DNA from: Anisakis pegreffii | Lineage: Eukaryota > Nematoda > Chromadorea > Rhabditida > Anisakidae | Assembly: GCA_035041965.1 (NCBI GenBank) | Contig: JAPYMA010003045.1 | Coordinates: 124,001-188,000, forward strand | Direction: 5' to 3' | DNA length: 64,000 bases | In this document: positions 1-64,000 of the stretch, piece by piece | How the letters are laid out: every line of letters begins with the position of its first letter | How positions within the stretch are numbered: the stretch's first letter is position 1 | The notes under the pieces: generated by a model | What the model was told of the DNA's origin: nothing | The model's database searches: none | Seen by the model: the letters and a program-made list of their open reading frames with translations, nothing else | Translations under genes and position numbers: made by a program

Positions 1-184
1 TGTGGCGAATATAAAGAAGAAAATATTTTAATGGTCGAAATTCAATTTTCCCCATCACTTTATTTTTTCACATCAGTAGTTGAATGAAGATGGGGGTGGC
101 TGGCTCATTTGTACGTCTTTTAGTAGTGTTGTTCGAATCTTCAAGGAGTTCAGCATCAAATGTGGGTGGGGACCAGATCACAAT
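1..184. other. AT-rich left edge, no gene seen
   Basis: No convincing exon, RNA gene or repeat boundary is visible here. The short ORFs on both strands lack splice sites and domain content. Confidence 0.4.
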
Positions 185-262
185 TAGGGTTTGCACGGGA
201 TCCCGAGGACGCCGAATCCCGATCCCAGGATTCGTGGTGTGGCAATTTCCGGGATTCATAAC
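185..262 (-). repeat. hAT-like repeat end, TAGGGTTTGCAC family
   Basis: The stretch starts TAGGGTTTGCACGGGATCCC and continues with several GGGATC/GATCCC blocks. The same terminus, in the opposite orientation, closes the repeats that end near 14205 and 21480 (GGGATC...GTGCAAACCCTA). Only one end of this copy can be recognised. The class is inferred from the TA-GGG start and short GC-rich terminus; no transposase is seen. Confidence 0.45.
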
Positions 263-1373
263 ACAAGTCATTTCCTATAAATTTGGTAGTATATCCCTAC
301 GTCATTCCCAGCCGATTAAAAAGCACTCATATTTGTTGTCTACCATCCGCATGATGATCAAAGGATGACTCATGTCATATCGCCTCCCCGGCTTCCGCTT
401 TCACAGAACACTAAACAAAAATTTCATCACATTACTGTGCCTTCATCTTTCGTTGTCAACGTTGCGAGGTATTCCAAATCTGTTTATTGCGTTCGTTTTG
501 TGCAAAACTAAGAAGTCGGATGAGCGAAGCAACAATCAACGCTCTGACCTTTTTTAAAGCTTATTTCAAGTTTCACTGAATTTTGTTTTTTTTCAGCCTG
601 TTGTTGTTGAGTCACTCATAAGTCTATTTGTTTCGTAATTTCATCAAGATTTTGTTTCAGTTGATTCAATAATTTTAAATTCTCTGAGAGTTTATTTCAA
701 GTCTCTCTTATTTTTGTTCGAAAGATCCTTTCTTTTATTGAATAACTTCTTGTAGAATTCTGCAAAAAACAAAATTTTCAAAAATAATTATGAGTTCAAC
801 AAATTCCACTTGATCTAAAAAACATCTTTCACTTTATCAACAAAGCAGGATGATTGATGAGGTATTGAGTGGAAGAAAACGTAGTGAAACCATTTTCATA
901 ACAGAATGCACAAATAACTCACTAACAGTGATGAACTTTTTAATATGTAAATTTTTATCTCGTTGCAGAAAATTTATCTAATCGCAAATTTAATCTCTGC
1001 ATGAATTCTACGTGTCTTGTATTGTTGGTACTTTGTTTTATTGAACTGATGAATTTCATCAGCTTTGACGGATGATTTGTTAAACAAACTGTTTTCTGAT
1101 TAATTATGAACACATTGGCTCAAAAACAATGTGTTAAGTAAGTCACATTTCCATGTTTCAAAAGTTGCTTTCCAATCCCGAGTTTACATACCCAGGCGAA
1201 AAAACATCATCACAATGGCGTTCCACAGTAACATAACAATTGCAGAAATATTGATTTGCCGATCTCCTCAATTACCCCTCTCACATCCCAAAATTACTCT
1301 CCACTGTAATTCACCGCTATGAGAACCATTGCTCCATGTGAACGGAATTTCAAACAATAGCCGTATGAAAATA

Positions 1374-2299
1374 TTGAGATGTGGCACAAGTTCGTGCGCT
1401 TTTATTCAAATTGAATTATTCCGGCAAAAGTCCACTTTTCTGGAGGAGTGTCATATACTAATCAATAGCGGGTTTTCTGCTCTTCACAATCGTGTTAGAC
1501 GATCTACTGCAGTTCTGTCTCCTTTGGCTTTTCAGCGTGACAAAATGAGGTGTCAAATAGACAAAAAGCGCATTTTCGACAAGTGCTACTTTGCGCATTC
1601 AATCAGGGCTCAGCGGTCGCTTCTGACATGCGCCGTATACGGAGATGATGCAGTGCTGGTAAGAACAGCCCAAAAATGGTTTGCGAGGTTTGCGAAGGGC
1701 GACATCGACACGTAGGGCGGACGACGTTCAGATCGGACGTTGGATCTCGACCAGGGGCGTTTGAATGTTCTCATGCGTCAGAATCCGCGTCAAACCACAA
1801 GAGAACTAGCGCAGGAAATGAACTGTGACCATTCCACTGTTGTACGACACTTGCACGCAATAGGAAAGGTTCAGAAGATCGGTGCGTAGGTCCCACACTT
1901 TTTGAGTGAAAGCAACAAGGTTCAGTGATCCAACATTGCAGCCGCTCTACCGGCCCCTCACAACGCCATTCACCTTTCGCGAACCTCACAAACCATTTCA
2001 GAGCTGTTCTTACCAACACTGCATCATCTCCGCATACGGCGCAAATGTCACAAGCGACCGTTCAGCTCTGATTACACAAAGTAGCACTTGTCGAAAATGC
2101 GTTTTTTTTTGTTCATTTGACATTTCATTTCGTCACGCTGACGATCCAAAGGAAACAAAACTGCAGTAGATCGTCTAACACAGTTGCGAAGAGCAGAAAA
2201 CCCGCTATCGATTGGTGTATGACACTCCTCCGGAAAAGTGGACTTTCGCCGGAATAATTCAATTTGAATAAAAGCGCACAAACTTATGCAACAACCCAA
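1374..2299. mobile_element. Mariner-like fold-back remnant with two 5' halves head to head
   Basis: Two copies of the 5' half of a mariner element face each other. The plus-strand copy starts at 1374 after a TA (TTGAGATGTGGCACAAG) and runs to about 1925. It encodes broken transposase pieces with the mariner helix-turn-helix signature CAVYGDDAV...RTAQKWFARF, then NPRQTTRELAQEMN and VVRHLHAIGKV, interrupted by stops. The minus-strand copy starts at 2299 (TTGGGTTGTTGCATAAG) and repeats the same 5' region (RTALKWFVRFAKG). The unit is therefore bounded by TA on both sides and carries two 5' termini and no 3' half. It cannot encode a functional transposase. Confidence 0.75.
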
Positions 2300-2301
2300 T
2301 A

Positions 2302-3555
2302 ATATGATACAATAACGAGTCAATTTTTTGAATCGTTCATAGTTTCCTCCTGATGACTGCAATAAGCCGAAACATTGAAAATAATCGAAACAATAATCGT
2401 TTCATTTGGCACTGCGTTATTGCATTTTTGTCCACAGTCAGTTCTTCACAAAAAAAGGCAACTCATACATAGGGGCCCATTCCAAACAAATATTTTCACT
2501 GCGTGAAAGCACAAGCATGTGCGCTTGACATAGTTGATTGTCTTTCATTAAAAGAACACCGAGTTGCACTTAACACTGCGATGTTTGTCGGTCAAAATAA
2601 ATAATCATTCTCATTTTGACGAGTAAATTTGACGTACTTTTGCATTTCGGTCACTGATGAGAACAAGGGTTCTTCCTAGTTCTGTTTTTAAATGACACTG
2701 ATTACAAAAATGCGACTGAAAAGTGAGCACATGTATACTCACATGTATATCTAAGTGATTGACTCGTTTCATCAAACTGAACAACGTGACAAAATCGACA
2801 CTGCAAACGTGCAAGTCGTCAACATTCATATTTCTAAAACGTCAGGTTGAATGTGGAAAATTTTATCGCCGATTCATCACTTTTCAAAAAGAACTGAACA
2901 AGAATGATGCATAAGACGAAATTTACAGACGCTTCGAACAAATTTGAATAAATAAGTGTAAAATAGCAATGAAGGCACCAGTCAAATTCAGCATATCACC
3001 ACAAATGGTTACAAATAATGAAAGTGTTTCGCTGCAATCCCGTGATACGACGGTTCCCAGACGAAACTGGTCAAAGGAAATATCTGAACGGAAATTTCAT
3101 CTGTTTCGGCAGATCAATCCTGCATAAATTAATAAAAAAAGGAATGGTTTATATCATTTCAAATTATCGACTAAATTTCATTACGACTTTATGCTATTGA
3201 GTGTACCACTGAGCATTTCGAGCAGTTTACAAACTCCTCTGCCCAAGGACAAAGCCATTCAATACAGTCGACTTCAGATAGAAATTACGCCAGCTGAGTT
3301 GTCGGATTGAACAAAAACGATGAGAGGTTTCGTAACAGTCTTGATCTTCGTCATCATATCGTTGACTGATTACGTCTTATCAACGAAAGTTAGGCAGCAA
3401 AAATATGAAGTGAACGCACGGAATGAGTGAATAATTAATACAACAACAACAAAAACAGTCGACAGGAACAAAAGAATGATACCTAAAAACGATTAGAGAC
3501 GAGTCAATTTGCAACATAGTCAATCAGCAAAATGTATACAACAATCAAAGATGTT
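2302..3555. other. Intergenic region downstream of the carboxypeptidase gene
   Basis: It contains the 3' UTR region of the minus-strand carboxypeptidase gene. No canonical AATAAA was found close to the stop on the minus strand. I see no other gene. Confidence 0.4.
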
Positions 3556-4862
3556 TCAAATTATTTCCATAATCGTATTTGAAGCACATTGTACTGAGTA
3601 TTGAACAACTGATATTTGCTCAGCAATCTTACGTCCGATTTTTTCACGCTCCTCTTGCGTTGTTGCTTTGGTAAATGCATCAATCTGAAACAGAATTAAT
3701 GGCAAACAAATAATTAAAATTTAAGAATGATCGCTCCTACAACTAGGTGAACAGTATATCCGTTAACGTATGCGATGTGTGCACTGCAAGTGAATCTACT
3801 AGGGATCTCATTCTCCTATCTACATTTATCTTTTCACACAGAAATGGAAACGGCAATACATGTTTATTCAAAAGGCACTCGAAAAAGTCCACAGTTGGAC
3901 GTATGCTACGGGGTAAATTGTATGCAACGCCGAATCAGTGAAAGGATGAAATCAAGAAAAAAGAAACCTCACTGTAAACGGCTGCCATCACTTCACCTTT
4001 ATATGAATCACCAACATTTATACTGTACAAAACATGACGCTGCATTGGTGCATTCGGGAAGTGATGCGGATTAATGAAGCACCGATCAGCACTCATAATT
4101 CGATCATTGATCAGCGATATGCGTCTTGCATCAAATGGGTATGCCTCAAACGTCTTCAATGCATGCCTCCTAATCAATTCGAATTGCTGAGCACGACGAA
4201 GAAATTCCTGAAGGGGAACATATCGTTTGCATCATCACCTAAACATACTGCCGAATCGATCGATTCAAACAGCTAATCCGTAACAATCGGTTTCAATCGA
4301 CACCGGAAGTACTTGTGTTACATTCAAAGCAATCTATTTCAACCTAAAATACTTACAGGTGAATTTTGCTGAGCTCATTTTCACCTATAACTCATTAAGT
4401 TTTTAATATCATCATTATTACCTCATGAGAAACACATAACAACGAGGTTCGATTATGATGAAATGTGATAATAATCGTTAACCTGACAGTTTTCAATAAA
4501 TCTGCTCAACTGCTCTTTGGCGTCACTGATCGCTTCAGCATAGTACCTCAAAGGATCTAAGGCTCTCTTCAAATCGGGTGCATATATTCGAACAAGGCTG
4601 TTTGCGAGATCACTTATATTCAGAGGAATCACAGCTGAGTCCGTGAATTCCCTTGCCAGTTCAGCCCAGTACTGTCCAACTGCTCTATGAACCTACGATT
4701 ATGCGTAATTCAGATCATCATCAAAAAGAAGACCTATAATTGAATTCTGTTCCGCCGTCTGTCGACTTTGACTGCGGTAGATGAATCTAGACTTTCTAAC
4801 TGTGATGAATCTATATATATATATATATATATAAATATAAATAAATAAATAAATATAAATAA

Positions 4863-4905
<43 letters not shown>

Positions 4906-7900
4906 ATAAGTGCATTCAACTGAAACATACAGCAAAATTGTTTGTATCGAAGATGTGTTCATTGACAAATGGTGTTTCATACAAAGTGTGATATAAGGGA
5001 TATGTATCATATGTAGTTGCATTCCTGAAATCAATAGATATCATCTGAAAATTATACCCAGAATGAAAAAGAATTCCCAGGATGAATCTTATCAACATGC
5101 ACAATTGCTGACCCTTCACAAAAGTTGCCCACTTTCTAATGAAACTACGATTCGCCTTCTCAACGTAATGCTCCGGAGAATCATTTATCATTAAGAAGAA
5201 GACTACATAATTACAAGAATTCCGAGCCCCAACATGATATGATAAATGTAACCACTCCAGTCGATAACAGTTAGGTTAGCTTACTGCTGTTACCGTAAGA
5301 GCTTTCAATATATTTGTTGTCGGTTTTTAATAGATTATAGCTCGTGCTGGTTGCATTTTCTCACATGATCTGAAATTGCGAACTAGAATAGTGCTCAATC
5401 AAAGATAACAGTTACTTGTATGTGAAATCGACCACAGGAACACCAATGAAGTTAAGAAACGCAGCATGGTCGCTGCCAGCACCGGGGACGGGTAATTTGG
5501 GCGCATCTGGTCGGAATTCAATTTCGTTTGGAAATGTATTGATCCTGAAAGAAGCACATCTTTCAATCACCACTTCAACAGATTGAAAATGCTTGATCGT
5601 TCTTCATGAACATCATGTTTGAAAGAACGCAAGAGTATTGATGGATAAAATATCTTAGTTTTCAAACGAAATATTTAATTGTATCACGATGAGAGACACA
5701 ATCGTGTAAACATGACATTGAATGAAATTCATGAAAGGATAAAATGAGGCAGCTCAGATTCACGTTATGCTGTACCACTTACCAAGTGTCGTAAACAGTT
5801 TTCCGTCCTTGTTTTACCTCTGAAATCATTGGATTTGGTATTCGTTTAGCAACATTGGTTGTCATTTGATAGAGAGTTGGTACGGTTGAAGCATACCTAT
5901 AGCAAAAATGAGTTCAATTACGAATAAAAATGCTAATAAGTAGATGAGTGAAGTGGAGGATGTTCAAATAAAGATTTAAAATTCTCTCCCATAGAAATTG
6001 ATGCTTCAGCTCAAGCAATAAGATTATCATAATGACAAGATTATGTCTTAAACGATCATGAAATTACAGCTTACGTGATACGATTATCACATCACTAAAA
6101 CGCGAGCACATTCATGAAATTCAGATGAACGTTCCAATGTATTTGATTGCATGAAAATTTTTCAACATCAACTGTAATAATTACATTGATTGATTCGAAT
6201 GAATATTGTCCACATTCAAATAGACAACCGCTCTTCGACTGAGAATATTTGCATATTCTTCGACAAATTCTGTTGAGCCAATCAGTCCATACTCTTCAGC
6301 ATCCCAACTGCAGAACATTATTGTTCGCGCTATAATAAAATATAAACATAGACAACAAGGCATTCTGCGACGTCTAATAGCAAAAATTGCTACCTTTAGA
6401 CTAATTTCTTCTTGCTATGCTACTGGGGATTGCTGTAAATGTGATTGATTGAAATCATACCAGGGCGCCAATTCGTTTCATTGATGGTCTGTGAAATGGC
6501 TCTGGCTACTTCGGCGAGTACCGCTGTTCCACTATTCGGATCAATAGATCCGTAAACCCAGGCATCAAAATGATTACCGAGAATCACATATCGGTCCGGA
6601 TCATCAGCGCCATGAATATAACCAATCACGTTACGAATCGTCCTGAAAAAACAAAAAAAATTTCGTCATCATCTTCTAACTCCTTCAATCTCGTTCATTA
6701 TATTGATCCACAAATGATTCGATGTGCGTTCACGTATGTTCGGACACCCCGTAATTCTTGCTGCCATCGGACGAAACGCATTCGAGCAATTTCGTTCATA
6801 ACCCATCCCGCAAAACTGTTAACAGACTTTTCCACATCGACTAGATTCTAGTTAAAAAACAACTTGTTAGCAATATATAGACGGGACGACAGCCATGAAT
6901 TGAGGTAAGAATATTGCAACAAAAAAAAAAGAAAAGAAACTAACCTTGTTTGCAGCGATGAATGAACAACAATACGAACTGTTGCATCATTTTTCAGATA
7001 CGGGCCAGTCCTGTAAGTGATATTCAACCCACCCTGCCAGTCCATCGGTGCTGCACGTCCTTTCATTCTCCTCAGTATTTCATAAGCGTCAGAATAACTC
7101 AGCGGTAAAACAGGAATCGACGGTAGACTTCCATCATCCTTAACCTGCAAACACATTAAATACGATCAATGAGCACGTATTATTATACCTATGTGTAGCA
7201 ATAACTACTAGTTGAGTACACATCTGAATCCGATTCATTTATAAAAAAAGCAAACAATTAGAAGATTCAAAACGATCGCCATGCAGCGGGAGACAGCTCA
7301 TATTATCAAATTATGGAAGACGAAATGCTGAACGACGATAAAAACTCCAATCTATTTTGCTGTTGAAGTAATCAAACGTCTAAAAGCGGAAAAAAATGAT
7401 TATCATCCCTATAAATACGAAAATGCTTTTTTTTCGTTAACACATTCGTACTCTTCCCTCATTGATAACAGTCACAAATTTGAATATCCATACGACTCGC
7501 ACTCCAAGTCATCCAGTGTAAGCGTTTTGTTCGTATCAACATAATTTTCAGCTGACCGCAATAGTGAATCAACTTGGAAACATTTGTTCATTAACCTCTT
7601 GAACTGTTTTTGTTCGATAAAGGTCCTTCGTTGAGGGATAGAGAGGTGAGAGCGGATCACCATTACAAACAGCGGTCGTTCCTCGTTGCACACCTTCGAA
7701 TGGCATCCATTCGGTATTCGGGTAAACTTTCTCTGCAATTCGCGATGAAAATATTTTTTTCATCGCTTAGAAGTCAAATGCGTCTAAATTTGTGTTTCTC
7801 ACAACGGGAGAGAGGAGTTTAGTTACTCTTGGGGCAATCTGAGGGTATCAGGGGGCATTTGAATATATGAACTGGTTGATAAACATTAATTTTTGTATCG

Positions 7901-9864
7901 CTAAGGAATGTTCTTCTTTTCACCGCTTTCCGGTGTTAAGTGTTGAAATTCGTATTTTTTTGCAATTGATGAATAAAATTCTAAAAATACTTGTTTCATT
8001 CAAGAGGAGGAGGAGGGGGGGAGAGAGTTATGCCAGACCACCGAAGGTGGTAATGGATCTTGCAAGCGTGAGAAACGCTGGTCTAGATGAATCATGAATG
8101 CAGTCGGTATTTTGAGTGCCCATTACGTTAACAGGCTACACCACTTAAAAGGTGTTGAATGAGGTTGTTTTAAATGAAATTCTCAACGATTTTATAAGAT
8201 CAGTCATTCATGTTGTTCTCTGAAAACAGCTTTAAACTGATTGTGAGTTGAATAGCCTAGAACATAGGAGTAGTACATTGCTCATTGCTTTCGAAAGATG
8301 ATTGAAAATCAAGTTGTTACATCGCATAATCCACACCTGGCCGTAAACCCATTCGAGCCACCTCAGCTGGATCCGAATATAAAATGGCTCCTATAGCACC
8401 ATTTAGTTGTGCTTTCCTGACCTTATCACCGCGAAATCCTTTGCCATACCTCATCAGTGCAATTCTATCCTGAACACGCTTATCATATACTTTCCGCTGT
8501 GAAGAACATTGATGCATTATTCCCAGAAAAACCAATCGAGCGAATTGAAGAACCATTTGAAGAATGAATGTGATCGGTTGCGAGATCATCGAATGCTCAA
8601 TAACGCTTATATCACCTCATTGGATTGAGCACCTTTCATTTTACAAGCACCTTTTATTCTACCTTAACGCTGATGCCAAGCTTGTTGAGCCTTTCGAAAT
8701 CCTCAGTCGTACCGTAGTTGCAATAGACTATTTCTCCCTCTGCCGTTCCATTTTCTGAATAGGCAAGCCATTGAATGCCTGCACCTGAAATTCCATTTTC
8801 AAATTTTCATTAATACTGCTTCTGAATTCCTGGAGACCAGTGAATTCTATTCCTCGACAATCACCAAAAATCACTGTGTTTCAACGAATGTTGATGACGA
8901 ACCTTCGGCTCCTTGCTCCTCCGGAATAATGACCGGACTCACACCTTTCGATATGTATTCCAATCTGCCGCTGTCAGCAATTATGAGCATCCGATTTGGT
9001 GTTTCATAATTTGGATACGATAATAACACTTCGTATTTTGTGAAGTGCACATCTGCAACCAACATAAAACGTGCTTACGATCCCGAGCTGTGGCTATGAA
9101 AAAATGGAAATATTCGCGAACACCTTAATTCCCCACTTCAACCTCCAAATCAATTATCTTCAACATCGCACCTGATAACCCATTTTTGCGCCACAAATCG
9201 GCAATTTTGCTCGCAACTTTCGTATTGGCTCGTGTTCCGGCTGGATGAGGTAGACTCGTTAGTAGTCGTAAATTTTCTCTTATGTTTTCGCCTTTAACGT
9301 TTGATATAAGACGCTCAGAGATACTTTGGTGGTAATCTGAAATGATTCAAGCATACTTCTTTAGTTCGTAATAATCGCCCTCGGTCTGCGGACATGATTG
9401 TTTTTCGGATCGACTCAATATTCCTCCATTTTCAAACATTTCTCAGAGCCATTCCGATTTGGATATATTTACGACGATCGCTATGGCATAGAAAATCTAT
9501 TTTCTATTTTCGATTGAAAACCTATGAAAATCTAATTTCTCGAATAGTTTTTAATCTAGAGAGAATGGCGCAAGACAGTCTGGTCATTTTTTCAAAAGTT
9601 GAGCCAGTGCCCCTCCTCAGAGAGGGATCGGCGGCTTTTATAAATCTTTGGATCAATGAGCGGGGATTTTTATGAATATATGAAGCAACTAAAACCAACT
9701 AACTCACCTTCAACAGTTCCAAGCCTGGGTTGTTTTGCAGGATGTGCTGTATGATAAACACCCAATAAACCAACGAGAACAATTGCTACAAATCCAATCC
9801 CCAGAACGGATGTGGCACGCATCATTGCCTTACTGCACAAGCTATTTGCTGCAATACTCACCAT
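3556..9864 (-). CDS. FOLH1: Glutamate carboxypeptidase II / NAALADase homologue (M28B metallopeptidase), complete, 15 exons
   Basis: Exons (minus strand): 9864-9708, 9336-9172, 9052-8903, 8784-8663, 8496-8337, 7732-7596, 7144-6945, 6642-6461, 6329-6185, 5896-5783, 5544-5416, 5024-4931, 4692-4483, 4207-3968, 3684-3556. Every phase joins in frame, giving 777 residues (human FOLH1 has 750). The protein is a type II membrane protein: short cytoplasmic tail, hydrophobic helix about residues 18-37, protease-associated region, M28 catalytic core and C-terminal dimerisation domain. Zinc and catalytic residues are all present: H388 (GNHFDAW), D398 (SIDPNSG), E436/E437 (WDAEEYG), D465 (NVDN) and H566 (PLYHT). 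The family removes C-terminal acidic residues from extracellular peptides. Several human glutamate-pocket residues differ here (see findings), so the substrate may differ. The start is the first ATG before the membrane helix. Exon 3 uses a weak donor (GTTCGT). Confidence 0.95.
4812..4903. repeat. (TA)n/(TAAA)n microsatellite in carboxypeptidase intron 12
   Basis: Alternating TA runs surround ATAAATAAA runs. It lies wholly within the intron between 4931 and 4692. The ORFs read through it (YIYIYI) are artefacts. Confidence 0.9.
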
Positions 9865-12800
9865 AGTTTATGTCGTTTGCACTCAGCGCAGTCTCTTTTC
9901 ATTTCTCTTGATGAGATGCAAAAACACTGAATCTGATCACTTCTGCTGATGTTACCTAAACTGTCACTTACCATATCCCTAGAGCAGTTCCGTAGATAAG
10001 TCTGTGAGCATCTGAATCATCTCAAAAGGCCTAGCCAAGTCCCTAGGATTAACTTTACTGGAACGTACTGGTGAAGTGGTCATTCAAATATGTGCATAGC
10101 ATTCAGTTCGAAATTTATTGCGAAGAATTCAGCGTTGAAAGCTGTTCATTGCACCGCTTCTCAGCATCTGTGAGAAAATGGCATGCTGAACATGCCAAAT
10201 TCACATTCAGGTAGATCAGGTCGTCAAAAAAGGGACGATTATAGGATTATAAGTGAAAGGGACAGTAACTAAGTAGAAGGTTAATTGGTTGGCCGTTTGC
10301 TTTAATAGTTGTATAATAGATTCACATCAAAATGCTCACTCACAAGTACTTAAAATGTTCACAATCGTTTCATGGAAGCAGAAAGAGCAAGGTACAGACA
10401 TCGATTCAAGATAAGAGAACAACTGAATGGGCAAAATGCTTATAACACCATTTTCTCAACAAGTATCAGCAAGCATCTATCTACCTAACTGCTCGGTAGA
10501 TGAGCAAGAGGGCTAAAATGGAAGCGGGGAATCAGCCCCGTCATTCTGATTCAGCTTCACCCAAATTTACGAAATAAATTACCCAAACGAGAGTTGATGT
10601 TATATGTACGCATTAGCTCCGGTTCTTAAAAAAATCTGTGAGAAAAAGTACTGATACATTAGCGATCGTTAGGAATCATTCATGAATGAGGTCAACCCAG
10701 ACTGATCAGCTGCTGAATGCTAACCATCGAACGCCACGGAGTGCTAAAGCTTCCCTCAAATCACTAGTAACTCAGCAAGTTGTAGAAATAATAGAGAAAG
10801 CAGATCACTTTGAAATGCTCAGCTGAAAAATGTCGATGATCGCGCTAACATCGCATCGAAGTGCATATGTTAGAAACAAAGAATTGACCTTGGTGATCGT
10901 TTTCCGCAGATGGGTTAATTCATATTCAGAGACAAAATCATTTGTATGATTCTTAGGCTCATTTCATTTTTTTTTATGAGAAAGAAGTTCGCACCATTAA
11001 CAGAGGCAATTTTAGACGATTGTTCAGTGAAAATAAACTTAAGTTTTCGTGATGTGAAAACACCAGATCGACTTGAGTGCGACACTTTATGTGAGGAAGA
11101 ATCGGGGCAGTTGGATATTGTTCTGGATGATGACAAAAATTCCTAGAAATTCGCATTTTGTTTGAATGAATGAATGCAGAACGACTCATTACTCTGAATA
11201 ATGAGACTAATTGTTGCGCCTGTCTATGCACACAGATTCCATCGACTATAGAAGCACTAATTTTGTTGGTTGAAAATGACAACATTTATCTTTTATAGAG
11301 ACATTTGCATACCATCCGGAGTAACTGAAATATGAATAATTCAGTCTTCGTGTGCATATTTGAAGGTTACAGACTACAAGGTGGCGACCAGAATAAATTG
11401 TGAAGCATGAATCAACTGTCAAAGTTGCTTTAAAGAAGCACGTTTTGCCCATTTCGACAGATCAGAACTGAAGTGATACCGACAACGAACGAGAACTGAC
11501 CTCTCCAATCATTTAGCTGATGTTGATCACTACGTTCTTCATTCATTCTATTGTTGAGAACCACTTTCTTGTGAAAAAGTGAGTAATGTTAAGACAATAA
11601 ATATCAGTGGTGTATACAAGGTAATGATGGCAATAAACCATGAAATGACAAGAGGAGGTAGAACTACCTGAATAAAACTCATGTCAATATTATGAGAGGA
11701 TAAATGATCAAACAGAACTGCAATTTAGCAAAAGGCGAGCAGTGCTATATTAAAGACAGCATTTCCTGTCAAAAGTAAATTATGTAGTGATGTGACAAAG
11801 CAGTCAATATCGTTGACCAATCTCTAAACGTTCATCGAATAGAGGTGATCATCTCATAACAATTATTCATAACAAACTTGCTTCCAATAGCTTATAAATC
11901 ATTCCGTTTACATATTATGAGTTTGAACGAGAACCATTCCAAATCGAAATTACTACATTCGAAAATGAGAACCATTCCTTGACTATCAATTTTTAATTTC
12001 TTCAAACATGACAATTGAATAAACGCATTCAAGAGTAAAACAGTTCATTGGAACAAAAGAAACGTGCAAGTGTTCTGTTCCAGAAGGAAAGCGAATCCGT
12101 TCCTGAACGTTCCCCAAATAATGTCCTGATTTTCACTAATCTGATGTGTGAAATTATCACGCAAATGAAAAGGCACAGCTGTTGAGCACTTGAAAAGATT
12201 ATTTGATTGAATAAAAATGTGATTGAACAACGAACACTGCTTTTCTTGATCATTTTTGATCTCGCAGAAGACCAATTGTAGGAGATTTAAGTGTAGACGA
12301 TTTTAAATGCAGTTATTTGCAGGAATTCGACAAAGTTGCATGGCTGGATATGTACTATTAGTTCACTCCTATTGATCATCGAATGCATTCATAATGCCAT
12401 CTTTCAAAAGATGCATCCAATACGGCGCATTATTCCACACTTCGCTATTGCATTCAAAAAATAATCCCTCTCTGAACGAGACTTGTGGGTATAACGCTTA
12501 CATGAACGTAGCGTTCACATCCAAAGATTGAATTTAAATGAATCTCACATTAAAGTGGTGACAAAATTACATTTTCCAGAGGACGATATATTCAAATCTT
12601 GTGATTCTTAATCTACATATTTAATCTTTCTATCGAAGAATATTCAGTACCTGGACGGAAGGAAACCTCTTTGATCAAATATTTCGTATCGTGATTTTTC
12701 ATCCGTGACATTTCTATAACAAACGCATTTAGCATAAATCAAACGACGTAATTAATATTTCATTTCGTGTGACGTTGCTGTAACAAACGATTAGCGCACA

Positions 12801-13779
12801 GCTAACTATAATACTAACCCCATCATTCAACCGAGCACAACACAAATTCGAACAACCGCAACAATATGAAAACATAATACCGTATCACAAATCATTTAAC
12901 AAAAATGCTCTTTTCCATCACCATACTGGATCCTAATATTAAGATTCGCGACCTCCGTTTCAATATTTTTAACGAACTGCTGTACATAAGCTAAGGCGAT
13001 CAACTCAATTCAACCACTTATTAAATTCGAATTGCCTCGGATTAACTACGCATGATGTTGAGCAGAATTGTTAATCAAATGCGTTCAGCACGGACAAAAA
13101 TGTCAAAGCGAACCACATTATCGCATAAAAATATGTTATCATATTCAATAATATTGCGAGATAGTTGTGGGTATCTGTTCACAGCAAGTAAAGCTTTCAG
13201 CTTGCGAGACAGCGATAAGAGGTCTGATTCATTCGATGCATCTGCTTATCTTACTGCCAATCAATTATGACCCTTATCAGGAAAAACAACGCATTTACTA
13301 GCTTCAATTTTGGTTTCGAAAAAGATATTTTCTTAAATGCACGATCGACGTAAATGTCCAAGCGTATCTTTATAACCGTGAACTTGTAGCGATCGATCGT
13401 CGAAGCACTGAAAGAAAATCGATTAAGTCAGCTTGCTGAAGTGAAATAAAACTATCTGAGATGAAGAATGTTGTGGTTTTTTTTTGATGAAGGGATTATG
13501 AAGATTGCTTGAATATCACGTCCTAGGATATGGGAAGTTTGTAGCCTTTTATTACTTTAAGGATGGTTTTTTCTGCTATTTATTTTGTTCTTGTTTTAAC
13601 TTTATTATTTATTTTTTTATTACAAGTTCTCACTGTGAGTGAACTCAGTGAGAATTATGTACATTTCGATCGGATGAAATCGTTTCGAATAGCGAAGTAA
13701 AAAAACTTGCAATCGTTAGAACATGCAGTTAAATTAATAGGTGGAATATTGGAGCCGAAAAAATCGCGTGGAAGGAAAC
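9865..13779. other. Long intergenic stretch, presumed 5' flank of the carboxypeptidase gene
   Basis: About 3.9 kb without a supportable gene. A plus-strand ORF at 10946-11146 has an acidic, protein-like C-terminus (VLDDDKNS) but no partner exons or recognisable domain, so it is not called. The minus-strand promoter must lie just above 9864; no distinctive element is visible. Confidence 0.45.
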
Positions 13780-14207
13780 GACTCAAAATTTCGTTGAACT
13801 TTGTTGCTCTTGGTTATTACTAGAAAATGTGATTATCTCTATTAGTCTACTTAGAAATGCATTCAGATGAGTGTGATATAAACCAATGAAGAGCAGAATA
13901 ATCACTTGAATATTCAATGAAATGTTGCGTAAAAGTTCGTCGAGCTGTCGCTGATCATGTCATTCGTCCAACTAGCGAATATTTCCTTAACTGTTCATCA
14001 ATCAATGACCGAGGGCAAACAACAAAAATGACTGCAAATGAATGAGATGAGAATGATTAAGGCTTGCTTCAAGATGAGCATACTATCAAAATTCACGCAA
14101 ATTGACCTGTTTTATCAAATCCCGAAATTCCGGGAATTTTCGAAACTTAAATCCCGGGATCGGAATCAGAACTGAAATCCCGCGATCCCGTGCAAACCCT
14201 ACTGTAG
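13780..14207 (+). repeat. Dispersed repeat copy A, about 425 bp
   Basis: The sequence from CTCAAAATTTCGTTGAAC to GTGCAAACCCTA is repeated with roughly 80% identity at 21083-21480. It ends in GGGATC-rich sequence identical in style to the reverse terminus at 185. No coding capacity. Confidence 0.75.
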
Positions 14208-14486
14208 ACCAGTGATTCTCGTGGCGGGTAATTCCCTTGGGGAAGTTAGAGAATTTTAGGGATGTAATCATAGAAGCTGTCAAAATTGATAGCGACTGAT
14301 TTCTCAGATATACCTTCCGTAATTGTTCAGCGGTATTTTCGAAATGCATTAACTTGTGTGATACCATCAATGAATTATTGAGAGCAGATTTGATCAGTTA
14401 ATCAATCTTTTTGATTCCGTTTTAAATTGTCGCCCAAAAGTGCAAGATTGTCGGCGGGAGGGAGGGGGGAGGGGGTGACGGAGAAC

Positions 14487-14626
14487 TAGTGTGTTGCGGG
14501 GATCGGAGAATTTCAGGGACTGCGTCTTCAATTCCTGGTCCTCGACTTTTCCCGATCCAACTGCATTTTCGCGTGTCCTGACTGCAAGATTTCGTAGCCG
14601 ACTTTCCCCGTCCTCGCAACACACTG
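14487..14626. mobile_element. 140-bp hAT-like miniature element (TAGTGTGTTGC ends)
   Basis: The left end TAGTGTGTTGCGGGGA and the right end CCCCGTCCTCGCAACACACT are inverted repeats. The flanking 8-mers are CGGAGAAC (14479-14486) and AGGAGTAC (14627-14634), 6 of 8 alike, compatible with an old hAT target duplication. Non-autonomous. Confidence 0.6.
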
Positions 14627-15981
14627 AGGAGTACAGCATTGAAACTGACTGTTGGAGAAGACAAATAGTTGTCTAGCATGCGACCAAAGCGGGGTATGGT
14701 ACGTGACTGTTGAAACCAGTGGTGTCGACACATTAGAAATTTCTGGCTATGCAAAATTTCGCGATGAACACAAGGCCTTACACCAAACTCCTAAGCTGTA
14801 CGTTCGCTAGCTTCGATCAGTTTTTCGAATGCACTCGCATGATGTTTGAAATTGGAAATTCAATGAAAATACTTCAAAAAATATTCCATTTATGATTGCA
14901 AGTTAATGCGCAGTAGCTGATATCATTCACATATCTACACATATATAACTCAAATGGAAAATTAGTCCGATTGAATGCAAAGAACGTTAGTAATAAGTAT
15001 TTATTAGAAAAATAAAGGCAAGGTGCAATATATGATCGCTTAACAATGAATTATACAACAAAAACATTATTTGTTAATTGTTTCACGCTGAATCGAAACG
15101 TATTGGCGAGCAAGCGAACGGAGTGGTTCAAAGAATAAGCAATAATTTGTGTTTTACAAAATAGAGTTGGTGAGATGGATGAGGTAAGATGAGTGTGGAA
15201 ATTTTATGATGAAGTGATGGTGTCGAATTTTGTTTGTTGTTACATTTAACATCCCTTGCTCGCATATACACACACACATCTTATCGCTGCTGCACATTCG
15301 CTCTCTGTTTATTCATGATGCCAAAATTGATTACTTAATCCCATATTTCATTCAATTTTCTTTCAATAAATCCTCGATAGCTATTTGGTGCCTTCGAATA
15401 AAATTTAAAAAAAACCAACGCGTTGTCTACATTACTGCAAGCATGCCTAGATGATTAGTGCTTTTCCGCGTTCATTTATGACGTTCAGAAAAAAATATAA
15501 CACATTTCAAATTTTGCCGTTTGATATCGAGTAGAGTTGTTTTAATAAAGATACGGCATTGGTTAATAATTTTGGGTTGTTGCAGATGTTCTTGAACTAG
15601 ATATGTTATTGCTAAAACGGCGACTTAAGTAGATATACGTTATTGAGATTTGAACTGAAAAGATAACGTTTATGGAAAAAACATCTGCTGGAAATTCGTC
15701 TGATATATGCGTTGAATTCACATACGTCATTCATTGCTAGTTTAGACTACTTAGTTGATTAGTCGTCGTCATGTAATTAGAACAGACGAGCATTTAGAGC
15801 AGTATCGATCACAAGTTATTGCTTATACAAACAGTCGTTTCGAGTGCAGATTCGGTGAAAATATTATGAAAAGCGCCATCAAAGAAAATATGAATGTCTT
15901 AACTATCTACCAAGGCGTTCATCCAGAACTCACTGCTGTTCTGTGAATTGATCATAATTATCCTTGCAGCAGTGCTGCAAC

Positions 15982-17093
15982 TAGTGATGTCTCTATCCCA
16001 GTTAAACTATTCTATTCCTTTTCTATTCTAAGGAATAGAATAGAAGTGTTCACGAAGGAGGAAGGAACAGTTCGGAATAGAATAGGCTTTTTGAGCCCAA
16101 AATAATAGAATATTACAGTTTTCAACAGAATTTGACTGCTCCTTAAACTGTTCCAAGTGAAGACTGCAGTGAGATAAATTACCATTGTTAACTTATTTTT
16201 TAAAAGTTATTATTATTATTATTATTATTATCGTTACGACTTTCTTGGCAAATCGTGGACTATAATTATGTGTCTGGAAGATGTTTGAGGTTTCTGCAAG
16301 GATGGCGGAAAAATAGTTTGTCAAGTAATTCAGTATTGATAGTTTTTAGAGATTTGAATCCACCAAAAAACGTCAAATTCAATATCAAATAGGGAGAGAC
16401 GAATGGCTATCAGTGAGAGGTGAAACAGCATATCAAGGGCAAGTTATCGCAGTTAATTCTCAAAACTGCCAAAGGCTGTTTGTGAGGAATTCCCTCAGGA
16501 AACAACTAAAAGTGCAACTGTGTTTCCGAATGAACTTTCAAATGCTAGTCGTACTCTAAACTGTAGGAACAATTCATCACAGAAATCGTTCACATTTTAC
16601 GTCTCCAATAAAAGTTGCTTGGAGAATTTGAGTCCGATTGAACGAATCAGTTCATTCCGGACTGATTAGTACGAGAAACAATGCATCAGTTTCTGACCGA
16701 ACTGTTGGGACGAAACGGGAATCCTCTGTTCCTTAATGATGCTGGTTACCAGAGCCCGAAACCATCAGTTTTCGTCCAACCATTACGGTTAAAAGCTGCG
16801 TAGACTAAGTTAAACGTAGACAAGCTTCTCCCACCCGAAATAATCTCCACGTTACACTAAAAACGACAAAAAACCACGTTTTCAACCCTAATTACCACAG
16901 GTTTTATCGTGTCACTTTTCTGATTGACGGAACAGAATAGAATAGTTTAGAAAAGTGTAGCACAGTCTAAGGGGGTAAAATAGAATAGAACAGAATAGGT
17001 CTCAAACGAGGGGCAGAACAGAATAGAGTCGTTTTAGGAGAGGAATGGAGCAGAATAGAACAGTTTCCAAAACCTGGAATAGAAACATCACTA
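15982..17093. mobile_element. Non-autonomous hAT-like element, copy 1 (TAGTGATGTCTCTATTCC ends)
   Basis: The left end is TAGTGATGTCTCTATCCC and the right end is GGAATAGAAACATCACTA. The flanking 8-mers are GCTGCAAC and GCTGTAAA. Both subterminal zones are packed with GAATAGAA/TTCTATTC motifs, the layout expected of hAT transposase-binding subterminal repeats. The interior matches the element at 23826-25094 closely, but no intact transposase ORF is present. It contains an (ATT)n run near 16208. Confidence 0.8.
16206..16232. repeat. (ATT)n microsatellite inside hAT-like copy 1
   Basis: A short uninterrupted TTA/ATT run. The sister element at 23826 has expanded the same spot into several hundred bases of TTA/TTTA-rich sequence. 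Confidence 0.85.
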
Positions 17094-20000
17094 GCTGTAA
17101 ATCACATTCATGAAAGCGTGTAACTATTGCCTGCTGCACTCATTTTCTACGAATTTTTGACCGTTCATAATGGTGCTTGCAAATCAAAGAGGATGAACTA
17201 CTCCAGCAGTTCCAACTTTATGGAAAACTTAGCATGTTGTTCTGGATCAGCACGGAAAAGACACAAGCGTTCTTCTTTATCACACTCAGATCTAAGTGCA
17301 TAATTATTTTGTGTTAGTCAACAGACCCCGCAGAGGATTATCGCCCTAGAAACAATCTCAGGCAAACTGCAGTTAGCAATGTCAACCAATGAACGATTTT
17401 TAGTGAATCTGCCTATGAGAGTTCCGTTAATGAAACAAGCGTAAAGCATTATTATTTGCTTCAATTTAGCCGAATCGCAACACCCATCAGATGAAAACGA
17501 GAAAAGTTCAGTTTTGAGGGCCGTCAAATGAAACCGAAGACGATGATCGGTTAGTAACCATGGAAGATCGGATTTGGATGCTGTCGACCGAAACCGTAAG
17601 TGCCTTGGGAAATCCAAGTTGGATGACTATCGATAGAGTATTCGGTTCGTGGCCACCGAGAAAAATCTTTTGCTTCCCAACACTAATTCATTCACAACAA
17701 ATTTTCGTTGTCATTGCGCATAAAAGTTGTGTATGTGTTCGAGGTGGATTATGGCATTTGTTTGAAAATAAACGAGTGAGATGTGTAGATGGGATTAGAG
17801 GAAGTTTAGAGAGTAGTTCGATAGAGTATAATTGTGGGATTTTTTCATTGAGAAACGCAGCACATTCAAGCGATCAATGGAAACAATACTCAGTTGGCAG
17901 TGAAAACGATTGTTCGCACGAAACCAATTTGTGCGCAACTCAGTTCAACACCAAACCAAGTCAGCACCAACTGACAGACACACACGGTAAACGATTCTTC
18001 TTATGGAACGAACGATTCAATGCATATATAACCAATAATTAGGTATTCGTTAACGATGGTTCGTTATTTCTTTGTGAATTGCAAAGTGAGAAAAGACTGG
18101 AATGGGTGATACTGATTCGAAATCATACTTCTGGAACGTGAAACTCAAAGTTCTAGGAAATATGATTTTGAATTTGTTTTTTAAGTTGTTTACAAATTTT
18201 GAATAGATCGTAATAAATGAGGCGTCGTTTTTTCTCTCAAAGTTCTGTTTTTGAATAAGTTTCAATAAATAAACTGAACGAAGAAAGACTGTTAGTACTC
18301 TGTGAAACGAAATAATTGATTATCGTGTGAGGAATTGAACATATTGTTCAGCAGAAATAAGAAAAAAACACGAATACAATCAAATACATTCATTTTCCAA
18401 CAATTTGTTAGTCAGCAGTGCTGAAACATAAAACCTTGAACGCGAATATATGCCTCTGGGAATTTATAAATGGAGTTGAGCAATTAATCTTCAGTCGGAG
18501 AGTGAAGCGCGTTCGTTTAAGAGAATTCAAGCAACAATGCTTCTGGAAATAAAAGTAAATTTTATTTTTTGAGCTGTTTGGCTTCAGTGAAAAAAAAAGG
18601 AACTGGAAGATACGCTCTAAGATGAATAAGTTAGCATGCGGAACAGAATGCACGAGTTCGATGAAACGTATAATACCGCAATCATCGATGATTGATACTT
18701 AAGTATATTGAGTATATCTATATGAGTATATATAAGAATGCATGAACTTCAGTATATGTATGAACAAATAATTGAGTATATTCTCAGGTAAGAAATACAC
18801 GAAGATACATTTGAATACAGTTCAATAACGGCGGCAACGGTTCTTTCAGGGGAAACAACGCGTCCACATGTCATGTAAACACTGCCTCTAAGGGGCATTT
18901 CCTTTTATTCCAAGGTGTAAGAGACCAGCCACATTGTATATGATCTCAACATCGTTTCATGCTGGGAGATCAAGAGGAGATATGAATGTAACATTTAGTG
19001 AAAAAATGTTCCGCCTCTTCAAATTTTAAATTGCTTTCCAGGTGAATTTCAACCGAAAACAAATCACTGTAAGTAAACTTTGCTACACAATATTTACACT
19101 GTGAATCACCGCATACGAGCGCAACAATAACTAATGTGTAAAACTTAAATTACTCAAGCATGGCAAATGCTTAATTTGTCGTGATCTGAAAACTAACCAT
19201 AAGGATCCTTTGCATATGGCATCACCGACCGTTTGCTGTTAGCGATAAGGAATCGCAAGTTTCAATTACGCTACTTTCCAAGCAATTGATCGCGCAGGAA
19301 AATAGTCAGGAAAGTACAATCGGTCCGTGATATAACTTGACGAGAGTGACTCCTTCAAACATATTGCATCCATGATACAATCTCAATAACAGTCACCTGA
19401 ATGAAACTGAATACTGCCCAAATAATTCATCAGCTCCTCCCAGAAACATGTCGTTGGATCACGGAAAATGAATCACCAAATCCAATATCCAAGGCTCCGT
19501 GCTGTAATGAAAACATTGAACGCTGTGTGTCACGATCCAGAAACATCCCAACAACTTCCAATCACATTATATTGAACTTCGACATCAAAACAAAAAAACA
19601 TTAGCATCAAAATTTTCACTGAACTTCAGTTCGCAGTAACCCAAACGTATCAATTGCACGCTGTAGTCTTGAGTTAATAAGTGCATCCCATCACAGCTGT
19701 TAGTATTTAGAAAAACTCTCATGAAAGATAATACCTCTACTATCACTTGATATTCAAATGGATGTAACTTCTCAAATTTAACGCAATTTCATTAAGATGT
19801 TAGAAGTAATCACCCAGTTCTGCTCTCTTCAAGGTTGATTATGTTCAAATTCATACTCCAGTTCAACAATACGTTCTCTGTCAATAACTTTTGATAGGAT
19901 CGAATTGAAGTTAAAAGTGCTATTCATGGTCTGGTTGTATTTACATAGGATTGCCGTTGTTGAATTGTTTAACGACATTTAAAAGCGACCTTATCAGAAT

Positions 20001-21082
20001 CAAGTGGAATGGATTGAAACTGAGAGTTGAAATGATGGTATGCATTAAGATGAAAATTTATGAGTGTCTGCGAGATCGTTTTCAAGAGGGCGGTTTTTAA
20101 ATGATCCAACATAGTAGCTTAATTGTTTCGTTGCAAAAAGTTTACATCCGCCCATTCAAGTAGTTACATTTATGTTCACCCAATCGGCAATGGAAAATAG
20201 CGCAGAGCAAATATGGATAGGCTAATTCGTAAGAATACAATTGGTCATTATAAATGACTGCAGCTATGAATGATGAATCAAAATAAATTTTAAAAATTTG
20301 GTAATTGATTCAATGTTTTTTTGCCGTAATTGAGCAATAATTTCACCAAGCATGTCTAGTGGTGGGTGCATGCGAGATCCGAATAGGACCCCCTCCAACT
20401 ACCAGAATAGTTTTTGCCGATCACCTACGATAATGAATACGCCAGAAGCATTTGCTGAATCAAACCGTCGGTAGCGTGGAATTTGGGCAGACAATATATT
20501 TTCAATGAGTTATAGGCAGTATTTTAATTTGTTCACAATCAGCATAATCAAAAAGTTGAGGGAAATTTTCACAAATAATTTTTTAATTTTTGTGTGAACC
20601 GCGTACAACAGTCGAAAGGCTTGAAACCATGCCTAAAGTGGATGACCATCTTATTGGATACAACTGTTTTATTTTGTATGGCCTTGAAAACATGATTTTT
20701 TGATGAAAAAGCATTGAAATAAGTGATCTTTAGGCTAAAAAAGCGATAACTGCAAAGGCGCAATGCAATTCTATTTACAGTATTTTATTCAGTCACATGA
20801 GAAAATAGATTTTGAAAATAGCAAATTTTTTTAGGGCAGCAAAATTAGCAAAAAAAAAATTCATAGCAGAGTTTTTAGAATTAAGCAAAAAATAGCAGAA
20901 AATGGAGTCTTCGAGAAAATAGCAAAATAATGGCAAAATTTCTTACAATGAGACAAAAAGAAAAGAAAATACACGCTCCACTACAGTTTTCTACTGCACT
21001 CACCTATGCGGACAAATTACGTGTCACTGTGCAGCTCTCGAAATATTCTGAATTGTGGGAAGGAATTAACACACGGATTCGT
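17094..21082. other. Gene-poor stretch
   Basis: About 4 kb with no multi-exon gene. The longest ORF (17560-18042, plus, 160 residues) has no recognisable domain and is listed separately. The region at 20815-20940 is low-complexity (ATAGCAAAA-type) sequence. Confidence 0.4.
17560..18042 (+). CDS. Unassigned single-exon ORF, 160 residues
   Basis: Open for 483 bp from ATG (MEDRIWMLSTETVSALG) to a TAA. It has nine or so scattered cysteines, no signal peptide, no membrane segment and no motif I recognise. It stands alone among repeats, and a shorter ORF overlaps its 5' end on the other strand. It may be a chance ORF; it is listed only for its length in an AT-rich region. Confidence 0.15.
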   Translation: MEDRIWMLSTETVSALGNPSWMTIDRVFGSWPPRKIFCFPTLIHSQQIFVVIAHKSCVCVRGGLWHLFENKRVRCVDGIRGSLESSSIEYNCGIFSLRNAAHSSDQWKQYSVGSENDCSHETNLCATQFNTKPSQHQLTDTHGKRFFLWNERFNAYITNN

Positions 21083-21480
21083 GAACTCAAAATTTCGATG
21101 AATTTTGTTGCTCTTGGTTTCCATCAGAAAATGTGATTATCTCCATTAGTCTACATAGAAATGCATCCAGATGAGCGTGACATGAACTAATGAAGGGCAG
21201 AATAATCAGCTGAATGTTCAATGAAATGCTACGCAAAAGGTCATCAAGCTGTTGTCGATCATGCCAATCGTCGACTATTCCTCGATGATAGGTGGCAAAC
21301 AACGAGGATGATTGCATATGAACGAGCTGGCAATGATTAAGGCTTGCTTCAAGATGGACGCACTATCAAAATTAATACAAATTGACCTGCTTTATCAAAT
21401 CCGGAGATCCCAGGATTTTTCAAAACCTAAATTCCGGCGTCGGGATCAGAACTGAAATCCCGTGATCCCCTGTACACCCT
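21083..21480 (+). repeat. Dispersed repeat copy B
   Basis: Diverged copy of the repeat at 13780-14207, starting CTCAAAATTTCGATGAAT and ending CCTGTACACCCTA. The same order of blocks is kept throughout. Confidence 0.75.
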
Positions 21481-21599
21481 AGCCGACGGTGAGACAGAAC
21501 GGTAGTGGGATCTTAAAGGCAAGCATGCCAGCAAATATCGAATATTCAACTTAGAATCGCCCGCAAGGGCGCGGTAGGTTCGAATTCAATTTTTTTTTC

Positions 21600-21863
21600 G
21601 AGGAGTTTCGGGAAGACTCACCGAAATTTCGGAGAAGTCAGGGGCGGGGACGAGGACAAGGAGATCGGGATGGGGAGAGTCCCCGAAAATGGTCGCCGCT
21701 GGAAAACGGTCGGGACGGGGACAGGGAGGTCTGGGACGGGAACGGGGACGAGGAGGTCGGGGACGGGACGGGACACTTCCCGAAAATGGCCGCCGCCCGA
21801 AAATGGTCGGGAACGGGGACGGAGACGGGGACTCCGAATTCGGGGACCCCTAGCACAACACTA
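21600..21863. mobile_element. GC-rich hAT-like fragment (right end GCACAACACTA)
   Basis: The stretch is built of GGGACGGGGAC-type blocks and ends CCCCTAGCACAACACTA at 21863. This is the same terminus as the complete 130-bp element at 51973-52102. The left terminus is not recognisable, so the copy is probably truncated. ORFs through it are arginine/glycine artefacts. Confidence 0.55.
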
Positions 21864-23817
21864 GATTAAACGATGAAAATTTGTAACTCATCAAGCACAC
21901 AATCAGCAAGGCAGTCGAAACAATGAAATATTCATCAAACGAGTGCTGCTGTTTGATAAACAAAAGCAAATGAATTGATCAAGCGAATGACGCGTTTCAA
22001 AACGCAACCAAAACGTAACATTAACTCAGAGAATCGAAAAAAAACCATAATGATTAGCGCATTTCATTTAACGATATTTCATGGTTAAACCAATGCAGCA
22101 AACGCCTCCTTGAACAATGGAGTGAACGTGGATTGCTCAGAAATGAGTCAGAATATCAAAACTTGCAAGGTTCATTCGACTACTGATTCATTAACCGTTT
22201 TCTCACTCATCCCAAGTTCAATCAAAAGAGTGCGCTTACATTCAACAAACCGTAATTTCGGTTCGTAGAAATCAATGAGGAGTTCACATCCATAACATGG
22301 ATTAAGCTAGCAGCCTTAACTATGTGATTGTTGAAGGTATTTGGCAGATGGATCAATTCAAAATGATGAATATTTTCAGCTAAACAACTTCAGGGTTAGC
22401 AGTGAGGCTGTTCAATAATCAAAAACACCGCCGTGATATAATGGAGAACGCTTACAGATCTCAACCTATGTTCTGAAGCATTTCCAAGAGAAATATTATT
22501 CGGAAGAATGTGATAGATTAACTGGGAAAAGTAATCCGCAAATAAGCTCTACGTACATGGAAGTAGAATTCGATGATGGAATAGAGAAAAACAACATCAA
22601 AATTCCGTCGTTTCCCTTCTGTTCTGAGGTTGGAATGAAGCCGCACCAGCTTATCAGCTAGAACCATTTCCTGTTTCATTGATGAGAGAGCAAATGCGAC
22701 AAAAAGCCTCAGTGTACTCCCAACTAGCCCATTCAATTTAAATTTTGTTGATGAATTCAAATCAATAACCAATAAACCCAATTCGATGAGCGGAAAGAAA
22801 CACTGGCATGATTGTTCAGACTCATCAAAAGTATGGTGTGGCACAGTGCCTTGCATGTGTGGATGTAGTGTGAACTATAAGTGTAGAATCCCGAATCACT
22901 CTCTCCTCCTGAACAGTTGCGTTAAATGCACTCATTTTATTAGTATTGATTGGTAATTATGCGTGAATGTCACATCCTTAAAATGCCATTGCTGTCTACC
23001 AATATACTGTCTGCTCAACCAAACGCATGCAAAAGATTACATCTTTGTTGCATTATCCAAACAGCGAACGTATGAAGTTAATTGATTCCGCACCATGCCA
23101 CTTATGTTATGCGCGCACCCCGCTTAATGCAGTGCTCTACTGGAGAGCTTAGGACACTTCAATGGTTCCATAATCTGTTTGGAAAAATTCAGCTCAATTG
23201 CATCTCAAAAGAAACATGCATGCGACATCAATGGAACTTCTTCAGTTCACTCATGATTATCAATATCCGCAAATACTTTCCAGTGACAATTAGCAAAGAT
23301 CGATAGGAATAAGAAAAAAGAATTAGAAAAACAACTGGAAAACAATTCGATACAACCTGGATAGATTACTGGAGTAATTCCATGACGAGGAACGATAATG
23401 TTTAGAAAAACATCGATAATTATTTGTTGTGTCCACTGCGTCTTGGTGCTTTCAATATGTACTTTCTGGATAGACATATCTCCGTCAGAAAAAAAAATAT
23501 CGAGAATTGTGCGTATAACACTGAATGCAGGACGACTGACTATCAGCCAACAGACACTGCAGCCGATGAACTCAGTTATGAGACAAAATAACGCTATATG
23601 AAATAATCGAAACTTGTTGAATTGCTAATGAGATTTCGCTTATATTCTGTTCGCGTAATTTTCTTTGATAAGCAACAAATGACGTTTCGAATGATTCATT
23701 GAACGTTTATCTCAAGTCAGGAGAATTGATCTTGACGATTTTCATACGTCATTACAAACTTTGGCTGATGCAATGAAACAAATTGTCGAATCCCTATCAT
23801 CAAATTGGTAATCCTTT
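21864..23817. other. Intergenic, nothing assigned
   Basis: Short ORFs only; none has splice-site support or a recognisable domain. Confidence 0.35.
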
Positions 23818-23825
23818 GTTACGGA

Positions 23826-25094
23826 TAGTGATGTCTCTATTCCAGTTAAACTATTCGATTCCTGTTCTATTCCAAGGAATTGTATAGAACAGTTCGCAAA
23901 CAAGGAACACACGGAATAGAATATAATAGAACGGAATAGAATAGAATAGAGCCGGTTTTGGAGAGAAATAGAACAGAACAGAAAAGTTTTCAACAGAATT
24001 TGGCTGTTCCTTAAACTGTTCCATGTGAAGACTGCAGTGAGATAAATTACCATTGTTATATTATTGTTGTTATTATTAATTGTTATTATTATAATTATTA
24101 TTATCATTATTATTATTTATTCATATTATTTATTGTTTTGTTTATTTAATATTGTTTTATTTATTTGTTACTTAGTTATTTATTTTTTTCAATATATTAT
24201 GATTGTTTTAACTCTAACTCTGTTTATTTATTCTTATTATTATTTATTATCATTGTTTTCATTAATACTGTTTAATTCACTAATTCATTAATTTATAATT
24301 AATTCATTAATACTGTTTTCATTTTTCCTATTATTATTTATTTGTACTTCTAGAAGGATGGTGGAGAAATAGTTTCACAAGTAATTCAGTATTGATAGTT
24401 GTAAGAGATTCGAATCCACCAAAAAACGTCATATTCAATATCAATAGGGAGAGACGAAGGGCCGTCAGTGAGAGGTGAAAGAGCTCATCAAGAGCAAGTT
24501 ATCGCAGTTAATTCTCAAAACTGTCAAAGACTGTTTGTGAGAAATTCCCTCAAGAAACAACTAAAAACACAATTGTCCTTCCGAATGAACTTTCAAATAT
24601 ACTGGTCGCACTTTAAACTCTATGAGCAATTCATCATAAAAATTGTTCACATTTTACGTCTCCAACAAAAGTTATGCTTGGACGAATCGAGTCCGATTGA
24701 ACGAATCAATTCATTCCGAACTCATTAGTACGTCAAACAGTGCATCAGTTTCTGACTAAACTGCTGCAACAGAACGGGAATCTTCTGTTCTTTAATGATG
24801 CTGGCTACAGCGCCCGAAACCCTCCGTTTTCTTCAATCATCACGGTCAAAAGCTGTCAACTACCTGCGTGGACATCTTTTCCCACCCGAAATAATCTTCA
24901 TCTTGCAGTGAAATTGCCAAAATACCACGTTTGTAACTCCAACTACCACAACTTTTATCGTGTCATTTTTCTGTCCGAGCAGAATAGAATAGTTTAGAAT
25001 GTAATGGAACAGCTTGAGGAGAATAGTGTTGTTTTCGGAGAAGAATAGAACAGAACAGAACAATTTTCAAAAGCGTGGAATAGAGACATCACTA
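23826..25094. mobile_element. Non-autonomous hAT-like element, copy 2
   Basis: Same termini as 15982-17093: TAGTGATGTCTCTATTCC at the left and GGAATAGAGACATCACTA at the right. The flanking 8-mers GTTACGGA (23818-23825) and GTTGCGGA (25095-25102) match at 7 of 8 positions, a good target-site duplication. The interior is collinear with copy 1 except for an expanded TTA/TTTA-rich block about 24060-24340. Remnant ORFs at 24468-24728 and 24740-24997 correspond to broken reading in copy 1 and show no recognisable transposase motif. Confidence 0.85.
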
Positions 25095-25104
25095 GTTGCG
25101 GATA

Positions 25105-25345
25105 TTCATGCCTCTATTCCAATCGAACTAATCAATTCCTGCACTACTCCTACGACTAGAACAGAATAGTTGCAAAAAGGGACTTGTATAGGGCGACAGT
25201 ACTGAATGGTTCGATAGGCGGAACAGGACACAACGGAATAATGTTGGAATTATGGAGTGTGGAATCAAAGCAGAACAGAACACCTTCAAGAAATAAAAAA
25301 ATGCAGGTCAAGGGACACAGCGGAACAGAACAATACAAGGCAGCT
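25105..25345. repeat. Degenerate GAACAGAA-rich sequence next to hAT-like copy 2
   Basis: It contains CCTCTATTCCAATCGAAC and repeated GGAACAGAAC motifs like the subterminal zones of the neighbouring element. It is probably an older, degraded relative into which, or beside which, copy 2 inserted. Confidence 0.45.
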
Positions 25346-27531
25346 GAAGAGCTCCGATGACATATTACATTAATGGATGTATAGGCGTCTTTATTGTTTT
25401 TGACATGTACGAATGTTGAGGTACAGAATGAAATATGTTTCTGCTATGAAATAGTTTTTGAAATAGTTTATGCAATGTTTCTGCTCATCAGTTGTTTGCA
25501 ACAATTGAATAGCTGCGACATGAATGAATTTCGCTGAAAAACATTCACCTCGCTAAACGGAGATAAAATATTCAGCGATCTTCAATGCATCCAGTTGTTA
25601 ATTCAATTGATCAGCTACTAGAAGATAACATGGCCTGTCACCTCAACTTTGGATATTCCGGAACGAAACATGAAGCAGACCATCTATAATTCGCTACATT
25701 AGTGAAAAAACGTTCAGAATCTTCGAATTTGCCATTTGAAAGGATGCTCATTTTTTACCGGCTTTATGCTAAATTTCTATTTCCGTCAGATCCACACATT
25801 TCACATAATTGTCGATCTTTAAAATGTCAAACTATCACTCTTTTACCGATGTGATTGCATTCGTCAGAACCGATCATATTTAATCAGTTCACACTGTAAA
25901 CTTTTCTTATGCAGTTGACGAAAACTTTGAAAGAGATGACCAGAAGGCGTAGACCGCATAGCAATGTCGAAAAAGATCATATCAAAAATAAGAATATTGC
26001 GGCTTGATGGCATTATGGCATAAGAAACAATGACATTATGTAAAACTTGTTTCTGCCTAACCACCCCATAATAAACGCATTCTATACTCTTCTTAGTTTC
26101 GAAACTGGTGTTGGCGATCTTCTCGTTATCACCGGTTCAAATTTAATGGTCAGAATTCATTCCAATTCACGTGAATGACGATGACAATGAGTCACAAATC
26201 GAACTACCATATCATCGTTCTGGAATGGAACCTCAGTTTTTGACCGCCTTGGTTTAAGATCAATTCAAGCTGCGATTAGTGATGAGTACTGATGATCACA
26301 CGCGCAAATTGCGAGTATGAGCAGTTAACCGCGAATGCACTTTGTCGTGTGTAGTGATCGAACGATTGCAAATGCACTCGCCTCTCGAGTAGTGAGTGGA
26401 CAGCAGCCGCCGAAAAGTTCCGTTCGCGTTGTGAACAGTGTGTGAGCCACTGTAAGCAAAGTCGTGAGCAGCGAGTGGTGAGCAGCTCAGAAACCTCTAC
26501 TCATGCGTAAGCATTCTGTGAACACCTCTTCCCGAAAACACCCATCACTAGTTACGAACGAAGTATTCAGCATGTATTTATCTCGATCTACGACGACCAT
26601 TTCACTTTCATCGAAATTTAACAGATTTCCCGTCATACTGAGACGCATATCCTGCGTACAACAGGATTCTCGACAGAATTTTGATCGTTTTATAGCAGAC
26701 CCAGCGCAGTGGTTGGCATTTTTGTGTAATATAGCGTTTGTTAGTTTTTGTTGCTTATATTGATGGTTTCCTGGTATTTTCAGAGCCGAGTACGGTCGTG
26801 AGAGGTTATTTAAAGCGTGCGCAACGAAAACGAACAGATCTTCTCATTGGTAAGTAACTCGATTTATAGAGGCATTCTGTTCTTAGTTTCCGATCATGAT
26901 CTGAACTCCAGAAATAGCGCATTAGTGAAATCTTCCACACTTTCTGTCACTATGAGTCGTGTTCTCGCACTCCGAGCATCCCATTATCCGTTCGGTTGAC
27001 CTTCATTCCACCCTCGAATAATCTGCAGTGTGTCATTTCTCTTTACTGCGTTTAATACTCTATTCTTCTTATTCTTCATCATTCACTGTGCTATTGTTCG
27101 AAAAGAGTAAGGAAATCAAAAACTGATTCAGTGATTAGCAAGTTTATTATCAGGAATTCGCCGCTAGTATTAAGCTTAAATGGTTTTTATTAATCTGATC
27201 ATATCATTTTTATGAAATATATATTCTGAAAACATAACTGAACAGTTACCGATTATGAGGAGATATGAGAGAACAATTCAAGCTCAACCCACCAACGTTC
27301 TCAATTCCTTCCGCTTAAGATCCTCTAGATTTAAAGGGAGAATTCAACTCAATCATTTTTTGAGAAACACCATTCTAGACTATCACCAAAACTCGTTCTG
27401 TGAAGCATTGGGGCAAAATAGCAGAGCAAGTTTTCGCTGCACCTGAAATGCCAATTCCATGCCAAAGCCAATTATCACTAAAAATGAATGTAAATGAATT
27501 ATTTGAGGTGCCATTAGATAAATCGACAGAA
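25346..27531. other. 5' flank of the cysteine-rich gene, no gene assigned
   Basis: It contains GTGAGCAG-like short motifs near 26380-26490. ORFs at 26503-26763 and 27255-27446 are unsupported. The promoter of the gene starting at 27532 should be here but shows no recognisable element. Confidence 0.35.
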
Positions 27532-30500
27532 ATGAGAGCCTTGTCAGGCTTAGTACTGATCAATTTCATATGGGGATACACGAACCCTTTCATTGATGCT
27601 GATTATACAAACAACAAACGAAATTTGGACCGTCAAATCGGCGATTCAGTGATGATCAGAAATGCAGATCACTCATGGAGATGGCTATCACGAAGATCAG
27701 GTAAGCACGGAACATGTAATATTCAGCAAAGTCGCACCGAAATATTGACGTATGTGATTTTTGTCTAATCCTTCAGTGCGTTTCACGATTGTAATATATT
27801 CTGAGAAAATGAAATTGTGAGTTTTTGATTCAGTACTTCTAATTCATTTCTGAATTCAAGCAGTCACATTTCTGAATTTGTGACATTTCACACACATGCT
27901 ACCATTGAGTGATTCAAACACACGAAGAATAGTTTGCAGTCAAATGGCCGTCGATATTAACCAATGGCCTGAAACAGCCAACGTTCGCCCTAAATAATGA
28001 ATCGAATGTATCAAAACACATTCGTCGAAAACGATGTTCGTGTGGGTGTGCTGGTTGTGATAAACGTCCACTTCGTGCATGTTGCCAACCAGGTATGACT
28101 GCACATTTCATTGATATCTTGATTTAAAAAAATCCTGAAGCATGTTAAAAGACGATGCTATAATGAATATTCCATTTGTTTGATGACGCGAAACATTAAA
28201 TCAGAAGGACTAGCACGAGCATAAACTCCTCCTCCTAAGTTGCTTATTGCAAGCAACTTGACGGTTGGTGATCCTGAACAACTAAAAGTCGAATTCCTCA
28301 TTTCAGATTGCTGCTCAACAACACCATTACCACGGTTGTGCTGTCCAAGTCCTGAGGAGCCAAAATCATGCCATCCAACGACTTTCGCAGCCTGTTGTGC
28401 AGCTAACCCAGATTTTTGTGGGAAAACGCGGTTTAAAAATAAATCAAAATTCAGTCGAGATGGTCAAGATAGCATTAAGGGATTATTACATCCGGTAATT
28501 CCTTTACACCTCATTGAACTCATCTTGGTTCATGTGGCCAATGTTTCGGCCGAAATAATCTGTTCTGTTTGCGTTGACAGAGCAGATACTTTTAGAAATG
28601 TTGAGATTAATTTGATGTCATTCGGTTATTAGCGCGACATCAGTAATCATGTCTTCATGCACACTTGCAAAATTCTTCAGCGTTACTTTATGGACTACCT
28701 AATTCTCGTAAAGTGTTCGCAGAAGCGTCAAATCGGCCACATGAAATAATAAATGCATCAAGAACATCTTTCTTTTCAATTCTAATGTTTTCGTAGATCA
28801 TCAGAGCGCCATGCTGTCCTCCGTCAATCCCGATACTTTCGAAATCTCCAACGTTACCACCCCCATTACCGCCTCTTCCACCGGCCCGATGTTGTCCACC
28901 GCCAAAACCGCGAAAACCTCTACATGGTGAGTCATTCTGTTCATCCGAATAATCTATGCAATATTGCAGAATTTTTCACGTTCTGACGATATGCAGTGAA
29001 TTATTCTGAAATTTTAATTTCACGCTTTATTTCAATATGGCGAATTTTCATCTGAAAAATCAGTTGACACGCACAATGTCACTTTCAATCGAATGGCGAA
29101 CTTGCCGCGATTAAGCAGTTTTGCGCTACTGAAAATTCAATACGTTTTTTTTGAGTTTTCAACTATGCTCGGAGTGAATATGATGAAATTCTTACCCACA
29201 AACGGTTCTCATTTAGTCGAACACATGAGTCGGTCCAATCCAGTGAGCTAGAGAATGCAATCTTCATAAAACAGAACTGACCCGAACGTCACGATTTTAA
29301 TACACCGTGCAGTTACAAGACTTGATGATGATGTGCTAAAATGTCAGGTGGAATGAATTCGTGTGGACGACCAAATTGCTACAACCGTCCAATAATTTGC
29401 TGTCCCCAACAATCACCGTGCTGGCCACATCATACAAAACATCCCTCACCGCGCACATTAAGTCGCTGTGTTTCTCGTTCATCAGCGAAGCGCTGCTGCA
29501 ATTTCGTAACTCCTTGTCTCAGGTAACGCCTCTATATAAACAGGAACACTTTCAACAGCCATAATAATAATTTTCGTCCAGCCAGCAGCATATTTTAAAG
29601 CAATTTCACTCTCAACCACCTGACGATATTTCAAGAGTATCGGTGCCTTCAAGTGAGGTTTACCGCTGACTTGGAGCGGGGCTTATTCCAAGCTGAACTT
29701 AAGGCTTAGTCCTGAATTCCGGCTAAACTTTACCTCGCATTTAGGCTGAGATTCACTCCGTCAGTCGCTAGGGTACGCTTAGAGCTGATCGTTTATACGT
29801 TCACCGACGGGTTGGTAATCTGCTTCCACTGCTCCACATTTGACGGTTTTGCAAGCGTTCGATACAAACTATTTGCATGAATGAATGTGATTCGCCGAGG
29901 CCGTGTGCCTCATCCACTCACATAAACTCACCTTATATTGAAAAACCTTTTAACTGTCTTGATAAATTATTTGAGGTGGTAAATTCCCACAACTAGCTTC
30001 ACCAGAAAACCTTACGCCATAAGACTGTTTATCCACTTCATGACTCTGATAACAACCATTCCCTAAATGACTGTCTTTAATCAATGTGCGACTCGTAAAA
30101 TTGGCTTCGGCGAAAGATCGACGGCACAACGTCATTACTGTACATGAAAACCTTATTTTTTCCATGTAACAAGACTATTTGACCAGGAAATCAATTAGTC
30201 AACCTCAACGCACTCTCTATGGCGTTACTGTCATCCGGAATTTTGATAATGCGGTTATGATATCGTAATATGAGTGAATATGACGGTGATGTAGTACTTG
30301 ATTTTACTGGAACAATCGTCACGAACGTTATCAAACTTTTGAGCAAAAAGAATTTAAATCTTGCGCGGAACTCGTTAAAGAGCTCGATTTTGCAAATAGA
30401 CGACACGATCGATTAGTAAGTATGTTGAGTTGTCTTGGAGAGGAGCGAAAACTGAGCCAAAAAGAGCTGGAGATGAATGGAGTGTTTACGGAAATTGCAA

Positions 30501-33043
30501 TGTTTATCATCTCAGGCAAACACCTTTGGTTATGGGATTTGCATGGCTTGTCCACTGTTTTTATTGGTACTAGCATCAAAACGAGGAAATCGCTTGTTAA
30601 CGAAATGTGAATTTATCAGTCTATTCAGAGCATGTCCCGCATGTCCGTGCAGAAGACGATCACCACTTGGTAAACGAATAAATGGATCAAATATGCATTG
30701 CCAACCATGCTACGGTTAGTTTTGTTACTCTTTATCGCGAGCCTGTTTCCCGAAGGAAGTGCCAATATCATTATGAAGGATTCTATGTGTGCTCATTTCT
30801 TGCACTGATGAAGAAGCAACTTAGTGCTAAAATCTGCTGTGGTGACTCTCGATGTGTCGAAATCCACTGTGGAGATGTAGATTAAAGAAGAAAACGAAAC
30901 ATTTCGTGTGCGTTTTTAAGAACGCTAATCTCCATTTTAGCTGAAGGAGACACTGTTGGTAGGTCGATGAGCGAGATCGATGAACTCTTAAATCAGCATT
31001 TCAATTTGCCAGTCACCGCAGAAAATTCTGGAGTTTTTACAGCAAACGCTTCAGAACCACATTTCCTGTTCGGGAGAACTCACATGATGCGCCCTACGCA
31101 TGAATCGGTTCGTTTACTACTCTCAATCAAACTCTCCGAATACTTTGGAACCTGAATGAACTGATATAAACATAAGCATGAATTATCTGTACTCAGTTAA
31201 CAGCTTCTGCAGTTTTCACTTTCGAGCATCTTCTCTACTCAATGCATTGTCAGCTGATTTACGGAGTCTTTGCCGGGAAATTCTTGAACATAGCGAACTG
31301 ATGCTAAATATTTTCCTTGTGCAGGTACTTCCCTCAACAGCTGATTTTTCATACAAAATTGCAGTGGTAATGCCATATGTGAGAACACATTTTGAAATCA
31401 TATTGATAAATTTAGAGATCTTGAGAGGCAGTTCCAGAAGCTCCAAATTTATTATTTGCAATTCTTTTTGAGTATTTTTTCTCGAAGCACAACTTGTGCA
31501 AATTATGAAATTAAACGAACGAAACGTAATCTAAGTTGAAGAAGCATTTCTTTACGCTCTTTCATTAATCAAATTGAATATGTCGCATACATAACGCTTC
31601 GTCTTGTATGTACAGTTGCAAGCTTAGTTCGCAAACTTATTGGAATCATTTTGACGCGTTGTTCTCATGCAAATGAAGCCTCGATAGCACACTGCTCATG
31701 TGAATCAGCAATGGGAGTGAATCAAAATGTAATCCAAGCTCTCGATGCTGCAATTTCAAGACCCTCAAAACACTACGACGGCAAAGGGATTATTGAATCA
31801 TCAGATGAATTAGAGCATGAAATTGGTATAAATTTGTCACAACTGCGCACTTCTCTAAAATTGTGACCCAAATCTCAGATGTGCAAACTGTGTGACCACT
31901 CAGCACGAACTTTCATTGATTACGGAGTCATACATATGAAAATCGCTCATCGTGAAAGGGATGATGCCACGCATTATAAAAAGAGAATTGCAAATGCTTT
32001 TTTAATGCCTTCCATAGCCGGAATGCACTATCTTAAGGGGAATGTCGACGAGATCAATCTGCTCAAAAATACTGTTCAAATCAAACGGATAAAGCAAAAT
32101 ATTTCGCCCGCTGTCACTGAGGATCCCTTGAGGCGTGATTTTTACATTTTAATTTCACATTGCGGTAAAAACGGTATGTGCCAAACGACTAAAGGTATTC
32201 TGTTATAAGGAAATACCTAAGATAACAACTGAATAAGACAATCATGAGTGTCGGTGCACACTTTGTGAAGAAGTCTTGAGCTTTCTTTACTTATAATTGT
32301 GAGGAAGAAATCACGTTGAATACATTCGTTTCTCACGATCAGCAATCACCTGGCTCGCTCAGTCAAAGGAGGCGGAAACGAGGATACGATCACATGTTCC
32401 GTTCGAAAAGACAAGCTTATGACCAAGACGGAATGATAAACCTCCTAAATGTATTCGCATCACATCTCAAAGCCACTAACCGTATGGTTTTCTCACGTTT
32501 CACATCTCATAGACAGGCAACAAGAAAATTTGCATAGACCAAATGTGCCCATTTCAGATAGTTAGCATGGAATCGTTTTAAAGAATTTAAGTACACAAAT
32601 GAATTGATTTCGCAATAAAATAGTCATTTTTGTTCCAAGCTGAAAATGTACTTCTAGTTTACAGCTCGTTTTCTCTACCCGTTACCTTTCAATCAGTATG
32701 CCAATTCCGCATTTTAAAGCTGTCTGGTTAACACGAGCTAATTCTGCGAGTCATCGCACTGTACCTTTGGCAGTTTTTTGCAGCATTGGAATCGTTTTCA
32801 ATCCGCAATCGTGTTCCGCGTGGTGGCCGTGGTGGTAAAGCTTGCATTGATTATCCGGAATGTTTGCTGGCCAGGAATAGGCGTCGTAAACGACTCGCGA
32901 AACGACAGAAAGACTATCATGAAGCAGTTCGCAAATACGAAGTGGAACAAGTTCGTCAAAAACGGCAGTTCTTCGCACCCGATGAATTTACTGTACGTGC
33001 TAGAAATGCGTTTCTCTCAGTGCCCAAAATTAACGTCTTCTGA
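27532..33043 (+). CDS. Predicted secreted cysteine-doublet-rich protein, 7 exons, 365 residues
   Basis: Exons 27532-27700, 27940-28092, 28307-28430, 28805-28926, 29348-29522, 30620-30714 and 32784-33043 join in consistent phase (1098 nt). The N-terminus MRALSGLVLINFIWG is a plausible signal peptide, which is why this ATG was chosen although the frame is open further upstream. Then come about 34 cysteines, including eight CC doublets (ACCQPDCC, RLCCPSP, AACCAAN, APCCPPS, ARCCPPP, IICCPQQ, KRCCNF), proline-rich spacers, a tribasic site (HIRRKRCSCG) and a basic C-terminal tail (NRRRKRLAKRQK). I recognise no named family. The composition suggests an extracellular disulphide-crosslinked structural or matrix protein, possibly processed at basic sites; this is inference. 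Exon 4 needs the inner acceptor CATCAG at 28804. The join across the 2.1-kb last intron is the least certain step; an extra exon could be missing there. Confidence 0.7.
30967..32208 (+). pseudogene. Decayed ORF inside intron 6 of the cysteine-rich gene
   Basis: Protein-like reading frames line up in order. 30967-31155 begins MSEIDELLNQHFNLPVT. About 31216-31325 contains LNALSADLRSLCREILEH in another frame, bounded by good splice-like sites (CTGCAG and CAG/GTACTT). 31651-32208 is one frame broken only by a TGA at 31864-31866. The part after the TGA reads MCKLCDHSARTFIDYG... and DPLRRDFYILISHCG. I do not recognise the family. It could be a retroposed or decaying gene copy, or a real nested gene whose exon limits I have misjudged. 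Confidence 0.35.
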
Positions 33044-33049
33044 ACAATT

Positions 33050-33055
33050 AATAAA
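33050..33055 (+). terminator. Poly(A) signal of the cysteine-rich gene
   Basis: AATAAA begins 7 nt after the TGA at 33041-33043. This implies a very short 3' UTR, common in nematodes. Confidence 0.65.
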
Positions 33056-35529
33056 TGCTAAAGCCTGTCGCCACCAAAGACAGTCATACGACAGCTTCTG
33101 TAATGTAATGTAAGCATTTGGTTGAAGAACTGTGTTCCTTGCCCTCGATGGGTCACAGACATCATGCTTAGTCGAAAGAAACGGGACAATGAGGATGAAT
33201 CTGAAGGGCATCGTCGTGAGAGTAAATCAACGAAACCGTCGAATCTTTTCACTGAATCATCCAATCGCAAGGTTCTTCTTTTTCGAATCCTTCACTACAA
33301 ATATTTGAGTTCCTTACTTTTTATTGCTTCGCAAGTCAACTAACGAAAATCACAACCGAATGCCCAAAATCAACTCCATAATGAGAACCTACTGGATACT
33401 TTTTCATCATTTTCTTCAGAACCGCTGATCATTTGAACAAAAAAATTCTTCTCTCACAACATCGCTTTCAACCTAAAACAGAACCTGTTGCAGCTTATGT
33501 GTTATTCTGCATCATGGAAATTCGTCATTCAAAGGTTTTTGCGGAAATGAAACGAGGCGCTGAAGAAAACGATACAGCAATGATAATTGAAATGTTTATT
33601 TTCCAGACACGTTCGATGTCAGGATCGTCCACTCGTTGCGAAACATGTGATGTTAAAGCAAGCGCACGTCATCGTTCTAATAGAATGAAGATTTTTCCCA
33701 TTCGATCTCAGACATATCACTGTTAATTACCTTCTCTTTCATGAACAATTCATCATTTCGTTTAACTGACACATTGTAACGAATTCTGGGAAATTCCCCA
33801 TTACTTGAAACTGTGAATGAAAACCCATAAAGGGTTCTCTTGAATGCGGCAGTCCTTGTCAGCTGACGAATTCATTAAAAAAGAATAATTCTATTTGACT
33901 GCTCCCAAGTTCGGCATTGGATGTAAAACTTAAAGGAGAAGAGAGCTCGACGAATTATTTGCCAAGAGTCACAGTTGGGATTTTAAAAAACGCGTTCCGA
34001 ACAAAACTGTGGAACTGTCTACTCTAAAGACACAAATATAATCTTTCCTTTCCGTTCACTCGAACTCTGGCTCTATTTCGATTGAACAGGTTCTTTCACC
34101 GAGATTGCAGTACGGATAGACTGTATAATTGTAACTGCCACCACTTTCATGTTAATACTCCACTAACGTATAGCCACAAGACTAGAGACTGCGTGATTGC
34201 AATGAACACTCATCAGCATCTATAATATATTTCAGCAACGCCGTCCCTGTTCACATGGTGAATAACTGAAGTCGTTGAACGTCGATGGTATGAAAGACGT
34301 CCGAGGCCAGTCTTTCTGGTTTTCGTTCGCAGAACCGAATTCAGACAGCAATTATTCCTGGCCATGTAACTGATTCGACGAAATTGGCAGGAAGCATTTT
34401 TGACGAGTTGATGTTCCTTTTGAATAATGTTATGTGCAAAATGTCGGTGTACTGTCGTTGCACGCCTTCCCATAGCAAATGCACTGATATAAACAATCTT
34501 TTTTGGAATTTTCTTGATATTCATAGGCATCTGATATTCATCTAAAGTAATCCTTTTTTTAATTCATAAATTTTGTCGGGAAAGGACACCGTTACGCAGA
34601 ATTAGATTCAGTTTATTTTTCGCATGAATTGACAACATCCGCGAAACATTCTCTGTTCATACCGATGAAAATATTAACGCCAACGGAGAATCATCATTTA
34701 TAAGATAACATTTCTGCGATATTTCGAGCAAAAACGTTTATGAGTAACGACCATAATTTTCTTTTTTCTCACCTTTTCATCAATGCTTTTTATTATCGCT
34801 CACCTCCTCTCCGAGTGCTGTTCTATGTCAATCCCATTCTTTTCAGAATTTAGCATTTCGTTTCAAAAAGTTTCTTTTGCTTTGCAAAAATTAAAAAAAA
34901 TACTTCAGCGACATTCGTTGATCGAAACGAAAAAAAATCAATTTAGTTGACACGTGACATAAATTTTATTCCGTTGCTTCAAAAAATTGAAAGCGAAAGC
35001 AAAAAAAAACAAGGGAATGCTGCTCTACAGCGATTTCACAATATGAATGATTTGAGCGCTTTGTAATTACATATTTTACTGAAGAATTAATTTTGGTTTC
35101 ATGTGTATGAAAGAAAATTTGATTTTCTATATTGGTTTGTGGATAACTGATATAAATTGGTTGTTATTTATAAGTAATGATGCGAGTACAACGTAATAAT
35201 TATACAATAATACATTCATAAATTTGGTAATACATTCATAAATTTTGTCAGAATAGAACACCGTTGCTCATGTGAATGAGTATGGAAATCAGATTCAGTT
35301 TACTTTTCGCACGAAAGTATTAACGCCAATGGAGAGCCATCATTTATAACATAACAGTTCTCCGATATTTCGTAGGAGCTATCATAAGAGAGTTATTTCC
35401 AATAATCGACAGTAGCCTTGAGTCAAATAGGGAATTCAGCGCGAGAACGCGACCTCGCGAGATCGCGTTACGATTACGAAATGTACATCTGAACCCGTCA
35501 GGCTTTTTTCCTGAATAAGCAAATTCCCC
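33056..35529. other. Intergenic, only weak ORFs
   Basis: A minus-strand ORF at 34213-34530 (105 residues, starting MPMNIKKIPKKIVYISAF) and a plus-strand ORF at 33433-33726 (97 residues) have somewhat protein-like composition but no motif, signal peptide or partner exon. Neither is called. Confidence 0.3.
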
Positions 35530-35705
35530 GGAGGCGATCACGTCGGGGAATAACCCCTCCCCGCGTTCACCGACGGGGAGCGTTTCTGCTCAATTTTTTG
35601 ATAGAATTTCTATTTTTTAAGAATTTTCTTCTTTTTTAAGTAGTTTTTTTGAAAATTCCATTTCAGCATTTTCGATAGAATTTTCTCTCCTGATGTGCAC
35701 CTTTA
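35530..35705. repeat. Partial copy of the GC-rich hAT-like family
   Basis: CGTCGGGGAATAACCCCTCC, CGACGGGGAGCGTTTC and the following T-rich tail (CTCAATTTTTT... to TGTGCACCTTTA) are collinear with 55010-55150 inside the complete element at 54833-55493. Confidence 0.6.
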
Positions 35706-35821
35706 GGAGTGAATTGAAATCGTTCATCAGTGAGAGTGCGTTCACGACTACAGCTTTAAATGAATTGTTGCTACCGTTCAAAAATCTCACAATGTTGCTC
35801 GTACTAATTCACATTCACTGA

Positions 35822-36300
35822 AAAAACCAAGCATGAGTCAATATCAGTAAAAACAAGCACATGATTATCACCATTGATATTATTATCGTATCTTTATATC
35901 AAACAAAAAAAACAAGAACGATTCAATATCAATAAAATAAAACCAAGTGCGAATCAGTATCAATAAACTAAAAACAGCAACGTTGGTTTTATTTTATTTA
36001 CATCTCTATCTTATCACTTTTATCCTATCTTAATATCTCCACTATCGTATCAGTTTTACAATGACTCACGCCTCCAATGATCGAACACCTCAACATGAAA
36101 TTTTTGCTATCATTGTTTTGCATTCAATCAAGTTCGTTTGTTCGTCAACTCTCAACTCGACCAAACTCAAGTGTGTCCCCGTCCCGTTCTAATCTAAGGA
36201 CATCAATCAATCCCCTAACATCAGCAATATCCTACGTCAGCACTACTACAACGAAGTCAACCCCAAAAATTCTATTCACAATGATAAAATAATAACAAGA
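35822..36300. repeat. Degenerate about 30-bp repeats (TCAATATCAATAAAA) and AT-rich sequence
   Basis: Imperfect repetitions of AACAAG...ATTCAATATCAATAAAAT occur at about 35825-35990 and again near 36290. No gene is seen. Confidence 0.4.
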
Positions 36301-36374
36301 ACCAGTTATTATCAATGAAATAAAAAAATAGCACGAATCATCATCAGCGGTACTTCGCTGTTTTGACTTCGAAG

Positions 36375-36510
36375 GTTTAACGCGCCCCCCGTCGGGAAGA
36401 GAACTGGACGGTGAGTGGGGGACGTCCCCGAGAAAAAATTCGGGGAGCGGGTCGCCTGGAGGGAGTCCCCGCGTTCCCTGTCGGGAACCCCGTTCCCCGA
36501 TAAACACTTG
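36375..36510. mobile_element. GC-rich hAT-like fragment
   Basis: Blocks such as TCCCCGAGAAAAAATTCGGG and a right end GTTCCCCGATAAACACTT resemble the terminus of the element at 54833-55493 (GTTCCCCGACGAACACTA). The left end is not identifiable. Confidence 0.45.
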
Positions 36511-36764
36511 TTGATAGTGATATGAGAAGCAATTCGACAACAGTTACAAAGTATATATGATGTGTTGGCACGAGCATGACAAGGCTAAGATGTTTCAAAG
36601 GTGTTGATAGAAAAAAAGAGGATTTGCAATGCTTGTTTGATGGACTGGGCAAGAAATGGAAGAATAAGAAGAAGTTTTTATGTGTCAATTCGCATCCACA
36701 TCTATGTCTGAAAGCGTATGTAATGATCACCACTTTTCACTACCGAAACCACTGCTTCACAGCT

Positions 36765-37066
36765 CATCCGCATCGTTTTAAAACTCATCTGCACTGTAAT
36801 AAAACTCATCTTCGCTGTAATAAAACTCATCTGCACTGTAATAAAACTCATCTTCACTGTAATAAAACTCATCTGCACTGTAATGAAACTCATCTGCACT
36901 GTATTAAAACTCATCTGCATCGTTATGAAACTCATCTGCATCGTCATAAAACTCATCTGCATCGTTATGAAACTCATCTGCATCGTCATAAAACTCATCT
37001 GCATCGTTATGAAACTCATCTGCATCGTTATGAAACTCATCTGCATCGTCATAAAACTCATTTGCA
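36765..37066. repeat. 21-bp tandem repeat forming the ApoL-like C-terminus
   Basis: About 14 units of AAACTCATCTGCATCGTTATG and close variants. Units above 36904 have CATCGT/CATCGTCAT spacers. Units below it are mostly of the CACTGTAATA type, so there are two subfamilies. On the minus strand the repeat encodes the heptad (H/Y)(N/D)DADEF or YS(A/E)DEFY. It lies in the last exon and immediate 3' region of the ApoL-like gene. Confidence 0.85.
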
Positions 37067-40000
37067 CCGTTATAAGGCCTGACAGCTTCTGCAACTATAT
37101 CGCAAATAACATCGAGTTCCTCTCGCCGACGTCTCACCTCTTGTCGCAAATCCGCACTCAATTCTGATGGTGAACCATCAAGTATTGTTTTCACTGAAGT
37201 ATACATCGAATAGACATCCATTGCTATAGTTATCCCAATGGCAGCATGTGCCACTACATTGGCCTGAAACAAGCAGTTCTGTACTTTCAAGCCGACTTCT
37301 CGCAATCTCTTTCCATTGAATAGGAAAATTAAAAACATCACAAAACAAAAAATGACTGCATAAACGTTCACAGAAATAATTGGTGAAGAGGCTCAACAGA
37401 CAAGAGGCGAAGCGTGATTCATGTTTAATTCTTGGGCTGAACAATCTGTCAAAAAAATTATACATGCAATATCATTGTCCGATTTTCATTTGGGAAAACT
37501 ACCGACGAAAATTATGTATCTTTACAGATTTTTAAAAGGATTGCGAAAATATGTACAACAGAATACGGAAGAAACTGGACGTGACTTTACAGCGAGAAAA
37601 CGCTAATGAACAGCGAATGATGTAAGGAAATGCAACTACGAAATTATGCATTTGAAGAACGATTATTCCAGCTGGAGACGAAAAATTTATGATTGTTCAC
37701 AGTGATAAACGAACCATAGTCGATGCTCTCCCAACATTCGTAGCAGCAGTACGGGCCGCTCTAGCACCGCCCTGAATCATTTCGGACAATCATTCAATTA
37801 TAACAACCAAAGAAAGACAAGCGTACAAATGTGGCTGAAGACGTAACATTGTATCACCGTACTAATCAAAAATTGGCCAAAATGGCCATAGACAGCAGAT
37901 TAGAATGGTAAGGCTGAGAGCAAAGCCACTACAACATTTCCATGTTTAAGCAGATTCGAAAAAGTTTCTCCAGTCAAACGCACATTTCGATTTCCCCAGA
38001 ATAATCGTTCATGAAAAATCTAATTCTTACGCAAACTGATACGTTAACCTCTAAAATACAAGGCTTGTGAACTGGAACCAGCTTTTTAACACAGCATACG
38101 ATCCGATGTTTAACAAAGGGTATGATATTCACAACAAAAGCTTAGTGAGTGAGGACTGACTCCAACCATAAATTTCTCACAAAAATCCCTCTACTGAATG
38201 TGAAACAGCGTTAAGTTATGATTTTGTCCTCAACACCTGACTGACCGTACTCATTCGACCAGTGAATCCCATAAAAACCTCTGGTCGTCGACTGCTTATT
38301 GTCAGATATTATCACATCGCGTTGTGATTTGTCGATAGACAGATATAGCAGAATGAGGCCAGTTTATTGCTTCGCAGGTTTAACTCATCACTTGACACAT
38401 TTCACCTTATCACAATACCGAACAATCAGTATTTTCAGCAGTTCAGAAATGAGTATCCTTTTGTTAACTGTGTTAGGACGGAATTTTGTGAACCTCAAAA
38501 GAACAACGACACCTTCCATCAACTGACTAACCCTTTTAGCGAATTGTCCTCCAGCTCGGGAAGCCGCCTTTGTGAATCCTCTAGCACCTGCCTGAAAAGG
38601 AGGTAGTGGAAAAATCGTCGGGAATATTGATGTAAAATGCATTTCAATTGGGTTATTCCAAACCCTATGTGGCCAAGAACTGAGACTTCTTCCAAAAACC
38701 AAGACATCAAAAAGTAGAACAAAACTGGACATGAACACGAGTGACTTCCTATTGATTGTGAGAAGATGCTAGTGAATTGAGAATGACATGAAACAGCATA
38801 ATTATAAAATTACGCATTTGCAGACTGATTGTTTCATTTGCGATAAAAATGTATTACTGTGAATAGTGATGAACGAACGACTCCAGTCGATGCTCTCTAC
38901 GCTTTCGCAGCAGCTGTACCGGTGCTTAGCACAGGCGCAAATGACTTTAGATCGGGGGTTGGCAACCCCGGTCCGCGGGCCAAAACTGGCCCGCCGACAA
39001 ATTTTTTGGCCCGCCAGATGAATTTGAGAATTTGATTTTGAATGGGTAAAGAACGAAAAGAAAAAAGGTTTTAAATTATTTAGCTATTACACTGAAGATT
39101 TTCAACACAGAGTTTCCAAAAAAGACGACTGACTGTGTCACCGACACATATTGGAAAGAATTCGTTTCTACGGAGACTAATCGGACAACCTCTAAAATAT
39201 AAGGCGTATGGATCGAAATCAGCTGGACACCGCAAGTTGCGAACTGGCAACTTTTACCCACATTTCCTCATCGTCCAAATATTAATTATTGATAGTGTTA
39301 ACTGTTGATCTTAACGATATTATGATTCTTAATATTAACTGTTAGTTAACAGTTTGAACATTAATTATTATAAATTATGATATCAACAAATATCACAATC
39401 GATATTGTCATTCTTGTAAATATTGATAATGTCATTTTCACCCTGACGACGATGTCACAATTGATAATGTTAGTCGTATAAAGATTGATAACGTATGCAT
39501 CCCATGTTCACACATATGTATTTTGTAAATTTATTTTTATCTCTCACATGTATATACATACATTCATGCATTTTCCCATACATATAATGCATCCTCGCAA
39601 TTGTCACATATCTTCCGTATACCAACACATCTTACTGTGTGTGACCTTATGTCAGCTGTTTTCAAACCTCCAAAATCTTATCATTTTTATATATAGCCGC
39701 ACCCCCAAATGTTCAATACCTCAACTGGATTGTTTGTTGTTGCTCAAACACACGTCAAGCTTTGTTTCTCAATCACAAGTTAAGATTCGTTCGTTCATCA
39801 ATCCTCGACTATATTTCTGTCAGTTCGATTCATCATCCCGTTCTGAACAAATATATTCTGCGTAAAATATTAGTTCGATGTCTAGTGGTATGTTGGTCCG
39901 GTTATTGAAAAAAAACCTCTGGCCGTCGATCGCTTAGCAATTACTGATGTTAGGAACCGACAGATGTTTTTCGGTGGTCCCTGACCGAATACCCTGTCGG

Positions 40001-43000
40001 GGATCACCAAACATCGGTGGCCATAAATAGGAAATTTTTAGGCATCGGTCGATTGTCGATCGGTGGTAACAGAATTTCAGTTTGGCGAGGCCCCCGACCG
40101 AACAAGCCCTTTCGGTTGCGGTCTTGGGTCACCGAAAACCGGGATCCGCCAGAAGTGGACATTGTTCGGTTTCGGTCGGTTGCACCGAAATTTACTGCTC
40201 GCTTGACACCGACCGGACAAGCTTTTTCGAATGCAGTCAAGATCCTCCGACCACGACCGCGTCCGAAAAAAATTTCGAGGGTCGCCGAATTTCGGTTTTT
40301 TCGACGGTACTAGAAATTTCGTCGTACAAGTCTCACGATGTATATTTCTCGCCTTTTCACCGCACAACATTCATCATTTGAAACGTAAATTTCTGGAAGC
40401 AGCTTCATGTTAACCAGAGACAAAATTTATTAACATGTTAAAATGCAGTATATTAGAGAGATTTTTGAAATTTCACCGAAAGAGTAATGTTAAATTTAGA
40501 AACTTTACTGGTCAAATTATATCATTACGATTGAAAACAGTACTGTTCGTCTTTTTGTCATGTCATTTTTACAGAAATGAGTAGACAGTCAACCTCGTAG
40601 TGTGACAGTGTTGTATTAGTAGAGGTAAGGTGCTTTGACGAATATTATCAAAAATTATTAATAATTAGATAAATTGGACTGTTAACGGTTGTTTACCTTC
40701 TCCTGATTATCATACAGTTACCAAAACTGTATGATAATCAGAAGAACATAAACAACCATTAATAATGTTCGTCGGGAAGCGAGATCCCCGTCTAGTGGCC
40801 TACTTCGTATCAATTCATTTAAAGCACTGACAGAGCACACGGCAGGGGCTAAAAGTGTTCATCTTGTGGTGACCATTCATAAACGAGGGATTTGTTTGCC
40901 ATCGAAACTGGGCCGTGTTCGGTGGCACCGAAACTTGTTCCTCGTTTGCCTCCGACCGAACAAGCGTTTTCGGTTGCAGCCGAGAGTCAACGAAAATTCG
41001 ATGGCCACCGACAGGCAATTTTTGAGCATCGGTCGGTTGTCGATCGGAGGTAACTGAAATTCGGCTTACCGAGTCCCCCGACCGAACAAGGCCTTTTGGT
41101 TGCGGTAAGAGGCCACCGGAAATCGGTCGGTAATTATCGACTGAATTTTCGGGGGCCCTCGCGGTTCGGTGTCCACCGACCCGACTCTACATAGGATCAC
41201 AACGTGTTCTCTTTTCTCGGAAACCAGATATAACAAAATGAGGCCACTTTATTGCTTTGCAACCTTGATTTCTTCCTCTACAAGTGTTGTCTTATCACAA
41301 CACCGAGGAACCAGTTCTTCCAGCAGTTCAGAAATGACTATTCTTGGAAGCTGAAGGATTTTCTATACTGAGTCAGGATGCAATTTTCCATAACTTGAAA
41401 AACAACAACAGTTTCCATGAGCTAACTAACATTTTTAGCGAATTGCGCACCAGCTCGGGAAGCTCCAGTTGCGAATCCTCTAGCACCCGCCTAAAAATGA
41501 GATGTTGCAAGAAGCGTTGGATATCTTGATCTAAAATGCATTCTAATTGGGTTTTTCATAACTCTATGTGGCCGAGAAGTGAAGCTGCTTTCAAAAACGG
41601 ATACAATAAAACATTGAAGTGTGGAAAAGCCGTCAGTTCATAAATAAATATTCTTGGAAGCTGACTGATTTTGTAAACTATGCTACGATGCGACTTTGTG
41701 AATTAGAAGGAACAACGACAGCTTCGATACAATTTTGTGAACTTAGAAGGAGCAACAAAAGTTTTCATCAGATAACTAACATTTTTAGCGAATTGCGCAC
41801 CAGCTCGGGAAGCTCCAGTTGCGAATCCTCTAGCACCCGCCTAAAAATGAGATATTGCAAGAAGCGTTGGAAATCTTGATCTAAAATGCATTCTAATTGG
41901 GTTTTTCATAACTCTATGTGGCCGAGAAGTGAAGCTGCTTTCAAAAACGGATACAATAAAACATTGAAGTGTGGAAAAGCCGTCAGTTCATAAATAAAAA
42001 TTCTTGGAAGCTGAATGATTTTGTAAACTATGCTACGATGCGACTTTGTGAATTAGAAGGAACAACGACAGCTTCGATACAATTTTGTGAACTTAGAAGG
42101 AGCAACAAAAGTTTTCATCAGATAACTAACATTTTTAGCGAATTGCGCACCAGCTCGGGAAGCTCCAGTTGCGAATCCTCTAGCACCCGCCTAAAAATGA
42201 GATATTGCAAGAAGCGTTGGAAATCTTGATCTAAAATGCATTCTAATTGGGTTTTTCATAACTCTATGTGGCCGAGAAGTGAAGCTGCTTTCAAAAACGG
42301 ATACAATAAAACATTGAAGTGTGGAAAAGCCGTCAGTTCATAAATAAATATTCTTGGAAGCTGACTGATTTTGTAAACTATGCTACGATGCGACTTTGTG
42401 AATTAGAAGGAACAACGACAGCTTCGATACAATTTTGTGAACTTAGAAGGAGCAACAAAAGTTTTCATCAGATAACTAACATTTTTAGCGAATTGCGCAC
42501 CAGCTCGGGAAGCTCCAGTTGCGAATCCTCTAGCACCCGCCTAAAAATGAGATATTGCAAGAAGCGTTGGAAATCTTGATCTAAAATGCATTCTAATTGG
42601 GTTTTTCATAACTCTATGTGGCCGAGAAGTGAAGCTGCTTTCAAAAACGGATACAATAAAACATTGAAGTGTGGAAAAGCCGTCAGTTCATAAATAAATA
42701 TTCTTGGAAGCTGACTGATTTTGTAAACTATGCTACGATGCGACTTTGTGAATTAGAAGGAACAACGACAGCTTCGATACAATTTTGTGAACTTAGAAGG
42801 AGCAACAAAAGTTTTCATCAGATAACTAACATTTTTAGCGAATTGCGCACCAGCTCGGGAAGCTCCAGTTGCGAATCCTCTAGCACCCGCCTAAAAATGA
42901 GATATTGCAAGAAGCGTTGGAAATCTTGATCTAAAATGCATTCTAATTGGGTTTTTCATAACTCTATGTGGCCGAGAATTGAAGCTGCTTTCAAAAACGG

Positions 43001-46000
43001 ATACAATAAAACATTGAAGTGTGGAAAAGCCGTCAGTTCATAAATAAAAATTCTTGGATGCTGAATGATTTTGTAAACTATGCTACGATGCGACTTTGTG
43101 AATTAGAAGGAACAACGACAGCTTCGATACAATTTTGTGAACTTAGAAGGAGCAACAAAAGTTTTCATCAGATAACTAACATTTTTAGCGAATTGCGCAC
43201 CAGCTCGGGAAGCTCCAGTTGCGAATCCTCTAGCACCCGCCTAAAAATGAGATATTGCAAGAAGCGTTGGAAATCTTGATCTAAAATGCATTCTAATTGG
43301 GTTTTTCATAACTCTATGTGACCGAGAAGTGAAGCTGCTTTCAAAAACGGATACAATAAAACATTGAAGTGTGGAAAAGCCGTCAGTTCATAAATAAAAA
43401 TTCTTGGAAGCTGAATGATTTTGTAAACTATGCTACGTGGAAAAGCCGTCAGTTCATAAATAAAAATTCTTGGAAGCTGAATGATTTTGTAAACTATGCT
43501 ACGATGCGACTTTGTGAATTAGAAGGAACAACGACAGCTTCGATACAATTTTGTGAACTTAGAAGGAGCAACAAAAGTTTTCATCAGATAGCTAACATTT
43601 TTAGCGAATTGCGCACCAGCTCGGGAAGCTCCAGTTGCGAATCCTCTAGCACCCGCCTAAAAATCAGATGTTGCAAGAAGCGTTGGATATCTTGATCTAA
43701 AATGCATTCTAATTGGGTTTTTCATAACTCTATGTGGCCGAGAAGTGAAGCTGCTTTCAAAAACGGATACAATAAAACATTGAAGTGTGGAAAAGCCGTC
43801 AGTTCATAAATAAATATTCTTGGAAGCTGACTGATTTTGTAAACTATGCTACGATGCGACTTTGTGAATTAGAAGGAACAACGACAGCTTCGATACAATT
43901 TTGTGAACTTAGAAGGAGCAACAAAAGTTTTCATCAGATAACTAACATTTTTAGCGAATTGCGCACCAGCTCGGGAAGCTCCAGTTGCGAATCCTCTAGC
44001 ACCCGCCTAAAAATGAGATATTGCAAGAAGCGTTGGAAATCTTGATCTAAAATGCATTCTAATTGGGTTTTTCATAACTCTATGTGGCCGAGAAGTGAAG
44101 CTGCTTTCAAAAACGGATACAATAAAACATTGAAGTGTGGAAAAGCCGTCAGTTCATAAATAAAAATTCTTGGAAGCTGAATGATTTTGTAAACTATGCT
44201 ACGATGCGACTTTGTGAATTAGAAGGAACAACGACAGCTTCGATACAATTTTGTGAACTTAGAAGGAGCAACAAAAGTTTTCATCAGATAACTAACATTT
44301 TTAGCGAATTGCGCACCAGCTCGGGAAGCTCCAGTTGCGAATCCTCTAGCACCCGCCTAAAAATGAGATATTGCAAGAAGCGTTGGAAATCTTGATCTAA
44401 AATGCATTCTAATTGGGTTTTTCATAACTCTATGTGGCCGAGAAGTGAAGCTGCTTTCAAAAACGGATACAATAAAACATTGAAGTGTGGAAAAGCCGTC
44501 AGTTCATAAATAAATATTCTTGGAAGCTGACTGATTTTGTAAACTATGCTACGATGCGACTTTGTGAATTAGAAGGAACAACGACAGCTTCGATACAATT
44601 TTGTGAACTTAGAAGGAGCAACAAAAGTTTTCATCAGATAACTAACATTTTTAGCGAATTGCGCACCAGCTCGGGAAGCTCCAGTTGCGAATCCTCTAGC
44701 ACCCGCCTAAAAATCAGATATTGCAAGAAGCGTTGGAAATCTTGATCTAAAATGCATTCTAATTGGGCTTTTCATAACTCTATGTGGCCGAGAAGTGAAG
44801 CTGCTTTCAAAAACGGATACAATAAAACATTGAAGTGTGGAAAAGCCGTCAGTTCATAATTAAATATTCTTGGAAGCTGACTGATTTTGTAAACTATGCT
44901 ACGGTGCGACTTTGTGAATTAGAAGGAACAACGACAGCTTCGATACAATTTTGTGAACTTAGAAGGAGCAACAACAGTTTCCATTAGATAACTAACATTT
45001 TTAGCGAATTGCGCATCAGCTTGGGAAGCCAATGTTGCGAATCCTCTAGCACCCGCCTGAGAATGAGATATTGCAAAAAGCGTTGGAAATCTTGATCAAA
45101 AATGCATTGTAATTGGGTTATTCATAACTCTATGTGGCCGAGAAGTGAAGCTGCTTTCAAAAACAGATACAATAAAACGTTGAAGTGCGGAAAAGTCGTC
45201 AGTTCATAAATGATTATTCTTGAAAGCTAAAATATTTTATAAACTGTGTTAGGATGCAACTTTGTATATCAGAAGGAATATCGACAGTTTCGATACAATT
45301 TTGTTAACATGGAAGGAGCAACAATAGTTTCCATCAGATGACTAAATTTTTTAGCGAACTGTTGTCCAGCTCGGAAAGACGCCGTAGCGAATGCTGCGGC
45401 ATTCGCCTGAGAAGCGGGTGGTGAACAAGCCGTTGCACATGTTGATATATCCTGTCTATGTTATTTGATGTTATATATGAGATTGTTCGATGATCTATCT
45501 GCTTTCACTGAATTCTTGTTTAAGCTAAGCAACGATAGATTAATCATCGTTGTCTTAAAAAAACCCTTAAAATCCTTAATTTTCCCATAAGCATCCAACA
45601 TTATTCGTTTGCGCGTTTTGTTCCACCATGTTTAAATACACTTCCTCAGAATACTTTAAAATATGCCATAAAACGTGGTAACTTCAGCAAAATCCAACAT
45701 CCATTAGAAAATCCAATGAAGTTTTCCTTCTCCAGTTATAGGGGCGACAATGTCACCATATTCCATTCATGCTGAACACCTCCCTCGCTAAAATGAAACT
45801 ATTTACCAGTCGATATTCGCTTCGTCCTCGGATTAGTTTAGACATTTTGATTTGTCAACTGTTCAACTCCAACTCTACTACTGCCCCAGTTTGTAATTTG
45901 TTCTGTTAGAGCAACGGTTTTCAACCTTTTTCGCTGTGTGGACCCCTAGAAAATTTAAAGATGCCCTCGTATGCCTACCTTACCTCGCATACTCTCCCAC

Positions 46001-49000
46001 ACTCCCCACTCACTCCTCCTATCGCACCCACTCTCGCATCCCCTCTCACCCCACTCTCTCGGACCCCCCGGGGCTCCACGGACCCAAGGTTGAGAAAGCA
46101 TGTGTTAGGAGAATGGAAAATGCTGATAGATTTACTCCCTTGGCCCTTCATTTGGAGCACCTTCCAGTGGTCTCAGGATGAAGCAAGTGGTCAGTCAGAA
46201 TTGATCTTGAGTCTGAAATACTTCAGACACCTTGAATAGCCAACCCTTTAGCTTCATTATGCACAGTTCATAATTTGTCAACACTTCCTTATTGATACTG
46301 TCGACATTTTCCCAGTTAAACCGTTTCTTTTCGATATTTTCCCGGTTGGAGAAATTTTTGCTGACACCTTTCCACGTAACCATTCGACAAGTTGTTTTTC
46401 CAACAGCTTAACGCTTGTCCTGATGCATTGCACGATAACACAATATATTTCAAATTACTTTGTCAGAAAGATGCAGAATTCAAAAGGAATGCAATAAGTA
46501 CCAATAAAAACGAACCAGTCCTCCCTTAGCGAAACTTGTAGGAAACGTATCCTTTTCCTGCAACAAAATGAGTGATGCTAAAAGAAACGACGTTTAGGGC
46601 TGGACAAATCGTAGATTGCATGTAAAATATCTGACAATTTCGCATCAGATGCGTGTGGGGTTTAGCCTTACCTAATCAAGCTTAAACCTCAACCTGTGCG
46701 ACCCTAATTCAGAGTCTGAGTTGTGCGCTAACTCTTGCTGTCAGGTACTTCGCATTCATTTACGGTGCTCAACCGCCTGTCTTCCTCAGCAGGGAACAGT
46801 GATCTTAAAGTCCTAGAATGACGACCGCCTTCAGCCATTGTTGAGATTTTCAGCTATGTGCTTTAAAATATTTCCATCACATGAACTATTAGTCGTCATC
46901 CATCAATGAGGTTCTCTGAGCAAACAATCTATCTTCACTCATGATTGCATTTTTTACTTTCTTTGACACTTTGCTGACTTTTACACTCTGACATTCATTC
47001 TATTATCCAAGATCGTTCATTATTCAGCTTCTTCAAGAAATCAGCCGCTTTCATTTGAATCGTTTTCGCAACTCTTGCGTTTAGCTTCATTTTCAGTTTG
47101 TAAAATATAATTATTGTTCATCACAATAGGAAAAAGAAAGTTATTATCGAATGGATATATTTCTTCAGTTAAGAGTTGAAGATGATGTGAACTGGAGAGG
47201 TGAAAAGAGAAGGAAATGTTGCATGTATTTGAGGATTGTCGACAATGAGAACAAAATGAAATGTTTCAGAGCATTTCAGAGAACTTGCTGTCTTTAGCGG
47301 GAGGCAGTGGTCTTAGCGGGGTAGGCAGGACGAAATTGCTGATGTTGTCCTCAGATGAGTGTACATAATCCATTGTGCAAAACTGTACAGAGCATTGTCC
47401 ACTGAAAGTTGCAAGCACCATACCCAATAAGTGCGCTTTATTCACGATGATTCAGCGTCAAAGGGCAACCCCGGACAGTGTTATTCTCACGAAGGAATCA
47501 GGTCTTACAAAGCGCTATGATGACTAGAGATTCTAGTATTCTTTCTTATTCACATCAAACAATCCTACGTCTCTAGATGTTCCATATACTGTTTTAAAGA
47601 TGGAGATTTCTTTTTCAGATTTCCAACTGAGTACGAACGAAAATGTGATCCATTGATTTTCTATAAAACTCCACATGAACAAGTACTCATTATTTAATGA
47701 AATTTTGGAAAACTGATACCGTTGTCATTGTTTCCATCCGTCTCCTTGCGGCTTCTGTCGTAACGGCACTCACCTGAAACATGTCCTCATTTTGAGTTGC
47801 AGTAATTTGTAAAACCACGGGAATTGGTCGAATCGCAGAGTAACTAAAAGGTTCTTCCATTCAAAATTGTGACATTCTACAGGCACTGCTCACCTTTATT
47901 TCCGATCAACAACAGATAGCTCATTTTTATGCTAAAAGATGGGACAGCAAAATAGAGTATCGCGAAAATAAAGGTGGAGAATGAATTATGACTGTACCGC
48001 AAACAAATTACAAGCAACTACTGATTACTGTCTTTGATTCAGCAAGTAATACGGTATCAAAGCATCTCGTGGCTTTTAGTTCTACAAGCTCTTTCAGTTT
48101 TACAATCAAAACACCTCGTGTTTTAGTTCTACAAGCCTTACAGGCATAGTTTCCTTGTTCGGTCCGCTCATGTGGGGAGATTTCGATTGGTCATATGAAG
48201 AAAATATTTGAATTATTTTGCTCAGCTTTACGAGTGTCACTGTAAATGCATGATCCCTATTTTTAAGAATTTCAAAAGAATCATGATAATAATCGAACGA
48301 CCAGCTCCGTTCCTGTGATTATCTGATAGACGCGGTTCAATTCGTCGATCTGTTCAGCATCTCTTTCAAGAAGACGTCTTACTTCATTTCTCAATTCGTT
48401 GTCCTTCGTACATTGAAAGATGTCTGTTCCGATTACGACGCCCGCCGCTACACCGCCTGCATCGAACAAAAACAAAGTCACTGTTTGACTTCTGGAACAC
48501 TTCATCTCATGAATCTAATCAGCAAAAAAGGTATTCTAATGTATGTTGAAGTAGTTTACTATCTACCAATTTCTAGGGGTTCGCAAAAAAATTAATCATC
48601 ACACTGTTAATGTCAGTAAGGGAATAAAAACAGAGGAAGACAAACCAGCGGCCGCTAATGGTGTAAAAGCAACAAGACCGGCTATGGAAGCTAACCCAGC
48701 TGCAACGCCGACCCCGCTTCCAGCAAAAGTTGAGATTGCACAACCTTTCTTCATTCTATCACCCTCAAATATTCACCACGGTCACAAAAATAACTCACAA
48801 TCAGTTGAATCTTCATATTATTCAAATATTGTAAGATATCGAATGAAATGAGCAGTTAAAATGAAATGGTCAGTAAAAATCATGCGTCGGTAGGTCTATG
48901 CGTTCATGATAATGTAATGGGATGTCGGGGACAGGGAAAGCCGGGGACTAAGTTTCGTGGACCAAGAAAACACTTTCAGCTCAAAAAAGTCAGAGACGGG

Positions 49001-50029
49001 CTCTCAAAATTTCCCGTTACCTGCAAAACATTATTATACCCTTATCTACACCTGCGCGTTGCAGGGATGGAAAAAAAATGAGGAAGGAAAAAGTGGGGGA
49101 CGAAATTTCGCAATCCGAGTGCCGAAAAAGCTGTCCCCGGTCCCCGATAAGCACTAGTTGGTGAGTAACATTGTGATTCTTCAGCTGTTCTATCAGACTC
49201 GACGTGCACTCGAATATTGACCATACAAAAATCGCACATTTTTGCAATGCGCTAGCTACAATTTACCACTGCTGTCAGAGTAACTGCTCGATCTTCCGGC
49301 TAGACGAATAGATAATTCGTACATTAATATTAACCTCATCAGCGATTTTTTCCAAGTCATCGAACAGTTCTAGACGATTACAGACAAACACATTACAAGC
49401 GCCTTCAAGTTCCCTTTGGAGATTGTGTAATTCTTGTTCACTCTGTGGATCCTACAAATATGTAGTATTGAATTGGTGGATGTTAATGAATTACAAAAAT
49501 AGGCCTGAAGTACAGAATCGTTATTAAAATACATTTTTCACTTCAGTGGAAAGAGATGAAAAGTGAATCACTGAGGACAAATTATTGGAGAATTTTGCTT
49601 GAATATTTGAATGCATTCGAACAAACATAAAAAAATCTTTTCCGATTCATCAAATATTGCTTGCACTAGGTTCACGCTGTTTGAATTCACTCCATTAAAA
49701 CTTTAGTCAATGACATTGCCTTTGTAGATGGCGCAACGCTTGAGCAGTAAAGAGAGCGTTCCTTCTTGCTGTTGATTTTTCAAGTTTATCACACCGATTT
49801 TTGAAATGTGCGGTAGAAATGATTCACTTCATTGTTGCAGAGCTCTGTACAAAATTTTGCCAGAAAAGAACCACATGCTGTGATACGGAAGCTCCTTGAA
49901 CTTTTCAGCACGACAGTAAGCGTTTGCTGCAACCGAATGCTCCCCTGTTGATATTTTTTCTCGAATTTTTTTCTTCAGTTTCCGTACTAGAGGCAGAAAT
50001 GATTCAAGATGGTTCTTAAAAAACAATCC
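36904..50029 (-). CDS. Apolipoprotein L-like protein with a tandemly amplified 60-nt exon; 5' end not found
   Basis: Exons (minus): 50029-about 49850 (donor unclear; ESFLPLVRKLKKKIREKI), 49451-49335 (heptad-like LHNLQRELEGACNVF), 48763-48646, 48456-48302, 47773-47720, the array exons (41431-45056), 38591-38532, 37771-37715 and 37263-36904. The glycine-rich core MKKGCAISTFAGSG, ASIAGLVAFTPLAAAGG, then GTDIFQ and a coiled segment (EVRRLLERDAEQIDELNRVY) match ApoL order. The last exon (AMDVYSMYTSVKTIL, LRQEVRRRREELDVI) matches the ApoL C-terminal helix pair. All exons from 47773 on are phase 0. ApoL proteins are membrane- or lipid-associated and can act on ion permeability. Without the 48302 splice (weak donor GTCGTT), the 48456 exon runs to a stop at 48281, giving a short form. 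Family call good; joining everything into one transcript is inference. Confidence 0.65.
37715..37771 (-). other. 57-nt phase-0 exon of the ApoL-like gene (relative of the array exon)
   Basis: Acceptor ATGATTCAG, donor ATG/GTTCGT. Encodes GGARAARTAATNVGRASTM. It lies between the 38591 exon and the terminal exon. Confidence 0.6.
37960..38760. repeat. Segmental duplication, partner of 50370-51065
   Basis: About 0.8 kb aligns block by block with 50370-51065: TTTCTCCAGTCAA, CCTCTAAAA, CCAGTGAATCCC, CAGAATGAGGC..GTTTATTGCTT, CAGTTCAGAAATGA and the 60-nt exon. A diverged version of its distal part begins the array at about 41220. Confidence 0.75.
38532..38591 (-). other. 60-nt phase-0 exon, diverged relative of the array exon
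   Basis: Acceptor CCTTTTCAG, donor AGG/GTTAGT. Encodes AGARGFTKAASRAGGQFAKR, 16 of 20 residues identical to the array unit. Confidence 0.7.
38885..38945 (-). pseudogene. Dead copy of the 57-nt ApoL-like exon
   Basis: The flanks match those of the 37715-37771 exon (GATGAACGAACGACTCCAGTCGATGCTCTC against GATAAACGAACCATAGTCGATGCTCTC in outline). The exon itself carries a TAG and lacks the CAG acceptor. Confidence 0.5.
38953..39040. mobile_element. hAT-like terminus rich in GGCCCGC
   Basis: CGGGGGTTGGCAACCCCGGT is followed by CCGCGGGCCAAAACTGGCCC and a second TTGGCCCGCC. The GGGGTTGGCAA start followed by GCGGGCCAAA...GGCCCGCC is a layout seen in widespread animal hAT-type repeats. Only one end is visible. 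Confidence 0.45.
39950..40312. repeat. CGGTCGG-rich repeat, copy 1
   Basis: GC-rich block with GCATCGGTCG, TTGTCGATCGG, CCCCGACCGAACAAG and TTTCGGTTGCGGTC, repeated in the same order at 40890-41190. ORFs through it are artefacts. Confidence 0.6.
40687..40757. repeat. Near-perfect inverted repeat with a 5-nt loop
   Basis: The left arm (40687-40719, GGTTGTTTA...CATACAGTT) pairs with the right arm (40725-40757, AACTGTATG...TAAACAACC), about 33 bp per arm. It could fold as a hairpin RNA or be a tiny fold-back element. Confidence 0.75.
40890..41190. repeat. CGGTCGG-rich repeat, copy 2
   Basis: Collinear with 39950-40312: TTTTGAGCATCGGTCGG, TTGTCGATCGGAGGTAAC, CCCCGACCGAACAAGG. Confidence 0.6.
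41225..45425 (-). repeat. 350-bp tandem array, each unit carrying a 60-nt ApoL-like exon
   Basis: Exon copies lie at 41431-41490, 41781-41840, 42131-42190, 42481-42540, 42831-42890, 43181-43240, 43597-43656, 43947-44006, 44297-44356, 44647-44706 and 44997-45056. A twelfth, diverged copy at about 45347-45406 has its GT donor changed to TT. The unit is 350 bp, except one of 416 bp (43369-43784) containing a 66-bp internal duplication. Each minus-strand exon has an acceptor ...TTTTTAG (TTCTCAG in the 44997 copy) and a donor AAT/GTTAGT, and encodes AGARGFATGASRAGAQFAKN or a close variant. Units are almost identical, so the array is young or homogenised. The plus-strand 86-residue ORFs (MWKSRQFINK...) are shadows. 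Confidence 0.9.
45426..47719. other. Intronic region between the array and the 47720 exon
   Basis: It holds the hAT-like element at 45912-46102 and a short minus-strand ORF at 46195-46383 without homologous exon sites. No further ApoL-like exon was found, but an exon this short could be missed. Confidence 0.4.
45912..46102. mobile_element. 191-bp hAT-like miniature element (CAACGGTTTTCAACC start)
   Basis: The left end CAACGGTTTTCAACCTTTTT and the right end GGTTGAGAAAGCATG are imperfect inverted repeats of the common hAT type (CAG.GGTTCTCAACC). The flanking 8-mers TGTTAGAG and TGTTAGGA agree at 6 of 8 positions. Confidence 0.55.
47720..47773 (-). other. 54-nt phase-0 exon of the ApoL-like gene
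   Basis: Acceptor ATGTTTCAG, donor ACG/GTATCAG. Encodes VSAVTTEAARRRMETMTT, sharing the VSA start of the exon at 50934-50993. It is the first linker exon after the ApoL core exons. Confidence 0.55.
48913..49155. repeat. GC-rich hAT-like fragment in an ApoL-like intron
   Basis: It runs from GATGTCGGGGACAGGG to GTCCCCGATAAGCACTA. The right end resembles the TAGTG-type termini elsewhere in the window. No matching target duplication was found. Confidence 0.4.
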
Positions 50030-50369
50030 CTGTGAAATTTTAGCCAAAAGTATTGATTGTGGGATTGGCGCCTGCTGATCTCCACATTTAGTGCTCGCTC
50101 CCTAACATGATCACAATATTAGAATCATCGCGTTGACGTCACTCATAACCAGCGCGTATCATAAAGCTGCATTATCAGTTTAGGTGCCCACATTATTAGA
50201 TAATAAAAAATAGCAAGAAAGGACAATGTCGAAGCTGTTAACTAATTTGGCAATTTCCACCATAAGCCAAAACCGTTTGCAGTGATTGCTTCAACGAAAA
50301 GCAAAATATAACGGAACAGAATAGTCTTCCATCTTCGACTACAATGTTTGATCTGTTTAACCCGAACGT

Positions 50370-51065
50370 TCGAGAACGTTTCTCCAGTCAACTATATCGC
50401 ACTTCGATATCCTCACAAGAGCGTTATTCATGAAAAAAATCGTTTCTGCGGAGACTGATAGGATACCCTCTAAAAGGCGTATACATCGAAATCAGCTGGA
50501 CACCGCTTACGATCCAATGTTTTGCGATCTTCACAACAGAAACTTAGGGAGAAAGGACTAACTCTGTCCGTAAATTTCTCACGAACATCCCCTTACAATT
50601 AGTGAACGTTGGGTTACATATTCGCCCCGACACTTCAGTGACCGCACTCATTTGACCAGTGAATCCCCAAAAACCCCTAATCGGCGACTACTTAGGCATG
50701 ATCACATCGTGTTATATTTTGTCGGTAGGCAGATATAACAGAATGAGGCTAGTTTATTGCTTTGCAAGTTTGATTCATCACTTTACAAACGTTGCATTAT
50801 CATAATATTGAAGAACCAGTGTTTCTAGCAGTTCAGAAATGAATATCCTGGGAAGCTGAAGGGTTGTACCTATGTTAGATTTGAATGCAGTAAACGTAGA
50901 AAGAACTGCGATTACTTTCATCGAATGACTAACCATTTCAGCAAATTCCCTTGAAGCCGCTGCATCCGCTCTTGCGAATCCTTCAGCACTCACCTGAATA
51001 AGAGGTAGTGGGGAAGCCGCTGGAAATGTTGATGGAAAATGCTGTGCAACCAGTTTATTCCAAAC
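50370..51065. repeat. Segmental duplication, partner of 37960-38760
   Basis: Same block order as the partner segment, including the 60-nt exon at 50934-50993. Its presence upstream of the ApoL core exons suggests it is a remnant of a neighbouring duplicated copy. Confidence 0.75.
50934..50993 (-). other. Isolated 60-nt ApoL-like linker exon upstream of the core exons
   Basis: Acceptor CTTATTCAG, donor ATG/GTTAGT. Encodes VSAEGFARADAAASREFAEM; the other two frames contain stops. No ApoL C-terminal exon follows before 50029. It may be an orphan exon from a partial gene duplication, or it may be spliced to the 50029 exon (phase 0 fits). Confidence 0.45.
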
Positions 51066-51090
51066 TCTGTTATATATACATATCATTTGT

Positions 51091-51098
51091 ATATATAC

Positions 51099-51129
<31 letters not shown>

Positions 51130-51154
51130 CTTATATATATATATATATATATAT
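51091..51154. repeat. (ATTT)n/(TA)n microsatellite
   Basis: A run of ATTT units is followed by a TA run. Confidence 0.9.
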
Positions 51155-51972
51155 TCCACAACCACATGATTATTTGGACGTTTAGGCTTTGGGCCCACAG
51201 TTCGACGTTTGGGCTCTCTCTATGAAGAAAGAAAAGAAATAAAATACTCATTTCATGAGCGGGTGATCAATTCACTCTGCAGGTGAAGCCGACGCTTTAA
51301 GTCAAAACATTCGTGATCAGAAAAGCAAAATTATCAGTTGATAACAGAGTACGTCGAATCGCGTGCAGTAGACTCTGCAATGATGAGTTGTGCTCAGTCC
51401 ATCCTCAAACATATGATAGTTGTACGTGCGAATTGACGCATGAAAACTATATTGTTCTTCATATTCTTTACTTTCGCCCGTCAAAGAAGGATTGTTAAAT
51501 CTTTTTAGAGTTGAAAGTGCCATTAGATATGCGCTTTATAATTGTCATCGTATTTTTATCATATCACTATCAACTGCTCAAATCACTCATGTAATTACAC
51601 ATCGCTTTGAAGCAGCATTCTCTCATTCTTTACTCTCTGGTTTTCAATCTTATTTAAGCAATGGAATTATATATGCTATTTTATGTTTTTCTCATCATAA
51701 CTGACTGATTCATTTCATTAATAATTGTGACTGATATTGAATTGTGATTCTTTTTTGCAACTATTTGAATGTTTGCGATGCGGCGATTTTTTGTTGTGTT
51801 TGGATTATGACTGACTGTTGCCCACATTTTCTGCGTAAAACCAGCAAAACCTATTGCGAAATAACATGGTAGAAGAAGAAATAAAAATTTTTGAAAATAC
51901 TTATGAATCAGTAAATTGATGTTTGCTGATGAACAAATTTTGATTTCAAAACCTTTCGCGCATACTTTTATG

Positions 51973-52102
51973 TAGTATTGTGCGGGGACGGAAAAAAGTC
52001 GGGACGGGGACAGTCCCCGAGGATGGCTGCGGTTCCAAAATGGTAAGGGACGGGGATTTGGGTAAGAGGACCTCGAATTCGGGGTCTCGCTGCACAACAC
52101 TA
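51973..52102. mobile_element. 130-bp hAT-like miniature element (TAGTATTGTGC ends)
   Basis: The left end TAGTATTGTGCGGGGAC and the right end GTCTCGCTGCACAACACTA are inverted. The flanking 8-mers CTTTTATG (51965-51972) and CTTTCACG (52103-52110) agree at 6 of 8. The interior has GTCCCCGAGGATGGC and CGAATTCGGGG blocks shared with 21600-21863. Confidence 0.7.
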
Positions 52103-52472
52103 CTTTCACGCATACATATTAGTTACGTTTTGAGACGATGATACTATTGTATGAAGAAGTCATGCGAATAAATGTATACGTTAATACTCATTTGTACAAA
52201 TGGGCATACATAATCATTTAAACGTTTCCAATTTCTATTTCTGATTTGTGAGTTATTACAGAGGAAATTATGTGGTAGAAATGCTACCTTCATGTTGCAC
52301 CGGTTTTTGAGCATCAGAAAATAATATTGTATGTAATGAAATATTATATTTTGGGAAACAATCTGAGAAAATTTAGAACATTTGAGGAAAATTATTTTAT
52401 AATATTCTAGATAATATAAAAAGCAATTTGAATGATTCTCGAATATCTGGGGAAGCTAGTTTTGAATATGTA

Positions 52473-52751
52473 TCAAAAATTCATAGGAGCAATTTGAGAG
52501 AGTTCTTCAGAAATTTTCGAGGAGAAAATTCTCCGGAGGAATTTGAAGAATATTCCGAAAAAATGACAAAAATCTTGAAAAAAATCACATGGTAATTCCG
52601 CCATATACCCATTAGAAAAAATGCCCACAAATGAAAAAGCCGCATAGAGGAGTGTTTCCGGTTCGTCGAAAGTTTGACTACGTAGGTGATTTAAAAATTG
52701 TTCGCGCTTCGCCATAACATGCTCCCGAGCTTGACACCACGAATTATTCAC
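52473..52751 (-). CDS. Unassigned ORF, 92 residues, possibly a first exon
   Basis: It starts MNNSWCQAREHVMAKREQF and continues NHLRSQTFDEPETLLYAAFSF, which reads like real coding sequence. A possible donor (AATGG/GTATAT) follows. It lies upstream of the ApoL-like gene on the same strand, so it could be its missing 5' exon, but the phases do not prove a join. No domain recognised. Confidence 0.25.
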   Translation of the reverse strand: MNNSWCQAREHVMAKREQFLNHLRSQTFDEPETLLYAAFSFVGIFSNGYMAELPCDFFQDFCHFFGIFFKFLRRIFSSKISEELSQIAPMNF

Positions 52752-53310
52752 ATAACTAATTCATGTTTTTGTGCATCCATAGGGGTCATTTTGCACGATT
52801 CTTATGCGTTTCAAGTATGACCGACTTCCTGGTAGATGACGCCGACAAACATCAAAGAGCAGAGGTGATGTTCCCCGCTTGTAAGATGTTTCAGGGATAC
52901 AAATTGACTGCGAGTGGTTGAAATTTCAGTACAGTGTCGGAAAGTGAGAATCTGTATAAAAACATCTGCGCTTGAATTATGAAGTTTGAAAGTGGTTAGT
53001 TAACATCTGACCAGACAACTTGGTTCACTTCTGCTTGTTTCTCTTTGATTGATATCGTCAGAGGAAAGGCCATTTTCAAATCGTAATACGAACAAAATTA
53101 CACGCCGATCAAGTTTGAATTTCAACGAGACGAGTAAGCGTTATGATTTATAAGCCCACGAACTTAGAAGATAAGGAGATAGATATGAAGATAAAGATAG
53201 ATTGCATAAGTAAAACGCAGATCACTGCTCTTATGCTGTTTTTCCACATAAAAACAACATACTTGCAACGGGCATGATTAAAGTGTAGCTGTGTCAAGGA
53301 GAACAGCAGG

Positions 53311-53838
53311 ATGCAGTTGAAACTTTCGGTGAAATTGCTCCAAAATACAGCAAACTCATCCACATGCAAGCACCCATGGCATAGTATCAATCCTTTAGGT
53401 GCGTTACAGCAGAATTGCGGGTATTTCTTAATTCACCCAACAAATAGTACATTTATTTATCACCGTTGGCAAATTCAATACAATATAAGTAAATTGTACT
53501 TTTTCGGATGTAGGAAATTGCAGTACATTTGTTCTTGGAAAATCGACGGTTCCAAACCGAAAATGTATCCCTCACAATCAGCATGCAAATTTGAATTCCT
53601 TTCAAATGGTCATCTATTCAGTTGTGTACGTTCGGCTCAATATGTTCCGTTCTTTACAGAGTGCATCTTTCCTTATAATTATTTTCACTGTTGTCTTTCA
53701 GCATCTCGTAAAACTTCACTTGACACGATGGGAAGCACATTTTTATCGCAGATTTCCAAGATGCAGCTTTCCACAGTACCGAAACACCGGTTCTGTGATG
53801 AGATGAGAGAGCGGATGGTTCACAAATACTGTGCGTAA
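53311..53838 (+). CDS. Unassigned ORF, 175 residues, cysteine-containing
   Basis: An uninterrupted 528-bp frame from ATG to TAA is unusual for this AT-rich DNA. A fragment (YHRWQIQ...KLYFFGCRK...PSQSACKF) faintly recalls a Kunitz domain, but the cysteine spacing does not fit and no signal peptide is seen. A strong acceptor-like TTGTCTTTCAG at about 53701 suggests the true gene, if any, may be spliced into another frame (HLVKLHLTRWEAHFYRRF). Confidence 0.25.
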   Translation: MQLKLSVKLLQNTANSSTCKHPWHSINPLGALQQNCGYFLIHPTNSTFIYHRWQIQYNISKLYFFGCRKLQYICSWKIDGSKPKMYPSQSACKFEFLSNGHLFSCVRSAQYVPFFTECIFPYNYFHCCLSASRKTSLDTMGSTFLSQISKMQLSTVPKHRFCDEMRERMVHKYCA

Positions 53839-53941
53839 TGCAGCAATGCTCCATTTGCAATCTGCAATGAAATTATTTTTCTATTTTAAAAAAAGCAATT
53901 TATTATACAATTAGGATTAATTGCTTACATATTGCTCTTTT

Positions 53942-54066
53942 TTCTGTATTCCTGCAGCAAGAGTAAAAAAATTTTCAAGATGGACGTGTGCTGAGAATAT
54001 GAATAATAAATTTTACAATCATTAAAGATTGAACTGAGTATACTTCATTGGGACATAATTAATAGG
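53942..54066 (+). repeat. Short dispersed repeat, copy 1
   Basis: TTTTCAAGATGGACGTGT and GAGTATACTTCATTGGGAC, GACATAATTAATAG are repeated at 54803-54832 and 55498-55530, where a hAT-like element has split the repeat. Confidence 0.6.
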
Positions 54067-54525
54067 ATGTCGCGAATCGCATGATTCACGATAAAGATGA
54101 TAACCATTATTAATAATATTTTTGTTGATAGAGTGTTTTGTCTGTCTCGATCGAGTGTGTCTTGTTGATAGAATTGCAACGCGTCAGTCAGTGTTTTGTC
54201 TTCGTCTGTCATCACGTCATTTATCCAAATCTTATGTACAGTCGCTTACCATCACGTTATATACTCAAATCATATACTTATTTACATCTCAAATGCCACC
54301 TTATCTATCCTTATATCAAATACATACATATAGCTCAAATGCCTCTTATCTTTCCTCTAATCAACACATATATATCATAAATGCTTAAACAAATTCCTCT
54401 CAAAAATATACGCCCTTCTAATTCATCCACTTATAATTCAACTCATTGTTCGTTGGCCTTTCATTCGTTCAATCGTGTGTCTTGTTCGTTCATCCGGGTA
54501 AACCGATATTCCCCAGCTCCGTTGT

Positions 54526-54650
54526 CCCTCGAATCAACCACTCAGTCGTCAGATTTCGTTTCAATCCCCCGTTTTCCTTCGACTCAACCACTCAGTCGTC
54601 AGATTTCGTTTCAATTCCCATTATCCCTCAACTCAATCACTGAATCGTTC
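54526..54650 (+). repeat. 50-bp tandem repeat, about 2.4 copies
   Basis: Unit from TCGAATCAACCACTCAGTCG through CAGATTTCGTTTCAATCCCC. The third copy is partial and diverged. Confidence 0.75.
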
Positions 54651-54832
54651 AAGTCATTCTTCCGTCGATTATTGTTTATTTGCTGCCTGTTGCTCAGAAT
54701 AAATATTCATTTCGTCGTAAATAGCGACCCACATTCAAATACCACTAGACGCCTATATTCAATCAATATAATCGCCGCTATTTCCGACAAAGAGTACAAA
54801 TATTTTCAAGATGGACGTGTACTGATTGTGAG

Positions 54833-55493
54833 TAGTGTTCGTCGGGGAGCAATTTTTTGCACGGGGGGGTCCCCGCGGGGAGTAAATTGGACGGGGAGGG
54901 TCCCCGCGAAAAAGTCGGGGAGCAAATTGCGCGGGGGGGGTCCCCGCGGGGAGTAAATTGGACGAGGGGGGTCCCCGCGAAAAAGTCGGGGAGCAAATTG
55001 CGCGGGGGGGGACCCCGTCGGGGAATGACCGCTCCCCGTGTTCCCCGACGGGGAGGACGGGGAGCATTTCAGCTCAATTTTTTAAACAAAATTTCAATTT
55101 TTTAAAGATTTTTCTCCTTTTTTTAAGTAGTTTTCTTTCAAGTGCACCTTATACTCACATTTCAAAACAAAAAACAAGACAATATTGAAAGTGTTGCAGC
55201 TGTCTTTCACCATTTTCAGTTAAATGTTCGCGATATTCGGGAAGGTTCGCACTCCCCGTCCTCCCCGTCGGGGAGGACGGGGAGCTCGTCCTCCCCGTCG
55301 GGGAGCGAAATTGGACGGGGAGCTCCCCGCGAAAAAGTCGGGGAGCAAATTGCGCGGGGGGGTCCCCGCGGGGAGTAAATTGGACGGGGGGGGTCCCCGC
55401 AAAAAAGTCGGGGAGCAAATTGCGCGGGGGGGAGCGCTCCCCGCGTTCCCCGCCGGGGTCCCCGACGGGGACCCCGTTCCCCGACGAACACTA
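54833..55493. mobile_element. 661-bp GC-rich hAT-like element with perfect 8-bp target duplication
   Basis: It starts TAGTGTTCGTCGGGGAGC and ends GTTCCCCGACGAACACTA. The flanking 8-mers are identical: ATTGTGAG at 54825-54832 and 55494-55501. The interior consists of tandem blocks (GTCCCCGCGGGGAGTAAATT, GGACGGGG, CGCGAAAAAGTCGGGGAGC) and one T-rich spacer (55070-55240). It encodes nothing. The perfect duplication suggests recent insertion. Confidence 0.88.
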
Positions 55494-55529
55494 ATTGTGA
55501 GTATACTTCTTGGGACATAATTAATAGTG

Positions 55530-57376
55530 TTTGTGTTGCTGGTCGGAGCTGTTTGTGTTGTTACTTGTGTTGCTTGTGCGAAGGCGACAATTAATAATAT
55601 AGTTTATCCACACAATAAATAAAGACGATAATAATGGTTGAGTTGAGTGAAGATACACTGACGGTTGAGTGACGAAAGATGCCGATGATGGCTCATACAC
55701 AACAACGACACTGGATACACGAGCAACACACTAACTGACTAATATAGAGAACTGATATAACTACACTGAGATACTTATATAGTCATTGAGATTAGCTGAT
55801 TACGAAACAATGGTTACGAACTGCCAATGGTGGCCAGAGAACACACGATATGCAAAGCACTATAGAGAGACATACAAGAAACGGTAAACAATAAACAAGA
55901 GATCACCGGTTTATCACAACATCATCCTTCAAATAGGATTTACACAACACCTTCGGATCGGTTGAATTCCTAGTAGCGTAGCACATTCCCAGTTCATGCG
56001 ATATCTTGATTGTTGATATGCGATAACGAAAATTTCGTGTGAATCTGATCATCGTATAATTCAAAAGTGAACGCACATCATTTTTAATTTTACTTCGAAT
56101 AGAATAAGATTCCCATGAAAGAGCATCGGATAGAATGTGATCGATCACAGTGTTGTTAAACAAGGGGAGTTGGTCTTATTTTCCACGTTATGTTTAACCG
56201 ATTCATATACTTAGGCTCTGTTATGAAAGCAATGCCTTTCATAAATCATTGACGTAGAGATACTTCTCTGATCCATTCTTACGAACAAGTTGTTTCATCC
56301 CCAACAAATAAAAAAGATGCCTAAATTATGTTTGCATAAGGGCCCTGTTTTTAAATGCACTTCCAGCTTCTTTTCCCACTGAAATGCAAGATATTAAGAA
56401 GGTGATATTAGCTCTGGCCATTTTTCGAATAATGGGCCTGTTGTTTGAGCGCACCAAAAGTTATGTGCATTGCAGAAGAAGAGAATGCATATTCTAACAA
56501 AGGTAATGTATTCATCATCCAACCGATAAAGCTAACATCAACAAACCTCGAAGTTGTGCCATAAAAATCTATGCCGTGATCAATTGTTAGGATGAGAAAT
56601 GACTGGAGTAAGCTGAAAGTCAGAACTAGAAAAAGTGTTCCTTCAGCGCTAACATCTCGAAACGTTTACAACGACGATGATGAACAAGTGCATTCATTAG
56701 TGCAGGGAATGAGGAAATAGTCGAATTATGTAGTAAAATTTTCAATTTATTGGTTTCCACGATTAATTCACTCAAAAGCGAGCGGTTTTCGAGTGTCAGC
56801 AGTTGTGTGGATCAGACCTGCGATTGGACTTGTTTTTGCTGTTGATAGCGTTTAGAACGGATGGTATATAGGAAAGAGGATGATTTGGAAATTAAGTAAA
56901 AGCTGATGAGTGCAGAGTGCAAAGGAATTGATCAGAATAAAGGAGCGCTATCGGCGGAGGTGCTGTTTGGTATGTTCGATGTAATAACATTATTCAAACA
57001 ACGCACGAACAACGAATGCAAATGTAAAGTAGCATTGCAATGCAAGGTAAAGTCTAGCTGACTGATCAATAAAGTTTATTCAATATTTATACGAAAATAT
57101 TGTGCAGCGAAGACTAACTAGTTCCGCTGTTAACACTGATAGTTCCATTCGTTTCGTTGTTGTTCAATTATCGTTTACCGACTGCGATTCATTCATGAAT
57201 TAACCGCTGATGTCGTGGTGCTGTTAGATAGCGAATGATTGTTTGAGCGCAGTTGCCGAGATGATTGACAAGATTTAATGTGGTTGTTTGTACGTCACAA
57301 ACAACACTCTTATCATCATATTATAATATAATAACGTATTTGTTGAATATTGAATAAAGTTCGATTCACTGAAAGA
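55530..57376. other. 5' flank of the MOSPD2-like gene, weak ORF only
   Basis: A minus-strand ORF at 55903-56163 (86 residues, starting MFNNTVIDHILSDALSWES) has plausible composition but no recognised domain or splice support. The MOSPD2-like promoter should be within the last part of this stretch. Confidence 0.35.
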
Positions 57377-60300
57377 ATGGATATCAATTCAACGACCGGT
57401 ATCAACAATGCTCAAGAAGAGGAAGCACTCTGGGAGTTACGACAGCGATTCAGCCGAGTTAGTCTATTTTTCATATTTCCTACATTGCCTTAGATGACGA
57501 ATCGGTTTGTTATGACCAGTGCTTATGTGTACCGAATCCGATGAAATTGTCCGCCAATCATTATCGTAAATCGGAGTCGTTTTCAAAGAAAGAATCATAA
57601 AAACCTGTCAAACTGTTCTGTCATTTGTTAGTAAACTTTTCGACGTTAATGTTATCATCCCTACACGGTAGCAGTATCATTCAAATTTTTTCACCCGTTC
57701 GCAAACTTCGTTAGAATAGGAATGAACAGCTGTACATTTTCCGTGTTTATGTTTAATATCCACTGCTTATGATGATCAGTGACGATATAGATCAAGTGAC
57801 TCTTTTTTTAAATATTTATAGATCATTCACTAAATAGTACTCTTATTGGCTGCAACCATTACCTAATTTTTATAATATCAGTTACTAAGCTTCAGCTACC
57901 ATCACTTTATATCAGATCGGTCACTTTATATTACTAAAATGATCACTTTATAATATCATTTTAACGCGTCTGTTTGTCGAATCAATACGAAATTGGGAGA
58001 GAAAAGAAACTTTTTGCGAGAATGCACTAAACATACTAAACGATGCATTCTCTTATTATACTGAACTTTTATTTTTATCGCTTTCTTGTGACTTTCATCA
58101 GCATGTTCTCTTCAATTCATGATTGAATGTGATCCAATGAATAGGACAAAAATGAAACGTTGTGTTTACACTTGAAACATTTTATTTGTTAATCGCTTTT
58201 CAATAAAAACATCGAACTTTCCTGCCAATAAAACATCCTTTTTAGGAATGTAACAGATTAGCGATCTTTTACACTGCATTCTAGATCGTTCAAGAACATT
58301 TTCGTACAGGCTTCTCATACCAAATTTCACACTCTTAAAGATGTGGGAGTTTTTAATACCAAACGTTCAGCACTTTAAAAGTTTTAAATGCTTAATCGCC
58401 TTATTGTTGGGAAGGCGCGTCATGTGAATGAAAATATGTATTCTAGGATTGTTTCAAAAATTAATCGTCTATGTTTTTCACCTGTTGTGCGGAGTAGTGG
58501 TCCATGCGTTGTTCCAGCTTACAGGGCTATCATTAGGCGAGCCCAAATCCGCAAATATAATTATTATATACTCGACAAGGCCGCAATCTGGCCATAGCAA
58601 CAACGAAAATAATAATAGGACTGCTAATAATAGTGATTCTGATGCTTTTTTTTGTACATAATAATCGCTCAGATTCGCTGTACGAGCCGAAACGGCAAAT
58701 TCAACCTGATCGATTTATTACACCAGTTATACATATCGATTTCAACTCGTACTGAAAAATTTCGGTCATCAGTCACAGCTGTTCAGTTAGTCGTGAATAT
58801 TTTTTGCTCATGTAATAAATTGTAAGGATAACACGTTGAATGATCGCGTATCACGGATTGATGTGAAGCGTTTGAATAACGATGACTGGTGGCTGTTAAC
58901 ATTCCTGCGTGCATATAAGTTGGATGTTGATATCGCATATGCCGTCCTACTGGAATGTCTCAAATGGCGAAAATCGATCGATGTTCATAGTATGATATCA
59001 ATAATATTTGCCAATTTTTTGGATTTTCAAATTCTGAATTAATTTCCAGAATCGATTTTCTCAATACTAATTCAAAATAATCGCAACATAAATGATTTTC
59101 GAATCCTCCATAAAATGTTTGTTTTAGATATTAGTTTGCTGGAATTAAAGGCGTTATTGGATCGTCGCTTAGCATATATACATGGAAGGGACGTGAAAGG
59201 GCGAAGTATTTGTAAGGGTTTCCACGCGTTGTTCTTTGCAGACATTACTTTCAGATAGAATCTCATATATTGATCTAATCATTCAATTATTCAATCATCC
59301 AGTTGATAAAATAATTGATTCTATAGCAATTTCGGTTCATTACGAGCGTAAATCTATTTGATACATTAAAACAACCCTTCCGCTGGTTTTGTTGTAAAGT
59401 GAAAACCATGATGAACACCCTCCCTCATCCCGCTGCCTCCTCTCAGTTTGCCTCAGCGATCTGTTAACTAATTTTTTGTTTATTCACATTATTTCAGTAT
59501 GGATCAATGTTTGTCAACACAGATCTGGTGATCCACTGATCGAGAAATTATTCGTTTATTGGCTTGAAAGACATAATACAGAGCTACGTGCCGCACCCAT
59601 TACTGTTTTGTTCGACATGACTGCAAGTGGACTCCAGAACATGGTTTGTTGATGAACGATTGATGGATATGAACATGGCCGATCATTGATTAGAATTACG
59701 GCCATTAGTTCACAATGAATTATGCTCACGATCAGACTCAGCGAAAATTAGTAAATTACTGATTCGTTAATCCGTCATGTGTTAACACTTACAAAGCAAT
59801 AAATTGCAGGATCTAGATTTCATGAAATTCTTCCTTCGTGCTTTCAAGTACTACTATCCTTGCTGTTTGTCATCGCTGTTGATTTTCGAGAATCCGTCAG
59901 TACTAAACGCATCATGGAAACTGGTTCGTTCCTGGATGGACACCGAGATGCAGCACCTTTTGCAGCATGTAACCAGGAATTCCTTACCGAATTATATTTC
60001 TTGTCAATACTTGCCAGTTCACATGGGAGGAGAGGTGAATTTTCTTCAACGTTGTTCGCCTTCTTTATGTCTTCATTTATATTACCTTCTGCGAGCGTTC
60101 GACCGCACCATTTTACACAAGAGTTCTAGTGATGTATCTCCTTTTATTCAAGTGACATGCAGAATTTTCAATTTTGAAAACAAAATTTCAACGAAAATTA
60201 CTTTGTAGGCAACGAAAATCCTTTTCCGTCATAAAGAAATGTGCTTGAAAACGTGATATGATAGAATCTAAATCAAACAGACGATAAAATGTAATCAAAA

Positions 60301-63300
60301 GTATTTATTACTCGGTTGAAACAAAAACAATTATAGTAGACAACAGCAGAATGAAACTGCTTATGAGGACGTCATGAAAACATCAAAAAGCTCCAAATGG
60401 AGACACTTTGTGACAATAATTTGAAAGACAAAAAAACTGAAAAAAATAAAATTACAAATCCGCCTCAGAACGCAACAACCGAATGTTCTTACGATTTATG
60501 ACAATCCGAAAACAAACGCAATCTCGTGAATCAAACAATAGCAACCGAAGAACTTCATTCTCAGAAAACACACCGTCCCTTAGTAGAATACTCCCAATTG
60601 ATACAGTAAAAGAAATAAACGATTACTGCATTTTTCATTTGCGCTTCGCGCATGTAAAAGTCTTCCCATAATGGCTTGTATAACTATTGTTTAAGGTGCG
60701 TGGGATGAATTTTAAAAGTTTTTTTAGCCATTTTGCACCACTTCCACACATTGATCAGACCATTTCACGTTTGATTTTGCTTACATGCCTAAGTCTTTCA
60801 AACAAAATTCGGATGGGCGAGAAGAAATGCAAAATTATGTTCGATAACCATGTGTTTGTTCGATGTGCAGTAGAAAACATTTTTCAACTCATATATTGAG
60901 CTGTCAGAGATATGATCATTTTTCTAATGATAAAAAATGATTACGTAATGTTTCAAAATCTGTAAGTTGGCGATGTGGTTTCACATTATTGACATAAACT
61001 GGCCTTAAAATTTTGACTTCGAAACTATACATTGGCTTTGAAAAAAATTCACTTTCATGTTGTTTACACATGAAAGTGACCCTAAGATACTTCGTTGTGG
61101 AACAATGCGAACATATGATATAGTTTCCCATTTTTATTTGGAGAATCCGTTCATTTAAGACCTTCTTCAGTCATCTGAAGAGCTGCCTGTCCACAATGCT
61201 GTTGGATTTCTCCAAAAATTTTTTGGATAGAGTAATTAGACGAATCAGTATAAATCATGCGGGTTTGTTTCTCCTCAATTGATGCGGCATGCATCGATAG
61301 GACGATAAAAACTGTTTACTAGTCAGTTGCCATTGCATGAAATCATGTTGGCTATTATCAGTGATTGCATCAGTCTGGATGTAGCGTTTCTGATTTTTAT
61401 TTATACTATTTCACTGATGTGTGAAATGTGCGACATGTGCCTGATAAGGCGGTAGTTGGAAACATGTTCAGTGGAGAGTTTTTTTTGGGTGAATGTAGGT
61501 TGTTCGTCGATTTTTTGGTAACTAATGAAGGTCTCCGTTCGAGGTTCAAGGATTTCTCGTCGCTCACAATCAGTTTGTTGATGACACATTCGTGTCTATA
61601 TCCATCTCATCACTGGTGTATTGCCTTTCTTTATCATACTTGTTTGTGCCACTATAAATTAGCACGTTCGGTTTTTATTCCCTTTTATTATTTAAATTTT
61701 TTTTAAAATATCACTTTTGGATTGCGGAAATGTGTTACATTCAACATCTAGTACGCAAACGCAAACAATAATTGGTGTTGGTGCTGTGCTCCTTCAACGA
61801 ACGTTTGTAGTTACAATTTATGATGCATAAATGCTGAGTTTATTAGTTTGACGAACAGCTGACGGGTGGTATTATATCGACGGCAATGTTAGATTGTGCC
61901 TATAGGGAAGACGCTTTGTGCAATCGTATAGCAGAGGCTGAACAATAAAGGTGCTCAGGGTGGAATTAAGTTACAGCTGCATTACTGCCTGCAGCAAATG
62001 CTCTTTACCTGAAGCGATAACGACTGAAGCAGATAGATGAATATCGTGGGGTATATTGTTGCGTATTAAATGCAACCTTCTTTTTTATTGCTGCTGCTGC
62101 ATCTTCTTTGGCGTCATCTTATTCTTCTTCGTAAGCTTAAATTTTAACAATGCCTCCAACATCAGTTATTGTGTGCATACTGCTTGCTGCAACTCACTTG
62201 TCCATTGTGTCGACTAAAAGGAGACACCAACTTCGGAATAATGCTTCTTCTAACGAACAGTTATTTGAACCCGTATTCACTTGAGTGAATTTATTATCTG
62301 TGCTGAGTGAGATCTTCACTTGTATCGTTGCGGTTTTAGGGAATATCGGAAATCTTTCCTTATTATTCTTAAATTCTTTCCCTTGTTAATATCAGTCTTT
62401 CATTGCTACTGTTGTTGTCAAATGATCTGTTTATTCATCATCACTACCAATATTTGCCATTTCATCGCAAAACTCACTAACCTTCAATCGTTTTTTGTAA
62501 TGGAAGAAAATTGAAATTCAAGTAGAAACTGTCGTCGTAATATTCATCTAGTAGCTATTCATTCATCCATTAGGTCGCCTATTCATAACATCATTATCCA
62601 TGTTCATAGCAGCTGCATATTAGATCACTTTATCTAAAACAGTGAAATTATGGATTCCTCCCAATTTCTTTCTTTTCGTGAGTATCGACTTTCATTGGTC
62701 TCTTTCCACTGAACGCAAATTCTGGCGACGTTTCAGATGGAATTTCTCTTTCAAATTTTTTCATTTCTCTTCGCGGGTCATTAAACAAAATGATCGATTT
62801 CTCATTTCAGTTATTTTTATGTTAGTCATTTTTTATCAGAAGATATTTATGTTCACTCGCTTCACTCAACAACATCTCAGCTTGTCAGTGCATACTGCAT
62901 TATTTTTGATAACGACTCATCAAGCTCAGTGAGTGGTCACGTAACTGTGGCAGCAAATGATTTGTGCTTTAGTTCTAAAGGCAAACTTTTATCGTTTGAT
63001 TTTTATCGTTCACTTATAACTGATCATGAAATTGATGATAGATGTATGGGGTGTTTTGGAAGGAAAAATGAATGATTCCATACGTTTTCTGCGTACGTTC
63101 TAATCTCGACACACATGAAATTCACATCGTTTCCCATCTGGTTGATATGTGTACAAAGCGATGAGACGAACGAGTGTTTCGTTTGCGATCCTTTTAATAC
63201 AAATTTTAAGAATGCAAAAGTCTCAATCAGCTTTTGTTACTGGGCTAATATTATTACTGAAATGTGAGCGTTCTTTATAACGTTATCATTTTTGATAAAG

Positions 63301-64000
63301 CTGAATATCAATCAAAAGTTTCTAATGCCAGCTATTACAGCTCGATGCTACATGCTCACTTCATTCTCCGTTTCATTTCACCCTGTATAAAATATTTCGT
63401 CAATAATAACGTATAAAACGCAGTTGACACATTGAAAATTTGAATGTTTTTGATTTTGAATATTTCATTGAAACAGACAAATTCCGATCCATACTTTAAG
63501 CACGTTGCAATAGAACGTTAGAATGGAACTGCTTGAAATTAAAATGAAACAATAGATGGCGAGAGAGCTATTATATACACACGGTGCATGCAGAGCAGCT
63601 ATTATCCGCTTTCAATGATCGTTAATCGCACGTAAAGCGCGATATATCAATAACTTATGTTAGTATGTGATAGCGTAGAATAATCATTACCATTCAGTAT
63701 TGTTCCTCCTGCACTACTATTATATAATAATTACCTTATCGCATCATTCTCCCATCCGCATTATGTACCTTTACTTCAGCCAACACATAGAGATGCAGGA
63801 AACTCATTTATAATTCCAATGTTACTTCTGAAGTAATTTGATGTTATACAGTGACTGTTGTTGTTCAATGAAATGGTATCAAATGGATCGAATATTAGTA
63901 ATATAATCGTTTTTTGTTTGATTTGAAGGACAAATTTATATTTACGATGGATGAATTAGCACGATGTATGCCATCGAGTAGTGAGACAGTTGTCGATCAA
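57377..64000 (+). CDS. MOSPD2: MOSPD2-like CRAL-TRIO domain protein, 5' part, runs off the right edge
   Basis: Exons 57377-57457, 58827-58989, 59128-59211, 59498-59643, 59810-60034 and 63929-64000 (open at the edge) join in phase, giving 257 residues so far. Landmarks: LWELRQRFSR, the CRAL-TRIO N-terminal helices (NDDWWLLTFLRAYKLDVD, CLKWRKSIDVH), LAYIHGRDVKGRSILWI, FVYWLERHN, ITVLFDMTASGLQNMDLDF, FKYYYPCCLSSLLIFENPSV and YLPVHMGGEDKF. These follow the order of animal MOSPD2, in which a lipid-binding CRAL-TRIO domain precedes an MSP domain (FFAT-motif binding) and an ER membrane anchor. The MSP part lies beyond the window. The start ATG is the only one in frame before LWELRQ. The first acceptor (TTGTAAG) lacks a good pyrimidine tract. 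Confidence 0.88.
60035..63928. other. Long intron of the MOSPD2-like gene
   Basis: 3.9 kb, with donor GAG/GTGAAT and acceptor TTTGAAG. A serine/asparagine-rich ORF segment at 60483-60600 (SRESNNSNRRTSFSENTPS) could be an alternative exon, but its phase does not fit the flanking exons. Nothing else is assigned. Confidence 0.5.

What the first reader, a model, noticed from the sequence alone, without database searches (positions are those of the whole stretch)
41225..45425. Tandem exon array: 11 intact 60-nt phase-0 exons inside an ApoL-like gene
Seen: each 350-bp unit carries an exon with an intact acceptor and donor on the minus strand, exactly 60 nt long, with no frame-breaking change. Single diverged relatives (54-60 nt, all phase 0) sit on both sides at 47720, 38532 and 37715, followed by an ApoL-type C-terminal exon. 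Inference: splicing all copies would insert a linker of 11 repeats of a 20-residue A/G/R-rich unit between the ApoL core and C-terminal helices. Copy number could change by unequal crossing-over without breaking the frame. Skipping or mutually exclusive use would give protein diversity. I know of no described ApoL with such an architecture.
Basis: partly seen in the sequence, partly recalled or inferred. Interest (0 to 1): 0.92.

Follow-up and report, generated by a model that had tools for sequence, protein, structure and literature searches.

The report
Repeated mini-exon in worm ApoL gene
In the genome of a parasitic roundworm close to the herring worm Anisakis, a gene related to apolipoprotein L carries one 60-base exon copied eleven times in a row, probably a recent expansion of a string of tiny exons like the one in its sister gene; whether the copies are used in the protein is not known.

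Summary
On the minus strand, 11 units of about 350 bp each carry a 60-nt phase-0 exon with AG and GT borders; ten are identical, one differs at 6 bases. A twelfth copy has lost its donor. Genome searches matched the unit only at this locus. The gene is ApoL-like: core plus terminal exons pass the Pfam cut-off. The strongest new evidence is a sister gene on another contig, near-identical to an Anisakis simplex protein and related to Toxocara canis proteins. It has the same layout: ApoL core, six diverged phase-0 exons of 51-63 nt, terminal exon. Its small-exon residues are 76% identical to Toxocara, so the string is old. The array is a local expansion of one such exon. Against strong claims: array-type exons diverge about as fast as their flanks; pN/pS is 0.55-1.14, never significantly below 1; some copies are dead; no transcript or protein record shows them in use. 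Inclusion, copy-number variation and isoform diversity remain untested. I rate it a new variant of a known kind (exon-level repeat expansion) with moderate interest.

The parts
49335..49451 (-). core exon A (DPQSEQ..IADE), 117 nt, phase 0 at both ends
   Evidence: counterpart in C146 gene (found at E = 0.13)
48646..48763 (-). core exon B (GDRMKKGCAIS..PLAAAG), 118 nt; weak-looking acceptor TTTGAG
48302..48456 (-). core exon C (GGVAAGV..GTEL), 155 nt, ends in phase 0; weak-looking donor GTCGTT; an in-frame TGA follows after 6 codons of intron
50934..50993 (-). small exon relative, 60 nt (VSAEGFARADAAASREFAEM), upstream of the core exons, so probably outside the gene
47720..47773 (-). small exon, 54 nt, phase 0 (VSAVTTEAARRRMETMTT)
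45347..45406 (-). array copy 1, 60 nt, donor GT lost (TTTAGT)
44997..45056 (-). array copy 2, 60 nt intact, 6 differences
44647..44706 (-). array copy 3, 60-nt exon
44297..44356 (-). array copy 4, 60-nt exon
43947..44006 (-). array copy 5, 60-nt exon
43597..43656 (-). array copy 6, 60-nt exon
43181..43240 (-). array copy 7, 60-nt exon (416-bp spacing from copy 6)
42831..42890 (-). array copy 8, 60-nt exon
42481..42540 (-). array copy 9, 60-nt exon
42131..42190 (-). array copy 10, 60-nt exon
41781..41840 (-). array copy 11, 60-nt exon
41431..41490 (-). array copy 12, 60-nt exon; the sequence downstream of it is an older, diverged flank
38880..38932 (-). decayed copy of the 37771 exon: no AG directly in front, 2-nt deletion and 3-nt insertion against the live copy
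38532..38591 (-). small exon, 60 nt (AGARGFTKAASRAGGQFAKR)
37715..37771 (-). small exon, 57 nt (GGARAARTAATNVGRASTM)
36904..37263 (-). terminal ApoL exon with seven 7-residue acidic repeats ([YH][DN]DADEF) before the TAA

Best explanation
This is an ApoL-like gene of an Anisakis-type nematode. Shown by sequence: in the sister gene the linker between the ApoL core exons and the C-terminal exon is encoded by a string of tiny phase-0 exons; in this gene one such exon, with its intron, is present in 11 intact tandem units of about 350 bp. Inferred: amplification went by unequal crossing-over within the array. The ten identical exons, the intermixed order of two intron types and the dead copies at the edges fit birth and death of exon units. 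Inferred and untested: at least some array exons are spliced into at least some transcripts. Each adds 20 residues of small, positively charged, probably helical sequence, so linker length can change without breaking the frame.
For: Array and splice borders. ApoL: core plus terminal exons without any small exon score 43.8 bits against a cut-off of 25.9; core alone 24.6 bits (profile 69-116) and terminal exon alone 21.5 bits (profile 244-295), both under the cut-off; small exons alone give no ApoL hit. Sister gene on C146: same order of core exons, six phase-0 exons of 51-63 nt, terminal exon. Its translation matches A. simplex P0001 and T. canis P0002. Its six units are 84 of 110 aligned residues identical to T. 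canis (60-94% each), against 55, 90 and 68% in exons A, B, C and 75% in the terminal exon. Large exons of the window gene against C146: pS 0.77, pN 0.37 over 197 codons, a coding pattern, though pS is near saturation and the constraint could lie on either gene. By a profile of the sister units, 3 of 1263 control AG..GT open stretches score as high as the array exon and 2 as high as the 37771 exon. Small exons of both genes are 50-60% GC against 26-39% in the flanks measured.
Against: Exon and flank divergence do not differ (10 pairs sharing copies, ratios 0.63-1.97, p 0.10-1); against its 150 downstream bases alone, exon 45406 is even more diverged (p 0.04, one of four such tests, uncorrected). 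pN/pS is 0.55-1.14, below 1 in 9 of 10 pairs but never significantly. In 9 full units, 10 variable sites fall in introns and none in exons, probability 0.15 by chance. Keeping frame and splice sites in the diverged copies is only mildly unlikely without constraint. Exon B acceptor and exon C donor look weak (my judgement, no splice model). No database protein carries the array. Other relatives score poorly by the sister profile: 50993, 45056 and 38591 are reached by 29, 17 and 22 of 1263 controls, and 47773 scores -0.2.
Confidence: 0.55

Rival explanations
1. The array is an intronic tandem repeat that by chance amplified a unit holding a small exon; the copies are mostly skipped or ignored by the spliceosome and evolve neutrally, while the gene works with its few diverged small exons.
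For: Exon and flank diverge alike and pN/pS is not significantly below 1; the ten identical copies are too young to show selection; copy 45406 has lost its donor and a copy of the 37771 exon has decayed.
Against: 11 of 12 copies keep AG, GT, length and frame, and the copies measured have an exon-like GC rise; pN is below pS in 9 of 10 pairs, though not significantly; small exons in the sister gene are conserved in database proteins.
Confidence: 0.3
2. The window gene is a recent pseudogene of the ApoL family, so the array has no protein consequence.
For: Weak-looking exon B acceptor and exon C donor; a TAA interrupts the 21-nt repeat of the terminal exon while open repeats continue beyond it; no protein record found; no first exon identified.
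Against: All four large exons are open, with a coding-type substitution pattern against the sister gene (pS 0.77, pN 0.37), and core plus terminal exons score well as ApoL. A long-dead duplicate would not be expected to keep this.
Confidence: 0.12
3. The unit is coding or functional on the plus strand: a long open stretch lies in most array units.
For: 89-codon plus-strand stop-to-stop ORFs in 8 of 12 array units and a 111-codon one at 43360-43695; about 80 codons also at the 38591 relative.
Against: Within the stretches scanned the open frame falls to 52 codons in unit 45056, 63 in 41490 and 42 in 45406 and 50993. No homologue search was made with this frame.
Confidence: 0.02
4. The copy number is an assembly artefact.
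For: Long near-identical repeats are hard to assemble; read data were not available.
Against: Units carry distinct intron variants in mixed order, and one carries a 66-bp duplication, which a simple assembly loop would not give.
Confidence: 0.05

Closest known systems
Anisakis simplex and Toxocara canis proteins labelled Apolipoprotein L3 (P0001, P0002, P0003)
   Same: Family; exon order (seen in C146 DNA only); string of small units before the terminal exon
   Different: Six diverged units (four in P0003), none tandemly amplified. P0002 and P0003 differ by two units, but I saw no transcript support for either
Human LPA kringle IV type 2 repeat (PMC6314250; abstract and passages seen)
   Same: Tandem, near-identical exon-bearing units inside one coding region; copy number changes protein length
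   Different: 5.6-kb units with two exons of 160 and 182 bp and proven population variation; unrelated protein. Here 350-bp units with one 60-nt exon and no population data
Schistosome micro-exon genes (PMC4350168; passages seen)
   Same: Very small symmetrical exons that could be skipped without frame loss
   Different: Most of their coding region is such exons and alternative splicing is reported; unrelated proteins; splicing untested here
Dscam-type tandem exon arrays (PMC1397879; start of abstract in listing only)
   Same: Tandem arrays of homologous exons in one gene
   Different: Dscam arrays undergo mutually exclusive splicing; that their copies are diverged is recalled. Here ten copies are identical, so choosing among them would give no diversity
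Collagen 54-bp exons and elastin cassette exons (recalled, no call)
   Same: Repeated small in-frame exons coding Gly/Ala-rich units
   Different: Unrelated sequence; old, diverged repeats

Membership tests
Apolipoprotein L (PF05461) | Profile score over the curated cut-off (25.9 bits) | tested here: met
   43.8 bits for core plus terminal exons without small exons; 29.4 bits for a model with small exons. Sister model 26.4, P0002 41.6, P0003 53.1, P0001 24.9 and so just under
Apolipoprotein L (PF05461) | N-terminal core and C-terminal segment both present and in order | tested here: met
   Core maps to profile 69-116 and terminal exon to 244-295, each under the cut-off alone (24.6 and 21.5 bits)
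Apolipoprotein L (PF05461) | Fold similarity to a solved ApoL structure | tested here: inconclusive
   By sequence only one PDB match, an unrelated-looking fdrA protein at E = 0.03; AlphaFold model of P0002 had mean pLDDT 38, too poor to search
Apolipoprotein L (PF05461) | Membrane insertion or channel activity | not testable with these tools
   Needs an assay
Micro-exon genes | Most of the coding region in very small symmetrical exons | tested here: inconclusive
   True only if the array is spliced in: about 277 residues in small exons against about 249 in the large ones (my sum from the lengths; no first exon counted)
Micro-exon genes | Alternative splicing of the small exons | not testable with these tools
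   No transcript data
Exon-bearing VNTR (LPA KIV-2 type) | Near-identical tandem exon units in one gene | tested here: met
Exon-bearing VNTR (LPA KIV-2 type) | Copy number differs between individuals | not testable with these tools
   One assembly only

The most novel reading that the evidence does not exclude
A nematode ApoL with a hypervariable exon-level repeat: individuals carry different numbers of identical 20-residue cassettes between the ApoL core and its C-terminal helices. With exon skipping this yields a ladder of linker lengths in a membrane-active protein, tuned by unequal crossing-over on top of an ancestral micro-exon string.
Probability: 0.25. Interest if true: 0.78.

Novelty: new variant of a known kind. 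Interest (0 to 1): 0.52.

Why it matters
It may show a gene caught in the act of making a repeat protein from a micro-exon: the sister gene gives the old, conserved state and this one the fresh expansion. That makes a testable case of how linkers built from symmetrical small exons grow and die. If the array is spliced in, it would be an exon-level length polymorphism in an ApoL-like protein of a nematode, a group for which my searches found no text on this family.

Tried and rejected
Own-genome search with the ApoL family found nothing, but the control genomes did not ring either, so it was uninformative; exon-wise protein searches worked instead. The idea that the unit is a dispersed transposon was rejected: all matches of the 350-bp unit (15), of the 770-bp stretch around the 38591 exon (13) and of the joined unit peptides (13) lie at this locus (the tool calls its counts lower bounds). 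A plus-strand gene is thought unlikely but not excluded. Special RNA structure in one unit was rejected (z-score +1.65, 97 of 100 shuffles fold at least as well). A fold search was not made because the model was too poor. Selection on array exons was tested and not shown, with low power. Literature: nine searches, of which five named ApoL (18, 32, 39, 50, 51); none listed a paper on nematode ApoL architecture as far as titles and abstract starts show. Passages were seen only of PMC4350168 and PMC6314250. The library holds open-licence papers only.
Full report
WHAT IS THERE. The window is part of a 122.7-Mb assembly in 1740 contigs. A spliced model of the sister gene (below) is 91% identical by BLASTP to an Anisakis simplex protein over its full length; in the alignment I find one residue substitution (C to R), the rest being differences in where exons were cut. 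So the source is A. simplex or a very close relative; this is an inference. On the minus strand between 45406 and 41431 lie 12 copies of a 60-nt stretch in units of 350 bp (one spacing of 416 bp). Ten copies are identical, one differs at 6 bases, and the 5'-most differs at 18 and has no GT donor. The exon is 55% GC in the identical copies, 50% in 45056 and 53% in 45406, against 31-37% in the flanks measured. All genome matches of the unit lie at this locus (15, 13 and 13 matches; the tool calls such counts lower bounds).

THE GENE AROUND IT. Upstream on the same strand lie three exons (A 49451-49335, B 48763-48646, C 48456-48302), and downstream a terminal exon from 37263 to the stop at 36906-36904. 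Joined without any small exon, and with the terminal exon cut before its repeats, they score 43.8 bits against Pfam ApoL (cut-off 25.9). Core exons alone reach 24.6 bits and match the front of the profile; the terminal exon alone reaches 21.5 bits and matches its end; both are under the cut-off. Small exons alone do not match ApoL. The array thus sits in the linker between the two ends of an ApoL-like protein. No first exon was identified; exon B holds an in-frame ATG that could serve as a start.

THE SISTER GENE. Searching the genome with exon peptides gave one further locus, contig C146, for all three queries (for exon A only at E = 0.13). There the order is the same: exons A, B, C, then six open phase-0 exons of 54, 57, 51, 54, 63 and 57 nt with AG and GT borders, then the terminal exon. 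Database proteins from Anisakis (344 aa) and Toxocara canis (347 and 318 aa) carry residues matching this string; the Anisakis record also lacks the end of exon C and has an insert of 13 residues, and the shorter Toxocara protein lacks units 2 and 3. These may be gene predictions, so the last point only hints at cassette behaviour. Identity between the C146 model and Toxocara P0002 is 84 of 110 aligned residues in the six small exons (60-94% each), 55% in exon A, 90% in B, 68% in C and 75% in the terminal exon. The small-exon string is therefore old and about as conserved as the rest of the sister protein.

HOW THE ARRAY AROSE. A self-comparison shows an older duplication of a segment of about 750 bp holding the exon: 37943-38666 against 50354-51068 (70% identity) and 38311-38712 against 41196-41611 (72%), with a further piece at 39154-39233 (82% to 50432-50506). 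Later a 350-bp piece was amplified. Among nine full units the mean pairwise difference is 1.1%, at most 3.1%. Two intron variants fully linked in these nine units define two unit types whose order along the array is mixed, as expected from repeated unequal exchange. Edge copies are older and diverged, the exon at the 5' edge has lost its donor, and a copy of the 37771 exon at 38932-38880 has decayed, with no AG in front and with a 2-nt deletion and a 3-nt insertion. This looks like birth and death of exon units. The mechanism of exchange is inferred.

IS THE ARRAY UNDER SELECTION? Not detectably. In all 10 pairwise comparisons of copies, exon and flank divergence do not differ (ratios 0.63-1.97, p 0.10-1). 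The pairs share copies and are not independent, and the upstream flank of 45406 is not alike, which inflates its flank figure. Against 150 downstream bases alone, exon 45406 is more diverged than its flank (18 of 60 against 25 of 150, p 0.04, uncorrected), while 45056, 38591 and 50993 show no difference (p 0.20, 0.18, 0.62). pN/pS runs from 0.55 to 1.14 and is below 1 in 9 of 10 pairs, but no pair is significant (p 0.21-1), and with about 16 synonymous sites power is low. So weak constraint is not excluded. The nine full units have 10 intronic variable sites and no exonic one, probability 0.15 by chance. Simulated random substitution leaves no stop in 53-83% of cases at the observed divergences, and the chance of keeping AG and GT is 0.11-0.81, so intactness is weak evidence. 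By contrast the large exons of the window gene against C146 give pS 0.77 and pN 0.37 over 197 codons, near saturation at silent sites. The gene has probably been protein-coding for a long time; the array copies need not be.

ARE THE WINDOW'S SMALL EXONS RELATED TO THOSE OF THE SISTER? A profile of 12 sister units (6 from C146, 6 cut from Toxocara P0002) was scored on 1742 AG..GT open stretches of 45-72 nt from the window and loci L023-L025; 1078 got a score. The 1263 from outside the two ApoL loci serve as controls. The array exon (3.3 bits) is matched or beaten by 3 controls, the 37771 exon (3.7) by 2, 45056 by 17, 38591 by 22 and 50993 by 29; 47773 scores -0.2. The best chance match scores 8.1, so no single exon is proved by this alone. 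Position, phase, length and GC carry the rest of the argument.

MECHANISM. My best account is a modular linker. Each cassette adds 20 residues rich in Ala and Gly, with small-xxx-small spacing (8 pairs in the array unit), net charge +3 and a helical moment of 0.52. The model of P0002 is mostly helical, but at mean pLDDT 38 I do not weigh it. Because every small-exon border is phase 0, any number of cassettes can be included.

WHAT IS KNOWN. Exon-level repeat expansion has a clear precedent in human LPA (PMC6314250: 5.6-kb units with 2 exons, 1 to more than 40 copies; abstract and passages seen). Genes made mostly of tiny symmetrical exons are known in schistosomes (PMC4350168, passages seen). 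Five searches naming ApoL in an open-licence library listed no paper that, by title and abstract start, describes nematode ApoL architecture. No protein with the array was found in the protein database; those two searches cover relatives of about 167-607 residues that share exact 5-residue words, with some 8000 candidates scored in each. Sequence alone found no solved relative.

VERDICT. The array, its splice borders and its ApoL context are real, and the sister gene turns an odd pattern into an interpretable one. Use of the array in protein, copy-number variation and isoform diversity are open. Interest 0.52.

Noticed in passing
36763-37075 (-): A 21-nt tandem repeat (14.9 copies) in the terminal exon codes seven 7-residue acidic repeats; a TAA then stops the frame while about six more repeats stay open beyond it. 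The same gene thus has a second in-frame repeat.
   Followed up: partly
48281-48301 (-) and L023 5072-5089 (-): In both ApoL genes an in-frame stop follows the exon C donor, after 6 codons in the window and 5 in C146, so retention of that intron would give a short core-only protein.
   Followed up: partly
50934-50993 (-): A relative of the array exon with intact borders lies upstream of core exon A; no terminal exon was found between them.
   Followed up: partly
40006-41126: Two pieces 79% alike (40006-40142 and 40990-41126) lie between the array and the 38591 exon, perhaps part of a mobile element in the intron.
   Followed up: no
54857-55432: GC-rich tandem repeats of 30-71 bp with CCCCG-type motifs in an AT-rich region.
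   Followed up: no
6420-8616 (-): Open stretches that look like a glutamate carboxypeptidase II-type gene (recognised by eye, no search).
   Followed up: no
P0002 versus P0003 (Toxocara canis): Two database proteins of the sister gene differ by two small-exon units (units 2 and 3) besides a short insert at the B-C border.
   Followed up: partly
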